From Armatimonadota bacterium (GTDB lineage Bacteria; Sysuimicrobiota; Sysuimicrobiia; Sysuimicrobiales; Sysuimicrobiaceae), in NCBI GenBank assembly GCA_031460175.1, contig JAVKGW010000004.1:123303-187302 (forward strand): 64,000 bases of DNA. The letters run 5' to 3'. Made by a program: the position numbers and the translations under genes. How positions within the stretch are numbered: the first letter of the stretch is position 1; every line of letters starts with the position of its first letter. Under the pieces are notes generated by a model that was not told where the DNA came from, made no database searches, and worked only from the letters and a program-made list of their open reading frames with translations. Shown here one piece after another: positions 1-64,000 of the stretch.

Positions 1-148
1 CCAGAAACCGCACCTCGCAGTCATCCGAGAAAAGCTCCACCACTTCTTCGTACAGGCACTTGTCCAGGTAGTACCCGTACACGTTCTGGAGGCGGCGCAC
101 CGCCTCGATGTCCTCCAGCCGTTGGATCCGCTTTGCCAGATCCTCCAT
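1..148 (-). CDS. SnoaL-like (NTF2-fold) protein, 3' end outside window
   Basis: Only the first 49 codons are in the window. They contain LEDIEAVRRL followed by YGYYLDKCLYEEVVELF, the usual opening of SnoaL-like/NTF2-fold domains, which bind small molecules in a cone-shaped pocket and include isomerases, dehydratases and ring-hydroxylating dioxygenase small subunits. The start is the ATG at 148, preceded by the ribosome site GGAGG in the 36-base gap after the solute-binding protein gene, so the two are probably cotranscribed. The catalytic residues and C-terminus are not visible, so no reaction can be assigned. The family call is fairly safe and the function is unknown. Confidence 0.7.
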   Translation of the reverse strand, partial: MEDLAKRIQRLEDIEAVRRLQNVYGYYLDKCLYEEVVELFSDDCEVRFL

Positions 149-184
149 GTCCTCTTCCTCCGTCTCGGAATCTCCAAGCGCCTG

Positions 185-1243
185 CTAGGGCACCCGTCCC
201 TGGAGGATGGCCCGCACCCGCTCCGCGAGGGCCACCCGCTTCCGGGCCGCCTCCACGTTCTCCACGAACGGCTTCAGACGGGCCTGCGCCAAGGTACGCC
301 CCAGAATCCCTTGGGGATCCGCGGCGTCCGACATGAACACCGTCTCCCGCTCCAGGCGCCGCTTCCCCTCTGCCCCCGCCATCCACATGGCCGCGCACCG
401 GGCCACCGCGTTCTCCGCCCGACCCCGCAACACGGAGACCGCGATGACGGAACCGTACGTGGGCCGCACGGGGGACCAGTCGATGGGTTCCCGGTACTTC
501 TCCCGCCGCTCCAGGATCTCCCCGATGCCCGACCACCACAGGTCCCGCTCCCCGCGGAGGATCATCTGGATGGCGGTGGCGGGGTTGGGCACCACGGTGA
601 TGCGCACCTCGTCCCGCAGCCGCCGCGCGAACCGCTCCATCCATCCCTCCCCCAGGAGGAGGCCCAGCCCGGCGATGCTGTTCTCCACCAGGCCCACGTT
701 GCCCACCACGCGTCCCGACCACCGCGGCTGGGCGATCTCGTCCCAGGTCTTCGGAACCTCCTCCGGCCGGATCCGCTGTCGGTTGTACCCGAGCCCGTAG
801 ACGGTGGTGTACACGCGCAGGATCCGGTTCCCGAGCATCCGGCTACCGGCCGGCACCTGGAGGGCGCTCAGCTCCTCGGGCGGAAGCTCTGCGAGAAGCC
901 CCCGCTCCGCCAACACGAGCAACCCCGGGAGGCTCCAGAGCATGACGTCGAAACTCCACCGTCCGGCCTCCGCCTCCGTGATCACCCGGGTGGGGCCCGC
1001 GAGGTCGGCCACGGCTTCCACCCGCAGGCCCGGAAGTCCCGTCTCCAGAACCTTCGCCACGGGCTCGGCCACCAGGGGGACGAGGGTGAGAAGCCGGACC
1101 CGACCGCCCTGTTGGGCTTGCGGGCAAACCGGCGAGGGAGCCGCTTGCAGGAACCGCGCGCCCGTCCCCACCAGGAGGCCCGTGGCCAGGAAGGCCACAA
1201 GGCCGGTTCCCATCCTCCGCATGGCGTCCCGATCTGTCCGCAT
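185..1243 (-). CDS. Extracellular solute-binding protein (family 1, iron/polyamine-type)
   Basis: A 352-residue exported binding protein. It has a basic N-terminus and hydrophobic stretch (about residues 10-35) acting as a signal sequence. The hinge-region motif GLGYNRQRIRPEEVPKTWDE followed by W-x-G-R-V-V-G is typical of periplasmic binding proteins for ferric iron, thiamine, polyamines or organophosphonates. The start ATG at 1243 has an excellent ribosome site (AAGGAGG). It lies 46 bases after the carotenoid-oxygenase gene and just before a SnoaL-like gene. No permease or ATPase follows in the window, so its transporter partners must be elsewhere. The ligand cannot be named from sequence. 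Confidence 0.8.
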   Translation of the reverse strand: MRTDRDAMRRMGTGLVAFLATGLLVGTGARFLQAAPSPVCPQAQQGGRVRLLTLVPLVAEPVAKVLETGLPGLRVEAVADLAGPTRVITEAEAGRWSFDVMLWSLPGLLVLAERGLLAELPPEELSALQVPAGSRMLGNRILRVYTTVYGLGYNRQRIRPEEVPKTWDEIAQPRWSGRVVGNVGLVENSIAGLGLLLGEGWMERFARRLRDEVRITVVPNPATAIQMILRGERDLWWSGIGEILERREKYREPIDWSPVRPTYGSVIAVSVLRGRAENAVARCAAMWMAGAEGKRRLERETVFMSDAADPQGILGRTLAQARLKPFVENVEAARKRVALAERVRAILQGRVP

Positions 1244-1289
1244 GCCGCCTCCTTCCTTAGCAGGTCATCCGGAATCGCGCGCCTCCAGA

Positions 1290-2771
1290 TCAGTCCCAGC
1301 TCCGATCCTCCTCGAAGCCCGGGATGCGCTCCGCGGGAACCCAGCTCCCGTGCAGGCCCGGCCGCAGCTTGATGGGCAATCGGACCACCGCCAGGGGGCC
1401 TTCCGCGACCGCTAGGGCATCGAAGATGAGGAGGTCTGATCTGCGCTCGTCGTAGCGGTTCGCGATGGCGAGGAGGTACCCATCCCCCTCCACCGTGCTG
1501 CCCGGCCGGGGGACGAAGGTGGGCTCTTGGAGCGAGGAGGTGGGCCCCACGAACCACCGCTCGTGGCGTCCCGTCTGCAGGTCCACGTGCCCCAAGCAGT
1601 TGAACTGGAAGCCGCTGGCGGACCGCAGCGCGGGATGCGCGGGAAGGTCCGTGTCCTGGACCAACAGGTACCCGTGCCGGTAAGGCTCCATGAGGTACCG
1701 CTCGTCCACCCGCGGGAACTCCCCGACGAACTTGGACATCTCGATGCTCTCGAATCCGTCCCGGGAGCTCTCCGCATCCACCACCCACCGCGTGAGCCGC
1801 GGCGTCGCCTTGGTGCGGTCGAATCCGCCGCCGTGGATGTCCGGGAAGAAGGGGAACAGGTTCCCGGGAGCCACCGGGGTATCGATGTAGACACGGGTTC
1901 CCTCGTTGAAGGCGTTCATCACATGCGAGGCGAACTGGTTCGGCCCCTTGAACCACCGGACGTCCTTCCCCGTGCCGTACCGCGGGAGGACACCCAGGTA
2001 GACCTCCCGCGTGCTGTCCCAGGCGAAGGTCGAAAGGCCCCGCTTGGCCCGCTCCATGTCGTACATGATGGGGACGATGGGGAAGATCACGTAGTCCCGG
2101 GTCACCGCGAAATCGTGGACCATGGAGGCGTAGGGCGCTCGCAACCAGGCCTCGTGGACGATGCGTCCCTCCGGGCTGATGACGTAGTAGGCGATGTCCG
2201 GAGTCCCGTAGCCCGTCGCGGAGTAGCCGAAGGCGATCATCTCCCCCGTCTGCGGATCGATCTTGGGGTGGGCCGTGAAGGTCTTGCTCGTGAGCTGTCC
2301 TTCGAAATCGTAGTAGCCGTAGGTCTTCAGGGTGAGAGGGTCGAGGAGCACCGGAGGGCTGTCCTCCTTGAGGGCGTACAGGCGCCCCGCGTGGTACACC
2401 ACGTGGGTGTTGGCCGTTCCCCGCCGGAGACCCCGTACGGATTCATCGTCGAAGTAGGGGTTCCGGTACAGCCCGAACAGGGCCCGCCGGGCTTGCCGCT
2501 CCGCCACGAACTTCTCCGTCCGCACGTACCGGCATCGGAAGTCCACGTGGCCGTCCTTGAACCGGAACATGCTCACGATCCCGTCCCCGTTGAAGTAGAT
2601 GTCCTCTCCCAACAGGGGCGGGTACTGGGGATCCGGCCGCACGTGGTAGTAGATCCCCCGCAGCTCCCGGGGGACCTCACCCTCTAGGACCTCCAGATCG
2701 TAGATGTCCGCCTCGATCCGGTCCGGGGTGTTGAATCCCGTGTAGATGGGGAGCTCCGGAAACCGCCTCAT
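1290..2771 (-). CDS. Carotenoid oxygenase family protein
   Basis: A 493-residue seven-bladed beta-propeller enzyme of the carotenoid/lignostilbene dioxygenase (RPE65) family. These use a non-haem Fe(II) held by four histidines to split a C=C bond with O2. Four candidate ligands are present in order: H168 (FTAHPKID), H219 (SMVHDFAV), H283 (ASHVMNAF) and H474 (LHGSWVP). With all ligands kept and normal length, it should be an active oxygenase. The start ATG at 2771 has the ribosome site GGAGGGAGG. The family acts on carotenoids, retinals or stilbene-type lignin fragments. The neighbouring aromatic-CoA genes make a phenolic substrate plausible, but that is inference. Confidence 0.88.
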   Translation of the reverse strand: MRRFPELPIYTGFNTPDRIEADIYDLEVLEGEVPRELRGIYYHVRPDPQYPPLLGEDIYFNGDGIVSMFRFKDGHVDFRCRYVRTEKFVAERQARRALFGLYRNPYFDDESVRGLRRGTANTHVVYHAGRLYALKEDSPPVLLDPLTLKTYGYYDFEGQLTSKTFTAHPKIDPQTGEMIAFGYSATGYGTPDIAYYVISPEGRIVHEAWLRAPYASMVHDFAVTRDYVIFPIVPIMYDMERAKRGLSTFAWDSTREVYLGVLPRYGTGKDVRWFKGPNQFASHVMNAFNEGTRVYIDTPVAPGNLFPFFPDIHGGGFDRTKATPRLTRWVVDAESSRDGFESIEMSKFVGEFPRVDERYLMEPYRHGYLLVQDTDLPAHPALRSASGFQFNCLGHVDLQTGRHERWFVGPTSSLQEPTFVPRPGSTVEGDGYLLAIANRYDERRSDLLIFDALAVAEGPLAVVRLPIKLRPGLHGSWVPAERIPGFEEDRSWD

Positions 2772-2927
2772 GGATCGCCCACCTCCCTCCGCTCAGGATC
2801 TCCGGCCCCCGGGGCCTCCCGCGCCGCGGGGTTCCATCGGCCGCCCGGGGCACGGGACGATGCCCCGTCCGGGGGCAGGGTACGGAGCCCCGGGGATCTG
2901 CTCAAGCCAAGATTTGCCGGTCCGGAA

Positions 2928-2940
2928 GTCAAAATTTGAC
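2928..2940. promoter_or_regulatory. Perfect inverted repeat GTCAAA-N-TTTGAC upstream of carotenoid oxygenase gene
   Basis: Thirteen bases with 6-bp arms, located 11 bases past the stop of the Crp/Fnr-type regulator gene and 156 bases before the carotenoid oxygenase start. The stem is too short for a terminator. The symmetric AT-rich sequence in a very GC-rich gap suggests an operator, possibly for the adjacent Crp-family regulator. It does not match the classic CRP (TGTGA-N6-TCACA) or FNR (TTGAT-N4-ATCAA) boxes exactly. Confidence 0.35.
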
Positions 2941-2951
2941 CGAGCGAGTCT

Positions 2952-3674
2952 TCACACCGCGGAGGTCTCCACCATGTGGCGCAGTCCTTCCAGGTCCTTG
3001 ACGAGGATCCGGGACCGGGACAGCGCGATGAGGTCTCTGGCGGCCAAGGCCCGGAGGGCCTTGGCCACCGTGGGGCGGGAGAGGCCGGTGGCGCAGGCGA
3101 TCTCCCGATGCGACAGACGCAGGGCGGGGAAGCCCTCCGCCTGCGGCAGGTCCTGGTAGGCCATCAGGTCCAGGAGAAGCTGCGCCACCGCCACCTGGGC
3201 CGCGTGGAAGGTCAACGCGTACAACCGGTGGGTCAGGGCACACACCTTCTGCGCGAGGCTCTCCAGGAGGAGCCAGCCCGCCTGCGGGTGTTGGAGCAGG
3301 CGGGGGAGCTCCGTGACGGGGATCACGTAGAGCCGGCTCGCCTCCTGGGTCACCGCGGAGACCCCGTACACGGTTCCCCGGATAGCGCCCGCATCTCCCA
3401 CGAAGTGGCCCGCCCCCAGCACCCCGATCATGTGCTCCTCCCCCAGCTCGTCCAGGTAGCACAGCCGCACGGACCCGTCCGCGATGAGGTAGAGGCGATC
3501 CGCGGGATCCCCCTGGGTGAAGACGACGCTGCGGGGCGGGTAAGCCACGAGCCGGAAATCCGCAAAGGGGAAGAGTTCCTCCCCGATCCTGGGGCGATCC
3601 GTAGGGGCAGACCCCCGGGCCCCCACCCCGGCGAGGTTCCCCCCAGCTCCGAGCCCTCCGGGAGCCAGCACCAC
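2952..3674 (-). CDS. Crp/Fnr-family transcriptional regulator
   Basis: About 240 residues: an N-terminal cyclic-nucleotide-binding-type beta-barrel (YLIADGSVRL ... GHFVGDAGAI), a long dimer helix, and a C-terminal winged helix with the recognition segment LSHREIACATGLSRPTVAKA. I chose GTG at 3674 because AAGGGGG lies seven bases before it and over the stop of the preceding gene; a TTG at 3719 would give a longer form. There is no N-terminal cysteine cluster, so it is not an Fe-S oxygen sensor of the FNR type. It closes the aromatic-CoA operon. HbaR and AadR, regulators of benzoate-type degradation in Rhodopseudomonas, belong to the same family, so a pathway-specific role is likely but inferred. 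Confidence 0.85.
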   Translation of the reverse strand: MVLAPGGLGAGGNLAGVGARGSAPTDRPRIGEELFPFADFRLVAYPPRSVVFTQGDPADRLYLIADGSVRLCYLDELGEEHMIGVLGAGHFVGDAGAIRGTVYGVSAVTQEASRLYVIPVTELPRLLQHPQAGWLLLESLAQKVCALTHRLYALTFHAAQVAVAQLLLDLMAYQDLPQAEGFPALRLSHREIACATGLSRPTVAKALRALAARDLIALSRSRILVKDLEGLRHMVETSAV

Positions 3675-3687
3675 GGTCCGTCCCCCT

Positions 3688-5838
3688 TCAGGAAACGAGG
3701 GAGGGTGGACTCTTGTCAACGAACCCGTCCCCTTCCAGGTCCAGCACGCATAGATCCGCCCGGCCGCTCGCCACGAGGACGTTCGCCTCGCTCAGGGTGA
3801 GTCCTCCGCCGACCAGCACGGGGATCCCCACCTCCAGGCGCACGGCCTCCGCATAGGGCGCCAGATACCCCCGGCCGTAAGTCGGGTCCTCGTCCGGGAC
3901 GGTCTGGCCCGCGGTGACCTCCACGAGGTCGCAGCCTGCTTCCCGGAAGGCCCGGGCGATGGCGAGGGCTTCCTGCTCCGGGATCCCGCCCCGGGCCCGA
4001 TCTGAGGCGGGGAGCGTCACCCCGAGCGGCCCCTCCCAGACTTCCCGCACGGCCCGGAAGACCTCCAGGGGGAACCGCATGCGGTTCTCCAGGCTTCCGC
4101 CGTACGCGTCCTCCCTGCGGTTGGTGAGGGGCGAGAGGAAGCTGGCGAGGAGGTAGCCGCTCCCAAAGTGGAGGTGCAGGAGATCGAAGCCCGCGTGGGC
4201 CGCAAGCCGCGCGGCCCGCACGAAGGCCTCCCGAACCGCCTCCATGTCTTCCCGCCCCATGGCCCGGGGGACGGGGCCGTCGGGGTGGTAGGGGAGGGCA
4301 CTCGGAGCCAGGAGCTCCCAGGGCTCTGTGAGGGGCAGGTCCACGCCGAACCGGCGGGAGCGGGTGGCCCCCCGGCGGCCCGCGTGCCCGAGGACCGCGC
4401 CGATCCGGGAACCCTCCGCGTGCACGGCCTGCACGATCCGCTTCCACGCCTCCCCGTGCTCCCCCCGGTAAAGTCCCGCGTCCTCGGGGGTGATCCGGCC
4501 CTCCGGCGAGACCGCAAGGATCTCCGTGAGCACGAGCCCTGCTCCCCTCGCCGCGAGCCCGCACAGGGCCCGTTGTTGAGCCTGGCCCGGAAGGCCGTCC
4601 AAGGCGCCGCAAGCGCTCGCGGGCCGCCGCGCGATTCGGTTCGGAAGTCGCAATCCCCGCAGGGCAAACGGGAGGTGAACGGGGGGACAGGGCAGCCGCA
4701 CCTCATCCCACTCCGAGGCCAGGTGGGATTCCACCCGCTGGACGAACCGCGCATCCCGAACCCTCAGGTCCTCGTAGGAGATGCGGCCGCTGCGGGTAAG
4801 GAGGTAGAGGGTCAAGCGGTAGGGGTCCAGCCGCATGGCCCGCTGGGTGGTCTCGAAGGTCCGCTGGCTCTGAAGTGCGGCCCGCTGGAAGGCCTCCACC
4901 GCGGGCCGCCGCTCCAGTTCGTACGCCTCCAGGGCCGTCTCCAGGTCCTCGTAGGTCTGGAGGGCCCGGGCCAGCGCGATGGCGTCCTCCATGGCCAGCT
5001 TGGTGCCGGAGCCGATGGAGAAGTGGGCGGTGTGGGCCGCATCTCCGAGGAGCACGATCCGGCCATGGTGCCAGGTAACGGTGCGCAGGGTGGGGAACCG
5101 GATCCACCGGGAGTTGTTCGAGAAAAGGGGATTCCCCCGAAGCACCTCCGCGAAGATCTCCTCGCACCGTCTCAAGGTCTGTACCTCATCTGCCTCGTGG
5201 AAGCCCGCTCGCTTCCAGGCCTCCTCCCCGCACTCCACGATGAAGGTGCTCATCCGGCCCGCGTACGGGTAGGCGTGGGCCTGGAATAGCCCCCATTCCG
5301 TCTGCCGGAACACGAAGGTGAAGGCCCCAAACGGACGGGGCGTTCCCAGCCAGATGTACCGCGCGCGGCCCGGGGTGATGCGGGGACGGAAGACCTCCGC
5401 GTGCCAGGACCGCACCGTGCTGCCGACCCCATCCGCGCCCACCAGGAGGTCATAGGGCGGGAGATCCTCGGGCTGCCGGACCTCCGTGCGGAACCGGAGC
5501 ACCACCCCCAGCTCCGCACACCGCCGCTGGAGGATCTCCAACAGGGCGGTGCGGGCGATGCCCGCGAACACGTGGCCCCCACACCGCAGCCGCTCCCCGT
5601 GCGCGTAGACGTCGATGGCGTCCCAAAGCACGAAGCGATCCGTGATCTGCCGGTAGGTGACCTCATCCGCCTCCCGGAACTCCGCCAGGGTGCGGTCGCT
5701 GAAGACCACGCCCCACCCGTAGGTGGCGTCCGGAGGGTTGCGCTCCAACACCGTGATCTCGTCGCGCGGGCTCGCCTTCTTCAGCAGCAGGGCCAAGTAC
5801 AGGCCCGCGGGCCCCCCACCCACGATCACCACGCGCAC
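3688..5838 (-). CDS. Bifunctional flavoprotein: aromatic acyl-CoA monooxygenase + OYE-type reductase (ACMR / salicylyl-CoA 5-hydroxylase-like)
   Basis: A 716-residue two-domain flavoenzyme. Residues 1-375 are a class A FAD monooxygenase with GGGPAG at 7-12, the ADG motif near 135-137 and GDAAH at 265-269. Residues 388-716 are an old-yellow-enzyme TIM barrel with SPLTNRREDAYGG near 569-581. This order is that of 2-aminobenzoyl-CoA monooxygenase/reductase and of bifunctional salicylyl-CoA 5-hydroxylase. The GTG start at 5838 overlaps the previous gene by 13 bases and opens exactly at the FAD-binding strand. Two oddities: the HxxH pair of the reductase domain reads H557-F-G-S560, and the protein stops soon after GRADLC where relatives continue for several tens of residues. 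The substrate is probably an aromatic acyl-CoA; which one is open. Confidence 0.82.
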   Translation of the reverse strand: MRVVIVGGGPAGLYLALLLKKASPRDEITVLERNPPDATYGWGVVFSDRTLAEFREADEVTYRQITDRFVLWDAIDVYAHGERLRCGGHVFAGIARTALLEILQRRCAELGVVLRFRTEVRQPEDLPPYDLLVGADGVGSTVRSWHAEVFRPRITPGRARYIWLGTPRPFGAFTFVFRQTEWGLFQAHAYPYAGRMSTFIVECGEEAWKRAGFHEADEVQTLRRCEEIFAEVLRGNPLFSNNSRWIRFPTLRTVTWHHGRIVLLGDAAHTAHFSIGSGTKLAMEDAIALARALQTYEDLETALEAYELERRPAVEAFQRAALQSQRTFETTQRAMRLDPYRLTLYLLTRSGRISYEDLRVRDARFVQRVESHLASEWDEVRLPCPPVHLPFALRGLRLPNRIARRPASACGALDGLPGQAQQRALCGLAARGAGLVLTEILAVSPEGRITPEDAGLYRGEHGEAWKRIVQAVHAEGSRIGAVLGHAGRRGATRSRRFGVDLPLTEPWELLAPSALPYHPDGPVPRAMGREDMEAVREAFVRAARLAAHAGFDLLHLHFGSGYLLASFLSPLTNRREDAYGGSLENRMRFPLEVFRAVREVWEGPLGVTLPASDRARGGIPEQEALAIARAFREAGCDLVEVTAGQTVPDEDPTYGRGYLAPYAEAVRLEVGIPVLVGGGLTLSEANVLVASGRADLCVLDLEGDGFVDKSPPSLVS

Positions 5839-6677
5839 GCCACGGCCTCCGCGAGGCGGTCCACCTGATCCGGATCCGGGACCGCGGGCATGAGCACGAG
5901 CTCGTGGCATCCCGCCTCCGCGTACCCCTCCACGAACTGCACCACGGCCTGCGGGGTCGTGAGGAGCTGCCCGACGATGCGCTCCACCAGGGGACCCGTG
6001 AAGGCGTAGTAGTCCCGCATGTACCGGATTGCCCGCTCCCGGGCGTCCTCTCCCAGGGCGAAGTAGCCTTGGCCCCACAGCTCGGGCTCACCCGGGCGGC
6101 CCGCCTCCCGCCAGGCGATGCGGGCGAGCTCCGCGCCCCGGCCAAAGGCCCGGGGTGGCCCTCCGCCGTGGAAGTAGCCCTGGGCATAGCGGGCGGCCCG
6201 GGCAAAGGCCTCGTCCGCGAACCCGCCGACCAGGAACGGCGGGCCACCGGGCTGGGCCGGGGGCGGGCCCACCTTCCCCTCCTCCCAGATGCGCCGGAGG
6301 GTCCGCAGCTGCTCCGTGAGCCGGCTTCCCCTTCCCCGGTGGTCCACCCCCGCCATCGCGTAGTCCTCCTCCCGGGCCCCCACCCCGAACCCCACCACCA
6401 GCCGCCCCGCCGAGAGCTGATCCAGGCTCGCGAGCTCCTTGGCGAGCAGCACGGTGTTGCGCAGGGGAGAGACCAGGATGGCGGTCACCAGTCTCACCCG
6501 CCGGGTGACCCCCGCGGCCGCGGCCAAGGCCAGGAGGGGGTCGTAGCTGTCGTAGGCCACCCGGTCGATCACCGCGAGGCTGCTGAACGGGGCGGCCTCC
6601 GCCCGCTCCGCCCACCGCACCACGAGATCCCCCCGCACGCCCGGAATCCCGCTGGGCAGGCCGATGCCGATGCGCAC
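5826..6677 (-). CDS. LLM-class (luciferase-like) flavin-dependent oxidoreductase
   Basis: A 283-residue bacterial-luciferase-fold protein. It shows the opening VRIGIGLP, the LVTAILVSPLRNTVLLAKEL segment, and LSAGRLVVGFGVGAREEDY, all characteristic of the LLM superfamily that uses FMN or F420. The start GTG at 6677 sits inside the stop of the ligase gene (TAGTG) with GGGAGGAG just upstream, so the two genes are translationally coupled. In this operon it may reduce or oxygenate a CoA-bound intermediate, or act on the substrate before activation. The cofactor cannot be decided from the sequence. The family call is firm and the reaction unknown. Confidence 0.85.
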   Translation of the reverse strand: MRIGIGLPSGIPGVRGDLVVRWAERAEAAPFSSLAVIDRVAYDSYDPLLALAAAAGVTRRVRLVTAILVSPLRNTVLLAKELASLDQLSAGRLVVGFGVGAREEDYAMAGVDHRGRGSRLTEQLRTLRRIWEEGKVGPPPAQPGGPPFLVGGFADEAFARAARYAQGYFHGGGPPRAFGRGAELARIAWREAGRPGEPELWGQGYFALGEDARERAIRYMRDYYAFTGPLVERIVGQLLTTPQAVVQFVEGYAEAGCHELVLMPAVPDPDQVDRLAEAVACAW

Positions 6678-8233
6678 TACGTCTCCTCCCGAAGCCGCTT
6701 TCGGTCCACCTTCCCGCTGGGCGTGCGGGGAAGGCCCTCCACGAACCGCACGTCCCGAGGGTACTTGTGGGGGCTGAGGTGAGCCCGCACATGCTCTTGA
6801 AGTGCCCGTGCCGTCTGTGGAGTGGCCTGAGTCGGATCCCGCAGGACCACGTAGGCCCGGGGGAGCGTGAGGCCCTCTTCCGTGTACGGCACCACCGCGC
6901 ACTCCGCCACCAGGGGGTGGCGGAGCAGGCACTCCTCGATCTCCAGGGGCGCCACCCAGATCCCCCCTACCTTCATGAGGTCGTCCGCCCGGCCCTGGTA
7001 CCAGAAGTATCCGTCTTCGTCTTCCCGGAAGAGGTCTCCCGTGCGCACCCAGTTGCCCCAGAAGGTGCGCACGGACTTCGCCCGATCCTTCCAGTACAAA
7101 AGCGCCGCGGTCTCCCCCCATACCCAGAGCTCCCCGACCGCTCCCCGGGGCAGAGGGTTTCCCTCCGGATCCCGCACCTCCGCCCGGTACCCCGGACAGG
7201 GTCGGCCCACGCTTCCCGGCCGCACCTCGCCCGGCCGGTTGGAGATGTAGATGTGGTACAGCTCCGAGGACCCGATGCCGTCCACGACTTCTACCCCGAA
7301 CTTCTGCTTCCACCGGTGGTACAGCTCCGCGGGCAGGGCTTCCCCCGCGGAGGTCGCCAGACGCACGCACGACAGGTCGTACCGGTCCGCGTCCGGGTGG
7401 TTCACCATGGCGTTGATCATGGTGGGAACCTGCACGAGGATCGTGGGGCGGTAGCGGGCGATGAGCTCGAAGATGCGCTCCGGGGTGCTGCGCTCCGGGA
7501 ACACGATGCCCGCGGCCCCCACGCCGAAGGGGAAGAGGGCCGTGCAGTCCCGGGCGTATCCGAAGAAGAGCTTGGGAACCGGGAGGACCACGTCCTGTGG
7601 AGTGTAGCGGATCACCTCCTGCGCGTAGTTCCAGAAGCTCAGGTAGGGCGCGTAGTGGCAGTGCACCACCGCCTTGGGCCGACCGGTGGTGCCCGTGGTG
7701 AACTTCCACAGGGCGAAGTCGTCCTTGGAGGTGTCCGCGTCCGGGAGGTCCGGGGGGGCCTCCGCCACCATCCGTTCGAAGCTCACCTCCCCCTTCTCCA
7801 GCTCCAGCACCCCCACCGCCAGGATCCGGCCCCGGAAGCCCACCGCCCGGGCCGCCTCCCGGATCTTGGAGTGGGTGACCGCGTCCGTCACCACCACCCG
7901 GGGCCGGGCATAATCCAGGTAGTAGGCGTAGTCCTGGGAATGGAGGAAGGTGTACACCTCCGCGCTGACGGCCCCCAGCTTCAGTACCGCGTACCAGGTG
8001 GCCACGAACTCCACCCCGTCCGAGAGGGCCAGCAGCACCCGGTCCTCCGGCTCCACCCCGAGCGCCCGGAGCACGTTTCCCACGCGGTTCGTGAGGTGCG
8101 CGAGCTCCGCGTAGGTCACCGCGCGGTCCCCGCAGTACAGGGCGACGCGGCTCCCCCGGCCCTCCTCCAGGTGACGATCCAGGAAATAGCGGGTGACGTT
8201 AAATCGCTGGGGCACGTCCTCGTACGTCACCAT
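6677..8233 (-). CDS. Benzoate-CoA-ligase-family acyl-CoA synthetase
   Basis: A 518-residue AMP-forming ligase of the ANL superfamily. It shows the P-loop TTGTTGRPK (179-187), the adenylate motif YWKDRAKS, the hinge segment TGDLFREDEDGYFWYQGRAD, the MKVGGIWV motif that is typical of benzoate-CoA ligases, and the catalytic lysine in PSGKVDRK near the C-terminus. It activates a carboxylic acid to its CoA thioester using ATP. The ATG at 8233 is 11 bases after the SDR gene, with a purine-rich leader. The position before two flavin oxidoreductases points to benzoate, 2-aminobenzoate, salicylate or a hydroxybenzoate as substrate; this is inference from family and context. Confidence 0.87.
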   Translation of the reverse strand: MVTYEDVPQRFNVTRYFLDRHLEEGRGSRVALYCGDRAVTYAELAHLTNRVGNVLRALGVEPEDRVLLALSDGVEFVATWYAVLKLGAVSAEVYTFLHSQDYAYYLDYARPRVVVTDAVTHSKIREAARAVGFRGRILAVGVLELEKGEVSFERMVAEAPPDLPDADTSKDDFALWKFTTGTTGRPKAVVHCHYAPYLSFWNYAQEVIRYTPQDVVLPVPKLFFGYARDCTALFPFGVGAAGIVFPERSTPERIFELIARYRPTILVQVPTMINAMVNHPDADRYDLSCVRLATSAGEALPAELYHRWKQKFGVEVVDGIGSSELYHIYISNRPGEVRPGSVGRPCPGYRAEVRDPEGNPLPRGAVGELWVWGETAALLYWKDRAKSVRTFWGNWVRTGDLFREDEDGYFWYQGRADDLMKVGGIWVAPLEIEECLLRHPLVAECAVVPYTEEGLTLPRAYVVLRDPTQATPQTARALQEHVRAHLSPHKYPRDVRFVEGLPRTPSGKVDRKRLREET

Positions 8234-8244
8234 CTCCCTTCCCC

Positions 8245-9021
8245 CTACGAAAGCACGCCGCCTCCGTCCAGGACGATGCCCTGCCCGTTGATCCCTCCCG
8301 CCGCGTCCGTGCAGAGGTAGGCCACCAGGGACGCGACCTCCTCCGGGGTGAACAGGCGCCTTTGCGGGCTGCTGCTCTCCAGGGCCCGGCGCACTTCTTC
8401 CGGAGGGCGGCCCGTGCGGGCGCTGATCCGGCGGATGTTCTCCGCGGTCATGTCCGTCTGGAGATAGCCGGGGCAGATGGCGTTCGCGGTGATGCCCCGA
8501 TCCGCGTACTCCAACGCCACGGACCGTACGAGTCCCAGCAGGGCATGCTTGGAGGTCGCGTACGCGGCCGTGTACCGGGAGGCCACCTTCGCCAGCACGG
8601 AGGCCACGGCCACGATCCGGCCCCACCCCACCTCCAGCATGTCCGGAAGGACCGCCTGCATGGCGTAGAGGGCACCCGTGACGTTGGTGCGGAGGTGGCG
8701 CTCCCACACCGCGTCCGTGATCTCCCGGAAGGGGTGGCTCTCCGCCACCCCCGCGGCGTACACCAGGATGGTGACGGGTCCCAGAACTTCCCGGACCCGG
8801 GCCACCGCGACCTCCACAGCCTCCCGCACCGCCACGTCACACGGAAGCCCCAGGGCCCGTCCCCCCGTGCGCTCGATCTCTCCGGCCACGGCTTCTACCT
8901 GCGCGGCCGTGCGGGCCACGACCGCCACGCGGGCGCCCCGGCGGGCCAGTTCCAGGGCACACGCCCGGCCCACGCCTCGGCCTCCACCCGTGATGAACGC
9001 CACCCGATCCCGCAGCTCCAT
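8245..9021 (-). CDS. SDR-family oxidoreductase (3-oxoacyl reductase-like)
   Basis: A 258-residue classical short-chain dehydrogenase/reductase. It has the nucleotide motif TGGGRGVG (11-18), catalytic S141 and Y154-x-x-x-K158, the segment NAICPGYLQTDM after the active site, and DGGG near the end. The full catalytic set is present, so it should be an active NAD(P)-dependent alcohol/ketone oxidoreductase. It lies between the ABC transporter and the CoA ligase, consistent with a hydroxyacyl-CoA dehydrogenase step after ring attack, as in other CoA-dependent aromatic routes. The exact substrate is not visible. Confidence 0.87.
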   Translation of the reverse strand: MELRDRVAFITGGGRGVGRACALELARRGARVAVVARTAAQVEAVAGEIERTGGRALGLPCDVAVREAVEVAVARVREVLGPVTILVYAAGVAESHPFREITDAVWERHLRTNVTGALYAMQAVLPDMLEVGWGRIVAVASVLAKVASRYTAAYATSKHALLGLVRSVALEYADRGITANAICPGYLQTDMTAENIRRISARTGRPPEEVRRALESSSPQRRLFTPEEVASLVAYLCTDAAGGINGQGIVLDGGGVLS

Positions 9022-9066
9022 CCCCCTCCGTGTTTCGACGGAAGGCCGCGACCTCCTTGTGGCGGC

Positions 9067-10569
9067 TCACACGCTCAGGTAGCGCTGCCACAGGCCCGGA
9101 TCCGCCCGCAGAGCTTCCGAGGGTCCCCGCCACACCACCCGCCCCCGCTCCAGGACGAAGTGATGGTGCGCGAGGTCCAGCAGACGGTCCACGTACTTGT
9201 CGATGAGGAGGAGGGCGAGTCCTTCCCGGTTGAGCTGCTCCAGACACCGCCAGATCTCCTCCCGGAGCACGGGCGAAAGGCCCTCCGTGGCCTCGTCGAG
9301 GATCAGCAGGCGCGGGTTGGTCATGAGCGCCCGTCCGATGGCGAGCATCTGTTGCTCGCCCCCGGAAAGCTGGACACCCAGGCGGTTCAGCCGGGCCCGG
9401 AGTCGCGGGAACAGCTCCAGCACCCGGTCCAGCGTCCACGGCCGAGAGGATCCGTTGCGGTTGGCCGCAAACGCCAGGAGGTTTTCCCGCACCGTGAGGT
9501 TGGGAAAGATCTGACGGCCCTCCGGGACGAGAGCGATGCCCGCGGAGGCGATGGTCTCGGGAGGCCTCCCCTGAATCTCCTCTCCGCAGAAGATCACGCG
9601 TCCGGCCCGGGGCGGCAGGAGTCCCAGGATGGCGCGGACGGTGGTGGTCTTGCCCATGCCGTTCCGGCCGAGGAGGGTCACGATGCGGCCCGCGGGGACC
9701 TCCAGGTCCACCCCGAAGAGCACCGGGCTGGGACCGTAGGAGGCCTGCAGCCCCTCCACCCGCAGGAGGGGCTCCCCGCCCGCTACCGCATGCGCCCCGG
9801 AAGGGGCGGAGGATGCGGGGCTCCGAGGCCGGGGCTCCCCGAGATACGCCCGGTGCACTTCCGGATTTGCCCGTACCTCCTCCGGGGAGCCGCTCGCCAG
9901 CACCCGCCCGTCCACCAGCACCGTGATCCGGTCCGCCACGGAGAACACCACGTCCATGTCGTGCTCCACCAGCAGCACCGTCACCTGGCCCCGCAGGCCC
10001 CGGATGAGCTCCACCATCCGCCGGGATTCCTCCTGGCTCATGCCGGAGGTGGGTTCGTCCAGGAGCACGAGCCTGGGCCGGCAGGCGAGCGCCAGCCCGA
10101 TCTCCAGCTGCCGCTGCTCCCCGTGGGAGAGCGCCGCCACGGGGACGTCCGTACGATCCGCAAGCCCCACCCGCGCCGCGTACTCCCGCGCTTCCTCCCT
10201 GAGCCCTCTCTCCAGGTGCACGGGGTGCCAGAACCGGAAGGAACTCCCCGTGCGCGCCTGGACCGCGAGGCTGAGGTTCTCGAGTACGGTCTGGCGGGGG
10301 AAGAGGTTGGTTACCTGGAAGGTGCGGGCGATCCCCCGTAGGGCCCGGACGTGCGGCGGCAGGTACGTGATGTCCTCCCCATCGAAGAGGATCCGGCCTT
10401 CCGTGGGCGGGAAGACGCCGGCCACCAGGTTGACGAGGGTGGTCTTCCCCGCGCCGTTCGGTCCGATGACCGCGTGCACCTCTCCCCGCTCCACCGCGAG
10501 GTCACACCGCCACAGGGCGAGCACGCCCCCGAACCGCTTCGTGAGACCCCGGATCTCCAGGACCCTCAT
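9067..10569 (-). CDS. Fused branched-chain-type ABC transporter ATPase (LivG-LivF in one chain)
   Basis: One 500-residue reading frame holds two complete ABC ATPases. The LivG-like half (about 1-246) has Walker A GPNGAGKTT at 36-44 and signature LSHGEQ. The LivF-like half (about 268-500) has GRNGMGKTT near 301-309, VPEGRQIFPN, LSGGEQQ and LDEATEGLS. A Pro/Ser/Ala/Gly-rich linker of about 20 residues joins them. In most bacteria these are separate genes forming a heterodimer; here the dimer is covalent. The ATG at 10569 overlaps the LivM stop (ATGA). It energises uptake with the adjacent permeases, probably of an amino acid or aromatic acid. Confidence 0.88.
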   Translation of the reverse strand: MRVLEIRGLTKRFGGVLALWRCDLAVERGEVHAVIGPNGAGKTTLVNLVAGVFPPTEGRILFDGEDITYLPPHVRALRGIARTFQVTNLFPRQTVLENLSLAVQARTGSSFRFWHPVHLERGLREEAREYAARVGLADRTDVPVAALSHGEQRQLEIGLALACRPRLVLLDEPTSGMSQEESRRMVELIRGLRGQVTVLLVEHDMDVVFSVADRITVLVDGRVLASGSPEEVRANPEVHRAYLGEPRPRSPASSAPSGAHAVAGGEPLLRVEGLQASYGPSPVLFGVDLEVPAGRIVTLLGRNGMGKTTTVRAILGLLPPRAGRVIFCGEEIQGRPPETIASAGIALVPEGRQIFPNLTVRENLLAFAANRNGSSRPWTLDRVLELFPRLRARLNRLGVQLSGGEQQMLAIGRALMTNPRLLILDEATEGLSPVLREEIWRCLEQLNREGLALLLIDKYVDRLLDLAHHHFVLERGRVVWRGPSEALRADPGLWQRYLSV

Positions 10570-11546
10570 CGGGGCCTGCCCTCCAGGAGACCCACCAGTC
10601 CCCGGGGCGCCAAGAGCACCACCCCGAGCAGGATCAGCCCCACGGGCAGCTGCCAGTGGATGGTGGCCGCGTGGAAGACCTCCTCCAGGGCCACCATGGC
10701 GGCCGCCCCCACGACCCCGCCCCAGAACCTCCCGACCCCGCCGAGGATCACCATGAGCAGGAACGCTCCGGACTGCGGCCAGCTGAGCATGGCGGGGGAG
10801 ACGTACTGGGCGTGGTGGGCCATGAGGATCCCCGCCAGGCCCGTGAGGGCGCCGGAGAGCACGAAGGCCACGAGCTGGAAAGGGTACGCGGGAAAGCCGA
10901 TGGCCACGGCCCGGGCCTCGTTGTCCCGGATGGCCTGCAGGGCCCGGCCGAACCGGGCGTGGACCACCCGCCACAGGATCCCCAGGCACGCGGAGAGCAG
11001 GAGCAGGGTGAGGTAATAGAGCGCAACGTCTCCGAGAGGGAATCCGAGCTCCGTACGGGGTGCCCGGAGCCCGTCCTGGCCGCCGTACTGCTTGAGGGAG
11101 ACCACCCCGTAGTACACCATCTGAGCGAAGGCCAGGGTGATCATGATGAAGGGAAGGCCCCGGGTGCGCAGGCACACGGCACCGATGACGAGGGCCGCGA
11201 ACGCGGCCACCAGGATCCCCGCGGGCCAGATCACCCATGCGGCGTGGATTCCCTCCCGCGCCAGCACGGCCACGGTGTAGGCCCCCAACCCGAAGTAGGT
11301 GGCGTGCCCGAAGCTCACAAGCCCCCCATAGCCCAGGACGAGGTTGAGGCCGCTGCAGGCAAGACCCAGGATCATGGCCTTGGTGACCAGGTTCAGGTAA
11401 AACCGCCAGCCGAATGCCTCCGCGAGGGCGGGAAACCCGACCAGGAGGATCCCGGCCGCGGCGAGCGGGAGCCGGCCCGCCGCGCCCCGAGGGATCGCCA
11501 CCGAGATGCGGCGGACTTCCGAAGCGGGGAGCGGCCGGATCCGCAT
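10566..11546 (-). CDS. livM: Branched-chain-type ABC transporter permease (LivM family)
   Basis: A 326-residue inner-membrane permease with about eight to ten hydrophobic segments. The LivM motif GLNLVLGYGGLVSFGHATYFGLGAY is followed by the loop ARFGRALQAIRDNEARA, which contacts the ATPases. An N-terminal extension of about 25 residues is basic. It follows livH by one base and overlaps the fused ATPase gene, giving the order binding protein, LivH, LivM, LivGF. HAAT-family transporters carry branched-chain amino acids, amides, urea or aromatic acids such as hydroxybenzoate; the downstream genes favour an aromatic acid. Confidence 0.88.
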   Translation of the reverse strand: MRIRPLPASEVRRISVAIPRGAAGRLPLAAAGILLVGFPALAEAFGWRFYLNLVTKAMILGLACSGLNLVLGYGGLVSFGHATYFGLGAYTVAVLAREGIHAAWVIWPAGILVAAFAALVIGAVCLRTRGLPFIMITLAFAQMVYYGVVSLKQYGGQDGLRAPRTELGFPLGDVALYYLTLLLLSACLGILWRVVHARFGRALQAIRDNEARAVAIGFPAYPFQLVAFVLSGALTGLAGILMAHHAQYVSPAMLSWPQSGAFLLMVILGGVGRFWGGVVGAAAMVALEEVFHAATIHWQLPVGLILLGVVLLAPRGLVGLLEGRPR

Positions 11547-11547
11547 G

Positions 11548-12477
11548 CTAAGCCCGGACCGGGAACAGCCCCTGAGGGCGCAGGAAGAGGACCGCGGCCA
11601 TGAGGAGGTAGATGAGGATGGAGGCCACGGCCGGGCCCAGGTTCGAGGCCACCTCCGGGGGCAGGAGACGCAGGAAGAGGGGCGGGAGGAGGGCCCGGCC
11701 CGCGGTGTCCACGATCCCCACCAGGAGCGCCCCCACGAGCGCGCCTTTCACCGAGCCGATGCCGCCGACCACGATCACCACGAAGGCGAGGATGAGGATC
11801 TCCTCCCCCATGCCCACCTGCACCGCCAGGATGGGGCCCAGCAGAGCTCCTGCCACCGCACACAGCCCGGCACTCACCCCGAACACCAGGGTGAAGACCC
11901 GCCGGATGGGGATCCCCATGGCCTGGGCCATGGCCCGGTTGGAGGCTCCTGCCCGCACCCACATCCCCAGACGTGTCCGGTGGATCAGGAGGAAGAGGCC
12001 GGCCGCGAGCCCGATGCCGACCCCGATGAGGAACAGACGGTACGCGGAATATCCCAGACCCGGCAGGAGCCGGACGGGTCTTGCGAGCTCCTGGGGCACG
12101 GTGAGCAACAGGGCCTGGGGCCCCCAAATCATCCGGACCCCCTCGTTGAACACGAGGATGAGGGCAAAGGTGGCCAGCACCTGCGTGAGGTGATCCCGGG
12201 CGTAGACCCGCCGCAGGACGGAGACCTCCAACAGGACCCCTACTCCCGCGGTGGCCAGGACCGCCAGGGCCACACCGGCCCAGAAGGATCCCGTCGCGCG
12301 GGCCAGGGTGGCGGCGAAGTAGGCCCCCAGCATGTACAGGGAGCCGTGCGCGAGGTTCACCACGTCCATGATCCCCAGGACCAGGGTGAGGCCGGAAGCG
12401 AGCAGGAAGAGCATGAGTCCCAGTTGCAGCCCGTTCAGCAGCTGCTCCAGAACGAGGGCCGCGGGGAACCCGGACAT
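11548..12477 (-). CDS. livH: Branched-chain-type ABC transporter permease (LivH family)
   Basis: A 309-residue membrane protein with the LivH opening LNGLQLGLMLFLLASGLTLVL and GIMDVVNLAHG, the cytoplasmic loop TRLGMWVRAGASNRAMAQAM, and VVGGIGSVKGALVGALLVG near the C-terminus. It pairs with LivM to form the channel of the uptake system. It starts four bases after the binding-protein stop and ends one base before the livM start, so the genes form one unit. Length and motif order are normal for the family. Confidence 0.9.
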   Translation of the reverse strand: MSGFPAALVLEQLLNGLQLGLMLFLLASGLTLVLGIMDVVNLAHGSLYMLGAYFAATLARATGSFWAGVALAVLATAGVGVLLEVSVLRRVYARDHLTQVLATFALILVFNEGVRMIWGPQALLLTVPQELARPVRLLPGLGYSAYRLFLIGVGIGLAAGLFLLIHRTRLGMWVRAGASNRAMAQAMGIPIRRVFTLVFGVSAGLCAVAGALLGPILAVQVGMGEEILILAFVVIVVGGIGSVKGALVGALLVGIVDTAGRALLPPLFLRLLPPEVASNLGPAVASILIYLLMAAVLFLRPQGLFPVRA

Positions 12478-12480
12478 TCC

Positions 12481-13656
12481 CTACGGAAGCCTGCAACGGG
12501 AGACGTAGGCGTCCCCGTGATTGCGGAAGATGGTGCCCCGTAGCCGGTTCACGATCTCGCCGTTCGGCATCTCCACCACCTGCCGGAGGTAGTAGTTCTG
12601 GATGGGGTACCCGTTCCGGTTGAACCGCACCCGACCCCGGGTGGTCTCGAACCCGGAGAGGACCGCGCGTCGGAACTCCGCCTTGCGGGAGAGATCCCCG
12701 CCCACCGCCCGCAGCCCGTGGTCCAGGGCCAGAGCCGCGTCGTACCCCTGGGAGGCGTACAGGGTGGGGATGCGGTTGTACGTGCGGCGGAAGTCCTCCA
12801 CGAACCGGCGGTTGATGGGGTTGAACAGCTCCAGGGCCCAATGGGAACTGTTAAACACCCCGACCATGGGCCGGCCCACGGCCCGGATCACGTCCGCATC
12901 CGCGGAGAAGCCGGGCAGCAGAAGCGGGATCTGCTGCATGAGGCCCGCCTCCGCGTACTGCTTGATGAAGTTCACCCCCATGGCTCCCGGGTAGAAGGCA
13001 TACACGGCCTTGGGGGCCGCGGCCCGAATCTGGGCGATCTCCGCGGAGTAATCCAGCTGCCCCAGGCGGGTGTACACCTCCCCGATCACGCGTCCCTTGT
13101 AGAAGCGCTTGAACCCCGTGAGGGCGTCCCGGCCCGCGGGGTAGTTGGGCGCCAGGATGAAGGCGGTCTCGTACCCCTTCAGCTGGGCGTAGTGTCCCAT
13201 GGCCTCGTGCATATTGTCGTTCTGCCAGGCCACGTTGAGGAAATAGAAGTTGCACTGCTCTCCCGCGTACTCAGAGGGCCCCGCGTTTGGACTGATGTAG
13301 AAGGTCTGGCTCTGGAACACCAGGTCTCCCACCGCCAGCAGGACGTTGGAGAAGATGATGCCCGTCACGAAATCCACCCGGTCCCGCCGCAGCATGCGCT
13401 CCACCGCGGTGCGGGCCACGTCCGGATTCTGCTGGTCGTCCGCCACGAGCACCTCCACCGGAAGTCCCCCCAGGCGGTTGCCCAGATGCCGGAGGGCCAG
13501 GTTGAAGGCATCCAGGACATCCTGCCCCAAGGCTGCCCCACCGCCCGAGAGGGTGCTCACGAACCCGATCCGCACGGTGCGGGGCTGGGCCCCCGCGGGA
13601 AGGGCCACCAGCAAGGCCAAAGCGATCACCAGACGGGAGAGCGTCCGGTTCCCCAT
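12481..13656 (-). CDS. ABC transporter substrate-binding protein (LivJ/HAAT family)
   Basis: A 391-residue type I periplasmic binding protein. A signal sequence ending ALPAGAQP (about residue 24) is followed by VRIGFVSTLSGGGAALGQD, the common first strand and ligand loop of Leu/Ile/Val-binding proteins, and by GFETTRGRVRFNRNGYP near the end, also typical. It is the first gene of the transport/aromatic-CoA operon. The start ATG at 13656 has GGAGGGGG upstream. Members of this family that sit with CoA ligases often bind aromatic acids, so amino-acid binding should not be assumed. Confidence 0.9.
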   Translation of the reverse strand: MGNRTLSRLVIALALLVALPAGAQPRTVRIGFVSTLSGGGAALGQDVLDAFNLALRHLGNRLGGLPVEVLVADDQQNPDVARTAVERMLRRDRVDFVTGIIFSNVLLAVGDLVFQSQTFYISPNAGPSEYAGEQCNFYFLNVAWQNDNMHEAMGHYAQLKGYETAFILAPNYPAGRDALTGFKRFYKGRVIGEVYTRLGQLDYSAEIAQIRAAAPKAVYAFYPGAMGVNFIKQYAEAGLMQQIPLLLPGFSADADVIRAVGRPMVGVFNSSHWALELFNPINRRFVEDFRRTYNRIPTLYASQGYDAALALDHGLRAVGGDLSRKAEFRRAVLSGFETTRGRVRFNRNGYPIQNYYLRQVVEMPNGEIVNRLRGTIFRNHGDAYVSRCRLP

Positions 13657-13820
13657 GGTCCCCCTCCGGATCTTTGTGCGCAGGCGGGGCCGTGCTTTCA
13701 GGCCGCCCGCCTTTGTTTATTTATGTACACCGCCGGGCCCGTTCCTCCGTCAACCCCTCCGGTGTCTGCCAGCCCCGGCCGGTTGCACCCGGCCCCCGGA
13801 GGCGTCGTACACTTCAGGTT
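13657..13820. promoter_or_regulatory. Divergent promoter region between aromatic/Liv operon and MFS gene
   Basis: This 164-base gap separates two divergent units. It contains an AT-rich island at 13712-13727 (TTTGTTTATTTATGTA on the plus strand) in otherwise GC-rich DNA. On the minus strand this offers the -10-like TACATA (13727-13722), with a TTGACG at 13753-13748 at a longer than ideal 20-base distance. No clear -35 is seen for the plus strand. The leader to the binding-protein start would be about 60 bases. Confidence 0.45.
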
Positions 13821-15044
13821 GTGTCCCTGGTGGAGCTCACGGTCCTGCTCGGGCTCCTGATGGCCCTGGTGGCCTTCGGCGTGGACGCCATGCTGCCGGC
13901 CCTCAGCGTCATGGCCCGGGAGTACGGGGTGACGGAGACCAAGGCGCAGCTGGTGGTGGGCGTCTACCTCATGGGGTTCGCCCCGGGCCAGCTCCTCTTC
14001 GGGCCCCTCAGTGACCGCTACGGCCGGCGAGGGGTGCTGCTCTCGGCCCTGGGTGTGTTCGTGGCCTTAAGCCTCCTCATCCCGTTCGCCCCCTCCTTCC
14101 CCCTCCTCGTGACCCTTCGGTTTTTCCAGGCGTTCTTCGGCTCCAGCATGCGGAGTGTGGGCACCGCCCTCGTGCGGGACCAGTACCGCGGGGAGGACAT
14201 GGCCCGCATCCTCTCCTTCATCCAGATGGTGTTCCTGGTGGTCCCTATCCTGGCACCCTCCGTCGGGACCTTCCTCCTCGGGTTCGGCTGGCGCGCGGTC
14301 CTCCTCTTCCTGGGGGGACTCGCGCTGGTGCTCCTCGGGTGGGCCGCCCTCCGGCTCCCAGAGACCCTTCCCCCGCCCCGCCGCCGTCCCCCGGGCTTCG
14401 GCCCGCTCCGGGATGCCCTCCGCCTTCTCCTCCGCACCCCGGAGAGCCTGGTGGCCACCCTCCTCCTGACCTTCAGCTATGCCATGCTCCACATGTACCT
14501 CCTCAACGCGCCGCAGCTGTACAAGACGCACCTGGGGCTTTCCAACACGCAATTCGCCCTGGCCTTTGGAGGGACCGCGGCGTTCCAGAGCCTGGCCATG
14601 CTGTGCACGGGGCTTGCGGTCCACCGACTCGGTCTCCGCTCCTTCCTGTGGTGGTCGCTCCTGTGCCTCTTCACCTCCGCGGCCCTCTTCCCCCTCCACG
14701 TGCTCCTCCTCCGGAAAGCCATCCTCATCTGGCTGCACGCGAGCCTGGTGTTCTTCGGCATCGGGCTCGTGTTTCCCAACGCCATGAGCCTGGCGATGGA
14801 GCCCCTGGGGAGCATCGCGGGCTTTGCCAGCAGCGTGGTGGGGTTCAGCAGCGGGCTGCTCGCGAGCTCCCTGGGGACGGTCCTGAGCCAGTGGACGGGC
14901 GGAGACCCCCTGCGCCTCGGGGTGGGATGGCTCGTGCTTGGGTCGGGGGCTCTCCTCTGCGGACTCTGGGGTCCCCTCCGCACCTCGGCCCGGAAGGACG
15001 TCCAGGAACGCGCTCCGGGAGAGGAGGTGGTATCTTCTAGGTGA
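13821..15044 (+). CDS. MFS drug-efflux-type transporter (Bcr/CflA-like)
   Basis: About 407 residues with twelve predicted membrane helices. The loop GPLSDRYGRRGVLL between helices 2 and 3 is the MFS motif A, and PALSVMAREYGVT with VGVYLMGFAPGQLLFGPLSD is the pattern of Bcr/CflA-type multidrug or peptide exporters. The start is uncertain: GTG at 13821 begins just before the first helix, with only a weak ribosome site. Its stop overlaps the proB start (GTGA), so it is cotranscribed with proBA, although there is no obvious link in function. The substrate is unknown. Confidence 0.8.
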   Translation: MSLVELTVLLGLLMALVAFGVDAMLPALSVMAREYGVTETKAQLVVGVYLMGFAPGQLLFGPLSDRYGRRGVLLSALGVFVALSLLIPFAPSFPLLVTLRFFQAFFGSSMRSVGTALVRDQYRGEDMARILSFIQMVFLVVPILAPSVGTFLLGFGWRAVLLFLGGLALVLLGWAALRLPETLPPPRRRPPGFGPLRDALRLLLRTPESLVATLLLTFSYAMLHMYLLNAPQLYKTHLGLSNTQFALAFGGTAAFQSLAMLCTGLAVHRLGLRSFLWWSLLCLFTSAALFPLHVLLLRKAILIWLHASLVFFGIGLVFPNAMSLAMEPLGSIAGFASSVVGFSSGLLASSLGTVLSQWTGGDPLRLGVGWLVLGSGALLCGLWGPLRTSARKDVQERAPGEEVVSSR

Positions 15045-16210
15045 GCATGGACGAGAACTTCGCTCCCTTCGATCCCTCCGCGTGCCGCCGGATCGTGGTG
15101 AAGGTCGGCAGCGCCCTCATCGCGGATCCGGCCTTCTCCACCCTCCGCCGACTTGCGGCGGAACTGGCAGCGCTGAGGCGGGATGGGCGGGAGGTGGTGG
15201 TGGTCTCTTCCGGGGCGGTGGCCTTGGGCAGCACGCGGTTGGGGCTTCCTGCCCGACCCCTCTCCATCCCCGCAAAGCAGGCCGCGGCCGCGGTGGGCCA
15301 GCCCCTTCTCATGCAGGCGTGGGCCGAGGCGTTTGCCCACCACGACCTCGTGGTGGCCCAGGTACTCCTCACCGCCTTCGACCTCGCGGATCGGGCGCGG
15401 TTCCTCAACGCCCGCCACACCCTGGAAAACCTGCTTCGGTGGGGGGCGATCCCCGTGGTGAACGAGAACGACACCGTGGCGGTGGAGGAGCTGAAGTTCG
15501 GCGATAACGACCACCTCTCCGTGCTCCTGGCCACCCTGGTGGGCGCAGATCTGCTCCTCGTGCTGTCCGACGTGGAGGCCCTGTACGACCGGGATCCCCG
15601 CCGCTACCCCGATGCCCGGCCCATCCGACGGGTGGACCGGGTGGACCGGGAACTGCTGGCCCGGGCGGGCTCAGGCCCCGGGCAGGTGGGCACCGGGGGG
15701 ATGCGGTCGAAGCTGCTGGCCGCGGAGAAGGCCCTGGCTGCAGGCATCCCTCTCTGGCTGCTTCCCGGCCATCGTCCGGGCGCCGTCCGAGAGGCCCTCT
15801 CCGGAGCCCAGATCGGCACGCTTTTCTGGAGTCCCCGGAGACGGTACTCGGGTCGGAAACTGTGGCTGTACCAGTTGCCGCGGCCCGCGGGGGAGCTGCT
15901 CCTGGACGCGGGCGCGGCCCGGGCCCTCCGGGAGGAGGGCGCTTCGCTCCTGCCCGCGGGGATCCTGGGCGTGCGGGGAGAGTTCGGAGTGGGGGATCCC
16001 GTGCGGTGCCTGGACCCCGAAGGGCGACTGGTCGGCGTGGGACTGGTGAACTACGGTTCCAGCGAGATCGAGCGCATCAAGGGGGCCCATACCCGGGAGA
16101 TCGAGATCCGGCTGGGGTACAAGCACTCCGACGAGGTGATCCACCGGGACCACTTCGTGCTGGCCGGGGATCTGGAGGCGGAAACATCCTATACGGGAGG
16201 GGTGCGATGA
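15041..16210 (+). CDS. proB: Glutamate 5-kinase
   Basis: A 389-residue ProB, the first step of proline synthesis: glutamate + ATP to gamma-glutamyl phosphate. The amino-acid kinase domain has VVKVGSALI, VVVVSSGAVALG, VVNENDTV and FGDNDHLS, then GTGGMRSKL. A C-terminal PUA domain (about 280-370) ends in YGSSEIERIKG, as in enzymes that are feedback-inhibited by proline. The start is GTG at 15041, overlapping the preceding stop, with AGGAGG 13 bases upstream; ATG at 15047 is the alternative. It overlaps proA by four bases. Confidence 0.95.
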   Translation: MSMDENFAPFDPSACRRIVVKVGSALIADPAFSTLRRLAAELAALRRDGREVVVVSSGAVALGSTRLGLPARPLSIPAKQAAAAVGQPLLMQAWAEAFAHHDLVVAQVLLTAFDLADRARFLNARHTLENLLRWGAIPVVNENDTVAVEELKFGDNDHLSVLLATLVGADLLLVLSDVEALYDRDPRRYPDARPIRRVDRVDRELLARAGSGPGQVGTGGMRSKLLAAEKALAAGIPLWLLPGHRPGAVREALSGAQIGTLFWSPRRRYSGRKLWLYQLPRPAGELLLDAGAARALREEGASLLPAGILGVRGEFGVGDPVRCLDPEGRLVGVGLVNYGSSEIERIKGAHTREIEIRLGYKHSDEVIHRDHFVLAGDLEAETSYTGGVR

Positions 16211-17466
16211 TCGAGCTGGCGAGCGAGCTGCGGCAGTTGGGAGAGCGGGCCCGGGCGGCCGCGCAGCAGCTCCTGCGGGCTTCCCCCGCGGCCAAGCAGC
16301 GGGCCCTGGTGCGGGCCGCGGAGCTCTTGGAGGCTCGGTGGTCGGAGGTTCTGGAGGCGAACCGGCGGGACCTGGAGGCCGCGCAGGCCCAGGGGCTGCC
16401 GAAGCCCAAACTGGAGCGCCTGCGCCTGGGGGATCGCCGGCGGGACGACCTCGTCGAGGGCCTGCGGCAGATCGCCTCCCTCCCGGATCCCGTGGGCGAG
16501 ATCGAGCAGCTCGTGGTGCGGCCGAACGGCTTGCTGGTGGGTCGGATGCGGATCCCCCTGGGCGTGATCGGCCTCATCTACGAGGCCCGACCCGATGCCA
16601 CGGTGGAGGCCAGCGCGGTGGCCCTCAAGGCCGGCAACGCCATCCTCCTGCGGGGCGGGAAAGAGGCCCGGCACAGCAACGAGGCCCTCGTGGGCCTGAT
16701 CCGCTCGTCCCTGGCGGAATCCGGTCTTCCTCCGGACGCGGTGCAGCTCGTCCCCGCAGGGGACCGGCAGTCCGTGCTGGAGATGTGTCGGATGGAGGGG
16801 TGGTTAGACCTCCTCATCCCGAGGGGTGGGGAGGAGTTGATCCGGTTCGTGCAGGAGCATGCCCGGGTCCCGGTGCTGGCCCACGCCAAGGGGGTGAACC
16901 ACCTGTACGTGGACGAGGAGGCGGACCTCGGGATGGCGGTGCGCATCGCGGTCAACGCCAAGGCCCAGCGCCCTGCCACCTGCAACGCCCTGGAGAAGGT
17001 ACTGGTACACCGAGCGGTGGCGGCCGAGTTCCTGCCCCAGCTCGTGGCCGCCATGCGGGAGGCCGGGGTGGAGCTCCGGGGCTGTCCCCGGGCCCGGGAG
17101 ATCGCGCCCGCCCTCAAGCCCGCCCAAGAGGAGGACTGGCGGGCGGAGTACCTGGATCTTGTGCTGGCGGTGCGGGTGGTGGACTCCCTGGAGGAAGCCC
17201 TGGAGCACATCGCCCGGTACGGCTCCCGGCACACGGAGGCCATCGTGACCCGCAACCACGACCGGGCCATGCGCTTCCTCCGGGAGGTGGACGCCTCCCT
17301 GGTGCTGGTGAACGCCAGCACCCGGTTTAACGACGGGTTCCAGCTGGGTCTGGGCGCGGAGATCGGGATCAGCACCACGAAGCTTCATGCGTACGGCCCC
17401 ATGGGCGTGCGGGAGCTCACCACCACCAAGTTCGTGGCCCTGGGCCAGGGGCAGGTGCGGACCTAG
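16207..17466 (+). CDS. proA: Glutamate-5-semialdehyde dehydrogenase (gamma-glutamyl phosphate reductase)
   Basis: A 419-residue ProA, which reduces gamma-glutamyl phosphate with NADPH to glutamate semialdehyde. It shows GVIGLIYEARPDAT, LLRGGKEARHSN, the catalytic cysteine in RPATCNALEK, and FNDGFQLGLGAEIGIST near the end. The ATG at 16207 overlaps the proB stop (ATGA), the usual coupling that keeps the two enzymes of the labile intermediate at equal amounts. Full length, with nothing missing. Confidence 0.96.
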   Translation: MIELASELRQLGERARAAAQQLLRASPAAKQRALVRAAELLEARWSEVLEANRRDLEAAQAQGLPKPKLERLRLGDRRRDDLVEGLRQIASLPDPVGEIEQLVVRPNGLLVGRMRIPLGVIGLIYEARPDATVEASAVALKAGNAILLRGGKEARHSNEALVGLIRSSLAESGLPPDAVQLVPAGDRQSVLEMCRMEGWLDLLIPRGGEELIRFVQEHARVPVLAHAKGVNHLYVDEEADLGMAVRIAVNAKAQRPATCNALEKVLVHRAVAAEFLPQLVAAMREAGVELRGCPRAREIAPALKPAQEEDWRAEYLDLVLAVRVVDSLEEALEHIARYGSRHTEAIVTRNHDRAMRFLREVDASLVLVNASTRFNDGFQLGLGAEIGISTTKLHAYGPMGVRELTTTKFVALGQGQVRT

Positions 17467-17961
17467 ATGGAGCCCGTGGTGGGCGTCATCATGGGATCCG
17501 CCTCCGACTGGGAGACCATGCGGCATGCGGCCGCCACGTTAGAGGAGCTCGGGGTGCCGTACGAGGTGCGGGTGGTGAGCGCCCACCGCACCCCGGAGCT
17601 CATGGCGGAGTACGCACGGAGTGCCGAGGAGCGGGGATTGCTCGTCATCATCGCGGGCGCCGGCGGGGCCGCCCACCTGCCCGGCATGACCGCGGCCCAC
17701 ACGGTGCTCCCGGTGCTGGGCGTGCCCGTGGAGTCCCAGGCCCTGCGGGGCCTGGATTCCCTGCTCAGCATCGTGCAGATGCCGGCCGGGGTGCCCGTGG
17801 GCACCCTTGCCATCGGACGGGCCGGAGCCGTCAATGCGGCTCTGCTGGCCGCGAGCATCGTGGGACTCAAGCATCCAGAGGTTCTGGAGCGGGTCAGGCG
17901 GTACCGGGAGGCGCGCAAGCAGGAGGTGCTCGCCCGCCCGGACCCCCGCGCGGAGCCGTGA
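17467..17961 (+). CDS. purE: N5-carboxyaminoimidazole ribonucleotide mutase
   Basis: A 164-residue PurE that converts N5-CAIR to CAIR in purine synthesis. It has [13 protein letters not shown] (substrate-phosphate loop), VVSAHRTPE with the catalytic histidine, [12 protein letters not shown] and [22 protein letters not shown]. It is a class I enzyme of normal size. It begins on the base after the proA stop and overlaps purK by four bases, so proline and purine genes share one transcript here. Confidence 0.96.
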
Positions 17962-19085
17962 GGATCGGGATCCTCGGAGGCGGCCAGCTCGGCCGGATGC
18001 TGGCCCTGGCCGGCTACCCTCTTGGCTTTTCCTTCCGGTTCCTGGACCCCTCCCCGGAGGCCTGTGCGGGGCAGGTGGGGGCGTTGCAGGTGGGGGAGTA
18101 CGGGGATGAAGGAGTCCTGCGCCGGTTCGCGGAAGGGCTGGAGGTCGTCACCTACGAGTTCGAGAACGTGCCGGTCAAGGCCGCCCGGTTTCTGGCCGAA
18201 ACCCTTCCCCTCCACCCCCCGCCCGAGGCCCTGGAGGTGGCCCAGGACCGGCTCGCGGAGAAGCGGTTCTTCGCGTCCCTGGGGATTCCCACCCCCGCCT
18301 TCCATCCGGTGGACGACCCCACAGACCTCAAGGCAGGGGTGGAACGCCTCGGCCTGCCGGCCCTCCTCAAGACCCGACGCGGCGGGTACGACGGTAAGGG
18401 CCAGGTCCTTCTCCGGAGGCGGGAAGACCTGGAGCCCGCGTGGGCGGCCCTGGGCGGAGCGAACCTGATCTTGGAGGAGTTCGTGCCCTTCCATCGGGAG
18501 CTCTCCGTGCTGGCGGTCCGCTCCCCCAGCGGGGAGATGGCCTGCTATCCGCTCGTGGAGAACCATCACCGGGAGGGGATGCTGCGCCTCTCCCTGGCCC
18601 CCGCGCCTCAGCTCACCCGAGAACTCCAGGGAAAGGCCGAGGCGTACGCAAAACGGATCCTGGAGGCCCTGGAATACGCGGGGGTACTCGCCCTGGAGCT
18701 GTTCCAGGTGGGAACGGAGCTCCTCGCCAACGAGATGGCCCCGCGGGTCCACAACAGCGGGCACTGGACCATCGAGGGCGCGGAGACGAGCCAATTCGAG
18801 AACCACCTGCGGGCCATCACCGGACTCCCGCTCGGCTCCACCGCCCCGCGAGGGTGGAGCGCCATGGTGAACCTCATCGGGCGGAAGCCTGAGTTCCGGG
18901 AGCTGCTCGCCCTTCCCGGAACGCACCTCCACTGGTACGGGAAGCGGGTGCGGCCGGGCCGGAAGGTGGGGCACATCACCCTGCGGGCGGATTCGGAGCA
19001 AGCCGTCCTGGAGCTCCTCCCGCGGCTGCTCGCTCTCGCGGGAGAGCGGCTTCCGGAGCCCTACCGGATGGCCTCCTCCCGGTAA
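17958..19085 (+). CDS. purK: N5-carboxyaminoimidazole ribonucleotide synthase
   Basis: A 375-residue ATP-grasp enzyme that makes N5-CAIR from AIR, bicarbonate and ATP. It opens with [13 protein letters not shown], has TYEFENVP, the glycine-rich ATP loop [27 protein letters not shown], and the metal-site segment [30 protein letters not shown]. The GTG start at 17958 overlaps the purE stop and has GCGGAG upstream. Its 3' end overlaps the convergent uvrC by 25 bases. Confidence 0.96.
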
Positions 19086-20944
19086 GAAGGCACCTCCTGG
19101 CCGCGCAGGTACTCCAGCAGCCGCCGGGCCACCTTTGGACCCACCACCGCGGCCACCTCCTCCTCCCGGGCTTCCCGCAGGCGGCGCACCGATCCGAAGT
19201 GCCGGATGAGCTCCCGCTTGCGCTTCTCCCCGATCCCCGGGATCTCGTCCAGGACCGAGTACACGATGCGCCGGTCCCGGAGCATGCGGTGGTAGGCATT
19301 CGCGAACCGGTGGGCCTCATCCCGCACCCGCTGCAGGAGCTGCAGGGCCGCGGATTCCTGCGGGAGCCGGAGAGGTTCCGGCGCATCGGATCGGTACACG
19401 AGCTCCTCCCGCTTTGCGAGGGCCACCACGGGGATCCGCATGCCGAGTCCGGATAGAATTGCCAGGGCCGCACTGAGCTGGGATCGACCGCCGTCCACCA
19501 GGATGAGGTCCGGGAGCACGGACCACTTGGGCTTGCGGACTGCGCCCCTCTGGAGGGCTTCTTCTTCCTGCCGGGCGTTTTCGAACCGGCGGCGCAGAAC
19601 CTCTTGCAACATGCCCACGTCGTTGGGCCCGGGCGTCGACCGGATCTTGAACCGGCGGTAGGCGTCCTTGCGGGGCCGCCCTCCCTCGAAGGTCACCAGA
19701 CACGCCACCGCCTCCCCGGACTGGAAGTTGGAGACGTCGTAGCCCTCGATGCGGAAGGGGACCTCCGCAAGCCCCAACACCTGCTGCAGCGCCCGCACCG
19801 CCGCCCCCTCCCGCCCCACGAGCCGCACCCGCTCCTGTTCCAGGTGCACCCGGGCGTTCTCCCGGGCCATCTCCACCAGGCACCGGTCCGCCTCCCGCTC
19901 CGGCACCGTCACCCGAACCGGCTCCCCCCGCCGCTCCCGGAGCCACCGGGCGATGAGTTCCTGGTCGTCCACGGGCTCGGGGATGAGGACCTCCGGCGGA
20001 ACGGTGGTGGCGTGCGCGTAGAACTGCTCCAGGAAGGTGCGCAGGACCTCCGCAGGGGCGTGCGCGAGGGCGCCCGTGAGGAAGAAGTGTTCCTGCCCCA
20101 CGAGCCGCCCCCCGCGGACGAAGAGCACCTGGGCGCAGGCGTCGTCCCCGTCCACGTGGACCGCCACCACGTCCCGATCCTCCAAGCCCGGACCGGAGGT
20201 GCGCTGTCGCTGCCGGATGGCCTCGATGGCCCGGATCTGGTCCCGCAGGGCCGCCGCCCGCTCGAATTCCAGTCGGTCTGCGGCCGTCTGCATCTCCCGC
20301 CGCAGCGCCTCCAGTACCGCTTCCTGCTTCCCTTCCAGGAACAGCACCGCCTGGCGCACCTGCTCCGCGTATTCCTCCTGGCTGGCGCCCCAAGCCACGC
20401 AAGGGGCGGTGCACAACCCCATGGCGTGATCCAGGCAGGGGCGCGGGAGGGACCGATCGATCTCGATCCGGCAGCTACGCAGCCGGAAGAGCTTCCGGAT
20501 GGTTCGGATGGTACGACGCACGAGCTTCGGCTCGTGGTACGGATAGGGGCCGAAGTAGCGGGCCCCGTCCTGCGCGATCTTCCGGGTCATCACGATCTTG
20601 GGATAGGGCTCGTTCGTGATCTTGATGTAGGGATAAGCCTTGTCGTCCGCCATCCGCACGTTGTACCGTGGGCGGTGCTGCTTGATGAGGTTCGTCTCCA
20701 GGACCAGGGCCTCCACCTCGTTGGCGCACACCACCACGTCGAAGTCGAAGACCTTCGTCATGAGGTGGCGGATGCGGGGGGAGGAGGTGGTGCGGGGGTC
20801 CTGGAAGTAGGTGCGTACCCGGTTCCGCAGGGACGCGGCCTTCCCCACGTAGATCACCCGGCCCGCCCGGTCCCGCAGGAGGTACACCCCGGGCTGGGCC
20901 GGAAGCGCCCGCAGCTTCTCCTCCAGGTTCGGGGCCCGCTCCAT
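19061..20944 (-). CDS. uvrC: UvrABC endonuclease subunit C
   Basis: A 627-residue UvrC, which makes both incisions during nucleotide-excision repair. It has an N-terminal GIY-YIG nuclease (PGVYLLRDRAGRVIYVGKA, about 14-32), a UVR domain (ADRLEFERAAALRDQI) that binds UvrB, an RNase H-like nuclease domain (IEGYDVSNFQSGEAVACLV ... LILVDGGRSQLSAA), and helix-hairpin-helix motifs ending IPGIGEKRKRELIRHFGSVRRL. I take ATG at 20944, where homologues begin. It is encoded apart from uvrB and uvrA, which lie about 18 kb away in this window. Confidence 0.95.
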   Translation of the reverse strand: MERAPNLEEKLRALPAQPGVYLLRDRAGRVIYVGKAASLRNRVRTYFQDPRTTSSPRIRHLMTKVFDFDVVVCANEVEALVLETNLIKQHRPRYNVRMADDKAYPYIKITNEPYPKIVMTRKIAQDGARYFGPYPYHEPKLVRRTIRTIRKLFRLRSCRIEIDRSLPRPCLDHAMGLCTAPCVAWGASQEEYAEQVRQAVLFLEGKQEAVLEALRREMQTAADRLEFERAAALRDQIRAIEAIRQRQRTSGPGLEDRDVVAVHVDGDDACAQVLFVRGGRLVGQEHFFLTGALAHAPAEVLRTFLEQFYAHATTVPPEVLIPEPVDDQELIARWLRERRGEPVRVTVPEREADRCLVEMARENARVHLEQERVRLVGREGAAVRALQQVLGLAEVPFRIEGYDVSNFQSGEAVACLVTFEGGRPRKDAYRRFKIRSTPGPNDVGMLQEVLRRRFENARQEEEALQRGAVRKPKWSVLPDLILVDGGRSQLSAALAILSGLGMRIPVVALAKREELVYRSDAPEPLRLPQESAALQLLQRVRDEAHRFANAYHRMLRDRRIVYSVLDEIPGIGEKRKRELIRHFGSVRRLREAREEEVAAVVGPKVARRLLEYLRGQEVPSYREEAIR

Positions 20945-21007
20945 GGCCCTTCCATCATATCCCAAGGTTCTTGGGGAAAGCGGCTCCAGCTCCCGCCTCG
21001 GAGTTCC

Positions 21008-24000
21008 TCAAGCGTCCGTACCTTGCGCCCCCACCCGCCGCAACAGCGCCCCAAGCGGCGCGGCCTCCACCGGCACGCCGTTCCGGAAGGCGATCCACAG
21101 GTCGCTCCAGGGCGGGAGCCTCTCCCCGGGGACCAGGATCCCCACCAGGTTCAGGGGATCCGCGGCGGAGAGCACCACGACTTCCGGATCTCCGGCTGTC
21201 CGCCGCACGGCCCGCAGGGCTTCCACCGCCTCCGGGAGCGCGTACTGCTCGCCCGTGAAGCCACCGACGAACCGGCCTCCCCGGATCCGCCCCTGCAGCT
21301 CCCACCGCCGGTACACCCCCACGAGATCCCGCCACGGAGGGGCGATCCGCTCCCGTATGAGGACTTCCCGGAACACCACCCCGTACCGCCGCAGCAGTTG
21401 CTGCGCGATCCGCTCCGTGCGTTCCGGCTCCGGGATCTTCCCACCAGACCCCCACAGGGCCCACCGGCCCACGGGGAGGGACCGACCGTGGAGCCCTCCG
21501 GGGAGTACCCGCAGCCCCCGCCGCCCCCGGCGCAGGAGCTGTCGCAACCCTCCCACCCCGTCCCCGCTCACGAGCCCCGCGCCCACCAGCTCCCACAGGG
21601 CCGCCTCGACCTCCGAGGGAAGCCGGCGCAGGGCCCTCGCCATGTCCGAGAGGAAGGAGGCGCCGTGGGCTTCCAGGTACGCCAGGACGTCCCGGGCCAC
21701 CACGGAAAGCCCTTCCCTGGAGAGCCCGTCCCGTTGCGCGTAGACCTCCAGGTCCTCCCGCAGCAGGAAGGCGATGGGCGTCGTGCGCAAAAAGCTCCTG
21801 CGCCGCCGGATCCCCTTGGGTTCCGGGTTTCCGTCCCGCCCGATCCGGCCCCAGGTCACGACCCCGCTCAGGCAGAGGGCCTCCAGGTCCGCGGGGTTGT
21901 AGGCACGGATCCGGGCGGGAAGCACGCTCGTCTCCCAGGCCTCCGCCGGAAGTTCCAGACCCTGGAGTTGGCCGATCACCTGCAGGAGGCCGTCCCGACC
22001 GTGCAGCTGGGTTCCCGGGTGCACGTGCTGCCACCGGAACAAAAACCGCATGAAGTCCGAAGGCGCCACAGGCTCGATCTCCCGCCGCAGCCGGCCCACG
22101 GTGAGCCGGTGGATCCGCGCGAGGAGCCTGCGCTCGCACCACTCCTCCTCCACGAGCCCCGGGGTGTAGTGCCCCCGCAGCACCATCCCCGTCCCTTCCA
22201 GGGCCGCGAGGGCCGCCGTGACCTCCCCTTCCGGAAGACCCAGCCGCGCGGCCAGGGCCGGGGCCGTGGTGGGGCCGAGGTGCGGCATCCAGCCCCGTAC
22301 CACGGCCAGCACCGCCTCCTCCCGGGTCGGTTGCGGTAGGTCCGTGGCCCGCTCGGGCTCCGGTTGGAAGCGGGCCTGGGGCCAGATGGCCCGGACGAAG
22401 GGCACGCGTTCTGCGGCCACGTATCCCCGGAGGTCACCGGCCACCGCCACGGTGGCCCGCCCCTCGCGCAAGAGGCTCTCCGCGAAGGCTTCCCAAAGAC
22501 CCGCCTCCCGCACCGGGAGGAGGACGAGGGTATGGAGGAGGTCATGGAGTTCGTCCGGATCCCGCACGTCCGGCCATGCCTGGGCCCGCACCTCCTCGAT
22601 GGCCTCGGGATCCAGAGCTCCGGGGCCCCGGGCGAGCTCCGGGTCCACCCGGCGCAGCTGCACCGCCCGGGCCCGCCGCTCCTCCAGGGGCGCGTCGTCG
22701 AGGAAGGCGTAGGGGTTCGCGTTGAGGATCTCGTGGGAGGCGGGGGAGGGAATCGGCGTCTCCACGGCCACGGTGCGGATCTCCCCCCGCTCCATGCGTC
22801 CCACGATCTCCGCCAGGCGCCCGAGGTCCATCGCTTCCTCCAAGCAGCTGCGGATGGTCTCGTTTACCAGCGGATGGTCCGGCGGGGTGATGGGGCCCAT
22901 GCGGTTGTCCTGGCAGCCCACTTGATCCGGGAACACCGCGGCCAGGAGGTCCTCCGCCTGCATGCGTTGGATCTGGGGCGGTACTTTCCGACCGCCCCGC
23001 TGCCGCAGGACGGCCAGGGCCCGCTGGGCGTTCTGTCGCCACCGGGTGAGGAAAAGCGGAGACTGCAGGGTGGCCTGGAGGAGGTCCTTCTCGACGGTCT
23101 GGGACCGCACGAAGGAGAAGATGAGCTCGAGGGGGAAGCTGTGTTGCTCGCCCAGGGAGAGCAGGATCCCGTCGTCCGTGGCCGCGGCCTGCAGCTCGAA
23201 GTCGAAGGTGAGGCAGAAGCGCTTGCGCAATGCGAGCCCCCATGCCCGGTTCACCCGGGCGCCGAAGGGCGTGTGCAGCACGATCTGCATCCCGCCCGCC
23301 TCGTCGAAGAACCGTTCCGCCACCAAGCAATCCTGGGTGGGCACGCAGCCCAGCACCGCCACCGTCTCCCGGATGTAGTCCACCACCTGCTTTGCGCCCG
23401 CTTCGTCCAGGCCCGTCTCCTGCACGAGCCAGGCCACGGCACCGGAGGGGTCGTGGATCCGTTGCGCCACCGCCGCGCGCAGGTCCGAGACCGCCTGCGA
23501 GAGCTCCCAGGTGCGGGCCGGCGCCTCCCCGAGCCAGAAGGGGATGGTGGGCGGAGCACCGTGTGCGTTCTCCACCCGCACCCGTCCGCTGCTTTCCACC
23601 CGGCGCACCCGCCAGGAGGTGTTGCCCAGGAGGAACACGTCTCCCGGTGCGCTCTCGACGGCGAATTCCTCGTTCACCCGGCCGACGAGGGTCTCATCGG
23701 GCTCCGCGATCACGTCGAAGTCGAAGGTCTCCGGGATGGCGCCCCCGCAGGTGATGGCCACCATCCGGGCACCCCTGCGGGCCCGCACCACGCCCTTCAC
23801 CCGATCCCGGTGCAGCAGGGCACCGGCTCTCCCTCGGCGGGCCGCGATCCCCTCGGAGAGCATCTCCAGCACCTGCTCGAACTCCCGCCGGCTCAGATTC
23901 CGGTACGGATAGGCCCCCCGCACGAGCGCGAAGAGCTCGTGCTCTGCGATGGGCGCACAGGCCGCGATGGCCACCATCTGCTGGGCCAGCACGTCGAGGG

Positions 24001-25219
24001 GCTTTTCCGGGAGGAGTACCCGGTCCAAAATCCCCCGGCGAACGGCCTGTACCGCGGCCGCGCACTGCATGAGCTCATCCCGGGTGAGGGGGAAGAGCAC
24101 GCCCTTGGGCATCCGGTCCATCCCGTGCCCGGACCGGCCGACCCGCTGGAGGAGGGTGGAAAGGGCCCGGGGAGCGCCCACGTGACACACCAGGTCCACG
24201 TGGCCGATGTCGATGCCGAGCTCCAGGGAGGCGGTGGCCACCACCACGGACAGATCGCCCTGCTTGAGCCGGCGCTCCGTCTCCTGCCGCAGGGTGCGGG
24301 CGAGGCTCCCGTGGTGGGAGGCCACCCGGCCCTCACCCAGGCGCTCGGAGAGGCGGTGGGCCACCCGTTCCGCCAGCTTCCGGGTGCTGACGAACACCAG
24401 GGTGGTGCGGTGGCGTCCTGCGAGCTCCGCGATCCGGTCGTACACCTCCGCCCAGATCTCATGGGTGGCCACGGGCCCGAGGAGTTGCTCGGGGACCCAG
24501 ATGGAGAGATCCCAGGCCCTCTGCCAGCCCGCGTCCACGATGGCGCAGTCCGGGGAGCCGTCCGACCCACACCGGGCGGTCCCCACCAGCAGCCGGGCCA
24601 GCTCCTCGAGAGGGTGGGCGGTGGCGCTAAGCCCGATGCGCTGGCAGCGCCGCCCCGCGAGGTGATCCAGCCGCTCCAGGGAGAGGGTGAGGTGGGCTCC
24701 CCGCTTGTCCTGGGCGATGGCGTGCAGCTCGTCCACGATCACCGTGCGGGCGGTACGCAGAACCCGCCGGCCGCGCTCCGCGGTGAGCAGGAGGTACAGG
24801 GACTCCGGGGTGGTCACGAGGATGTGGGGGGGACGGCGCACCATCCGGTCCCGCTCGCGGGGAAGGGTATCGCCCGTACGCACCGCCACCCGGACCTCCG
24901 GCACCCACGTCCCCTCCCGCCCCGCGAGCTCCCGGATCTGCTGAAGGGGCTCCTGCAGGTTGCGGTGGATGTCGTTGCTCAGGGCCCGCAGGGGCGAGAC
25001 GTACACCACTTGGGTCTGGTCCGGAAGCAGCGGCGAGGAGAGCAACTCGCTCAGGGACCACAGGAAGGCCGCGAGGGTCTTCCCGGAGCCCGTGGGGGCC
25101 GCGATGAGGGTGTCCCTTCCTGCCGCGATGGCGGGCCAACCCAGACGCTGGGCCGGGGTGGGTTCCGGGAACCGTTCCCGGAACCAGCGCGTCACGAGAG
25201 GGTGGAAGGGAAGGTCCAT
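21008..25219 (-). CDS. lhr: Lhr-family large ATP-dependent helicase
   Basis: A 1,403-residue superfamily 2 helicase. It has Walker A PTGSGKT (42-48), DELH box (163-166), SAT motif (LSATAHP) and motif VI LLQRVGRSGHG, followed by the winged-helix and large C-terminal region that mark full-length bacterial Lhr (about 1,400-1,540 residues). Lhr is a 3'-5' translocase that unwinds RNA:DNA hybrids; its C-terminal part forms rings and in some bacteria has uracil-DNA glycosylase activity. ATG at 25219 lies only six bases after a TAAAAT element (25231-25226). Its neighbour uvrC supports a repair role. Confidence 0.9.
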   Translation of the reverse strand: MDLPFHPLVTRWFRERFPEPTPAQRLGWPAIAAGRDTLIAAPTGSGKTLAAFLWSLSELLSSPLLPDQTQVVYVSPLRALSNDIHRNLQEPLQQIRELAGREGTWVPEVRVAVRTGDTLPRERDRMVRRPPHILVTTPESLYLLLTAERGRRVLRTARTVIVDELHAIAQDKRGAHLTLSLERLDHLAGRRCQRIGLSATAHPLEELARLLVGTARCGSDGSPDCAIVDAGWQRAWDLSIWVPEQLLGPVATHEIWAEVYDRIAELAGRHRTTLVFVSTRKLAERVAHRLSERLGEGRVASHHGSLARTLRQETERRLKQGDLSVVVATASLELGIDIGHVDLVCHVGAPRALSTLLQRVGRSGHGMDRMPKGVLFPLTRDELMQCAAAVQAVRRGILDRVLLPEKPLDVLAQQMVAIAACAPIAEHELFALVRGAYPYRNLSRREFEQVLEMLSEGIAARRGRAGALLHRDRVKGVVRARRGARMVAITCGGAIPETFDFDVIAEPDETLVGRVNEEFAVESAPGDVFLLGNTSWRVRRVESSGRVRVENAHGAPPTIPFWLGEAPARTWELSQAVSDLRAAVAQRIHDPSGAVAWLVQETGLDEAGAKQVVDYIRETVAVLGCVPTQDCLVAERFFDEAGGMQIVLHTPFGARVNRAWGLALRKRFCLTFDFELQAAATDDGILLSLGEQHSFPLELIFSFVRSQTVEKDLLQATLQSPLFLTRWRQNAQRALAVLRQRGGRKVPPQIQRMQAEDLLAAVFPDQVGCQDNRMGPITPPDHPLVNETIRSCLEEAMDLGRLAEIVGRMERGEIRTVAVETPIPSPASHEILNANPYAFLDDAPLEERRARAVQLRRVDPELARGPGALDPEAIEEVRAQAWPDVRDPDELHDLLHTLVLLPVREAGLWEAFAESLLREGRATVAVAGDLRGYVAAERVPFVRAIWPQARFQPEPERATDLPQPTREEAVLAVVRGWMPHLGPTTAPALAARLGLPEGEVTAALAALEGTGMVLRGHYTPGLVEEEWCERRLLARIHRLTVGRLRREIEPVAPSDFMRFLFRWQHVHPGTQLHGRDGLLQVIGQLQGLELPAEAWETSVLPARIRAYNPADLEALCLSGVVTWGRIGRDGNPEPKGIRRRRSFLRTTPIAFLLREDLEVYAQRDGLSREGLSVVARDVLAYLEAHGASFLSDMARALRRLPSEVEAALWELVGAGLVSGDGVGGLRQLLRRGRRGLRVLPGGLHGRSLPVGRWALWGSGGKIPEPERTERIAQQLLRRYGVVFREVLIRERIAPPWRDLVGVYRRWELQGRIRGGRFVGGFTGEQYALPEAVEALRAVRRTAGDPEVVVLSAADPLNLVGILVPGERLPPWSDLWIAFRNGVPVEAAPLGALLRRVGAQGTDA

Positions 25220-25231
25220 GCGACCATTTTA
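25220..25231 (-). promoter_or_regulatory. -10 element six bases before lhr start (possible leaderless mRNA)
   Basis: On the minus strand TAAAAT lies at 25231-25226, followed by GGTCGC and then the lhr ATG. At usual spacing transcription would start on the start codon itself. No good -35 is seen at 16-18 bases, and there is no ribosome site between this element and the ATG. The 45-base gap is shared with the divergent FtsX-like gene. Confidence 0.5.
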
Positions 25232-25264
25232 GACAGGGCCGGGAGGATGGGGCATCATAGGAGC

Positions 25265-26092
25265 GTGGCGCGCGCAAGCCTGCTCGTCCCCCTCGTCTTT
25301 CTCCTCGCGCTCCCGGGGTTTGCGGCGGACCTCCCGGAGGCCGCGGTCCCGGAGCGGACAGCCCGGAGGCTGAGGGTACGGCCAGGAGATGTCCTCGAGG
25401 TGGCCGCGGATCCCGCCATGCGCCGCGCCCAGCGGGTTCGGGTGGCGGTGGTGTGGAACCCCGCAGAGCACCCCGCGGACGTGGCCCGCCAGGAGCTGCG
25501 GCTGGTGTTGCGGCTCCCGTTCCTGGAGGCCCTTACGGGTCGTCCCGATACGGTGGACCGGGTGGTGGTGCGGCTGCGGCAGGGTGCGCAGGCCCAACGG
25601 GTGCGGGAGGATTTGGAGGCGTGGGCCGTGGGCTTCGATGCGTACACCGCGGAGGAGCTCGCGGCCCACACCTCCCGGGCCTTCGTGGTGGTCTCCCGGT
25701 TCCACCGGGCCATCGCCCTCGTGACCCTGCTCGCCGGAGGGATCTTCCTGGTGGCGGTGACGGGCCTGCGCACCAGCGAGATGCGGCGGGAGATCGGGGC
25801 CCTGCGTCTGGTGGGGATCGGCCGGGGGACCATCGCCCTCGCGGTGGTGGGCATCGCCACGGGCGTGGCGCTCTTGGGTACCCTGCTGGGGCTCGGGATC
25901 GGTGCGGTCCTCGTGGCGGCCATCAACGCGTACTACCAGCCCCTCTTCCAGACCTCCCTGGTCTTCGCGGTGCTGGAACCGCGGACGGTGGCGGCCGCCG
26001 CGGCCTTCTCGGTGCTTCTGGGCATCTTCTCGGGCGTCGCCGTGGCCGCGCGGCTGCTGCGCCAGCCTCCCCTCGAACAGGTGAGTCGGTAG
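25265..26092 (+). CDS. FtsX-like permease (short, with cleavable-type signal; AttF/AttG-like)
   Basis: About 275 residues. The N-terminus looks like a cleavable signal (LLVPLVFLLALPGFA then ADLPE). After about 135 exported residues come three membrane helices (about 155-180, 195-225, 235-260) with the FtsX-like hallmark TSEMRREIGALRLVGIGRGTI. It therefore has the three-helix FtsX core but no usual first helix and only a small extracellular domain. The start is uncertain: GTG at 25265, or in-frame ATG at 25247. It opens a four-gene operon resembling the AttEFGH transporter. Substrate unknown; such systems move lipids, lipoproteins or peptides rather than small solutes. Confidence 0.72.
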   Translation: MARASLLVPLVFLLALPGFAADLPEAAVPERTARRLRVRPGDVLEVAADPAMRRAQRVRVAVVWNPAEHPADVARQELRLVLRLPFLEALTGRPDTVDRVVVRLRQGAQAQRVREDLEAWAVGFDAYTAEELAAHTSRAFVVVSRFHRAIALVTLLAGGIFLVAVTGLRTSEMRREIGALRLVGIGRGTIALAVVGIATGVALLGTLLGLGIGAVLVAAINAYYQPLFQTSLVFAVLEPRTVAAAAAFSVLLGIFSGVAVAARLLRQPPLEQVSR

Positions 26093-27261
26093 TGGTGACG
26101 TTCCTGGCCCTCCGCTCCCTCCGCCGGTCTCCTGCCCGGACCCTGCTCTTGCTGGCGGGCATCACCCTCTCCGGGAGCCTCCTGCTCGACATGACCATGC
26201 TGGGATCGGGGCTGGTGGAGAGCTTCGGGGACGTGCTGGGAAGGCTGGGGTACGAGATCCGCGTGGTTCCCCGCGGCACCCTCCCCCTCTCCTCCACCCT
26301 CCTCATCCCGAACGCCTCGGGGATCGCGAGGAGGATCGCCGCGCATCCCGACGTGGCCTGGGCAACTCCCATGATTGCCACCCAGCTCTACGCGGAGGCC
26401 GGAGGAAGGCGGCTCAGCGTGGTGGCCTACGGGATCCCGTCCCGCCTTCCCGGCCTCGTGCGGACAGAGGCGGACGTCCGAGGGGGGGCGGTGCTCAACG
26501 CCCTTCTCGCCCGGGAACTGCGGGTGCGTCCGGGGGACCGCATTCGGCTCGGCACCCGCCTGAGCCCCCAGACCCTGGCCCCGGAGACTGCCGCGGAGGT
26601 GCGGGTGGCGGGGCTTGGGGAATTTCCCTTTGACCTACGGGGCCAGCGCACCCTCGCGGTTGCCCTCCGGGTCCTGGAGGCGCTGTTGGGAACCCAGGAC
26701 AGCGCCTCGTTCCTGGTGGTGAAGGTACGGGAGGGAGCGGATCCGGAGGCGGTGCGGGAGTGGGTGAACCGGACCTTCCCGGAGCTGGAGGCCCTCTCCA
26801 TCCCGGCATTGCTCCAAGCGGTCCGCAGACAGCTCCGGTACTTCGACCATTTCTCCGTCATCCTGAGCGGGGTGAGTCTCGTGGTGGCCGCGCTCCTCGT
26901 GGGAACGGTGCTTACCCTGCAGATCGGGGAGCGGCTGGGAGAGCTCGCGGTGCTCCGGGCCATCGGGCTCCGGAGATCTCGGGTGGTGCTCCTGATCCTC
27001 GCGGAGGGGTTTGTCCTCGCGGCCATCAGCACTCCCCTCGCCCTTGGAATCGGGCTAGGCCTCAGCGAGCCCCTCGACGCCATCCTCCGGACCATGCCGG
27101 GGGTACCTCAGGACCTCCGGTTCTTCGTGCTCTCCCCCTCCGCGGTCCTGCACACCGTGCTCCTCCTCCTCTCCGCGGGAACCCTGGGGGCCGCGTACCC
27201 CGCCTGGGTGGCGGGAAGCCTCCACCTCGCCACCACCCTCCACCAGGAGGTGCAGGCGTGA
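26092..27261 (+). CDS. FtsX/MacB-type ABC transporter permease
   Basis: A 389-residue permease with the normal four-helix MacB/LolC layout: one helix near the start (RTLLLLAGITLSGSLLL), an extracytoplasmic domain of about 220 residues, then three helices with GERLGELAVLRAIGLRRSRVVLLILAEG, the FtsX core motif. GTG at 26092 overlaps the stop of the previous gene (TAGTG), and its stop overlaps the ATPase start (GTGA). It is the full-size partner of the short upstream permease. Mechanistically it should be a mechanotransmission-type ABC system rather than an importer. Confidence 0.82.
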   Translation: MVTFLALRSLRRSPARTLLLLAGITLSGSLLLDMTMLGSGLVESFGDVLGRLGYEIRVVPRGTLPLSSTLLIPNASGIARRIAAHPDVAWATPMIATQLYAEAGGRRLSVVAYGIPSRLPGLVRTEADVRGGAVLNALLARELRVRPGDRIRLGTRLSPQTLAPETAAEVRVAGLGEFPFDLRGQRTLAVALRVLEALLGTQDSASFLVVKVREGADPEAVREWVNRTFPELEALSIPALLQAVRRQLRYFDHFSVILSGVSLVVAALLVGTVLTLQIGERLGELAVLRAIGLRRSRVVLLILAEGFVLAAISTPLALGIGLGLSEPLDAILRTMPGVPQDLRFFVLSPSAVLHTVLLLLSAGTLGAAYPAWVAGSLHLATTLHQEVQA

Positions 27262-27926
27262 CGGCCGTGGTGGAGGTTCGGGAGGCCTGGCGCGTGTACC
27301 GGCTAAACGGGGTTGAGGTCCCGGCCCTGCGGGGGGTCTCCCTCCAGGTACACCCCCGGGATTTCCTCGCCATCGTGGGACCCTCGGGCAGCGGGAAGTC
27401 CACGCTCCTGCACCTCATGGGCGGGGTGGATCTTCCCACCGCGGGGGAGGTGCGGCTGTTCGGGAACCCCACCCACCGCATGACGGAGGCGCAGCGCGCG
27501 GCCCTGCGCCTGCACCGCGTGGGATTTGTCTTCCAGCGGTTCTTCCTCCTCCCCCACCTCACCCTGGAGGAGAACGTGCTCCTCCCCATGCTGGAGGCCC
27601 GGGTTCCCGCGGAGGAGCGGCGGAAGCGGGTGGAGGAGCTGCTGGGGTACGTGGGGCTCCTGCACCGGCGGCACCACCTGCCCGGGCAGCTCTCGGGCGG
27701 CGAGATGCAGCGGGGGGCCATCGCCCGCGCCCTCGCGAACCGCCCCGGGCTGCTCCTCGCGGATGAGCCCACCGGGGAACTCGACCAGGAGACGGGGCGG
27801 GAGATCGGGAAACTCTTCCGCAGGATCCGGGAGGACGGGGTGGCCGTGGTGGTGGTCACCCATAACCCGGAACTCGCCTCCCTCGCGGAAGGGGTGCTCA
27901 CCATCCGGGATGGGAGGTTCGTGTGA
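27258..27926 (+). CDS. ABC transporter ATP-binding protein (LolD/MacB type)
   Basis: A 222-residue ATPase with Walker A GPSGSGKST, the Q-loop FVFQRFFLLPHLT, signature LSGGEMQRGAIARAL, Walker B LLLADEPTGELD and the H-loop histidine in VVVTHNPE. The DEPTGELD and FQ.F.LLP.LT patterns are those of LolD/MacB/FtsE-type ATPases that serve FtsX-fold permeases. It overlaps both neighbours by four bases, so stoichiometric translation with the two permeases and the lipocalin-domain protein is expected. Confidence 0.88.
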   Translation: MTAVVEVREAWRVYRLNGVEVPALRGVSLQVHPRDFLAIVGPSGSGKSTLLHLMGGVDLPTAGEVRLFGNPTHRMTEAQRAALRLHRVGFVFQRFFLLPHLTLEENVLLPMLEARVPAEERRKRVEELLGYVGLLHRRHHLPGQLSGGEMQRGAIARALANRPGLLLADEPTGELDQETGREIGKLFRRIREDGVAVVVVTHNPELASLAEGVLTIRDGRFV

Positions 27927-29305
27927 ACCCGGCTACCGCCTTCCTCCTCACCTTCCGTACCCTCCTCAGCCGCCCTCGCCGCACCGCGGTCCTCCTCCTC
28001 GGGTACGGGCTCGGCGTCGGTGTCATGGTGGCCCTCCTCGCGGTGGGGGACGCCCTCCTCCTCCAGGCCCGGGACCGGGACGTGGTGGCGGGCGGGGATG
28101 TGGTGCTGCTCCCGGAGGGCGTGGACCCCGAAGTCCTGAAGGTGGGTGGGGTCACGGGGATGTACCTGGAGATTCCCAATGCCCGGTACCTGGTCCGGCA
28201 GATCCTTCTGGGGCCCCGTTACGCGCCCGTCATCGCCGCCGTCTCCCCGGAGGTCACGGACCGGGTGGTGTACGTGCGGGTGCGGGGAAAAGTGTACGCG
28301 GTGCGGGCGAACGGCATCCTCCCCTCCGCGGCGCACCGTACCCGCAGCGCCCTCGCGGTTCCGGGGTGGGAGGATACGGCGGAAGATCGGGCGTGGCTCA
28401 GCCCGGACTCGGCGGCCCTGCTGGCCGAGATGGACCGGTTCCACGCCCCCAGCGGTCCGGCGTGGGCGGAGTGGTGGTACTTCAACTTCGCGGCGGGGGA
28501 CGGCACCTACGGGTATCTCTCCTTCATCGCGGATGCGAGAGGAGAGGCCGCGGTAGGTGCCACCGTGCGGCTCGGGGACGGAGGGCTCGTACGTTGGACG
28601 GACCGGTACCGGGCTCGGGCGCTCCCCTTTGGAGGGAGCTCGGGTCCCCTTCGGTTTGAGGCCGGACCGCACCGGGCGGAGCTTCGGGGGGGGAGCTACC
28701 GGGTCCGGGTACGCCGGGTTGGGTTCGCAGCGGACTTGGAGATCACGCCGGTTCCGGGCCTGTACTTCCCGCCCGTGGAGTGGCGGTCCGGAAGCTTCCG
28801 GTCCGGGTACACGGTTCCGGCCCTCCGCGCGGAGATCAAGGGAGAGATGCGGATCGGGGCACGGGTTCTGCCGGTTCGGGGGACCGCCTACCACGACCAC
28901 AACTGGGGGAACTGGACCGGGGTGAGGTGGGAGTGGGGAAGCGCGAGCACCGCGAACCACGCCCTGCTGTACGGACTCGTGCGGCACCCCTCCTTGCGGA
29001 ACCGGGAGACCCTGGTGGCCCTGTACGCCACCCGGCCGCGGTCCGGGCTGCTGAGCGTCCTGCGGGGAACGGTGCCGGTACGGGAGGACGGGCGCTCCGC
29101 CCCCACACGGTTGCGTTTCCGGGCCGCCAACGACGCCCGGGACACCCTCACCGCGGAACTGGAGGTGCTGGACGCCATCCCCACCTCCACGGGCCGAACC
29201 ACCTTCTGGCAGCTCCGAACCCGCTACCGGATTCGGGGAGTGGTGGCGGATCGGCCGGTGGCGGTGGACGCCTTGGGGTTTGCGGAGACCTTCACGGGGC
29301 GGTAG
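27923..29305 (+). CDS. FtsX-like membrane anchor fused to AttH/CrtC-like lipocalin domain
   Basis: A 460-residue protein. Residues 1-45 form an FtsX-like first helix with its basic lead-in (FRTLLSRPRRTAVLLLGYGL). Residues 50-170 resemble the start of a MacB-type extracytoplasmic domain. Residues 180-460 match the CrtC/AttH twin-lipocalin family, with EWWYFNF (183-189) and GTAYHDHNWGNW (320-331). AttH is the fourth product of the attEFGH transporter operon; CrtC is carotenoid 1,2-hydratase. Here the domain is tethered to the membrane in an operon with two permeases and an ATPase. A lipid- or isoprenoid-handling role is likely; hydratase activity is unproven. It overlaps the convergent ATPase gene by 14 bases. 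Confidence 0.75.
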   Translation: MNPATAFLLTFRTLLSRPRRTAVLLLGYGLGVGVMVALLAVGDALLLQARDRDVVAGGDVVLLPEGVDPEVLKVGGVTGMYLEIPNARYLVRQILLGPRYAPVIAAVSPEVTDRVVYVRVRGKVYAVRANGILPSAAHRTRSALAVPGWEDTAEDRAWLSPDSAALLAEMDRFHAPSGPAWAEWWYFNFAAGDGTYGYLSFIADARGEAAVGATVRLGDGGLVRWTDRYRARALPFGGSSGPLRFEAGPHRAELRGGSYRVRVRRVGFAADLEITPVPGLYFPPVEWRSGSFRSGYTVPALRAEIKGEMRIGARVLPVRGTAYHDHNWGNWTGVRWEWGSASTANHALLYGLVRHPSLRNRETLVALYATRPRSGLLSVLRGTVPVREDGRSAPTRLRFRAANDARDTLTAELEVLDAIPTSTGRTTFWQLRTRYRIRGVVADRPVAVDALGFAETFTGR

Positions 29306-31928
29306 GACGCCGCACCCGCCGCACCGCCTTTTCCAGCTCCACCGCCCCGAGCGCCACCATTCCGAGGAGGAATGTCACCCCGAGGGCAGCGGGATCCAGG
29401 GGGAGGGTCCGGAAGACCCCCTGAAGGGGCGGGAGGTACACCACCCCGAGCTGCAAAACGATGCCCAGGGCCACCGCGCCGGCCAGGGCCCGGTTCTGCA
29501 GGGCGGTACGCCACGCGGATCTATGGGTGCGCAGGGCGTAGACCCCACCGAACTGGGCGAAGGCAAGCCCCACGAATACCACCGTCTGCCACCGGGGATC
29601 TGCGGCCCGCAGGTATCCCGTACCGATCCCCAGGGTCAGGAGACCCGTGAGGAGTCCGACCCAGATCACGGCCCAGCCCGAGGCACGGTCCAGAACCGGT
29701 TCGTCCCGACGGCGCGGCGGACGATCCATCACGTCCTCCTCTGGTGGCTCCAGGGCGAGGGCCAAGGCGGGGAGCCCGTCCGTGATGAGGTTGATCCACA
29801 GGATCTGGAGGGGGTAGAGAGGGAACGGAAGGCCCGCGATCCCCGCGGCCAGCATCGTCACCAGCTCCGCGGCGTTCGTGGTGAAGAGGTAGCGGACGAA
29901 CTTCCGCACGTTGTCGAAAACCACCCGTCCCTCCTCCACCGCGGCCACGAGGGTGGCGAAGTGATCGTCCAGCAGCACCATCGCCGAGGCCTCCTTCGCC
30001 ACCTCCGTGCCACTTCCCATGGCCACGCCTACGTCCGCCCGACGCAGCGCTGGTCCGTCGTTTACCCCGTCCCCCGTGACCGCCACCACCTCCCCCTGCG
30101 CCTGCAGGGCTTCCACCAGACGCAGCTTTTGCTCCGGCACCACCCGGGCGTACACGGAGGCCTCCCGGACCAGCCGACCCAAGGCTTCTTGCGGCAATTC
30201 CTCCAGCTCGGACCCCGTGATCACCTGGGCGTGGGGGTCCTCGACGATCCCCGCGGCCCGGGCGATGGCCCGGGCCGCGGTGGGATGGTCACCGGTCACC
30301 ATGACCACCCGGATTCCGGCCCGGTGACACATCTCCACGGCCCTCGGGACCTCCGGCCGGAGGGGATCCACAAGCCCCACCAGGCCCGCGAGCACGAGTC
30401 CGTCCGCAGCGGTTTCCTCGCGGTCCGGGGGCGCCTCGGCGGTACGGAAGGCCAGGGCCAGCACCCGCATCCCTTCTCGGGCCATGGCCTCCACCCGGGC
30501 GTTCACCCGTACCCGCGCCTTCTCCCCCAACCGTTCCGCCCCGCCGGCAGTCCACCACCGGGTACATCCCGGAACCACCACCTCGGGTGCCCCCTTCACG
30601 AACACCGCGTAAGGCGCGGTTTCAAGCCACGGGATCCCCGTCGGCTCTTCCACCCGGTGCACGGTGACCATGCGCTTCCGGCGGGCATCGAAGGGCCACT
30701 CCCCCACCCGGGGGAGCCTTTGCCGCCAGCCTCGGACGTCCCCGCCCTCTGCCCGGACGGCCTCCAGCAGGGCCACGTCCACGGGATCTCCCACCACCCG
30801 GTGGTCCGCGTCCTGCTGGGCGTCGTTACACATCGCCGCCACCAAAAAGGCCGGGAGCGGCTCGGACGGAGCTCCGGCAGTCCACCACCGGGCCACGGAG
30901 AGCTGGTTTCGGGTGAGGGTTCCGGTCTTGTCCGTGCAAACCACGGTGACGCTCCCGAGGGTCTCCACCGCGGCGAGCTTCCGGATCAGCGCGCGGCGCC
31001 GGAGCATCCGCTGGGCTCCCAGACTCAGCGCGATGGTGAGTACCGCGGGCAATCCCTCCGGGACCGCGGCCACCGCCAGGCTCACCCCCACCAGGAGCAC
31101 CCGGTCCCACCCTTCACCCCGCAGGAGCCCCAGGACCGTGACCACCGCCACGATCCCCAGGGCCGCGATCCCCAGCTGCCGGGCAAGCCGCTCCAGCCGG
31201 TCCTGTAGAGGCGTGCGCTCGGGCCGCACCACCGCCACCAGGGACGCCACCCGTCCCAACTCCGTCCGCAGGCCCGTGGCCACCACGATCCCCACCCCGC
31301 GGCCTGCCGTCACCGTGGTCCCCGCGTAGGCCATGTTGCGCCGCTCCGCGAGGGGCGTCCGGGGATCCGGTCGTGCCGAGGCGTCCTTGTCCACGGGCTC
31401 GGATTCTCCCGTGAGGGTGGACTCGTCCGCGCGCAGACCCGCGGTCTCCGCCAGCCGGATGTCCGCGGGGACCCGGTCCCCTGCCTCCAGGATCACCACG
31501 TCCCCCGGAGCCAGGTGGGTACCGGGGATCTCTCGGATGCGTCCGGCCCGACGCACCCGGGCTTGAGGGACCACCAACCGCCGCAGGGCCTCCATGGCCC
31601 GCTCCGCCCGGTACTCCTGGACGTATCCCAGGAGGGCGTTCAGCACCAGAACCGCGGCCACCGCCGCGGCTTCCGGGAGGTCTCCTAGGACCGCGGAGAG
31701 GGCCACCGCGATCAGCAGCACGAGCACGAGGGCGCTTCGGAACTGCTCCAGGAAGATCCCGAGAGGACCGCGCGCGGTGGGCTGGGGGAGGGCGTTGGGG
31801 CCCCACTTGCGCAGGCGCTCTTCTGCCTCCCGGTCGGAGATGCCCGTATGGGGATCCGTCCCGAGCTGGCGGATCACTTCTTCTAACGGGAGGCTGTGCC
31901 ACCGGGGTTCCGAGACGTCCGCGGCCAT
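29292..31928 (-). CDS. Cation-transporting P-type ATPase (P2A, Ca2+-type)
   Basis: An 878-residue P-type ATPase: N-terminal cation ATPase domain (WHSLPLEEVIRQL), TGES (173-176) of the actuator, PEGLP (290-294) in helix M4, phosphorylated D333 in CTDKTGTLT, KGAPE in the nucleotide domain, TGDGVNDGPAL at the hinge, and ten membrane helices. The ion-site residues of SERCA-like pumps are seen in M5 (NAAELV) and M6 (WINLITDGLPALAL), which supports Ca2+ or Mn2+ export. I take ATG at 31928; an upstream in-frame start would add 37 residues unlike the family. It diverges from the aminotransferase gene. Confidence 0.9.
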   Translation of the reverse strand: MAADVSEPRWHSLPLEEVIRQLGTDPHTGISDREAEERLRKWGPNALPQPTARGPLGIFLEQFRSALVLVLLIAVALSAVLGDLPEAAAVAAVLVLNALLGYVQEYRAERAMEALRRLVVPQARVRRAGRIREIPGTHLAPGDVVILEAGDRVPADIRLAETAGLRADESTLTGESEPVDKDASARPDPRTPLAERRNMAYAGTTVTAGRGVGIVVATGLRTELGRVASLVAVVRPERTPLQDRLERLARQLGIAALGIVAVVTVLGLLRGEGWDRVLLVGVSLAVAAVPEGLPAVLTIALSLGAQRMLRRRALIRKLAAVETLGSVTVVCTDKTGTLTRNQLSVARWWTAGAPSEPLPAFLVAAMCNDAQQDADHRVVGDPVDVALLEAVRAEGGDVRGWRQRLPRVGEWPFDARRKRMVTVHRVEEPTGIPWLETAPYAVFVKGAPEVVVPGCTRWWTAGGAERLGEKARVRVNARVEAMAREGMRVLALAFRTAEAPPDREETAADGLVLAGLVGLVDPLRPEVPRAVEMCHRAGIRVVMVTGDHPTAARAIARAAGIVEDPHAQVITGSELEELPQEALGRLVREASVYARVVPEQKLRLVEALQAQGEVVAVTGDGVNDGPALRRADVGVAMGSGTEVAKEASAMVLLDDHFATLVAAVEEGRVVFDNVRKFVRYLFTTNAAELVTMLAAGIAGLPFPLYPLQILWINLITDGLPALALALEPPEEDVMDRPPRRRDEPVLDRASGWAVIWVGLLTGLLTLGIGTGYLRAADPRWQTVVFVGLAFAQFGGVYALRTHRSAWRTALQNRALAGAVALGIVLQLGVVYLPPLQGVFRTLPLDPAALGVTFLLGMVALGAVELEKAVRRVRRPTAP

Positions 31929-32017
31929 CCCGGATCCAGGGTACAACGGGCCCGCCCCTAGGCAGGCGGGGCCGACAGTCCGTAGACTGGAAAAAAATTC
32001 CTGCCGGCAGGGCAGCC

Positions 32018-33184
32018 ATGGGACGCTGGACTTCCGCACGGGTACGCCGTATGCCCGAAAGCGTCTTCCTCCTCATGGACCGGGAGAAAGGCCGGCTCCG
32101 GGAGGCCGGGCGGGAGGTGGTGGACCTCTCCCTGGGCAGCAGCGACCTCTCGCCTCCGGAGGAGGTGCTTCAGGTGCTGCAGGAAGCCGTCCGCGACCGC
32201 ACCACCCACCGCTACTGCCTGCGCTCCGACACCCGGCCGTTTCTGGAGGCCGCCACCCGGTGGTACGCGCGACGGTGGGGGATTGAACTGGATCCCGATC
32301 GGGAAGCCCTGGCCCTGGTGGGATCCCAGGAGGGCCTGGCGCATCTCCTGTGGGCGGTGACGGACCCCGGGGACCTGGTGCTCCTGCCCGCGGTGGGATA
32401 CCCCTCGTACTGGGGGGCCGCGGCCATCGCGGGACTGGAGGTCTACCCCGTTCCCCTCCGATCCGACCTCCTCCCGGATCTCGCCGCGGTGCCCGAAGCC
32501 GTGGCCCGGCGGGCGCGGCTCTTGATCCTGAACTACCCCAACAACCCCACCGCCGCGGTGGCCCCGGAGGCCTTCTTCGAGGAGGCCCTCCACTTCGCGC
32601 GGCGGCACGACCTCCTACTGGTACACGACAACCCGTACGTGGACATCGTGTTCGAAGGGAAAGCCCCTTCCCCGCTCGCGCTGCCCGGAGCCCGGGAGCG
32701 GGTGGTGGAGCTGTTCAGCCTCTCGAAGTCCTACCACATGGGCGGGTTCCGGCTGGGGTTCGCCCTGGGCAACCCGGAGGCCATCGCGGCCCTGGAAGCC
32801 GCAAAGGCCCCCGTGGACTTCAACCAGTATCTCGGGATCCTGCGCATGGGAATCGCGGCCCTCTCCCTCCCGGAGGAGCGGGTGCGCCGGGACGTGGAGG
32901 TCTTCCGGGCCCGCCGGGACGCCCTGGTGTCCGCCCTGCGGGGATCCGGATGGTCCATCGAGCCCCCGAAGGCCACCCTTTACCTGTGGATCCGGCTTCC
33001 GGAGGGGACCGACGACGTGGCCTTCTCCGTAGGACTGCTGCGCGAGACCGGGATCGCGGTCTCCCCCGGTCAGGGCTTCGGGCCGGGCGGAAGGGGGTAC
33101 ATCCGGGTAGCCCTGGTGCAGCCGCCGGAGATCCTGGCCGAGGCTGCCCGGCGGCTCAGCGCCTTTGTCCACGCCCGGGTTTAG
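32018..33184 (+). CDS. Class I/II PLP aminotransferase (LL-diaminopimelate aminotransferase-like)
   Basis: A 388-residue fold-type I aminotransferase. It has VVDLSLGSSDLSPP near the start, the ring-stacking segment SQEGLAHLL, LNYPNNPTAAV, the aspartate and tyrosine of VHDNPYVDIVF, the PLP lysine in SLSKSYHMGGFRLGFALG, and the arginine in GYIRVALVQP. The pattern is closest to DapL-type LL-diaminopimelate aminotransferases and related alanine/methionine aminotransferases; the exact substrate cannot be fixed. ATG at 32018 follows a perfect 12-base palindrome (CCTGCCGGCAGG). Its end overlaps the convergent Lon-like gene by 29 bases. Confidence 0.8.
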   Translation: MGRWTSARVRRMPESVFLLMDREKGRLREAGREVVDLSLGSSDLSPPEEVLQVLQEAVRDRTTHRYCLRSDTRPFLEAATRWYARRWGIELDPDREALALVGSQEGLAHLLWAVTDPGDLVLLPAVGYPSYWGAAAIAGLEVYPVPLRSDLLPDLAAVPEAVARRARLLILNYPNNPTAAVAPEAFFEEALHFARRHDLLLVHDNPYVDIVFEGKAPSPLALPGARERVVELFSLSKSYHMGGFRLGFALGNPEAIAALEAAKAPVDFNQYLGILRMGIAALSLPEERVRRDVEVFRARRDALVSALRGSGWSIEPPKATLYLWIRLPEGTDDVAFSVGLLRETGIAVSPGQGFGPGGRGYIRVALVQPPEILAEAARRLSAFVHARV

Positions 33185-35648
33185 GTCTCTCGTCTTCCCC
33201 CTCGCGGGGAGCCTCCCCGGAGGGCCGTTCCTCCGGCCGGGAGGGAGCCGGAGCCTCCCGCACCCGCTCCGCGAACTCCCGCAGCCGCTGGTCCACCCGG
33301 GCGTTCACCGTCCCCTCGGGGAAGCGGCCGTCCGGGCCCCGCTCGCCCGCGGGCAAGCCCGTGAGGATCTCGAGGCCCTCGTCCACGGTCTCGATGGCCC
33401 AGATGTGGAACTTCCCCTCCCGCACCGCCTCCACCACATCCTCCCGGAGCATGAGGTTCTTCACGTTGCTCGCGGGGATGATCACGCCTTGCCGCCCCGT
33501 GAGCCCCTTCACCCGGCACACGTCGTAGAACCCCTCGATCTTCTGGTTCACCCCGCCCACGGCCTGGATCTGACCGTGCTGGTTTACGGAGCCCGTGACC
33601 GCGATCCCCTGCCGGATGGGGACCCCGCTCAGGGCGGAGAGCAGGGCAAACAGCTCCGCCGCGGAGGCGCTGTCGCCTTCCACCATCTCATAGCTCTGCT
33701 CGAACACCAACCGCGCACTCAGGGTAAGCGGCTTGTCCTGGGCGTAGCGCTGGGACACGTATCCGCTGAGGATGAGGACCCCCTTGCTGTGGATGGGACC
33801 GCCCAGCCGCACCTGTCGCTCGATGTCGATGATGCCCTCCCTCCCGGGCGCCACGCTGGCGGTGATGCGGCTGGGTCGTCCGAAGGCGTAGTCTCCCAGC
33901 TGGATCACCGACAGTCCGTTCACCTGGCCCACGGCCTCCCCGTCCGTATCCACGAGGAGAATGCCGCGGGCGATGAGCTCCCGGATCCGTTCCTCGATGA
34001 GGTTGGACCGGTAGACGCGGCTCTCCAGGGCCTTGCGGACGTGGTCCGCGGTGACGCGGTCCGCGCCGTCCCGCTCCGCCCAGAAGTTCGCCTCCCGGAT
34101 CACGTCGCTGAGGGCTCCGAATCGGGCAGAGAGCTTTTCCTGATCGTCCGCCAGCCGCAGGCTGTGCTCCAAGATCTTCGCCGCGGCCCCGCTGTCGAGG
34201 GCCCGGAGCTTCTCTTCCTGGCACAGCTTGCAGATGAACGCGAGCACGCTGCGCACGTGCTCCTCATCGTAGGGCATCTGGACATCGAAGTCCGCCCGGA
34301 TCTTGAAGAGCTCCGCGAACTCCTCGTCCAGGGCGTACAGGAGGTAATACCAGAGGGGGTGGCCCACCAGGACCACCTTCACCCGGAGGGGCACGGGCTG
34401 GGGCCGCAGGGTCTTGGTGGTGACCAACCCCAGGCGTTCCACCAGGTCCTCGATCTCCACCTGCTCGCTGCGCAACGCCCGCTTGAGGCCGTCCCAGCTC
34501 ACCGCGTTGCGCAGGAGATCCTCCACGGGGATCACGAGGTACCCGCCGTTGGCCCGGTGGAGGGCACCGGGCTTGATCATGGTGAAGTCCGTGTAGAGGG
34601 CCCCGAACTGGGTCTCCTTCTCCACCTTGCCGAAGAGGTTGGTGTAGCTGGGGTTGAGCTCCACCACCACGGGGGCGCCCTGCTGATGGCTGTTGTCCAC
34701 CAGCAGGTTCACTTCATACCGCCGCAGGAACAGCTCCCGGCTCCAGGGCACGGGGAGCGGGATGGGCGGGAGCATCCCGCCGACGGCAGGAGCAGGCGCC
34801 TCCGAGGGTCCCTTGAAGAACTCCAGGTTCTCCACGATGTCCTGCTGCACCGCCTGGAGATGCTCCGTGATCTCCGGGCAGCTCGCGTACTTCTCCATGA
34901 GATCCTCGATGAGACCGCCCACCACGTGGAGGGCCACCTGCCGGTCCAGGGTCCGCAGCCGCTCCTCCGCCGCCCGCTCCAGGACCCGCACCTGCTTGAG
35001 GGCGGCCTTCACCTCCTCCTGCAGGGTCTCCCGCCGCCGCTGGAGCTCCTCCCGCGCGGGAGCAGGCAGGGCCTGCAGCTCCGCGTCCGAGATGGGCCGT
35101 CCACCCAGCACGGGGATCACCAGGATGCCGATGGGGGTGGGTTGCAGCGTGAATCCCGCCTGCGCGGCCCGCTGCTGGAGCTGCTCGAAGATCTCCGAGC
35201 GCTGCCGTTCCAGCCCTTTGATGATCTCGTCCCGCCGGGTGCCGTACTCCTCGCTCTCGAAGGCCTTGGGGATCTCCCGCCGCACCCGGGCGATGAGGGC
35301 CCGCATGTCCTGCTGGAACTCCCGCCCGCGGCCCGGAGGCAGCTGGACCACCCGGGGCTGATAGGGATCCGTGAAGTTGTTCACGTAGCACCAGTCCGGC
35401 GGGGTGGGCTGCCGCCGGGCCGTCTCCTCCAGGAAGGCCCGCACCGCGGTCATCTTCCCAAGCCCCGGCAGCCCCGCCACGTATACGTTGAACCCCCGGT
35501 CCCGCATCTGGAGGCCGAACCGCAGGGACTCCACGGCCCGGGGCTGTCCCACGATGCCCTCGAGCGGCAGAACCTGGTCCGTGCTCTCGATCCCCAGGGT
35601 GGTGGGATCAACGGTACGGCGCAGATGCGCGGGTTCCAGTCGCTGCAT
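33156..35648 (-). CDS. Lon-like ATP-dependent protease (LonB/AAA_32 type)
   Basis: An 830-residue Lon-family protease lacking the classical Lon N-terminal domain. An AAA-type region opens with a P-loop that reads GLPGLGKMT (59-67), with Met where Ser/Thr normally follows the lysine. A coiled-coil-rich insert spans about 140-260 (high Glu/Gln/Arg). The C-terminal protease domain carries the Ser-Lys dyad S660 (EGDSAS) and K703 (GVNQKIEG), spaced by 43 residues as in E. coli Lon. The last 60 residues are charged and Pro-rich. GGGGAGGGGAG precedes the ATG. It is the last gene of the long minus-strand run. Confidence 0.85.
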   Translation of the reverse strand: MQRLEPAHLRRTVDPTTLGIESTDQVLPLEGIVGQPRAVESLRFGLQMRDRGFNVYVAGLPGLGKMTAVRAFLEETARRQPTPPDWCYVNNFTDPYQPRVVQLPPGRGREFQQDMRALIARVRREIPKAFESEEYGTRRDEIIKGLERQRSEIFEQLQQRAAQAGFTLQPTPIGILVIPVLGGRPISDAELQALPAPAREELQRRRETLQEEVKAALKQVRVLERAAEERLRTLDRQVALHVVGGLIEDLMEKYASCPEITEHLQAVQQDIVENLEFFKGPSEAPAPAVGGMLPPIPLPVPWSRELFLRRYEVNLLVDNSHQQGAPVVVELNPSYTNLFGKVEKETQFGALYTDFTMIKPGALHRANGGYLVIPVEDLLRNAVSWDGLKRALRSEQVEIEDLVERLGLVTTKTLRPQPVPLRVKVVLVGHPLWYYLLYALDEEFAELFKIRADFDVQMPYDEEHVRSVLAFICKLCQEEKLRALDSGAAAKILEHSLRLADDQEKLSARFGALSDVIREANFWAERDGADRVTADHVRKALESRVYRSNLIEERIRELIARGILLVDTDGEAVGQVNGLSVIQLGDYAFGRPSRITASVAPGREGIIDIERQVRLGGPIHSKGVLILSGYVSQRYAQDKPLTLSARLVFEQSYEMVEGDSASAAELFALLSALSGVPIRQGIAVTGSVNQHGQIQAVGGVNQKIEGFYDVCRVKGLTGRQGVIIPASNVKNLMLREDVVEAVREGKFHIWAIETVDEGLEILTGLPAGERGPDGRFPEGTVNARVDQRLREFAERVREAPAPSRPEERPSGEAPREGEDERPKPGRGQRR

Positions 35649-35672
35649 GCTCCCCTCCCCTTGAGCGGATCT

Positions 35673-38573
35673 TCATCGGGTTCCCGCCACCGCCTCCGGA
35701 GTCGCCCTCTGGGCCTGGATGCGCCGTCGGGCCGCCTCCACCTTCTCCGGGTCCAGCACCCTCCGGAGGAACTGGCCCGTGTAGGAGTGGTCCTGGGCCG
35801 CCACCTCCTCGGGCGTTCCCTCCGCGATCACCCAGCCGCCCCCGTCCCCTCCCTCCGGCCCCAGGTCGATGATCCAGTCCGCGGTCTTGATCACGTCCAG
35901 GTTGTGCTCGATGACGACCACGGTGTTGCCCGCATCCACCAGCCGGTGCAGCACCTGCAGCAACCGCTCCACGTCCGCAAAATGCAGGCCCACGGTGGGT
36001 TCGTCCAGGATGTACAGGGTGCGGCCCGTGTCCCGGCGGGAGAGCTCCGCCGCCAGCTTCACCCGCTGGGCCTCCCCGCCCGAGAGGGTGGTGGCGGGTT
36101 GCCCAAGTTTGATGTAGCCCAATCCCACGTCGTGCAGGGTCTGCAGCTTGTGCCGGAGCCGAGGGACGGCCCCGAAGAACTCCAGGGCCTCGTCCACGGT
36201 CATCTCCAGCACATCCGCGATGGACTTCCCCTTGTACAGGACCTGCAGGGTCTCCCGGTTGTAGCGCTTGCCCTTACACACCTCGCACGGCACGTACACG
36301 TCCGGAAGGAAGTGCATCTCGATCCGCACGATCCCATCGCCCTCGCAGGCCTCGCACCGGCCGCCCCGCACGTTGAAGGAGAAGCGGCCCGGCTTGTAGC
36401 CCCGCATCCGGGCCTCCGGGAGCTGCGCGAAGAGCTCCCGGATGAGGTCGAAGGTCTTCGTGTAGGTGGCAGGGTTGCTGCGGGGCGTACGGCCGATGGG
36501 CGACTGATCGATGTTGATCACCTTGTCGATGAGGTGCACGCCCTCGATGCCCTCGTGGGCGCCCGGCCGCACCCGGGCCCCCATGACCCGCTGGGCCAGG
36601 GCCCGGTAGAGGATCTCATCCACCAGGGTGGACTTCCCGCTGCCGGACACCCCCGTGACGCAGATGAACACCCCGAGGGGGAAGGCCACGTCGATGTTCT
36701 TCAGGTTGTGCTCCCGGGCGCCCCGCACCACGAGGCGCCCGCCCCTCGGGGGACGGCGGCGCTCCGGTACGGGGATCCGACGCTTGCCGGAGAGGTACTG
36801 CCCCGTGAGGGACCGGGGCTCCCGGATCACGTCCTCCAGGGTCCCGCTGACCACCACCTCCCCCCCGTGGACGCCGGCCCCCGGCCCGATGTCCACGATC
36901 CAGTCCGCGGCGCGAATCGTGTCCTCGTCGTGCTCCACCACGATGACGGTGTTCCCCAGATCCCGCAGGCGCTTCAGGGTCTCGATGAGCCGGTGGTTGT
37001 CCCGCTGGTGGAGGCCCACGCTGGGTTCGTCCAGGACGTACAGAACCCCCATCAGTCCCGAGCCGATCTGGGTGGCGAGGCGGATGCGCTGGGCTTCCCC
37101 GCCGGAGAGGGTGTTGGCGGGCCGGTCCAGGGTGAGGTAATCGAGCCCCACGTTCACCAGGAACCCCAGCCGGGCCCGCACCTCCTTCAGGATCTGGGCC
37201 GCGATGAGGGCCTCCCGCTCGGTCAGGGAGAGGTGGTCGAGGAACTCCAGGCACCGTCGCACGGTCATGGCGGTGACTTCCGCGATGTTCTTCCCGCCCA
37301 CCCGCACCGCGAGGCTCTCCCGCCGCAGCCGCGTGCCCCTGCACTCCGGGCAGGGCGTGGTGCTCATGTAGCGTTCGAGCTCCTCCTTCACGTACTCCGA
37401 GTCCGTCTCCCGGTAGCGGCGCTCGAGATGGTGCACCACGCCCTCGAAGGTGGTCTCGTAGACCCGCAGGATCCCGTACCGGTTGTGGTAGCGCACCCGG
37501 ATGGGCTCGTCCCACCCGTACAGCAGGGCCCGGATGAAGGATTTCGGGAGCTTCCGGAGGGGGGCTTTCGGGTCCACCCCGTGGGCCTGGGCCAGGGCGC
37601 GCAGCAACTCCGTGTAGTACTCGCTCGCGGACTCCGCCCAGGGCACCACCGCGCCTTCCAGGAGCGGCTTGTCCATGTCCAGGATCAGATCCGGGTCCAT
37701 CTCCTGCCGGAACCCGAGTCCCGAACAGGCGGGGCAGGCCCCGTAGGGGCTGTTGAAGGAGAAGATCCGGGGCTCGATCTCCGGCAGGGTGGTCCCGTGG
37801 TCCGGGCAGGCGAAGGCGGTGGAGAAGACCAGGACCTCCCCGGATCCGTCCGAGCCCTCCCGCCACACGTGCACGAGCCCCTGGCCGAGCTTGAGGGCGG
37901 TCTCCAGGGAGTCGTGCAGACGTGAACGGACATCCTGCCGAACCACCAGCCGGTCCACCACCACCTCGACGTCGTGCTTGCGGTTCCGGTCCAGGGAGAT
38001 CTCTTCCCCGAGCTCGTACAGCACCCCGTCCACCCGCACCCGCACAAACCCCTGTCGCCGCAGGTCCTCGAACAGCTGGCGGTACTCGCCCTTGCGGCCC
38101 CGCACCACGGGGCCCATCACGTAGATCCGGGTGCCCTCCGGGAGGGCCAGGATCCGGTCCGCGATCTGCTCCGGGGTCTGGCGGGCGATGGGACGGTTGC
38201 AGACGGGACAGTGGGGTTGGCCGATGCGGGCAAACAGCAACCGCAGGTAGTCGTAGATCTCCGTGACCGTGCCCACGGTGGATCGGGGATTGCGGGGGGC
38301 ACCCTTCTGATCGATGGAGACCGCGGGGGAGAGGCCCTCGATGGCGTCCACATCCGGCTTCTCCATAAGGCCCAGGAACTGCCGGGCATACGCGGACAGG
38401 GACTCCACGTACCGGCGCTGCCCCTCCGCGTAGATGGTGTCGAAGGCCAGGGTGGACTTCCCGGACCCCGAGATCCCCGTGAAGACCACCAGCTTCTCCC
38501 GGGGAATCTCCACGGTCAGGTTCTTCAGATTGTGCTCCCGCGCGCCCCGTACGATGATCCGGTCCAGCGGCAT
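35673..38573 (-). CDS. uvrA: UvrABC excinuclease ATPase subunit A
   Basis: A 966-residue damage-recognition ATPase. It has two ABC ATPase modules ([13 protein letters not shown] near the start; [13 protein letters not shown] in the second half), each with LSGGEAQR signature, plus zinc-finger segments [21 protein letters not shown] and CEACEGDG...CEVCKG. It works as a dimer with UvrB to find distortions in DNA. Full length. It lies 48 bases after the VOC-fold gene, with AGGGGG before the ATG. Confidence 0.97.
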
Positions 38574-38621
38574 GATGCCCCCTGCGGATTCTGCAGGAAT
38601 CTCAACGCAGCGGAGTCCACC

Positions 38622-39044
38622 TCATTCCGCAAGGCTCGCCGCCTGGTCCAGGGCCTCCGCCCGGCGGGCGGCGTCCTCGCTGCTGATGAGCTCGATCTGA
38701 TTGCCGAAGGGGTCCCGGCAGAAGAACCGACGAACCCCCGGTTGAGGCGGCAGGTCCTGGACCGCGATCCCATTGCTCAGCAGGATCACCCGGGCCTCGT
38801 CCAGGTCGTCCACCTCGAAGCACACGTGCCGCCTCGACCGCACCAGGAGTTTCGGGTCCTCCACCCCCACGTGGACCTCACAGTTGGGCGCCAGGAACCA
38901 TACGCCCCCCCGCTCCGCAAGCCCCGGGGGCTTCGGAATCTCCCGCAGACCCAAAAGTTCCCCGTAGAACCACCGGGCCTGCGCCTCGCATCCCGGCGGG
39001 CCTGTGAGGTGTACGTGGTGTACCCGCTCGATGCGCACGGTCAC
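38622..39044 (-). CDS. VOC-fold (glyoxalase/bleomycin-resistance-type) protein between uvrB and uvrA
   Basis: A 140-residue single-chain VOC protein with two beta-alpha-beta-beta-beta repeats. The first opens with [13 protein letters not shown]; the second has [17 protein letters not shown] and ends with [15 protein letters not shown], the usual metal-site glutamate. The metal ligands expected in glyoxalases/dioxygenases are present (His of HHVHL, His of RRHVCF, Glu of QIEL), so it may be a metal-dependent enzyme acting on small electrophiles. GTG at 39044 overlaps the uvrB stop (GTGA), so its translation is coupled to UvrB. Substrate unknown. Confidence 0.78.
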
Positions 39045-41146
39045 CGTCGCCGGGAGCCCCGTCCGCGCCGGACGCCCCTGTGCCCGGGTTGGACGGGTTC
39101 TCCGAGTCCCCGTCGCAGTTCCAGGATCTGGTCCCGCAGCCTTGCGGCCCGCTCGAACTCCAGGTTGGCGGCCGCCCGCCGCATCTCCGACTCCAGCCGC
39201 CGGAGGGTGGCCTCCACCTCCTCCGGGCCCAGGAGCAGCATCCGGGCCACCTCCCACGGGAGCACCCGTCCCCGCTCCTTCACGAGCTCCACCAGCTCCT
39301 CCGCGGTGGCGGGTTCCCCACCCGGAGCGTAGGTCTCGGGTTCCTCCGAGACCTCCGGGAGGTCGAGGAGGTCCCGGATGGGCTTCTGCACGGACTGCGG
39401 GGTGATCCCGTGTTCCTCGTTGTACCGGAGCTGGATCTGGCGGCGGCGGTTGGTCTCCTCGATGGCCCGGCGCATGGACTCCGTGACCTCGTCCGCGTAG
39501 AGGATCACCCGACCGGAGACGTGCCGGGCCGCCCGTCCCATGGTCTGGATGAGGGCGGTCTCGCTGCGCAGATACCCCTCCCGGTCCGCATCCAGGATGG
39601 CCACCAGCGACACCTCGGGGAGGTCCAGCCCTTCCCGGAGGAGGTTGATGCCCACCAGCACGTCGTAGGTGCCCAGGCGCAGGTCCTTGAGGAGGCGAGC
39701 CCGCTCGATGGTGTCGATCTCCGAGTGGAGGTAGTGCACCTTGATCCCCATCTCCTGGAGGTACCCCGTGAGGTCCTCCGCCATGCGTTTGGTAAGGGTG
39801 GTGACCAGGGTGCGCTCGCCCCGCGCCACCTGGGCCCGGATCTCCGTCAGGAGGTCATCGATCTGTCCCCGGGCGGGCCGCACCTCCACGTACGGGTCCA
39901 CGAGGCCCGTAGGCCGCACGATCTGCTCCACCACGCAACGGCTGACCTCGAGCTCGAAGGGGCCCGGGGTGGCGGAGACGAACACGCACTGGTGGATGAG
40001 CTGTTCGAACTCCTCCCACCGCAGGGGACGGTTGTCGTAGGCGGAGGGGAGCCGCCACCCGAAGTCCACCAGGTTCTTCTTGCGGGCCCGGTCTCCCTCG
40101 TGCATCCCCTTGATCTGGGGGACGGTGACGTGGGACTCGTCGATGAACATCAGGTAGTCGCGGGGGAAGTAGTCCAGTAAACACCCGGGCCGCTCGCCCG
40201 GGGCCCGGCCGTCCAGGTGGCGGGAGTAGTTCTCGATTCCCGGACAGTACCCCGTCTCCCGCAACAGTTCCATGTCGTACCGGGTGCGGAACTCCAGGCG
40301 CTGGGCCTCCAGGAGCCTCCCCTGGGCGCGGAACCACGCCACCCGTTCCTGGAGCTCCTCCTCGATGCTCCGCAGGGCCCGCGCGAGGCGATCTTCCGTG
40401 GTGACCCAGTGCTTCGCGGGCCAGATGGCCACCGCCTCCTTCTCCTCCAGCACCTCGCCCGTGAGGGGATCCAGCTCCAGGAGGCGGTCCACCTCGTCGC
40501 CGAAGAGCTCGATGCGAACCGCGTGGTCCTCGTAGCTGGGGAACACCTCGATCACGTCCCCCCGCACCCGGAACCGACCCCGGGCGAAGTCCACGTCGTT
40601 CCGCTCGTACTGGATGTCCACCAGCCGCCGGAGGATCTCCTCCCGGGCGCGGCGCTCCCCCCGGCGCACCACCAGCGTCACCTCCCGGTAGTCCTCTGGC
40701 CGGCCCAGGCCGTAGATGCAGGAGACGGAAGCCACCACGATGACGTCCCGGCGCTCCATGAGGGCCTTGGTGGTGGCGTGCCGCAGCCGGTCGATCTCCT
40801 CGTTGATGCTGGCGTCCTTCGCGATGTACAGGTCCAGCTGCGGCACGTACGCCTCGGGCTGGTAGTAGTCGTAGTAGCTCACGAAGTAGCGCACCGCGTT
40901 GTGGGGGAAGAACTCCCGGAACTCACTGTAGAGCTGCGCGGCCAGGGTCTTGTTGTGGGCGATCACCAGGGTGGGCCGTTGCATGCGCTCGATCACCCGG
41001 GCCATGGTGTACGTCTTCCCGCTGCCGGTCACGCCCAGCAGGGTGGTGTACTTGTGGCCTGCCCGGAGGCTACGAACCAGCTCCTCGATGGCCTTGGGCT
41101 GGTCCCCTCGGGGCGGCAGGTCCGTGACCATGCGGAACTCGGGCAT
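39041..41146 (-). CDS. uvrB: UvrABC excinuclease helicase subunit B
   Basis: A 701-residue UvrB. It shows [12 protein letters not shown] (P-loop), the damage-verifying beta-hairpin in [30 protein letters not shown] (Walker B), [22 protein letters not shown], and a C-terminal UVR coiled coil ([19 protein letters not shown]) that docks UvrC. ATG at 41146 has GAGGGGGAT nine bases upstream. TATAAT lies at 41179-41174, suggesting its own promoter inside the 3' end of the rhodanese gene. A VOC-fold gene is coupled to its stop. Confidence 0.97.
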
Positions 41147-41173
41147 GGGCGGATCCCCCTCGCGCGACACTCC

Positions 41174-41179
41174 ATTATA
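41174..41179 (-). promoter_or_regulatory. Consensus -10 element (TATAAT) before uvrB
   Basis: The exact hexamer TATAAT on the minus strand, 28 bases before the uvrB ATG, partly formed by the TAA stop of the extended rhodanese frame. No convincing -35 is found 16-18 bases upstream. There is room for a leader of about 20 bases with the ribosome site. I see no LexA-type SOS box here. Confidence 0.5.
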
Positions 41180-41519
41180 CGGCCGGTTCAGCCGTCCGCT
41201 CCACGGGGAGTCCGGCCGCCACCCACCCCGTGATGCCCTCCGGCATGATGTACACGTTCCGGTAGCCCAGCTGCCGGGCCCGACGGGCCGCCCGGTGACA
41301 GGCCCTTCAGCGGGGGCCGGAGCAGTAAAAGACCAGCACCGCGTCCCGATCCGGCGGCAGGTCCGCCGCGGTGAACCCACCCGGGTCCAGGTGCCGGGCC
41401 CCCGGTACGTGCCCGGTCGCCCAGCGTCGGGGGTGGTTGTTGTCGAAGACGTAGAATCCCGGCGTCCCAAGACGCCGGGCCACTTCCTGCACGGTCATCC
41501 TCGGGAGGTCCTCTGCCAC
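41175..41519 (-). CDS. Rhodanese-like protein with in-frame UGA (candidate selenoprotein or nonsense allele)
   Basis: Reading through one TGA (41309-41307) gives a single-domain rhodanese of 114 residues: [23 protein letters not shown], the catalytic cysteine C66 in VFYCSGPR, then the UGA as residue 71, then [28 protein letters not shown] to a TAA. Rhodaneses of this type usually read CxxxxCxxC/S-H-x-A-A here, so the UGA stands at the second cysteine. A stable hairpin follows it. Stopping at UGA would leave 70 residues without the last two helices. GTG at 41519 has AGGAGGT seven bases upstream. Selenocysteine is attractive; a recent Cys-to-stop mutation or a base error fits equally simply. 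Confidence 0.6.
41274..41309 (-). promoter_or_regulatory. Candidate bacterial SECIS hairpin following the in-frame UGA
   Basis: Two overlapping hairpins are possible directly after the UGA. One has a 5-bp stem GGCCC/GGGCC with loop GUC (41289-41277; loop begins 23 bases after UGA). The other has a 6-bp stem CCGGGC/GCCCGG with a 10-base loop beginning GG (41295-41274; loop begins 18 bases after UGA). Bacterial SECIS elements are described as having an apical loop 16-37 bases from UGA with a G among its first two bases, and both forms comply. In DNA this rich in GC, chance hairpins are common, so this is supportive only. Confidence 0.35.
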
Positions 41520-41551
41520 GGGACGTACCTCCTGTTTGCGGTGTTTGGACC

Positions 41552-41557
41552 ATTGTA
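41552..41557 (-). promoter_or_regulatory. -10-like TACAAT before the rhodanese gene
   Basis: TACAAT on the minus strand in the 51-base gap between the era stop and the rhodanese start. The transcript would carry a leader of about 25 bases containing the AGGAGGT ribosome site. No -35 match is evident; the upstream bases are C-rich. Confidence 0.4.
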
Positions 41558-41570
41558 CGGGGGAGGGGGA

Positions 41571-42461
41571 TCAGGAGGGGTAGAGGGCACGGATCATCCG
41601 CTCGTCATCCCGCCAGTCCTCGCTCACCTTCACCCAAAGGTCCAGGTACACCCGGGTCCCCAGCAGGGCCTCGATCTCCTTTCGGGCCGCGGTCCCGATC
41701 TCCCGGATCATACGGCCGCCCTTTCCGATCAGGATGGGTTTGTGGGAAGGCTTCTCCACGTGCAGGGTGGCCCGGATGTACGTGAGGCCCTCTTCGGGTT
41801 TTTCCCGGAACTCCTCGATCTCCACCCCGACCGCGTGCGGCACCTCCTCCCGCACCCGCTCCATGGCCTTCTCCCGGATCAGTTCCGCCACCAGTCGCTG
41901 GAGGGGCTGGTCCGTGAGGTCCTCCTCCTCGAAGTACCGGGGGCCGGGAGGCAGCAGCCCCACCAGGATTTCCACGAGCTCCGGAAGCCCCTGGCCCCGC
42001 AGGGCGCTCGTGCGCACCACCCGGGCCTCGCCAAGCTCCGCCCGCACCCAGGCCTCCCGGGCCTCGATCTCCCGGGGGGAGGCCAGGTCGCACTTGTTCA
42101 GGGCCACCACCACGGGCCGACCGCTCTGCCGGGCCAGGGCCACCGCCATCTCCGTCTCCGGACCCACGGGCCGGCTGACATCCAGGACGAGGAGGACCGC
42201 GTCCGCCTCCTGCAGGGCCGCGCGGGCGGTCCGCATCATGTGCTCGCCCAGCCGGTGCTTGGGGGAGTGGACGCCCGGGGTGTCCACCAGCACCATCTGG
42301 GCATGGGGAAGGTGGACCACGCCCCGGATGGCGGTGCGGGTGGTCTGGGGGATGGGGGTGACGATGGCCACCTTGGTGCCCACCAGGGCGTTGGTGAGGG
42401 TGGATTTCCCCGCGTTGGGCGGGCCCAGGAGGGCGATGAATCCGCTCCGGAAAACGCTCAT
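41571..42461 (-). CDS. era: Ribosome-assembly GTPase Era
   Basis: A 296-residue Era. The G domain has G1 GPPNAGKST, G2 TTRTAIRG, G3 DTPGV, G4 NKCD and G5 SALRG. The C-terminal KH domain (about 200-285) has LIGKGGRMIREIG, which binds the 3' end of 16S rRNA. It supports 30S maturation at the membrane. The ATG at 42461 overlaps the cdd stop (ATGA). Together with upstream ybeY, also an rRNA-maturation gene, and dgkA/cdd this is the well-known ybeY-dgkA-cdd-era order. Confidence 0.96.
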   Translation of the reverse strand: MSVFRSGFIALLGPPNAGKSTLTNALVGTKVAIVTPIPQTTRTAIRGVVHLPHAQMVLVDTPGVHSPKHRLGEHMMRTARAALQEADAVLLVLDVSRPVGPETEMAVALARQSGRPVVVALNKCDLASPREIEAREAWVRAELGEARVVRTSALRGQGLPELVEILVGLLPPGPRYFEEEDLTDQPLQRLVAELIREKAMERVREEVPHAVGVEIEEFREKPEEGLTYIRATLHVEKPSHKPILIGKGGRMIREIGTAARKEIEALLGTRVYLDLWVKVSEDWRDDERMIRALYPS

Positions 42462-42859
42462 CCGGGCCGCCGGAAGGGCTGCGGCAGGAGCTCCTCCATG
42501 CGGTAGATCCGGAGATGCCCCCGTCCCGCGGTCACCACGAACCGCGTGCGGAACTCCAGGAGCACCTGGCGGCACGCCCCACACGGCAGGAGTTCTGTGC
42601 CCTCCGGCCCTGCCACCGCCACCGCCACCACCCGGCGCTGCCCCTCGCTCACCGCCTTCTGCACCGCCACCCGCTCCGCGCACACCGAAAGCCCGTAGGA
42701 CCCGTTCTCCACGTTGCATCCCGTGTACACGGACCCGTCCGGTGCCAGCACCGCGGCGCCCACCCGGAAGCGGGAGTAGGGGGCGTACGCACGCCGCCGG
42801 ACCGCCCGGGCGGCCCGGAGCAGCCGCTGGGCGGTGTCCTCTGGGAGTTCCCTGCGCAT
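42458..42859 (-). CDS. cdd: Cytidine deaminase
   Basis: A 133-residue homotetrameric-type cytidine deaminase for pyrimidine salvage (cytidine or deoxycytidine to uridine or deoxyuridine). It has YAPYSRFRVGAAV, NVENGSYGLSVCAERVA with zinc ligand C60 and catalytic E62, and the second zinc pair C93/C96 in PCGACRQ. It starts at ATG 42859, ten bases after the CNNM gene, and overlaps era by four bases. Confidence 0.95.
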   Translation of the reverse strand: MRRELPEDTAQRLLRAARAVRRRAYAPYSRFRVGAAVLAPDGSVYTGCNVENGSYGLSVCAERVAVQKAVSEGQRRVVAVAVAGPEGTELLPCGACRQVLLEFRTRFVVTAGRGHLRIYRMEELLPQPFRRPG

Positions 42860-42869
42860 GGAGGAGGGC

Positions 42870-44123
42870 TCAGGTGCGGCTCGGCGCCGCCTGGGGAGTG
42901 ATCTTCTGGATCCGAACCCGGGCGATGCGGTGTCCCTCCACCTCCTCCACCCGGATCAGGACCCCGTTCACCGTGATCTCCTCGCCCTGGGCGGGCACGT
43001 GGCCCAATCGGCTGTAGACCAACCCGCCCACCGTGTCCACCTCGTCCGTGGGGAGCGCAAGCCCCAGGGTCTCGTTCACGTCCTCCAGAAGCATGCGGGC
43101 GTCCACGAGCGCGGTGGACTCGTCCACCCGCACCAGGGAGGGGAGTTCCTCCACGTCGTACTCGTCCCGGATCTCGCCCACGATCTCCTCCAGGACGTCC
43201 TCGATGGTGACCAGGCCCGCGGTGCCCCCGTACTCGTCCACCACGATGGCCAGGTGGACGTGGTTCTGCCGCATCTCCCGGAACAGCTCGTCCACCTTCT
43301 TGGTCTCCGGCACGAAGTACGCGGGCCGCATGATCTCCTCCGCGGTGATCTCCGTCCGGCCCTCCCGGATGTACCGGAAGAGGTCCTTCACGTACACCAC
43401 GCCCACCACCTGGTCAACGGTCTCCCGGTACACGGGGTATCGGGAATGGCCCTCCCGGAGGAGCAGGTCGACGATCTCCATCAGCTTCGCGCCCGCGGGG
43501 ACCGCCCGGATGTCCACCCGGGGCACCATGATCTCCCGCACGATGGTCTCCCGGAACTCGAAGATGGAGGAGATCATCTCCCGCTCCCCAGCTTCCAGGG
43601 CCCCGTTCGCCTCTCCCGCCTCCACCAGCATACGCAGCTCCTCCTGGGTGATCCCGGTCCGGTCCAGCGGGAGCCGGGCGAGGAGGGCACCCACGGGCGC
43701 CATCAGCGCAGCCCAGAGGTAGGCCGGGACCGCGCACCACAGGGCACAGGTCTCCCGGTGACGCGCCCCCATCGCCCTCGGCAGAACCTCCGCGGCGAGC
43801 AGGATCCCTACCGTCATGACCAGGAAGGCCACCACTTCCCCCCGCCCGAAGCCCAGCCCCTCAATGGCCATCCGGGCGGCGACCACGGCGGCGGCCAGCC
43901 GCGCCATGGTGCTCCCCACCATCAGGGTGCTGGCCAGTCGGGAGGGATGCTCCAGCAGGCGAAGGGCGATGGAGGCACGTAGGGACCCCTTTGCCTCCGC
44001 GAGCTCCCGCAACCGCTTGGAGCTCACACCGAGAAGGGCGACCTCGGCGAGGGAGAAGAAGGCGGAAAGGAGGATCAGGACGCCCAGCAGGACGTACGGA
44101 ACCCAGCTGCCTGAGTCGTCCAA
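42870..44123 (-). CDS. CNNM/CBS-domain membrane protein (CorC/HlyC-type hemolysin family)
   Basis: About 417 residues. It has an N-terminal CNNM membrane domain with four hydrophobic segments (VLLGVLILLSAFFSLAEVALLG ... VVAFLVMTVGILLAAEVLPRAMG), a CBS pair (IMVPRVDIRAV ... YVKDLFRYI; VDEYGGTAGLVTIEDVLEEIVGEI), and a C-terminal CorC_HlyC domain (ALPTDEVDTVGGLVYSRLG). The family is linked to Mg2+ or other divalent-ion homeostasis. I take TTG at 44123, two bases after the dgkA stop with GGAGGGAGG upstream; an ATG at 44198 would lie inside dgkA. It is inserted between dgkA and cdd, where many Firmicutes have none; ybeY-corC adjacency is known from proteobacteria. Confidence 0.87.
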   Translation of the reverse strand: MDDSGSWVPYVLLGVLILLSAFFSLAEVALLGVSSKRLRELAEAKGSLRASIALRLLEHPSRLASTLMVGSTMARLAAAVVAARMAIEGLGFGRGEVVAFLVMTVGILLAAEVLPRAMGARHRETCALWCAVPAYLWAALMAPVGALLARLPLDRTGITQEELRMLVEAGEANGALEAGEREMISSIFEFRETIVREIMVPRVDIRAVPAGAKLMEIVDLLLREGHSRYPVYRETVDQVVGVVYVKDLFRYIREGRTEITAEEIMRPAYFVPETKKVDELFREMRQNHVHLAIVVDEYGGTAGLVTIEDVLEEIVGEIRDEYDVEELPSLVRVDESTALVDARMLLEDVNETLGLALPTDEVDTVGGLVYSRLGHVPAQGEEITVNGVLIRVEEVEGHRIARVRIQKITPQAAPSRT

Positions 44124-44124
44124 T

Positions 44125-44655
44125 TCAGGACCGTTCCTCCCTCCTTGACCGACCCGCCCTCCCTTCTTCGCTCCGCGGGGGCGGGTCAGCCCCATCATAC
44201 CACGGGGGACGGGCCCGGCTCAACCGGAGGAGACCCGCCGCGGCGCCGAGGGCCAGGGCTCCCAGCACCGCGGGCGTCACCCACCCGCTGGTCAGTCTCA
44301 GTCGTGCGAGCAAGGCGGGGCCCAGGACGAGGGCCCCGCCCGCAACCGCGATGAGAGCGGCCACGAGGACCGCGGCCGCGGACACGTCCTTCACCACGCG
44401 CGCCGCCTCCCTCCGCTCCGGGATCACCGCGTCCACCAGGGCCTCCAGGCTGGTGTTGAAAAGTTCCGCGGTCACCACCATCCCCATGAGCACCACGAGC
44501 AGGGCCGCCTCCAGGGGACGGACGCGGAGCCACAGGCTCACCAGGCACACCCCCAACGCCACGGCCAAGTGGACGCGGAGGTTGCGCTGGGTCCGGACGG
44601 CGTACCGGACCCCCCAAAGCGCCGCGCTCAGGGCATCACGGAAGGGGGAAGGCAT
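44125..44655 (-). CDS. dgkA: Diacylglycerol/undecaprenol kinase family protein (DgkA) with extended C-terminus
   Basis: A 176-residue integral membrane lipid kinase. The N-terminal amphipathic part (ALWGVRYAVRTQRNLRVHLAVA) and the active-site helix TAELFNTSLEALVDAVIPE, then RVVKDVSAAAVLVAAL, match small prokaryotic DgkA, in Gram-positives an undecaprenol kinase. Typical members end near residue 120; here another hydrophobic segment (about 130-155) and a basic, Ser/Arg-rich tail follow. The ATG at 44655 lies 20 bases inside the ybeY gene. The extension has no obvious motif. Confidence 0.85.
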   Translation of the reverse strand: MPSPFRDALSAALWGVRYAVRTQRNLRVHLAVALGVCLVSLWLRVRPLEAALLVVLMGMVVTAELFNTSLEALVDAVIPERREAARVVKDVSAAAVLVAALIAVAGGALVLGPALLARLRLTSGWVTPAVLGALALGAAAGLLRLSRARPPWYDGADPPPRSEEGRAGRSRREERS

Positions 44656-45112
44656 GGGAGGGTCCCCGGATCCGCAGGGCTCGGAGGACGGCCTCCTGCC
44701 GCTCCCACATCCGGGCGCGGTCCGACGCGGCCTCGTCCCGGTAGCCCAGGAGGTGCAGGGTCCCATGCACCGTGAGCAACATGAGCTCCTCGTGGAGAGA
44801 CCATCCCGCCTCCCGGGCCTGCTCCGCCGCCCGGTCCACGGAGATCACCACGTCCCCCAGCACCCAGCGGCCCACGTGCGGTCCCGGTTGAGGGAACGCC
44901 AGGACGTCCGTGGGCTCGTCCCGACCGAGGTAGGTGCGGTTCAGGGCGCGGATGGCGGCGTCGTCTACCAGCACCACGCTCACCTCCACGGGCTCCTCGA
45001 TCCCCTCCTGCCGCAACGTGGCCCGCACCGCCCGCCGGAGGGAGCGCACGTCAACGGGATGGGTGCCCTGATCGTTGCGCACCGCCACGACGCTGCGCCC
45101 GGCGCGCCTCAA
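44636..45112 (-). CDS. ybeY: Endoribonuclease YbeY (16S rRNA maturation)
   Basis: A 158-residue YbeY metalloprotein needed for 16S rRNA 3' processing and ribosome quality control. The zinc motif HGTLHLLGYRDE (His, His, then the third ligand position) is clear, preceded by LNRTYLGRDEPTDVLAFP and LGDVVISVDRA. I take TTG at 45112, which has an excellent GGAGGTGA site but lies 62 bases inside pgpH; GTG at 45088 or 45082 is an alternative. The strong site favours the TTG and translational coupling to PgpH. Confidence 0.92.
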   Translation of the reverse strand: MRRAGRSVVAVRNDQGTHPVDVRSLRRAVRATLRQEGIEEPVEVSVVLVDDAAIRALNRTYLGRDEPTDVLAFPQPGPHVGRWVLGDVVISVDRAAEQAREAGWSLHEELMLLTVHGTLHLLGYRDEAASDRARMWERQEAVLRALRIRGPSHAFPLP

Positions 45113-47150
45113 GGCTCACCTCCGGGTACTCGATGCGGGGGTGGAACATGCCCACCAGGATGCGGGTGAAGGTCTGGGCGATCCGGTCCAGGTCGCGGAG
45201 GGTCAGGTCGCATTCGTCCAGCTGCCCGTCCTCCAGCCGCTCCCGGATCAGCTGGCGCACGAGGGTTCCGATCCGGTCCGGGGTGGGATTCGGGAGGGTG
45301 CGGACCGCGGCCTCCACCGCATCCGCCAGCATGACGATGGCGGTCTCCTTGGATTGGGGCTTGGGGCCCTCGTAGCGGTAGGTCTGCTCGTCCACCGGTC
45401 CCTCCGCGTGCTCCAAGGCCCGGCGGTAGAAGTACGAGATGAGGCTGGTGCCGTGGTGCTCCGGGATGAAGGCCGTCACGGGCCTGGGCAGCCGGTACTG
45501 CCGCGCGAGCTCCAATCCATCCCGCACGTGAGCTGCGACGACCAGGGCGCTGAGGCTGGGGGAGAGGCGGTCGTGCGGGTTGGTGCGGCCCAGCTGGTTC
45601 TCCACGTAGAAAGCCGGCCGCCGGAGTTTGCCGATGTCGTGGTAGTAGGTCCCCACCCGCACCAGCAGGGCATCCGCTCCCACCGCCTCCGCCGCGGCCT
45701 CCGCGAGGTTCGCCACCAGCACCGTGTGGTGGTAGGTGCCGGGAGCCTCCAGCTGCAGGCGGCGCAGGAGGGGATGGCTGGGGTCGCTGAGCTCCAGGAG
45801 CTTGATGGGGGTCACGAGCCCGAACACCTCCTCCAGGTATGGCAGGGCGCCCACCGCGAGAATCCCGGAGAGCAGCCCGTTGAGGGCTCCCCAGCCCGCA
45901 TCGCCCAAAAGCTCCATGAGCGGTGCGCCGGCCACCAGGTCCACCGCGGTCACCGCGAGCGCGTTCGCACCGGCCACCGCGAGCCCCGCGTATGCCAGGT
46001 CCGCCCGGCGCTGCACCCGCCGGATCACGTAAACTCCCGTGAGGCCCCCCACGTAGGCCACCACGCTCATCCGGAGGTCGTTCCCACCCACCACCCCCGT
46101 CAGCAGGGCCAGACTCCCGCCCGCGAAGGAGGCCACCCGGGGGTTCAGGAGGATGGCGAGCAGCATGGTCACGGAGGCCACGGGGACGAGGAACCCGCTG
46201 AGCCGGGTGGCGATGACCCGGCTGCCCACCGCCGCCACCAGGCCCAGCAGGCAGAGAAGGAGGAGGCGCCGTTCATCGGCCCAGATCTCCGGCTGGAATC
46301 GCCAGAGGTACGCGGCTCCCAGCACGACGAGCAACGCGAGGAAGAGGGAAGTTCCCACAACCCCCTCCCACCGGAGGGGCGGGGAGACCAGTCCCAGGGC
46401 CGCCAGCTTCCGGACCTGCTCCGCGGTCACCACGTCTCCCCGCCGCACGATCACCTCCCCCCGCAGGATCCGCTCCCGTACGGGATCCACGCTGGCCCGG
46501 GCCGCCTCCTGCTGCCGCCGGGTCTGCAGGTGATCCACGAAGAGGTTGGGACGCAGCGCCCGCTCCAGGGCCCAGGCCACCAGGGCCCTGGACGGCTCTG
46601 CAAAGGGCAAGCCCTGTGCCAGGGCCTGCCCCCGGGCCTGGGCGGCGGGGAGATCCTCCGCCCGGATCCCCTCCTGCATGAGGCGCCTGAGAAGGGCGAG
46701 GGCGCCGTCGCGCACCCGTTCGAGGTCTGGGCGGCTGAGGGCTTCCGCGGCCCGCAGCGCCGGACCCCGGAGCCCCAGGCGCACCAGCTGCTGCCGGCGC
46801 TCCAGGTCCGTCTGCGGCCGGCGGGATCGGATGCCCCAGATGGCCTCGAAGGCCGCGCGCACGGACTGCTCCGCCTCCCGGGTGGCCACGGAATCCAGGC
46901 GGTAGACGGGGCGCACCGCGGCCGCCGCTTCCTCCCGCAGCCGCGCCGTGCGTTCCCAATCCACGTACTCCACGCTGCGGGGAGCTGCCACCTCGTAGGG
47001 GCTCACCATGCCCTCCCGGAGGGTGACCCGCGGGGGCAGGTACTGCACGGATCCCACCGCGCAGAGGGCCAAGAGGAATCCCCCCAAGAGGAGGACCCGC
47101 CGGAGAGAGACCCGCCCGGGACGGAGGAAGTTCACCCGGATCCGCTCCAT
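45051..47150 (-). CDS. pgpH: 7TM-HD phosphohydrolase, PgpH-type cyclic-di-AMP phosphodiesterase
   Basis: A 699-residue membrane protein: one N-terminal helix, a large extracellular 7TMR-HDED domain (about 40-275), seven membrane helices (about 280-480) and a cytoplasmic HD domain with YYHDIGK (H504, D505), RRPAFYVENQ and EHHGTSLISYFY. PgpH enzymes hydrolyse c-di-AMP to pApA. Full length and all HD residues seen, so it should be active. It heads the ybeY-dgkA-cdd-era block; the phoH gene often found before it is absent here and argR is upstream instead. ATG at 47150 is nine bases after an extended -10 (TGGTACAAT). Confidence 0.9.
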   Translation of the reverse strand: MERIRVNFLRPGRVSLRRVLLLGGFLLALCAVGSVQYLPPRVTLREGMVSPYEVAAPRSVEYVDWERTARLREEAAAAVRPVYRLDSVATREAEQSVRAAFEAIWGIRSRRPQTDLERRQQLVRLGLRGPALRAAEALSRPDLERVRDGALALLRRLMQEGIRAEDLPAAQARGQALAQGLPFAEPSRALVAWALERALRPNLFVDHLQTRRQQEAARASVDPVRERILRGEVIVRRGDVVTAEQVRKLAALGLVSPPLRWEGVVGTSLFLALLVVLGAAYLWRFQPEIWADERRLLLLCLLGLVAAVGSRVIATRLSGFLVPVASVTMLLAILLNPRVASFAGGSLALLTGVVGGNDLRMSVVAYVGGLTGVYVIRRVQRRADLAYAGLAVAGANALAVTAVDLVAGAPLMELLGDAGWGALNGLLSGILAVGALPYLEEVFGLVTPIKLLELSDPSHPLLRRLQLEAPGTYHHTVLVANLAEAAAEAVGADALLVRVGTYYHDIGKLRRPAFYVENQLGRTNPHDRLSPSLSALVVAAHVRDGLELARQYRLPRPVTAFIPEHHGTSLISYFYRRALEHAEGPVDEQTYRYEGPKPQSKETAIVMLADAVEAAVRTLPNPTPDRIGTLVRQLIRERLEDGQLDECDLTLRDLDRIAQTFTRILVGMFHPRIEYPEVSLEARRAQRRGGAQRSGHPSR

Positions 47151-47159
47151 GCCCCGTGG

Positions 47160-47168
47160 ATTGTACCA
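47160..47168 (-). promoter_or_regulatory. Extended -10 promoter element (TGGTACAAT) before pgpH
   Basis: The minus strand reads TGGTACAAT at 47168-47160 in the 36-base gap between argR and pgpH. An extended -10 can work without a -35, and none is seen. Only nine bases separate it from the pgpH ATG, so the mRNA would have a leader of about two or three bases. This suggests that pgpH and the genes after it can be transcribed apart from the arginine operon. Confidence 0.45.
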
Positions 47169-47186
47169 GACCGGCCCTAGCCCGGA

Positions 47187-47657
47187 TCACGTCCGGCCGA
47201 GCAGGTCCTGGAGCATCCGGATCACCTTGGGTCGGTCTGCCTCCCGCCGCACCACGACCAGGATGGTGTCGTCTCCCGCCACGGTCCCCGCGATCTCCGG
47301 GATGCGGGCCTCGTCTACCGCGATGGCCACCGCGTTCGCCCGACCGCTGAGGGTTTTCACGAGAACGATGGCCTCGCCCTGGTCCACCTCCGTGACGAAG
47401 GCCCGGAAAGCGCTGCGGAGGTTCTCCCAGGCCGCGGGGGGCGGAGTGGTCCGCAGGGCATCCGGGGGCGCGTAGTGATACGTCCCCTCCGGCCCCGCCA
47501 CCTTGACCAGACCCAGCCGCTTGATGTCCCGGGACACCGTGGCCTGCGTGACCCGAAGGCCTCGTTGGCGCAGCGCCCGCACCAACTCCGCCTGGGTGGT
47601 CACGGGACGCGACCGCACGATCTCCAGGATAGCCCGCTCCCTCTGCTGCCGGGTCAA
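47187..47657 (-). CDS. argR: Arginine repressor ArgR
   Basis: A 156-residue ArgR/AhrC. The N-terminal winged helix (ILEIVRSRPVTTQAELVRAL, VTQATVSRDIKRLGLVKV) is followed by the C-terminal hexamerisation and arginine-binding domain, where the aspartates of GTVAGDDTILVVVR contact L-arginine. TTG at 47657 overlaps the argH stop (TTTGA), with GGAG upstream. It is the last arginine gene of the operon that its product probably represses; paired ARG boxes are found at argC and at carA. Confidence 0.94.
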   Translation of the reverse strand: MTRQQRERAILEIVRSRPVTTQAELVRALRQRGLRVTQATVSRDIKRLGLVKVAGPEGTYHYAPPDALRTTPPPAAWENLRSAFRAFVTEVDQGEAIVLVKTLSGRANAVAIAVDEARIPEIAGTVAGDDTILVVVRREADRPKVIRMLQDLLGRT

Positions 47658-49102
47658 AGCCGCTCCGCGAGCAACCTCCCTTCCCGGTACGCCGTGTAGA
47701 TGGGCGGCGGCGCGCACGAGTCCCGCCACCTCCTCACCCCTTCCACCGCCGCCCGGGCCCGCTCCAGCTGCTCCGCCACCCGCGCGGGCGCGGGGCCGCC
47801 GGCCACCGCCCGGGCTTGCACGGATCCCTCCGGGAGAAGGACCTCGTACACGTCCCCCCCCACCTCCGGAGAGCAAGTCCGCAGGACCTCCAACGGGAGC
47901 TCCCAGAGCTCACACCCCCTCGCCTCCGCCTCCCGCACCGCGCGGCCCGCCTGTTCGTGGGCCGTGCGGAAAGGAACGCCGCGCCGCACCAGGTAGTCCG
48001 CCAGGTCCGTGGCGGTCAAAAACCCTTCGTACAGGGCCGCCCGCATCCGATCGGGATGATAGCGCACCCCGCGGGCGAGCACCGCCGCGGCCTGCAAGGA
48101 CCCGGATACGGTGTCGAGGGCATCGAAGAGGGGCTCCTTGTCCTCCTGCAGATCGCTGTTGTAGGTGAGGGGAAGTCCCTTGAGGGCGACGAGCACCGCG
48201 GTCAGAGCTCCGATGGTCCGCCCTGCCTTCCCCCGGATGAGCTCCGCGGCCTCCGGGTTCTTCTTCTGGGGCATGAGGCTGCTGCCCCCCGCCGCGGAAT
48301 CGTCCAGGGAAGCGAACCCGAACTCCCGCGTAGTCCACAGCACCACCTCCTCCGCCCAACGGGAGAGATGCACCTGCAGCACCGCGCACGCGAACAGGGC
48401 TTCCAGCACGTAGTCCCGGTCTGCCACCGCATGCATGCTGTTGGGACAGATCCCCTCGAACCCCAACAGCTCCGCGGTGCGCTCCGGACGCACGGGGTAC
48501 GGGGAAGTGGCGAGGGCCCCCGCGCCGAGGGGAGATAGCCCGCTCACCCGGTGCACCCGACGGAACCGCTCCGCGTCCTGCAGGAGGGCCCACACGTGGG
48601 CCAGGAGGTGATGGGCGAGGGTGGTGGGCTGGGCCCGCTGCAGGTGCGTGTAGCCGGGCAGCACCGTTTCTAGGTGCTCCTGGGCCTGGTCCAGCCAGAC
48701 CTCCACCAGCTCCAGGAGGTGCTCCGCCACCTGCTCCACGGCCTCCCGCACGTACAGGCGCAGGGCGGTGGCCACTTGGTCGTTGCGGCTGCGGGCGGTA
48801 TGGAGCCGGCGGGCAGGCTCCCCGATCCGCTCCACGAGCGTCCGCTCGATCCACGAGTGGACGTCCTCGTCCTCCCCCTCCACCCGGAGGGCACCGGTCT
48901 CCACGTCCCGAAGCATTCCCGCCAGTCCCTGGAGGATCGCCTCCCCGCTTTCCCGGTCCAGGACGCCCACCTCCATTAACATGCGGGCGTGCGCGAGGCT
49001 CCCGACGAGGTCCCAGCGGGCCAGGCGCCGGTCGAAGGGAAAGGAGCGGGTGAAGGCACGGATGCGGGGATCCGGGGGAACCCCGAACCGCCCGCCCCAC
49101 AT
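47654..49102 (-). CDS. argH: Argininosuccinate lyase
   Basis: A 482-residue fumarase/aspartase-superfamily enzyme, the last step to arginine (argininosuccinate to arginine and fumarate). It has MWGGRF at the start, HTARSRNDQVATALRLY, PGYTHLQRAQPTTLAHHLLA, and the superfamily signature GGSSLMPQKKNPEAAELIRGK with the catalytic serine loop. I choose ATG at 49102, where homologues start and where GGGAGG lies six bases upstream; ATG at 49129 has no ribosome site. Confidence 0.96.
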   Translation of the reverse strand: MWGGRFGVPPDPRIRAFTRSFPFDRRLARWDLVGSLAHARMLMEVGVLDRESGEAILQGLAGMLRDVETGALRVEGEDEDVHSWIERTLVERIGEPARRLHTARSRNDQVATALRLYVREAVEQVAEHLLELVEVWLDQAQEHLETVLPGYTHLQRAQPTTLAHHLLAHVWALLQDAERFRRVHRVSGLSPLGAGALATSPYPVRPERTAELLGFEGICPNSMHAVADRDYVLEALFACAVLQVHLSRWAEEVVLWTTREFGFASLDDSAAGGSSLMPQKKNPEAAELIRGKAGRTIGALTAVLVALKGLPLTYNSDLQEDKEPLFDALDTVSGSLQAAAVLARGVRYHPDRMRAALYEGFLTATDLADYLVRRGVPFRTAHEQAGRAVREAEARGCELWELPLEVLRTCSPEVGGDVYEVLLPEGSVQARAVAGGPAPARVAEQLERARAAVEGVRRWRDSCAPPPIYTAYREGRLLAERL

Positions 49103-49130
49103 CCCCGTCCTCCCCCTTCCCGACCTCATC

Positions 49131-50369
49131 TCAGGGTTTTTGGCCCGCGGGGGCCTCGGCCTCCCTGCTGCCCGGGTGCACGGCCGCGAACACCTGAAGC
49201 GGGAGCCCCCACAGCCGGATGAACCCCGTGGCGTCCCGGTGGTCGTAGGCGGCGCCTTCTCCGAAGGTGGCGAGATCCTGGCGGTACAGGGAGTACGGGG
49301 AGGACCGGGAGACGGCCCAGCAGTGTCCCTTGTAGAGCTCCACGGTCACGGTCCCCGTCACGTACCGGTGCGTGCTCTCCAGGAAGGCATCCAAGGCCTC
49401 TCGCAGCGGCGAATACCACAGGCCGGAATACACCAGATCCGCGTACCGGGCCGCCACCAGCTCCTTGAACCGGACCGTGTCCCGGTCCAGGGTGATGGCC
49501 TCCAGGTCCCGCAGGGCCACGGTGAGCACGGTGCCCGCGGGCGTCTCGTACACCCCCCGGCTCTTCATCCCCACCAGCCGGTTCTCCACCATGTCTACCC
49601 GGCCCACGCCGTGGGCCCCTGCCACCCGGTTCAGGTGTCGCACGAGCTCCGCGGGACTCATGCGCACGCCGTCCACGGCCACGGGGATCCCTCGCTCGAA
49701 GGCGATCTCCAGGCGCTGGGGGACATCGGGAGCCCTCCGGGGATCCACGGTGAGCTGGAACATCTCCTCAGGCGGCGGGGTGGAGGGGTCCTCCAGGATT
49801 CCCCCCTCGTAGGAGGTGTGCCACAGGTTCTGATCGATGCTGTAGGGCTTCTCCGCGGTCACGGGGACGGGGATCCCGTGCTCCTCCGCGTAACGGAGCT
49901 CGTCCTCCCGGCTCCGCAGGTCCCACTCCCGCCACGGTGCGATGACCCGCAGGTCCGGCGCGAGCGCCCGATAGCTCAGCTCGAACCGCACCTGATCGTT
50001 GCCCTTGCCCGTACACCCGTGGGCGAGGGCATCGCATCCCGTGGCCCGGGCCACCTCCACCTGCACCTTCGCGATGAGGGGGCGGGCCAGGGCGGTGCCC
50101 AGCAGGTACCGCCCCTCGTACACCGCGCCCGCCCGCAGGGCCCGGAAACAGTAGTCCCGGACGAACTCCTCCCGGACGTCCACCACGTGGAAACCGCTGG
50201 CGCCGCTCTGCAACGCCTTCTGGCGGAGGGCGTCGAAGTCATCGAGCTGCCCTACGTCCGCCACCACCGCCACCACCTCACACCCGTACCGTTCCCGCAA
50301 CCAGGGAATGGCCACGGAGGTATCGAGCCCTCCCGAGTATGCCAGGGCCACCTTCCGCACCCGCTCCAC
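49131..50369 (-). CDS. argG: Argininosuccinate synthase
   Basis: A 412-residue ATP-dependent ligase joining citrulline and aspartate. It opens with KVALAYSGGLDTSVAIPWL (PP-loop), and shows AHGCTGKGNDQVRFEL, AP.REWD...LRSREDELRYAEEHGIP and YSIDQNLWHTSYEGG, all characteristic. The GTG start at 50369 has GAGGTGA upstream, three bases after the argD stop. The ornithine carbamoyltransferase gene that makes its citrulline (argF) is not in this cluster. Confidence 0.96.
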   Translation of the reverse strand: MERVRKVALAYSGGLDTSVAIPWLRERYGCEVVAVVADVGQLDDFDALRQKALQSGASGFHVVDVREEFVRDYCFRALRAGAVYEGRYLLGTALARPLIAKVQVEVARATGCDALAHGCTGKGNDQVRFELSYRALAPDLRVIAPWREWDLRSREDELRYAEEHGIPVPVTAEKPYSIDQNLWHTSYEGGILEDPSTPPPEEMFQLTVDPRRAPDVPQRLEIAFERGIPVAVDGVRMSPAELVRHLNRVAGAHGVGRVDMVENRLVGMKSRGVYETPAGTVLTVALRDLEAITLDRDTVRFKELVAARYADLVYSGLWYSPLREALDAFLESTHRYVTGTVTVELYKGHCWAVSRSSPYSLYRQDLATFGEGAAYDHRDATGFIRLWGLPLQVFAAVHPGSREAEAPAGQKP

Positions 50370-50372
50370 GGC

Positions 50373-51572
50373 TCACCTCGCCTGCACTTTTCCGAGGGCC
50401 CGTTCAAGCCGGACCATCGCCTCGTCCACCTCCGCCTCGGAGACCACGAGGGGTGGGCAGAGCCGCAGGGTATGGGGTCGCACCGCGTTCACCAGCAGTC
50501 CCTCTCCGAGCGCCGCCTCCACCACCGGGGCCGCCTCCACCCGTAGGTCTGCGGCCACCAGGAGCCCCACCCCCCGCACGGACCCAACGGTGGGATTCCG
50601 CTCCGCCAGGGCCCGGAGCCCCTGCAGGAGCCGATCCCCCGCCCGCCGGGCATTCTCCACGAGGCCATCCCGCTCCACCACCTCCAACACCGCGCAGACC
50701 GCGGCACAGGCCAGGGGGTTTCCGCCGAAGGTGCTCCCGTGGTCCCCTGGTCCCAGGTGCCTCGCCACGTCCTCCCGGGCCAGCACCGCGCCCACCGGAA
50801 CCCCACCCGCGAGTCCCTTGCCCAAGGTCACCACGTCCGGCTGGATCCCCTCCCGTTGGAAGGCGAACAGGGCGCCCGTGCGGCCGACTCCCGTCTGGAC
50901 CTCGTCCAGGATCAGCAGTACCCCCCGCTCCCGACAGAGGGCCTCCAGGTCCCGCAGGTACCCCGGAGAAGGGATCACCACGCCACCTTCTCCTTGCACG
51001 GGCTCCACCAGCACCGCACAGGTGCGATCCGTGACGGCGTCCGCCACGGCCCCGAGGTCGTCGTAAGGCACGAACCGGAATCCCGGGGGAAGGGGCTCGA
51101 ATCCCTGCCAGTACCGGGGAGTTCCCGTGGCCGCCAGGGCCCCCAGGGTGCGGCCGTGGAAGCTCCCCTCCATGGTCACGATCTCGTAGGCGTCCGGGCC
51201 CCGCATCCCCCGACCCCATCGCCGGGCCAGCTTGATGGCGGCCTCCACGGCCTCCGCCCCGCTGTTGCAGAAGAAGACCCGGTCCAGCCCGCTGAGCTCC
51301 ACGAGCCGCTTCGCGGCCCGGGCCTGCTCGGGGATGTGGTACAGGTTCGAAACGTGCAGGTAGCGGGAAGCCTGGTCGCACAGGGTCCGCATCAGGTCCG
51401 GGTGTGCGTGCCCGAGGCTGCTGGTGGCGATCCCCGCCACGAAGTCCAGGTACTCCCGACCCCCGAGATCCCACAACCGCACGCCCTCTCCCCGGACGAA
51501 GGCCACGGGCGCCCGCCGGTACGTGCGGAAGAGATATCGGTCCGACCACTCCAGAACCGTCTCGAGGTCCAT
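50373..51572 (-). CDS. argD: Acetylornithine aminotransferase
   Basis: A 399-residue class III aminotransferase: N-acetylglutamate semialdehyde + glutamate to N-acetylornithine. It has GREYLDFVAGIATSSLGHAHP, FFCNSGAEAVEAAIKLAR, GSFHGRTLGALAATG, LILDEVQTGVGRTG and the PLP lysine in VVTLGKGLAGGVPVGAVL. ATG at 51572 directly follows the argB stop. It could also take succinyl-diaminopimelate, as some ArgD do, but operon position fits arginine synthesis. Confidence 0.94.
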   Translation of the reverse strand: MDLETVLEWSDRYLFRTYRRAPVAFVRGEGVRLWDLGGREYLDFVAGIATSSLGHAHPDLMRTLCDQASRYLHVSNLYHIPEQARAAKRLVELSGLDRVFFCNSGAEAVEAAIKLARRWGRGMRGPDAYEIVTMEGSFHGRTLGALAATGTPRYWQGFEPLPPGFRFVPYDDLGAVADAVTDRTCAVLVEPVQGEGGVVIPSPGYLRDLEALCRERGVLLILDEVQTGVGRTGALFAFQREGIQPDVVTLGKGLAGGVPVGAVLAREDVARHLGPGDHGSTFGGNPLACAAVCAVLEVVERDGLVENARRAGDRLLQGLRALAERNPTVGSVRGVGLLVAADLRVEAAPVVEAALGEGLLVNAVRPHTLRLCPPLVVSEAEVDEAMVRLERALGKVQAR

Positions 51573-52448
51573 CTAGCCCTCCGGATGGCGGATCATGGTG
51601 CCGATTCCCGTCTCCGTAAAGAGCTCGATCAGCAAACCGTGAGGCAGGTCCGTGCCGATGATGTGGGCGCTGGGCACACCGCCCGCCAGGGCCTCCAGGC
51701 AGGCTTCCACCTTGGGGATCATCCCCCGGGAGATCACGCCGGAAGCGATGAGCTGCCTCGCCTCCTCCGGGCTGATCTCGCTCAGGAGCTCCCGACGGCC
51801 ATCCACCTCCCGGTACACTCCGGGTACGTCCGTGAGGAGGATGAGCTTCTGGGCCCGCAGGCCTACCGCCAGGGCCGCGGCCGCGGTGTCCGCGTTGAGG
51901 TTGTAGCTCTGGCCGTCCGGGCCGAATCCCAGGGAGGCGACCACGGGAAGGAATCCCGCGTCCAACAGCACCTGTACGATCTCCGGCTCCACCCGCTCCA
52001 CCTCGCCCACGAACCCCAGATCCACCTCCCCCGCCCGCTTGCGGACCTGCAGGAGCCGCGCGTCCTTGCCCGAGAGCCCCACGGCGCGGCCGCCTGCCCT
52101 GTGGATGAGGGTCACCAGGTGCTTGTTCACCCGGCCCGCGAGCACCATCTCCACCACTTCCATGGTCTCCGCGTCCGTGACCCGGAGGCCGTTGACGAAC
52201 CGCGTGGTCTTGCCCAGGCGTTCCAGGGTGCGGGTGATCTCCGGGCCGCCCCCGTGCACCAGCACGGGCCGCACCCCGGCCCGCTGCAGGAGGACGAGGT
52301 CCTCCGGAAGGGTACCCAGCTCTTGAGCGTCCAGGACGCTCCCTCCGAACTTCACGACCACCGTGCGGTCCTTCCAGGCGGCCACGTAGCGCAGGGCATG
52401 GGCCAGAGAGGTCCCGATGCCCGGACTCTCCAGCGGCAGGACGTTCAC
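51573..52448 (-). CDS. argB: Acetylglutamate kinase
   Basis: A 291-residue amino-acid kinase that phosphorylates N-acetylglutamate. It shows VVVKFGGSVLD, PVLVHGGGPEITRTLERLG, RFVNGLRVTD, YNLNADTAAAALAVGL, LILLTDVPGVY and SRGMIPKVEACLEAL. The long N-terminal segment before the kinase core resembles the arginine-sensitive hexameric form, so feedback inhibition is plausible. GTG at 52448 follows GGGAGGAAA. Confidence 0.95.
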   Translation of the reverse strand: MNVLPLESPGIGTSLAHALRYVAAWKDRTVVVKFGGSVLDAQELGTLPEDLVLLQRAGVRPVLVHGGGPEITRTLERLGKTTRFVNGLRVTDAETMEVVEMVLAGRVNKHLVTLIHRAGGRAVGLSGKDARLLQVRKRAGEVDLGFVGEVERVEPEIVQVLLDAGFLPVVASLGFGPDGQSYNLNADTAAAALAVGLRAQKLILLTDVPGVYREVDGRRELLSEISPEEARQLIASGVISRGMIPKVEACLEALAGGVPSAHIIGTDLPHGLLIELFTETGIGTMIRHPEG

Positions 52449-52463
52449 CGCTTTCCTCCCACA

Positions 52464-53672
52464 CTAGGTGATGTAGGCGCCGTTCAGGCGCACGTACTCC
52501 TCGCTAAGATCGCACGTCCACACCCACCACCGCCCGCTCCCCACCCCCAGGTCCACCCGCAAGGTGACCTCGGAATCCCGCAAGGCTTGCGCGCCCTGCC
52601 CGAGGGCTTCCGGAATCCCCACCCCGTCCTGTACCACCAGGACCGGCCCGAACCAGACGCGCGTCCTGGACTCCTCCAGGGCCACCCCGGCCCGACCCAC
52701 CGCCGCCAGGACCCTTCCCCAGTTCGGCTCCCCGCCATGCAGCATGGTCTTTACCAGAAGGGAGGTCGCCACGGTGTAGGCGGCCCTCCGGGCCTCTGCC
52801 TCGTCCAGGGCGCCCGTGACCTCCACCCGCACGAGCCGCGTGGCTCCCTCCCCGTCCCGCACCACCATCTTCGCCAGCTCCTCCGCCACCGCGGTGAGGG
52901 CCGCGCAGAACCGCCTGTAGGCTTCTCCCTCCTCCGCGGCGATTCCGGACTGGCCGTTCGCCAGGACGATGAGGCTGTCGTTCGTGCTGGTGTCCCCGTC
53001 CACGGTGATGCGGTTGAAGGAGACCTCTGCCGCCCCCCGCAGCGCCTCCCGCAGCCGTCCGGGAGAGATGCGGGCGTCCGTGGTGAGGAAGCACAGGGTG
53101 GTGGCGAGTTGGGGGTGGATCATCCCCGCGCCCTTCGCGATCCCCCCCACGGTCACCACGCCCTCCGGAAGGCGGACCTGGGCCGCGGCCCGCTTGGGGA
53201 AGGCGTCCGTGGTGAGGATGGCTTCCGCCGCGGCCTCGCCGCTCCGCTCCAGGGCCCGCACCGCCTGCGGGATCCCCCGCCGGATGGCTTCCATGGGAAG
53301 CGGGACGCCGATCACCCCCGTGCTGCACACCAACACGTGGGAACGCGGGATGCCAAGCGCCCGGGCCGTGATCTCCGCCATCTCGTAGGCGTCCCGGAGT
53401 CCCTGAGGACCCGTGCAGGCGTTGGCGTTCCCGCTGTTCACCACGATGGCCTGCGCGACCCCTCCGGACAGGGTTTCCTCACAGTACCGCACGGGGGCCG
53501 CCTTCACCCGGTTGGTGGTAAACAGCCCCGCCGCGGAAGCGGGGACCTCCGAGTAGAGGAGGGCCAGGTCCCGCCGCTGTTGCTTGATCCCGCAGTGCAC
53601 CCCCGCGGCGAGGAAGCCGTGCGGGCTCGTGACGTCTCCGGGAATGAGGGTGATGGGCTCAGGGGTCTCCAT
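52464..53672 (-). CDS. argJ: Bifunctional ornithine acetyltransferase / N-acetylglutamate synthase
   Basis: A 402-residue OAT-family Ntn-type enzyme that recycles the acetyl group from acetylornithine to glutamate. It shows NSGNANACTGPQG, CSTGVIGVPLP, KGAGMIHPQLA, then T191 which is the self-cleavage nucleophile (ATTLC), and SFNRITVDGDTSTNDS. A functional ArgJ explains the absence of argE in this cluster. The start is the ATG at 53672, five bases past the argC stop, with a weak ribosome site. Confidence 0.95.
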   Translation of the reverse strand: METPEPITLIPGDVTSPHGFLAAGVHCGIKQQRRDLALLYSEVPASAAGLFTTNRVKAAPVRYCEETLSGGVAQAIVVNSGNANACTGPQGLRDAYEMAEITARALGIPRSHVLVCSTGVIGVPLPMEAIRRGIPQAVRALERSGEAAAEAILTTDAFPKRAAAQVRLPEGVVTVGGIAKGAGMIHPQLATTLCFLTTDARISPGRLREALRGAAEVSFNRITVDGDTSTNDSLIVLANGQSGIAAEEGEAYRRFCAALTAVAEELAKMVVRDGEGATRLVRVEVTGALDEAEARRAAYTVATSLLVKTMLHGGEPNWGRVLAAVGRAGVALEESRTRVWFGPVLVVQDGVGIPEALGQGAQALRDSEVTLRVDLGVGSGRWWVWTCDLSEEYVRLNGAYIT

Positions 53673-53677
53673 GGCGC

Positions 53678-54709
53678 CTATGGGAAGAGGGGAGGCAACT
53701 GGAGTCCTTCCGTCTCCGGGAGCCCGAACATCAGGTTCATGCACTGGATGGCCTGCCCCGCGGCTCCTTTCCCGAGGTTGTCCAGGGCCGCGATGGCGAT
53801 GGCGACCCCGCGCTCCGCATCCACCCGCACCGTCACATCGCAGAAGTTGGAGCCAAAGGTGGCCTTCGTCTGCGGGAGATCCCGCTCGAGCACCCGCACG
53901 AAGGGCTCTCCCGCGTAGGCCTCCCGGTACAGGTCCAGGGCGGCCGGGCCGTCCAGGGGACGGGAGAGCCGCACGTAGCAGGTGGCGAGGATCCCCCGGG
54001 TCATGGGGATGAGGTGGGGGACGAAGCACACCGCGGCGGGACAACCCGCCTCCGCCAGGGCCTGCTCCATCTCGGGGACGTGGCGGTGATGGGCCACGTG
54101 GTACGGGCGCACGTTCTCGTTGATCTCGCTGAAGTGGGTGTCCAGGGACGCCCCCCGGCCAGCACCCGAAACCCCGGACTTGGCGTCCACCACCACGGGA
54201 CCGCTCCCGTACCCCGCCCGCAGGAGCGGCACCAGACCGAGCAGGGCCGCCGTGGGGTAACAGCCCGGAACCGCCACGAGGTTCGCCTCCCGGATGCGGC
54301 TCCGGTGGAGCTCCGGGAGTCCGTAGACCGCCTCCTCCAACAGGTGCACGGCCGTGTGCTCCTGCCTGTACCACCGGGCATACTGGGCGGGATCCCGCAG
54401 ACGGAAGTCCGGCCCCAGGTCCACCACCCGGGCGCCCGCAGACAGGATCTCGGGCGCGGCTTTGAGAGCGAGTCCGTGCGGGAGCGCCAGGAACACCACG
54501 TCGCTCTCCTGCGCCAGCTTCCGCCAGTCCGGCTCCTCCAGGGGCTTGCGCACGAATCCTTCCAGGTGGGGGAAGGCCTCCGGGAGGAGCTTGCCCCGGT
54601 GCTGGTCCGCGGTGAGGTGCACCAGCTCCACCCGGGGATGGCGCACCAGCCACCGCACCAGCTCCCCTCCCGTATACCCGCTCGCGCCGGCCACGCTCGC
54701 CCGGATCAT
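53678..54709 (-). CDS. argC: N-acetyl-gamma-glutamyl-phosphate reductase
   Basis: A 343-residue NADPH-dependent reductase, third step of arginine synthesis. It opens with IRASVAGASGYTGGELVRWL (nucleotide loop), has the catalytic cysteine C150 in VPGCYPTAA, and HHRHVPEM with the histidine base. First gene of argCJBDGHR. The ATG at 54709 lies six bases after a -10-like hexamer, with no ribosome site, and two ARG boxes cover the promoter up to the base just before it, so it is probably a leaderless, ArgR-repressed message. Confidence 0.95.
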   Translation of the reverse strand: MIRASVAGASGYTGGELVRWLVRHPRVELVHLTADQHRGKLLPEAFPHLEGFVRKPLEEPDWRKLAQESDVVFLALPHGLALKAAPEILSAGARVVDLGPDFRLRDPAQYARWYRQEHTAVHLLEEAVYGLPELHRSRIREANLVAVPGCYPTAALLGLVPLLRAGYGSGPVVVDAKSGVSGAGRGASLDTHFSEINENVRPYHVAHHRHVPEMEQALAEAGCPAAVCFVPHLIPMTRGILATCYVRLSRPLDGPAALDLYREAYAGEPFVRVLERDLPQTKATFGSNFCDVTVRVDAERGVAIAIAALDNLGKGAAGQAIQCMNLMFGLPETEGLQLPPLFP

Positions 54710-54744
54710 GGCATAACCATACAGGAAACTGCATGATGTTGCAA
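54710..54744 (-). promoter_or_regulatory. argC promoter with two ARG boxes (ArgR operator)
   Basis: Against the core TGNAT-N4-ATNCA, box 1 is GGCAT-AACC-ATACA (54710-54723) and box 2 is TGCAT-GATG-TTGCA (54730-54743); each has one mismatch. Their centres are exactly 20 bases apart, as expected for an ArgR hexamer bound to two adjacent boxes. On the minus strand TTGCAA (54744-54739) and TATGGT (54721-54716), with a 17-base spacer, form the promoter, so both boxes cover it. The -10 ends six bases before the argC ATG. Confidence 0.75.
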
Positions 54745-54765
54745 TCCGGGGAGGATCCGGGTCCG

Positions 54766-54793
54766 TTGACACGCGCTTCGGATGCTGTAGAAA
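54766..54793 (+). promoter_or_regulatory. Promoter of the solute-binding protein gene (TTGACA, 16 bp, TAGAAA)
   Basis: A perfect -35 TTGACA at 54766-54771 and TAGAAA at 54788-54793, spacer 16 bases, 41 bases before the ATG at 54835. It is back-to-back with the argC promoter; the nearer ARG box ends 22 bases upstream of the -35, so ArgR may or may not affect it. Confidence 0.65.
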
Positions 54794-54834
54794 TTGTCTG
54801 TAAAGCGTAGAAGGTGCGGTCGGGGGGTGAGGAG

Positions 54835-56367
54835 ATGCGAGGGAAGGGCACGCGTCTGGCGGTGGCCGCGCTCGCTGCCGCGGCGGTCACCCTGGGTCCG
54901 GTTGTCCTGGGGTTCGGAGCCCCGGGGGAGCAACCCCGGCGGGGGGGAGTCCTCCGGGTGGCGGACGAGGCCCCGGGAGGCCCCTTCGGCGTCCCCTGGA
55001 AGATGCCCGTGTTCGGCATCATCCCCGCGGTTCCCGTCTACGAAACCCTCCTCTGGGTGGACGCCCGGGGCCAGGTCAGCCCGAAGCTGGCGGTCCAGTG
55101 GGAGATCACCCCGGACCGGAAGGGGATCGTATTTCGGCTGCGCCAGGGCGTACGCTTCCACGACGGTTCCGAACTGGACGCGGACGCCGTGAAGTTCAGC
55201 CTTGAGGAGAACCTCAAGGCCCGCCGGCTGCCCCCTACCATCCAGTCCGTGGACGTCCTCGACCGCTACACGGTGCGGGTCAACCTCTCCCAGTGGAACA
55301 ACGGCATCTACCTCTCCCTTGGGGGGTCTGCCTCCCTCATCGCCTCGCTCGCCCACCTCCGCCGGCTGGGGGAGGACCGGGCCCAGTGGGACCCCTCCGG
55401 GACCGGACCCTTCCGCCTCACCCAGTACGACCCCAACGCCTTCGCCATGTACACCCGCTTCGACCGCTACTGGGACCGCGGCAAGCCCTACCTGGACCGG
55501 CTGGAGCTGTGGTTCATCCGGAGCATCCAGACCCTGAAGGCCGCCATGCTGGCGGGCCAGGTGGACGTAGGGGGGTTCGGGGATCCTCAGGTGGTGAGCG
55601 AGCTCCAGGCCACGGGCCGGTTCCGGGTGCTCTCGGGACTCCACCGGGGGATCCTCATGCTCATCCCGGACAGCGCCAACGAGGACTCCCCCTTCGCGGA
55701 CCGGCGGGTCCGGGAGGCCCTCCAGTACGCCTTCGATCGGGCCGCCCTCGCCCGTGCCCTGGGCTACGGTCTGTGGGAACCGTGGGACCAGATCGCGCAT
55801 CCGGAGAGTCCCGCGGCCCTGACGGACCATCGCCGCCCCTCTTACAACCCCGCCCGGGCCAAGGAACTCCTGGCGCAGGCGGGCTACCCCAACGGATTCC
55901 GCACCAAGTTGATCCCGGCTCCCTTCCTGACCCGGGAGATCGCGGTGGCCATCCATCGGTACCTCCAGGAGGTGGGCATCGAGGCGGAACTGGAGACCCC
56001 GGAGATCGCCCGGTACGCGGAGTATCAGCGGCGGGGATGGCGGGGGCTCCTCGTCCAGCCCTTCGGCTACTTCCCCTACTTCAACAACTACGTGGCCTTC
56101 TACTTCACCAACTCCCCGGAGGGCTTCGTGAGCATGCGGCGGCCGCCGCAGCTGCAACGCCTGTGGGAGGACTCCGTAGCCACCCTCACCCCGCAGCGCT
56201 ACAGGCTGCAGGTGATGCACCGGCTCCTCCTCCAGGAACATACGGTGATCCCCCTGTGGCTCGCGGGCCGGTACTACGTGACGCGGCCAGAAGCCCGGGG
56301 GACCGGGCACCTCCAGGGCTCCACCTGGCCGTGGTGGACGCCCGCGAACGCCTGGACCGTACGGTAG
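54835..56367 (+). CDS. ABC transporter substrate-binding protein, family 5 (peptide/nickel type)
   Basis: A 510-residue exported binding protein of the oligopeptide/dipeptide/nickel class. A signal sequence (about 1-30, TRLAVAALAAAAVTLG) precedes RRGGVLRVADEAP, ETLLWVDARGQVSPKLAVQWE, the class motif FRLRQGVRFHDGSELDADAVKFSLE, and DRRVREALQYAFDR. GAGGAG stands just before the ATG. No permease or ATPase genes are adjacent, so it is an orphan component or works with a transporter encoded elsewhere. Its position back-to-back with argC hints at an arginine- or peptide-related ligand, which is inference only. Confidence 0.85.
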   Translation: MRGKGTRLAVAALAAAAVTLGPVVLGFGAPGEQPRRGGVLRVADEAPGGPFGVPWKMPVFGIIPAVPVYETLLWVDARGQVSPKLAVQWEITPDRKGIVFRLRQGVRFHDGSELDADAVKFSLEENLKARRLPPTIQSVDVLDRYTVRVNLSQWNNGIYLSLGGSASLIASLAHLRRLGEDRAQWDPSGTGPFRLTQYDPNAFAMYTRFDRYWDRGKPYLDRLELWFIRSIQTLKAAMLAGQVDVGGFGDPQVVSELQATGRFRVLSGLHRGILMLIPDSANEDSPFADRRVREALQYAFDRAALARALGYGLWEPWDQIAHPESPAALTDHRRPSYNPARAKELLAQAGYPNGFRTKLIPAPFLTREIAVAIHRYLQEVGIEAELETPEIARYAEYQRRGWRGLLVQPFGYFPYFNNYVAFYFTNSPEGFVSMRRPPQLQRLWEDSVATLTPQRYRLQVMHRLLLQEHTVIPLWLAGRYYVTRPEARGTGHLQGSTWPWWTPANAWTVR

Positions 56368-56404
56368 CTACGGTGCCGCGGGGATCCGGAAGGGGCGCAC
56401 CCGC

Positions 56405-59400
56405 TCACGCCAGGGGCGCGGGACCTGCCATGGGCTGCGGGGCCACCAGGGCCCCCTCCCGGAGGGCCGCGAGGACCTCGGCGTAGACCTGGGCGGTCTC
56501 CAGGGTGGTGAGGCAGGGGATGCGGCGCTCCACCGCGGCCCGACGCAGCCGAAAGCCCCATCGCCGGGGGTCGTGGCCGGCGGTGGGGAGGTTGATCAGG
56601 ACGCCCACCTCCCCCCGCCGGATGGCCTCCAGGGCCTCGGCATGCGGAAGCGGGCGGCACGGTATCCCTGCGGACCGGAGGGCAGCAGCCGTCCCGGGCG
56701 TGGCCAGGAGGGGGATCCCCAAGGCCTGAAGGCGACGGGCGAGGGGAACGACGCCCCGACGGGCCCGTCGGGCCACGCTGAGGAGCGCTGCACCGTTTGG
56801 CGGAACCGTCCACCCCGCGGCCACGAAGCCCTTGTACAGGGCCGCGGGCAGGCTTCGGTCGATCCCCATGACCTCCCCCGTGGACCGCATCTCCGGCCCC
56901 AGGGCCACCTCCGCCCCCACGAGCTTCTCGCTGCTGAACACGGGCACCTTCACCCCCACCCTCCGGGGAGCGGGGAACCGGTACACGCCGGGATAGCCCA
57001 GGTCCGCGAGGGAACTGCCCAGCATGACACGGGTGGCGATCTGCACGAGGGGGACGCCCAGCACCTTGCTGACGAAGGGCACGGTCCGGCTCGCCCGGAG
57101 GTTCGCCTCCAGGACGTACACCCGATAGCCGTGCACCACGAACTGCACGTTCAGGAAGCCCCGAACCCCCAGGGCCCGGTTGAGCTTCTGGAGGATGTCC
57201 ACGATGCGCTCCGAGACCTCCGGGAGGACGCTGGGGGCGGGAAAGATGGAGATGCTGTCCCCGGAGTGTACGCCCGCGGCCTCCACATGCTCCATGATCC
57301 CCGGGAGGAGCAGGTTCGCGCCGTCCCCGATGGCGTCCACCTCCAGCTCTTGCCCCCGCAGGTACGCGTCCACCAGCACGGGGCGTCCCGGGTCCACCGC
57401 CAGGGCCGCGGCCACGAGATCCTCCACCTCCTCCGCCTCGTACACGATCCTCATGCCCCGGCCTCCGAGCACGTAGGAGGGGCGAACCACCACGGGAAGT
57501 CCCAACCGGTGCACCAGGCGTTTCGCCTCCTCCACGGAGTGGGCCATCCCGCCCTCCGGGTGCGGGATCCCGAGCTGATCCAGCAGGGCGTAGAACTTCC
57601 GTCGGTCCTCGGAGACGTCCAGGCTCTCCACGGAGGTGCCGAGGATGGGAACGCCGGCCCGCGCGAGGGGGATGGCCAGGTTCAGGGCGGTCTGCCCTCC
57701 GAACTGCACCAGCACCCCCACGGGGCGCTCCTTACGCACCACGTGCAGCACGTCCTCCACCGTAAGGGGATCGAAGTACAGGCGGTCGGAGGTGTCGAAG
57801 TCCGTGCTCACCGTCTCCGGGTTGTTGTTCACCACCACGGCCCGCACCCCGGCCTCCTGGAGGGAGCGCACCGCGTGCACGGTGCTGTAGTCGAACTCGA
57901 TCCCCTGCCCGATGCGGATGGGCCCGCTGCCGAGCACCACCGCGCACGGCCGCGGATCCGGCTCGGCCTCGTCCTCCTCCTCGTAGGTGCTGTAGTAGTA
58001 CGGGGTGGCCGCGGGGAACTCGCCCGCACAGGTGTCCACGAGCTTGTAGACGGGATAGATCCCCGCCGCCTCCCGCTGGGCCCTCACCTCCTCCTCCGGG
58101 CGGTTCTGCAGCCGGGCGATCTCCGCATCCGAGAGCCCGGTGCGCTTGGCGAGCCACAGGGCCACGGTGCTCCGATCCCGGGCCACCCGCTGTTCCACCG
58201 CCACGATGCGCTCTAGCTCCCAGATGAAGAAGGGGTCGATGCGGCTTGCGGCCGCGAGCTCCTCCGGGCGTGCACCTCGGCGCAAAAGCTCCGCGATGGC
58301 CCAAAGCCGCTCATCGCACGGGGTGCGCACCCGATCCCACAGGGCCTCGTCTGCCATCCGGGCCAGCACAGGGTGCCACAGGCCGCGGTTCGTGGACTCC
58401 ACGGATCGGGCGGCCTTCAGGAGGGCCTCGGTGAAGGTGCGGCCGATGGCCATCACCTCGCCCGTGGACTTCATCTGGGTACCGATGCGGCGGTCCGCCT
58501 CTCCGAACTTGTCGAAGGGCCACCGGGGGATCTTCACCACCACGTAGTCCAGGGCCGGCTCGAAGCAGGCGGTGCCCCGGGTGATGGGGTTCTGGATCTC
58601 CCACAGGCGGTAGCCGAGGGCGATCTTGGCCGCCACCCGGGCGATGGGATATCCCGTGGCCTTGCTGGCGAGGGCGCTGCTCCGCGACAGCCGCGGGTTC
58701 ACCTCGATCACGTAGTAGCGCTCGGACCGGGGATCCAAGGCGAACTGCACGTTGCACCCGCCCTCCACCCCCAGGGCCCGCACGATCTCGAAGGCGGCCC
58801 GCCGCAGCATCTGGTACTCGCGGTCCGAGAGGGTCAGGCTGGGGGCCACCACGATGCTGTCCCCCGTGTGCACGCCCATGGGATCGACGTTCTCCATGTT
58901 GCAGATGGCGATGCAGTTGTCGTCCCCGTCCCGCAGGACCTCGTACTCGATCTCCTTCCACCCCGCCACGGACCGCTCCACCAGCACCTGTCCGATGGGG
59001 CTCGTGCGGATCCCCCGCTCCGCCGCCTCCCACACCGCCTCCCTTCCCTGGGCAAGCCCGCCCCCGGTTCCTCCCAGGGTAAAGGCGGGCCGGATCACCA
59101 CCTCCGCGTCTCCCAGGGAGAGGGCGAAGTCCACGGCCTCCTCCGGGGTGGTGGCCACGATGCTCTCGGGCACGGGCTGCCCGATGCGCCGCATCTCCTC
59201 CCGGAACAGCTCCCGGTCCTCTCCCTTGTGGATGGCGGAAAGCGGGGTCCCCAGCACCTCCACCCCGAGCGCCCGCAGGACGCCCATGCGATCCAGGGCC
59301 GCGGCCAGGTTAAGGCCCGTCTGCCCCCCCAGGGTGGGCAGCAACCCCTGGGGCCGCTCCGCCTCCAGCACCCGGGCCACGAACTCCGGGGTGAGGGGCT

Positions 59401-59599
59401 CGATGTAGATGCGATCCGCCACCTCCGGATCCGTCATGATGGTGGCGGGGTTGCTGTTGACGAGCACCACCTCCACCCCTTCCTCCGAGAGGGCCCGACA
59501 GGCCTGGGAACCCGAGTAGTCGAACTCCGCGGCCTGCCCGATGGTGATGGGGCCGGAGCCGATCACCAGGACCTTGCGGATGTCCGGCCGCCGCGGCAC
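56405..59599 (-). CDS. carB: Carbamoyl-phosphate synthase large subunit
   Basis: A 1,064-residue CarB with two ATP-grasp halves. Half one opens with [22 protein letters not shown] and has [20 protein letters not shown]; half two has [19 protein letters not shown] and [21 protein letters not shown]. The C-terminal MGS-like allosteric domain (about 940-1064) has [12 protein letters not shown]. It makes carbamoyl phosphate for arginine and pyrimidines. GTG at 59599 overlaps the carA stop (TAGTG). Full length, with no missing motifs. Confidence 0.97.
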
Positions 59600-60693
59600 T
59601 AGCGCACCCCGACCTGCTGGGCCACGTCCCCCAGGAACCGGTCGAAGAGGTCCCGGCTGTCCCGGGGACCGGGGCGGGCTTCCGGGTGGAACTGCACGGA
59701 CCAGATGGGGAGGTGCTGGTGCCGGATCCCCTCCACGGTGCCGTCATGGAGGTTCCTGTGGGTGACGACAAACCCCGTGTCCCTTAGACTCGCTTCGTCC
59801 ACCGCGTAGCTGTGGTTCTGCGTGGTGATGCGCACCCGGCCCGTGGTGGTCTCCAGCACCGGGTGGTTCGAACCCCGGTGTCCGAAGGGAAGCTTGAAGG
59901 TCCTCGCTCCCGCGGCCCGGGCCAGGACCTGGTGCCCTAGGCAGATGCCGAAGATGGGGAGCTGGCCGAAGAGGGTCCGGAGCCGGCGGGCCACCGCGTC
60001 CAGATGCCGGGGGTCTCCCGGACCGTTCCCCACCACGAGACCCGCGGGTCGGAGCTCCAGGATCTCCTCCACCTCCACCCGTCCGGGGAGCACGATCACC
60101 TCGCATCCCCGGGCATGGAGCTCCCGGGCGATCCCCATCTTCACCCCGCAGTCCAGAACCGCGATGCGGGGGCCCGATCCCGGGAGGACCACGGCTTCCT
60201 CCGGCAGCACCTCCGCCACCAGATCCTCCTCCGCGAGGTCCGGGAGGGACCGGGCCCGGGCAACGAGCTCTTCGGGATCCCGGTCCCCGGTGGCGATCAC
60301 CCCCCGCCGGAGCCCGTGGGTCCGCAGGTGACGCACGATCCGCCGGGTGTCCACCTCCGCGATGGCCACGACCCCGTGCCCGCGCAGGTACTCGGAGAGG
60401 GGAATCCGGCCGGCCCAGTGGCTGGTGTAGGGGCTCGCCTCCCGCACCACGAACCCCCGCAAAAAGGGCCGGCGGGACTCGCTCCACTCTGGGTCCACCC
60501 CGTAGGTGCCCATCATGGGGAAGCTCATCACCACGATCTGGCCCGCGTAACTGGGATCCGTGAGCACCTCCGGATAACCGGCCATGCTGGTGGTGAACAC
60601 CACTTCCCCGCCGGAGAGTCCCTCCGCCCCGATGGAGACTCCCCGCACCACCAGGCCGTCCTCCAGGGCCAGCCATCCCGTATGCATGTTCAT
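59599..60693 (-). CDS. carA: Carbamoyl-phosphate synthase small subunit (glutaminase)
   Basis: A 364-residue CarA that supplies ammonia from glutamine. It shows [34 protein letters not shown], the class I amidotransferase nucleophile in [11 protein letters not shown], and the His-Glu pair in [13 protein letters not shown] choose ATG at 60693; ATG at 60687 is the alternative. The ATG is seven bases after TGATACAAT and lies inside an ARG box, with no ribosome site, so the mRNA is likely leaderless and ArgR-controlled. Confidence 0.95.
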
Positions 60694-60729
60694 GCAACGG
60701 ATTGTATCATTATGCACACGAGGGGTAAA
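60683..60729 (-). promoter_or_regulatory. carA promoter with two perfect ARG boxes spanning the start codon
   Basis: Two exact matches to TGNAT-N4-ATNCA: TGCAT-GTTC-ATGCA (60683-60696) and TGTAT-CATT-ATGCA (60703-60716), plus strand. Their centres are 20 bases apart, the same as at argC. The promoter on the minus strand is TTTACC (60729-60724), a 17-base spacer, then the extended -10 TGATACAAT ending at 60701. The carA ATG at 60693 is within the first box. ArgR-arginine bound here should block polymerase directly. Confidence 0.8.
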
Positions 60730-60733
60730 GAGA

Positions 60734-60760
60734 ACGCCCGCGTTCCCTTCCCGCGGGCGT
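60734..60760 (-). terminator. Intrinsic terminator after the glycosidase gene
   Basis: A perfect 9-bp hairpin (ACGCCCGCG/CGCGGGCGT) with a 9-base loop. On the minus strand it is followed by TTCTCTTTACC, a T-rich run. It lies 106 bases after the stop of the glycosidase gene and directly before the carA -35, so it isolates carAB from upstream transcription. The T tract is imperfect. Confidence 0.6.
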
Positions 60761-60865
60761 ACGGATTCTTCTCTCGCCTCCATCGCTCCCTCCCGGAGAG
60801 CATTAATGGTCGGCCCTGCTTGCTTGGAATCTAGCAGATCCGGGAGGGCGGCGCAACGGCATCCT

Positions 60866-62455
60866 TCACTTCCCCGGAAGGACCTCCCAAAGCTCGTCCG
60901 TCAGGTAGACGAGGTCGAAGAGCATGACCCCGGCCGCCTGGGTCCGGGCCACCCGGAGGGCTTCCCGCAGTCGGCCGGGGCTGCCCGTGAAGTGGGGGAG
61001 GTACAGACCGGCCACCACAGGCACCTCTCCCGTCACGAGGGCACGCGCCAGGCCCGCTCCCCCCTCCAGGCTGTAGATGGGGTTTGTGCCCCGGCGCAGG
61101 GCCTCCCGCACGGTGAGGGGCCGGTAGTACAGCCCCACCATGAGGAAGTCCAGGAGCGGCGCGTATCCCGCCCGGACCCACGTCTCGCTCACCCAGGGGT
61201 AAGGCGGCCGCACCTGGGGATGGGCCCAGTTGGCGCCCTCCTCGTAGTACACGGGGTACCAGCCGCCCACGTACGCGCCCACCGCGACCCCGGGCCGAAG
61301 GGCCCGGATCAGACGGGTGGCGGAGAGCACGTAGGTGTAGATGTTCCGGGCCCGGAAGCCGATCCAGGCCCGGTAGAGGGGCCCCGGTTCCCGGGCCACC
61401 CAGTACCCCGCCGGGACGTACCGGTAGACGTCCTCCGGCCACCGGGCCACGGGCCGGCCCAAGAAGGCCTCGAAGGCCCGGCGGCTTCTCTCCGAGAAGT
61501 CCTGGGTGAGGTCCTCGTACCGGGTCCGATCCAGGACCACCCCGTCCACGGGATACCGGGAGAGGAGCTCGTAGAGGACGGCGAGTTCGTAGAGGCGGAC
61601 CTCCGGATGCGCAGGGTTCGTGAAGGCGAAGGGGCTGCGCCTGAAGCCCGGCTCCATCCGCACCCGCACGGGCCCGATCTCCACGGGATCCCCAAGCCGG
61701 AACGCGGCGCGCAGCCACGCCGCGGCCTTCCCGTGCCCCGCGAGCACATACCCGTCCTCCGGGATGGAAGCGGGTCCGGGATCGGGCTCGGTCCGCTCCC
61801 GATCCCGCACCTCCTCCACCCGATCCCTGCGGACCACCACCTCCACCCCGTACCGGGTGGTGGGCACCCGAGAGCCCATGGCCCGGGTGTACAGGATGAG
61901 CTGGTCCGCGTAGCGCGTGGTGTTCGCGCCGTCGAGCTCGTACTCGGACCCGTCCGGTGCCCGGACCGGCCGGGTGGCGACGTAGGCGGTGCCGGCCCAC
62001 TCCTCCCGCTCGAAGGCCGGGCCCGCGCGGTACGCGGAGAGCCCTTCGGAGAAGGTGTTCACCGCCGCGTAAAACCGGATCCCCCGGGCGCGGGCCTCCT
62101 GGAGGAGGGTCCCCAGGAGATCGTACCCTCTCGGGAACCAGCGGGCCGGGGGCGGATAGGCGGGTGGGTTGGTGCGGGGAACCGGGGATTCGTTGAGGAC
62201 GGGCGCGAAGGTGCTGGGGTAGGTGACGTATCCCCACGCGTTCTTCGCCTCGAAGACCACCGCCTCCACGCCCGCGGCCCTCGCCCGGTCCAGGACCCGA
62301 CGCACGCCCTCGACGGTGCTCAGGGCGAGGAGGTTCGCGCCGGGCTCCACCCACAGGGCGAGGCGGGGCACGCGGGCCCGGGAAGCCGGGTGGCCCGGGG
62401 AGGCTGCCAGGGCCACCACGAGGAGCGATGCCGTGAGGAGGGCCCGTCCCCTCAT
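60866..62455 (-). CDS. Secreted putative glycoside hydrolase (GHL10/DUF4015-like)
   Basis: A 529-residue exported protein with a signal sequence (RALLTASLLVVALAASPGHPA). Features typical of GHL10/DUF4015 TIM-barrel hydrolases are GVEAVVFEAKNAWGYVTYPS, RARGIRFYAAVNTFSEG, the asparagine/aspartate loop YPVDGVVLDRTRYEDLTQDF, ALRPGVAVGAYVGGWYP and FLMVGLYY. The putative acidic catalytic residue is in LDRTRYED, by position only. ATG at 62455 overlaps the TauE-type gene stop (ATGA). A role in breaking down extracellular or cell-wall polysaccharide is likely; the substrate is unknown. Confidence 0.75.
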   Translation of the reverse strand: MRGRALLTASLLVVALAASPGHPASRARVPRLALWVEPGANLLALSTVEGVRRVLDRARAAGVEAVVFEAKNAWGYVTYPSTFAPVLNESPVPRTNPPAYPPPARWFPRGYDLLGTLLQEARARGIRFYAAVNTFSEGLSAYRAGPAFEREEWAGTAYVATRPVRAPDGSEYELDGANTTRYADQLILYTRAMGSRVPTTRYGVEVVVRRDRVEEVRDRERTEPDPGPASIPEDGYVLAGHGKAAAWLRAAFRLGDPVEIGPVRVRMEPGFRRSPFAFTNPAHPEVRLYELAVLYELLSRYPVDGVVLDRTRYEDLTQDFSERSRRAFEAFLGRPVARWPEDVYRYVPAGYWVAREPGPLYRAWIGFRARNIYTYVLSATRLIRALRPGVAVGAYVGGWYPVYYEEGANWAHPQVRPPYPWVSETWVRAGYAPLLDFLMVGLYYRPLTVREALRRGTNPIYSLEGGAGLARALVTGEVPVVAGLYLPHFTGSPGRLREALRVARTQAAGVMLFDLVYLTDELWEVLPGK

Positions 62456-63198
62456 CGCAGGAACAGGGCAAAGGCGATGACGAAGGCCACCACCACCACC
62501 ACCCGCTCCACGAAGGCCCGTCCCAGGGCCCGGGCGATGCCCGCGGACGCGTAGCCGCCCGCGATGGCACCCAGGGCCAGCCACACCACGTCCGGCCACA
62601 GCACGGCCCGGGAGAGAAGGAAGTAGGCGGCCGCGACCCCGTTGCCCACCGCGGTGAGGATCCCCTTGATGCCGTTCATCTGGTGGATGTCGTCCAGCCC
62701 CAGGAGTCCCAGGGTGGTGAGGATGAGGATGCCGGTCCCCGCCCCGAAGTAGCCGATGTACAGGCCGATGCCGAACTGCACCGCGAGCGCGACAGGACGG
62801 GCGGCGCGCCGGCCCGGGGGGAACAGCGCGCGAATGCGTCCTCGGGCCGCGAGCAACACCGCGGCGCCCAGGACGAGGAAGGGCACGATGGCGCGGAAGA
62901 TCCGGGTGGGGGTCTGGAGGAGGAGCCACCCGCCGAGAATCCCGCCCAGCAAGGTCGGCCAGATCAACAGCCGGATCCAAGGGCCGCTCCCCTCCATCTC
63001 CCGTCGGAACCCCCAGGCACCCGCGAGGTTGCCGGGCCAGAGGGCCACCGCGTTCGTGGCGTTCGCCAGGATGGGATCCCGGCCCAACCACACCATGGTG
63101 GGAAAGGAGATGAGGGTTCCGCCGCCGGCGATGGCGTTCACCGCGCCCGCGGCCGCGCCCGCGGCGAACAGGATTACCCCTTGTTCCATCGGCCCCAT
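62452..63198 (-). CDS. TauE/SafE-family membrane transporter
   Basis: A 248-residue polytopic protein with about seven or eight helices and two repeated halves. It has GAVNAIAGGGTLISFP in the first helix pair, ANATNAVALWPGNLAG, and IGYFGAGTGILILTTLG in the second repeat, the signature of TauE/SafE permeases that move sulfonates, sulfite or other anions out of or into the cell. I start at ATG 63198, with AGGT upstream; ATG 63189 and GTG 63231 are alternatives. Coupled to the glycosidase gene. Substrate unknown. Confidence 0.85.
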   Translation of the reverse strand: MGPMEQGVILFAAGAAAGAVNAIAGGGTLISFPTMVWLGRDPILANATNAVALWPGNLAGAWGFRREMEGSGPWIRLLIWPTLLGGILGGWLLLQTPTRIFRAIVPFLVLGAAVLLAARGRIRALFPPGRRAARPVALAVQFGIGLYIGYFGAGTGILILTTLGLLGLDDIHQMNGIKGILTAVGNGVAAAYFLLSRAVLWPDVVWLALGAIAGGYASAGIARALGRAFVERVVVVVAFVIAFALFLR

Positions 63199-63252
63199 GA
63201 GACGACCTACCGAGGCGGTATTGTCGCACACCCCGCGGGACCGCCACCAGGG

Positions 63253-64000
63253 CTAGTGGCAGAACCCGGATCCGCGATCCGAAAACGCCGCGCCTCCGAC
63301 GGCAAGGAACCGCCAGGAGTAGCCCCCGGGCCGCAGCTCCAGCCGCAGCACCCCGAAGGACCGGTCCGTGGCCGCCTCCCGCGCGCCCAGGGGATCGGGC
63401 CGAAGCCGGTAGAGGCTTCGGCCGCCGGTCCCCACCACGAACTGCCGGATCCCCCGGGGGTCAGCCCGGCCCTGGGGGTCCAGGGGGGCGTAGCGCTGGT
63501 AGTTGTGGTCGTGCCCGGACAGGACCAGCTCCGCCCCCGCGGCATACAGGAGCTCCCACCACGGACGGACCTCCAGGAAGCCCGTGTAGCGCCCCGCGGT
63601 GAAGAGGGGGTGATGCCAGAAGGCGAGGATGCAAGGGGCGGAGGTCGTGGCAAGCATCTCCCGCAACCATCGGTACTGGGGGGATCCTCCCCCGCACCCC
63701 CCGACCGCCCAGCAGTTGGAGTTCAGGGCCAGGAGAAGCCACCGCCCCAACCGGAAGGCGTAATAGCCGCGCTCCGGATCCCCCGCCCGATCTCCGAAGT
63801 AGGCGAAGTACCCCCTCGCCCGCGGGGTCCGGTACTCGTGATTTCCGGGAACCGGACGCGTGATGTCCAGGTATCGTCCCCATGTGCGGTGGTAGGCGGC
63901 CCGGTAGCGTTCCAGGCTCCCATCCGGGTACTGCCCATCGCCCAACATCAGCACCGCGTCCGCACCCTCCAGGAAGGCCGCGGTGTCCGCATCGCGGCAG
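63253..64000 (-). CDS. Metallophosphoesterase (purple-acid-phosphatase-like), 5' end outside window
   Basis: The visible 248 codons give a calcineurin-like phosphoesterase: LMLGDGQYPDG (metal-bridging aspartate), PGNHEYR (Asn-His), LAFWHHPLFTAG, and SGHDHNYQRY (His-x-His). This is the order of acid phosphatase type 7 / alkaline-phosphatase-like enzymes. The frame continues upstream of base 64000, so the first metal-binding Asp segment and any signal peptide are not seen. Contains several cysteines (FCH end, NCWAVGGCGGG), suggesting export and disulfides. The stop is 54 bases before the TauE-type start. Confidence 0.88.
   Translation of the reverse strand, partial: CRDADTAAFLEGADAVLMLGDGQYPDGSLERYRAAYHRTWGRYLDITRPVPGNHEYRTPRARGYFAYFGDRAGDPERGYYAFRLGRWLLLALNSNCWAVGGCGGGSPQYRWLREMLATTSAPCILAFWHHPLFTAGRYTGFLEVRPWWELLYAAGAELVLSGHDHNYQRYAPLDPQGRADPRGIRQFVVGTGGRSLYRLRPDPLGAREAATDRSFGVLRLELRPGGYSWRFLAVGGAAFSDRGSGFCH

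Follow-up and report, generated by a model that had tools for sequence, protein, structure and literature searches.

The window analysed here is a 64,000-nucleotide stretch of a genome assigned to Armatimonadota. On its minus strand, a short candidate selenoprotein gene with a rhodanese domain (41175–41519) lies between era (41571–42506; NCBIfam Era, 344 bits), whose TGA stop falls just upstream of it, and uvrB (39041–41146; NCBIfam UvrB, 1061 bits), which starts 28 nt past its stop codon and is a neighbor outside its function. The gene has 114 codons, from a GTG start at 41519–41517 to a TAA stop at 41177–41175, and a Shine-Dalgarno-like AGGAGG (41528–41533) is found 8 nt upstream of the GTG. 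Codon 66 (TGC, 41322–41324) encodes the catalytic Cys of the rhodanese loop, and codon 71 (41307–41309) is the UGA that we propose is read as selenocysteine (Sec). The first-pass annotation had placed an intact rhodanese frame on both sides of a TGA at these same coordinates; they are correct, for the minus strand.

The UGA is the sole in-frame stop of the rhodanese frame, which contains no frameshift, and a standard gene caller returns only 41307–41519, a product of 70 amino acids. The read-through product of 113 amino acids matches Rhodanese (PF00581) over residues 9–101, spanning the UGA (E value, 2.2e-13), and its score of 51 bits against a gathering threshold of 22.2, together with the catalytic Cys and the fold, places it within this domain family. 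Third-position GC is 0.86 both 5′ and 3′ of the UGA, and the neighboring genes range from 0.82 to 0.93. The match across the UGA and the uniform composition bear out the intact frame. The active-site loop reads C66-S-G-P-R-U71, with Sec at C+5; written from the Sec, the motif has the UxxC form (URAC). Inspection of the window protein shows no signal peptide.

The source genome (2.49 Mb, 98.9% complete) encodes the apparatus for decoding UGA as Sec. A tRNA-Sec with anticodon TCA (82 bits) is clustered with the adjacent genes selB (351 bits) and selA (570 bits). The fourth gene, selD (379 bits), is found elsewhere in the genome and itself carries a UGA, at the U-x-x-K site. The selD locus (L046, G000:C1:341633-342556) is thus a selenoprotein gene itself, with its UGA in the motif DCAGUASKL, a known Sec position. 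The first-pass annotation, which would have given way had this machinery been missing, had proposed a genome-wide search for selA, selB, selC, and selD; all four are present, and the set is complete.

TGA might also have been reassigned to a sense codon, such as Trp, throughout the source organism. Nothing was found in favor of this model. TGA is the stop codon of all six neighboring genes examined; therefore, the code has not been reassigned, and TGA still serves as an ordinary stop. Moreover, residue 71 aligns with Cys in relatives rather than with Trp. We reject genome-wide reassignment, whose probability we consider negligible.

We examined the position of the UGA in relatives of the window protein. 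A scan of named genomes returned Cys-type relatives in a Sutterella and an Actinomycetota assembly, as well as two TsoB-type proteins (Desulfobulbus and Desulfobacteraceae) whose second Sec occupies the window's column. Whole-genome searches revealed TGA at this column in G217, G350, G302, and G189. In all, TGA stands there in 21 genomes of the distant order to which G217 belongs (G217 included) and in 3 genomes of other families, and other relatives in that order carry TGC or TGT. The best relative, 55% identical to the window protein, is TGA-type. In all 32 aligned relatives, residue 66 is Cys and residue 71 is either Cys or Sec. In relatives, the coding sequence beyond the TGA is kept. The first-pass annotation had suggested checking whether residue 71 is Cys or Sec in other rhodaneses and whether the TGA recurs in other genomes with coding kept downstream; both hold, and the CxxxxC subgroup to which it had assigned the protein, with a Cys five residues past the catalytic one, is real. 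By comparison with relatives, the UGA column is a conserved Sec/Cys position. The gene thus has the features by which a selenoprotein gene is recognized: an in-frame UGA aligned with Cys, coding kept on its 3′ side, and UGA in other species. At least one TGA-type protein, that of G217, begins, by inspection, with a signal-peptide-like stretch. Within their 3-kb loci, the relatives share no conserved gene neighbors, and the neighborhood was set aside as a pointer to function. Plasmid records returned only four matches, all below 60% identity.

These comparisons also bear on whether the 70-residue product reported by the standard gene caller could be the functional protein, the UGA being a genuine stop. 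Such a product would lack the helix following the active-site loop, one strand, and the GITGW end of the rhodanese domain, and the part of the gene 3′ of the UGA is conserved in TGA-type and Cys-type relatives alike. We therefore consider a functional truncated protein very improbable.

In our tree, the window sequence falls within a clade (SH-aLRT, 93) whose other members are 21 rows of the TGA type and 10 of the Cys type; its nearest relatives are TGA-type. Sec and Cys have been exchanged repeatedly: at least seven changes are required over the tree, three of them forced by the starred branches. The presence of selA follows the codon to some extent: in the order of G217, selA was found in 20 of 21 genomes with a TGA-type gene versus 4 of 9 with a Cys-type gene, and a Fisher test that ignores shared ancestry gives p = 0.005. 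The single TGA-type genome without selA in that order is a 61% complete assembly. The relatives with Cys in place of UGA include genera without selA, and both genomes of family f253 that have a Cys-type gene lack it. Since selA is common in the order of G217 anyway, being found also in genomes without the rhodanese gene, we regard this correlation as moderate evidence only.

The history of the locus is relevant to the possibility that the gene is decaying, that is, that a recent nonsense mutation or a base error made TGC or TGT into TGA. The rhodanese gene is absent from the other genomes examined of the window's family. In the congener G001 (L077 and L083), era and uvrB are joined, with a frameshifted remnant of about 60 bp from the end of the rhodanese gene between them; therefore, the gene was most likely present at this place in the ancestor of the genus and was then lost in G001. 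Because a congener has lost it, the gene is dispensable, yet the frame of the window copy is preserved. Dispensability would suit the decay model, as would the fact that a single change suffices to turn TGC or TGT into TGA; a strike at a Cys position is not very unlikely, and the hairpin of the window, taken alone, is unremarkable (see below). However, 24 other genomes share a TGA at this column, the source genome has the complete machinery, there is neither a second stop nor a frameshift, coding bias is equal on both sides of the UGA, and the tree groups the window with TGA-type genes, its nearest relatives among them. We consider decay improbable, although less so than a functional truncated product.

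The candidate bacterial SECIS (bSECIS) element of the window is a hairpin at 41274–41295 on the minus strand (CCGGGC-GG-CC-CGUC-GG-GCCCGG), with an apical loop that starts with CGU 21 nt past the UGA and a two-base bulge in the stem. In the register common to the covarying hairpin of TGA-type relatives, its upper stem has just 4 bp. Randomization over synonymous codons gave P values of 0.22 for the stem and 0.42 for the energy, no better than random, and shuffled sequences scored equally well; we thus reject the window hairpin alone as evidence of Sec. Rfam models returned only chance matches over 41000–41700. The best bSECIS-like hairpin of most TGA-type genes opens into its apical loop 21 or 22 nt past the UGA, usually with CGUGA or CGUGC on a GCCGCC/GGCGGC stem; this hairpin is missing from the Cys-type genes. 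In the shared register, contiguous stem pairs averaged 6.7 in 27 TGA-type genes versus 0.8 in 18 Cys-type genes. For a 7-pair stem in 22 sequences, 96% of cells were paired, 5 of the 7 pairs had changed on both sides, and covariation reached 0.325 versus 0.087 in shuffled alignments (0 of 500), with all slid controls far lower. A bSECIS element is expected behind the UGA, with an early G in its apical loop. At the level of the family, the hairpin qualifies as one, with a covarying stem and a loop at +21; the window copy fits the register and is weak alone. Because that copy is not significant by itself, the weight of the hairpin comes from the relatives. Of the SECIS-like hairpin noted in the first-pass annotation, its presence stands, and it is common to and covarying in TGA-type genes; what does not stand is significance for the window copy alone.

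Because the genome has complete machinery, relatives carry UGA or Cys at one column, and the UGA-type genes share a hairpin behind that codon, codon 71 is almost certainly decoded as Sec, making this a selenoprotein gene; on these comparisons we place the probability at about 0.9 to 0.95. The candidate selenoprotein of the first-pass annotation is in this respect upheld by the machinery, by the TGA- and Cys-type relatives, and by the covarying hairpin of the family. According to the proposed model, SelB with Sec-tRNA(Sec) would decode the UGA, aided by the hairpin directly behind it, and the product would be a stand-alone cytosolic selenoprotein of 114 residues with a rhodanese fold.

An AlphaFold2 model (pLDDT, 94) has the rhodanese fold, with a strand at residues 61–65, the active-site loop at 66–72, and a helix at 73–83; Cys66 stands at the opening of the loop and Sec71 at its closing end. 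Ordinary rhodaneses from the same searches have Arg at C+5 (CASGQR, CRSGNR, and CAVGAR). The model resembles BH2092 of Bacillus halodurans (PDB 3nhv and 3o3w), with a TM-score of 0.83 over the query and an rmsd of 1.4. BH2092 is a Cys-type rhodanese with a CxxxxC loop (YCWGPACNG); it differs in having Cys instead of Sec at C+5, is 24% identical, and has no established function.

Rhodanese-like selenoproteins are already known, and reviews describe five forms: UxxS, UxxG, CxU, UxxG, and UxxxxU (PMC13188914). The best NCBIfam match of the window protein, over residues 54–110, is TsoB (NF045694; form 5, UxxxxU; PMC13188914), which is like a rhodanese/DsbD fusion. The two share Sec at the C+5 column (FYUAGLTUVRS in loci L056 and L058), but in TsoB the catalytic residue is Sec as well and the protein includes a DsbD-like membrane part, whereas the window protein has Cys66 in place of that Sec, is a single domain of 114 amino acids, and scores 51 bits against a cutoff of 805; we do not identify it as TsoB. 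LYCAU (NF041203; form 3, CxU) likewise consists of one rhodanese domain in which Sec lies close to the catalytic Cys, but its Sec is at C+2 whereas that of the window is at C+5, and the score is 48 bits against a cutoff of 115, so this identity is also rejected. GlpE/PspE-type rhodaneses share the fold and the catalytic Cys, but the loop in these single-domain proteins usually closes with Arg or with some other residue that is not Cys; the window protein scores 21 bits against the GlpE family, under its cutoff of 102. The form 1 protein WP_010941598.1, which we take to be from Geobacter sulfurreducens, has a UxxS motif, whereas the window protein has UxxC. By inspection, the UxxS of form 1 (PF00581; PMC13188914 and PMC9312934) fits the UxxS/UxxC variants of the window's clade (UMAS, UALS, and UTLS), and the Sec site of the window may be the same as that of form 1, a likeness in motif alone. 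The window protein belongs to a clade named by no NCBIfam model.

Most likely, the protein acts in the cytosol as an oxidoreductase of the rhodanese fold or as an enzyme that handles persulfides, and would use a Cys66-Sec71 pair. There is roughly an even chance that these two residues, at the ends of the loop, form a thiol/selenol redox pair. In the corresponding mechanism, Cys66 would take sulfane sulfur or become oxidized; Sec71, the more nucleophilic residue, would resolve the Cys66 persulfide or oxidized form through a transient S-Se bond, as the chemistry of Cys/Sec pairs suggests, with the release of sulfide; and a thioredoxin-like donor would reduce Sec71 again. This mechanism is proposed only from where the two residues lie and from the exchange between Sec and Cys. 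In TsoB both positions are Sec, which is consistent with two reactive residues in the window protein. Alternatively, the protein could be a selenoprotein in which Sec71 itself attacks, as a peroxidase or an arsenate/selenite-reductase-like residue, with no sulfur transfer. Sec is commonly found at redox sites, and replacing the loop-closing Arg of CxxxxR rhodaneses (rows L018, L054, and L066) by Sec removes a canonical substrate-binding residue. Yet Cys66, the catalytic residue, is strictly conserved, as is the rhodanese loop, and an attacking Sec71, while a serious competitor, seems to us the less probable use of the site than a Cys66-Sec71 pair.

Regardless of the chemistry, the locus contributes a well-supported selenoprotein, which standard gene calling would reduce to a 70-amino-acid fragment. 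Its clade has a covarying SECIS of its own and is covered by no NCBIfam model. The alternation of Sec and Cys at one loop position, with the catalytic Cys constant, offers a natural test of the contribution of Sec to a rhodanese site. A broader proposal, which we advance tentatively and consider rather unlikely, is that the CxxxxU rhodaneses with a single domain are a family in which Sec and Cys exchange, apart from the five forms listed in 2026; Sec would stand in for the loop-closing Arg and form a redox pair with the catalytic Cys. If true, CxxxxU rhodaneses would be rhodanese-fold oxidoreductases rather than sulfurtransferases, and the family would span several bacterial groups in which standard callers truncate its genes at the UGA.

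Other TGA-bearing rhodaneses were also observed. Two longer relatives from unrelated genomes (L065 and L069) each combine a CxxCH-like N-terminal part with two or more rhodanese domains, one of which bears the Sec. In the window's order, a short rhodanese with two in-frame TGAs occurs in G011, G012, and G028 (L024, 1504–1755, minus strand; L021, 1501–1761, plus strand; L043/L121). Its catalytic position carries U-T-U (FYUTUPEEGSAARAAAAL), where a Cys relative (L032) has CTC, and the selenoprotein reviews consulted list no UxU rhodanese with two Sec residues. The nearest model is LYCAU (CxU), against which two of the three loci score 67 to 71 bits, with a cutoff of 115; the L121 stretch gave no match to it. 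Of the genomes with the U-T-U rhodanese, G012 and G028 have selA.

Follow-up and report, generated by a model that had tools for sequence, protein, structure and literature searches.

Tandem ARG boxes on the predicted argC promoter of a Sysuimicrobiota genome and its relatives

Two tandem ARG boxes directly precede argC in the stretch of 64,000 nucleotides analysed here (the window), and their presence is confirmed to be beyond chance expectation. We consider it very likely that this pair is an ArgR operator which doubles as the argC promoter, that ArgR represses argC by exclusion of the polymerase, that argC has a leaderless start and that carAB is co-regulated. At high arginine levels a single hexamer of ArgR with bound arginine would sit on both argC boxes, cover the -35 and the -10 elements and exclude RNA polymerase. 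The argCJBDGHR operon would then be shut off including argR itself, which amounts to a negative feedback loop. When arginine falls, ArgR would leave the argC boxes, and upon its release transcription would start with the A of the argC ATG or a neighbouring base and give a leaderless mRNA. We infer from the sequence that ArgR binds and does so in dependence on arginine, that the operon is transcribed as a unit, where transcription starts and that translation is leaderless. The features concerned are collected in Table 1.

Table 1. Positions of genes, ARG boxes, predicted promoter elements and leader hairpins in the window.
Feature	Position	Strand	Remarks
argC ARG box 1	54730..54743	(-)	TGCAACATCATGCA, one mismatch; pair kept in 38/40 genomes
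argC ARG box 2	54710..54723	(-)	TGTATGGTTATGCC, one mismatch; abuts argC start codon
Predicted argC -35	54739..54744	(-)	TTGCAA; overlaps box 1; TTG here in 39/40 genomes
Predicted argC -10	54716..54721	(-)	TATGGT; inside box 2; ends 6 nt before ATG
argC	53678..54709	(-)	PF01118/PF22698; first gene; ATG 54709-54707; start from alignment of relatives
argJ	52464..53672	(-)	PF01960
argB	51573..52448	(-)	PF00696, amino acid kinase; name inferred from operon
argD	50373..51572	(-)	PF00202, class-III aminotransferase; name inferred from operon
argG	49131..50369	(-)	PF00764/PF20979
argH	47654..49129	(-)	PF00206/PF14698
argR	47187..47657	(-)	PF01316 and PF02863; TTG start
carA ARG box 1	60703..60716	(-)	TGCATAATGATACA, perfect; end overlaps -10
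carA ARG box 2	60683..60696	(-)	TGCATGAACATGCA, perfect; covers likely start codon ATG 60693-60691
Predicted ArgR-controlled carA promoter	60701..60729	(-)	TTTACC (60729-60724), 17 bp, TACAAT (60706-60701)
carA	59599..60693	(-)	PF00988/PF00117; in-frame ATG 60783 would add 30 residues
PyrR-like hairpin	60780..60809	(-)	CCAUUAAUGCUCUCCGGGAGGGAGCGAUGG; holds Shine-Dalgarno-like GGGAGG and ATG at 60783
Terminator-like hairpin	60726..60760	(-)	9-bp stem, then UUCUCUUUA; U-rich tail overlaps -35 of ArgR promoter
Possible upstream carA promoter	60828..60856	(-)	TTGCGC (60856-60851), 17 bp, TAGATT (60833-60828); by eye, weak

The box pair and the predicted promoter of argC

On the minus strand the sequence 5' of argC is TTGCAACATCATGCA-GTTTCC-TGTATGGTTATGCC-ATG. 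The two boxes of the original prediction, each with one mismatch to TGNAT-N4-ATNCA, can be read directly from it, and their centres (54736.5 and 54716.5) are indeed 20 bp apart. All scans were done with this consensus, and the null sequences for the window, argC and carA were first-order Markov resamplings rather than exact dinucleotide shuffles. Single boxes alone prove nothing; it is the pairing that counts. The window contains five sites with at most one mismatch, compared with a mean of 4.7 in 30 Markov sequences, and the whole genome contains 173 such single-box sites versus 85 for the reversed pattern. Of the five sites in the window, four fall in two pairs, one at argC and one at carA, and box pairs 15-25 bp apart did not occur in any of the 30 Markov sequences. 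Two boxes in the window are perfect, against a Markov mean of 0.13.

The order to which the window belongs is represented by 43 genomes. argC was found in 41 of them, with no match in G011 and G041, and the upstream DNA was usable for 40; the row of G019, whose contig stops at argC, was dropped, and so was a weak second match in G006. Between -200 and +40 of argC the best tandem pair has no more than four mismatches in total in 38 of the 40 genomes and no more than two in 19, and two regions (G029, G038) score five mismatches. Four or fewer mismatches were reached in 0.8% of 4000 Markov resamplings and in none of the 40 reversed sequences. The distance between the box centres is 20 bp in 34 genomes and 21 bp in six. 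In the sister species the argC box region differs from that of the window at one base between the boxes, and the DNA further upstream has diverged.

That the boxes cover the -35 and the -10 of argC, as had been proposed, holds for predicted hexamers, whose register on the boxes is conserved across the 40 genomes. The two hexamers are separated by a spacer of 17 bp and match the consensus at 8 of 12 positions. This is below the cut-off of a simple promoter scan of the window, which did not list the argC promoter, and the promoter call is supported by its conservation instead. The almost invariant TTG is made up of the letter before box 1 and the first two letters of that box, and the hexamer that begins with the third letter of box 2 matches TATAAT at four or more positions in 35 of the 40 argC regions. 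Since the hexamer register is fixed on the boxes, the box spacing of 20 bp results in the promoter spacer of 17 bp. For G029, where the script picked another box pair, the register was read by eye. As predicted from these alignments, operator and promoter of argC are one element in the order. In four genomes of family f5 (G014, G026, G038, G040) the argC pairs are box-like but a -10 is missing from the usual register, and the promoter may be shifted there.

Hexamers such as TTGCAT and TATAAT resemble ARG half-sites, and the palindromes could in principle be a promoter alone to which no repressor binds. The letters of boxes and hexamers do overlap almost fully, and selection on the promoter would by itself keep a part of each box conserved. 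However, the half-site of box 1 which contains no hexamer (ATNCA) is conserved as well among the 40 argC rows, tandem pairs are found in the genome at argC, carA and one other place only, and the carA boxes of the window are perfect though they stand in a different register to the hexamers. We regard a promoter without repressor as very improbable and prefer an operator for ArgR.

A mode of action other than polymerase exclusion, namely activation by ArgR or a transcription roadblock formed by it, hardly deserves any weight in our judgement. Some genes are known to be activated by ArgR/AhrC in other bacteria (PMC3293853). The argC boxes, however, sit on both hexamers as in repressed promoters, and ArgR was judged to be a poor roadblock (PMC6640053). 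Exclusion of the polymerase is the most likely mode of action.

The arginine operon, its repressor and the genome-wide scan

The gene order according to Pfam is argC-argJ-argB-argD-argG-argH-argR, which bears out the earlier statement that argR is the seventh gene of the argC operon. This argR is the only ArgR found in its genome. The encoded protein comprises both family domains, contains VTQATVSRDIK and GTVAGDDTI and can be aligned along its length with ArgR-type repressors of solved structure (best E 1.4e-25). Its best PDB match is 1f9n, which we take to be AhrC of B. subtilis. One ArgR gene each is present in 39 of the 43 genomes of the order; none was found in G008, G019, G022 and G032, which are 85-93% complete, and in three of these (G008, G022, G032) the argC boxes are present although ArgR was not found. 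The spacing had been read as that of two ArgR half-hexamers bound side by side. The conserved pair and the two ArgR domains support an ArgR operator, and the spacing of 20 bp corresponds to the form with a gap of 2 bp, which is 1 bp below what is usual in E. coli.

Among the best named argC relatives are those of MAGs filed under Armatimonadetes SKYB51, with 69% identity, and under Terrabacteria group ANGP1, with 59%. ANGP1 is currently assigned by NCBI to Candidatus Sysuimicrobiota, to which the window would belong as well. About 36 bp past argR a gene of the 7TM-HD phosphohydrolase type is located (45051-47150, minus strand), which has TACAAT 9 nt before its ATG and is possibly another near-leaderless start.

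The genome (2.49 Mb in 18 contigs, 98.9% complete) was scanned for the tandem pattern with a spacing of 20 bp and up to three mismatches. This revealed three places, namely carA (no mismatch), argC (two) and C5:108048 (three), and the reversed pattern gave none in the same scan. Two of the three tandem sites thus belong to arginine or carbamoyl-phosphate genes. A scan with a spacing of 21 bp returned the doubtful place C5:108048 alone. Hits at arg, car and argF genes had been expected from such a scan; argC and carA were recovered, but the argF-type gene is without a tandem box and one doubtful locus comes in addition. The argF-type gene at C3:95475 is of the ornithine-carbamoyltransferase type (PF00185), is by inference argF and belongs to an operon separate from that of argC. 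Its 3.5-kb locus (L019), which begins 28 nt before the next gene upstream, contains no box with less than two mismatches, and the genome scan gave no tandem site there.

C5:108048 was not accepted as a sure regulon member and is considered doubtful, because its second box is a poor one, the flanking DNA is likewise conserved and no Pfam family was hit. It adjoins an orphan ORF of 140 amino acids (L003 1075-1534), and one of its boxes is perfect; this box shows changes at free positions only in the sister species. The orphan ORF is present in two of the seven genomes of the family.

Leader length at argC

The start codons of argC were chosen by a rule that prefers ATG near the aligned start. 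Counted from the last base of the -10, the start codon lies at a distance of 6-7 nt in 14 of the 40 argC regions (13 by script and G029 by eye), of 9-11 nt in five and of 26-85 nt in 21. The distribution is bimodal with nothing between 12 and 25 nt, given the reading of G029 by eye (6 nt, as opposed to 16 by script). With initiation about 7 nt after the -10, as is generally the case, the argC transcript of the window would start at the A of the ATG. Because box 2 abuts the ATG, with the -10 ending 6 nt upstream of this codon, argC of the window is probably leaderless.

It would also be conceivable that ArgR binds to the boxes while argC is not leaderless, either because an in-frame GTG 63 nt upstream (54772) is the true start or because the transcript begins further upstream and the gene has an ordinary leader. 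Such an in-frame GTG does exist upstream of the argC ATG, and the distances of at least 26 nt in 21 of the 40 relatives point in the same direction. In contrast, the 80 nt before the argC ATG of the sister species (G001) contain no in-frame start codon, and in-frame stops are located 15-51 nt before the aligned start in the short-distance genomes G017, G010 and G022. The conserved promoter moreover ends so close to the ATG (6 nt) that no room is left for a Shine-Dalgarno sequence. A start with a leader is on this evidence unlikely for the window, and a leaderless argC is the reading that we follow.

The short and long leader states require five parsimony changes, three of which are forced by well-supported branches, when mapped onto a tree calculated from the 40 ArgC proteins; the tree was made by a quick method with SH-aLRT support only, and gain and loss are indistinguishable. 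Outside the order an abutting pair was recognized by eye at three loci (L072, L090 and L073, titled Acidimicrobiia, Acidimicrobiaceae and Actinobacteria, respectively) in a survey of 40 hand-chosen loci out of 80 named argC loci, several of which fall within the window's own order. A literature search revealed no paper linking ARG box, ArgR and leaderless, and in the extract of PMC3415461, which matched argC, leaderless and ArgR, a leaderless argC is not reported.

carA and comparison with known systems

In the proposed mechanism carAB would be co-regulated through the second box pair, which in the genus of the window is located one box further downstream than at argC, on the -10 and the start codon. 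The ArgR-type promoter of carA is the one promoter-like site listed in 45-64 kb, where shuffles average 0.7, and is therefore weak by itself. The carA set comprises 33 genes after removal of weak matches to paralogues and, in G012 and G037, of the second piece of a carA gene split over contigs. A pair with at most three mismatches is present in 26 of the 33 genomes, compared with none of 3300 resamplings and none of 33 reversed sequences, and 22 of the 26 pairs have TTG at the place corresponding to argC. In their layout G001 and G003 look like the window, and G008 is similar. Boxes downstream of the start site repress poorly in E. coli, and at lrp of E. coli a deletion which placed boxes immediately downstream resulted in arginine-dependent repression (PMC6640053). 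Given this lrp result, the repression geometry of the window carA is plausible but not assured.

The seven carA genes without a pair all belong to family f2 (L183, L184, L185, L181, L186, L199, L201), and the hairpin leader is present there. In G013, where carA and argC share a contig, a box pair stands between the two genes.

The carA leader of the window contains in addition a PyrR-like and a terminator-like hairpin, and the stretch has a folding z of -3.1. The terminator scan of the window did not list the carA stem, whose loop of 9 exceeds the limit of 8, nor did the simple promoter scan list the possible upstream promoter. The hairpin pattern was found at 27 sites in 25 of the 43 genomes, and the reversed pattern at none. 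Twenty-five of these sites precede carA, at 91-322 nt, and the other two precede genes of the orotidine-5'-phosphate decarboxylase family. Sixteen of the 27 sites are included in the alignment of the hairpin. Read by eye, the second base pair in the upper stem is C-G in the genus of the window and A-U in f7; f2 has G-C with a bulged base, and G009 and G011 have no pairing at this position.

The core consensus of PyrR sites is CCNGNGAGG, with a loop of the CNGNGA type. The hairpin loop fits this core and has U as its first letter in the window. A PyrR gene is encoded in the window genome (NF003549, 249 bits versus a cut-off of 138). A comparison of the carA leader with Rfam gave no hit at the gathering threshold; the matches obtained otherwise were far below the curated scores, and the PyrR family was not matched. 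In six of the 25 genomes, that of the window included, the ATG of the hairpin is in frame with carA and its reading frame runs into the gene without a stop; in the other 19 this ATG opens a leader ORF of 12-87 codons. The window carA has two in-frame ATGs 90 nt apart, 60783 in the hairpin and 60693 on ARG box 2.

These features suggest that carAB is probably expressed from an upstream transcript controlled by pyrimidines and a downstream promoter controlled by arginine, which would follow the P1/P2 logic of E. coli with other parts. In E. coli the carAB operon has an upstream promoter and an ArgR-controlled downstream promoter (PMC6245113), and the likeness of the window to it is our reading of the leader. 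P1 is controlled by PepA, PurR, RutR and IHF (PMC6245113), whereas the window would use a PyrR-like hairpin and a terminator. The boxes at carP2 are described as partly overlapping the -35 (PMC6245113), in which they differ from the boxes of the window.

A further picture is a doubtful one, to be taken as tentative: an operator-promoter that stays nearly fixed in the order during about five leader switches, together with two stacked controls at carA in the genus of the window and a CarA with two N-termini. In this stack the tail of the PyrR-type hairpin and terminator would be the -35 of the next promoter, and the second box of the ArgR promoter would cover the start codon. If this is true, the pyrimidine-controlled and the arginine-controlled transcripts would give CarA proteins with different N-termini.

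At argC of S. clavuligerus two ARG 18-mers with a gap of 2 bp, which is 20 bp from centre to centre, were footprinted, and this arrangement is described as conserved in Streptomyces (PMC3293853). The window argC has the same spacing of 20 bp as Streptomyces argC (S. clavuligerus argCJBDR; S. coelicolor argC and argG; PMC3293853, PMC5839063). The pair of S. coelicolor argG reaches the start codon (distances 18 and -2; PMC5839063, Table 1), and its letters read by eye give TTGCAT and CATACT with a 17-bp spacer; the register is that of the window argC, and the ATG follows 6 nt on. In contrast to Streptomyces, the window belongs to another phylum, its operon includes argG and argH, and its relatives carry the same pair with and without a leader.

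In E. coli the gap between ARG boxes is 3 bp (21 bp from centre to centre) with the exception of argR (PMC3293853), and the arginine operators as a rule partly overlap the -10 and/or the -35 (PMC6640053). The tandem boxes of E. coli argCBH, argF and carAB P2 overlap promoter elements like those of the window argC, and binding of ArgR and RNA polymerase at carAB P2 is mutually exclusive (PMC6245113). Boxes in Bacillus are normally 2 bp apart (PMC5839063); the argC gene of B. subtilis, unlike that of the window, has boxes 11 bp apart and a third one in the gene (PMC3293853). The operator of the window argC belongs to the known type of ArgR operators, and less usual is that it abuts the first codon.

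The phylum is described as one that 'has not been cultivated' (PMC11604079, from 2024), and a term search of that text found no arginine, ArgR or promoter. The results extend the ArgR operator, including its exact geometry, to the uncultivated phylum Sysuimicrobiota. The set of 40 promoters indicates that the leader can change behind an operator-promoter which itself remains in place, and the start-site predictions made from these promoters are testable on metatranscriptomes. The carA leader suggests that the separate control of carAB by pyrimidines and arginine, which is known from E. coli, may also be built with parts of the PyrR type.
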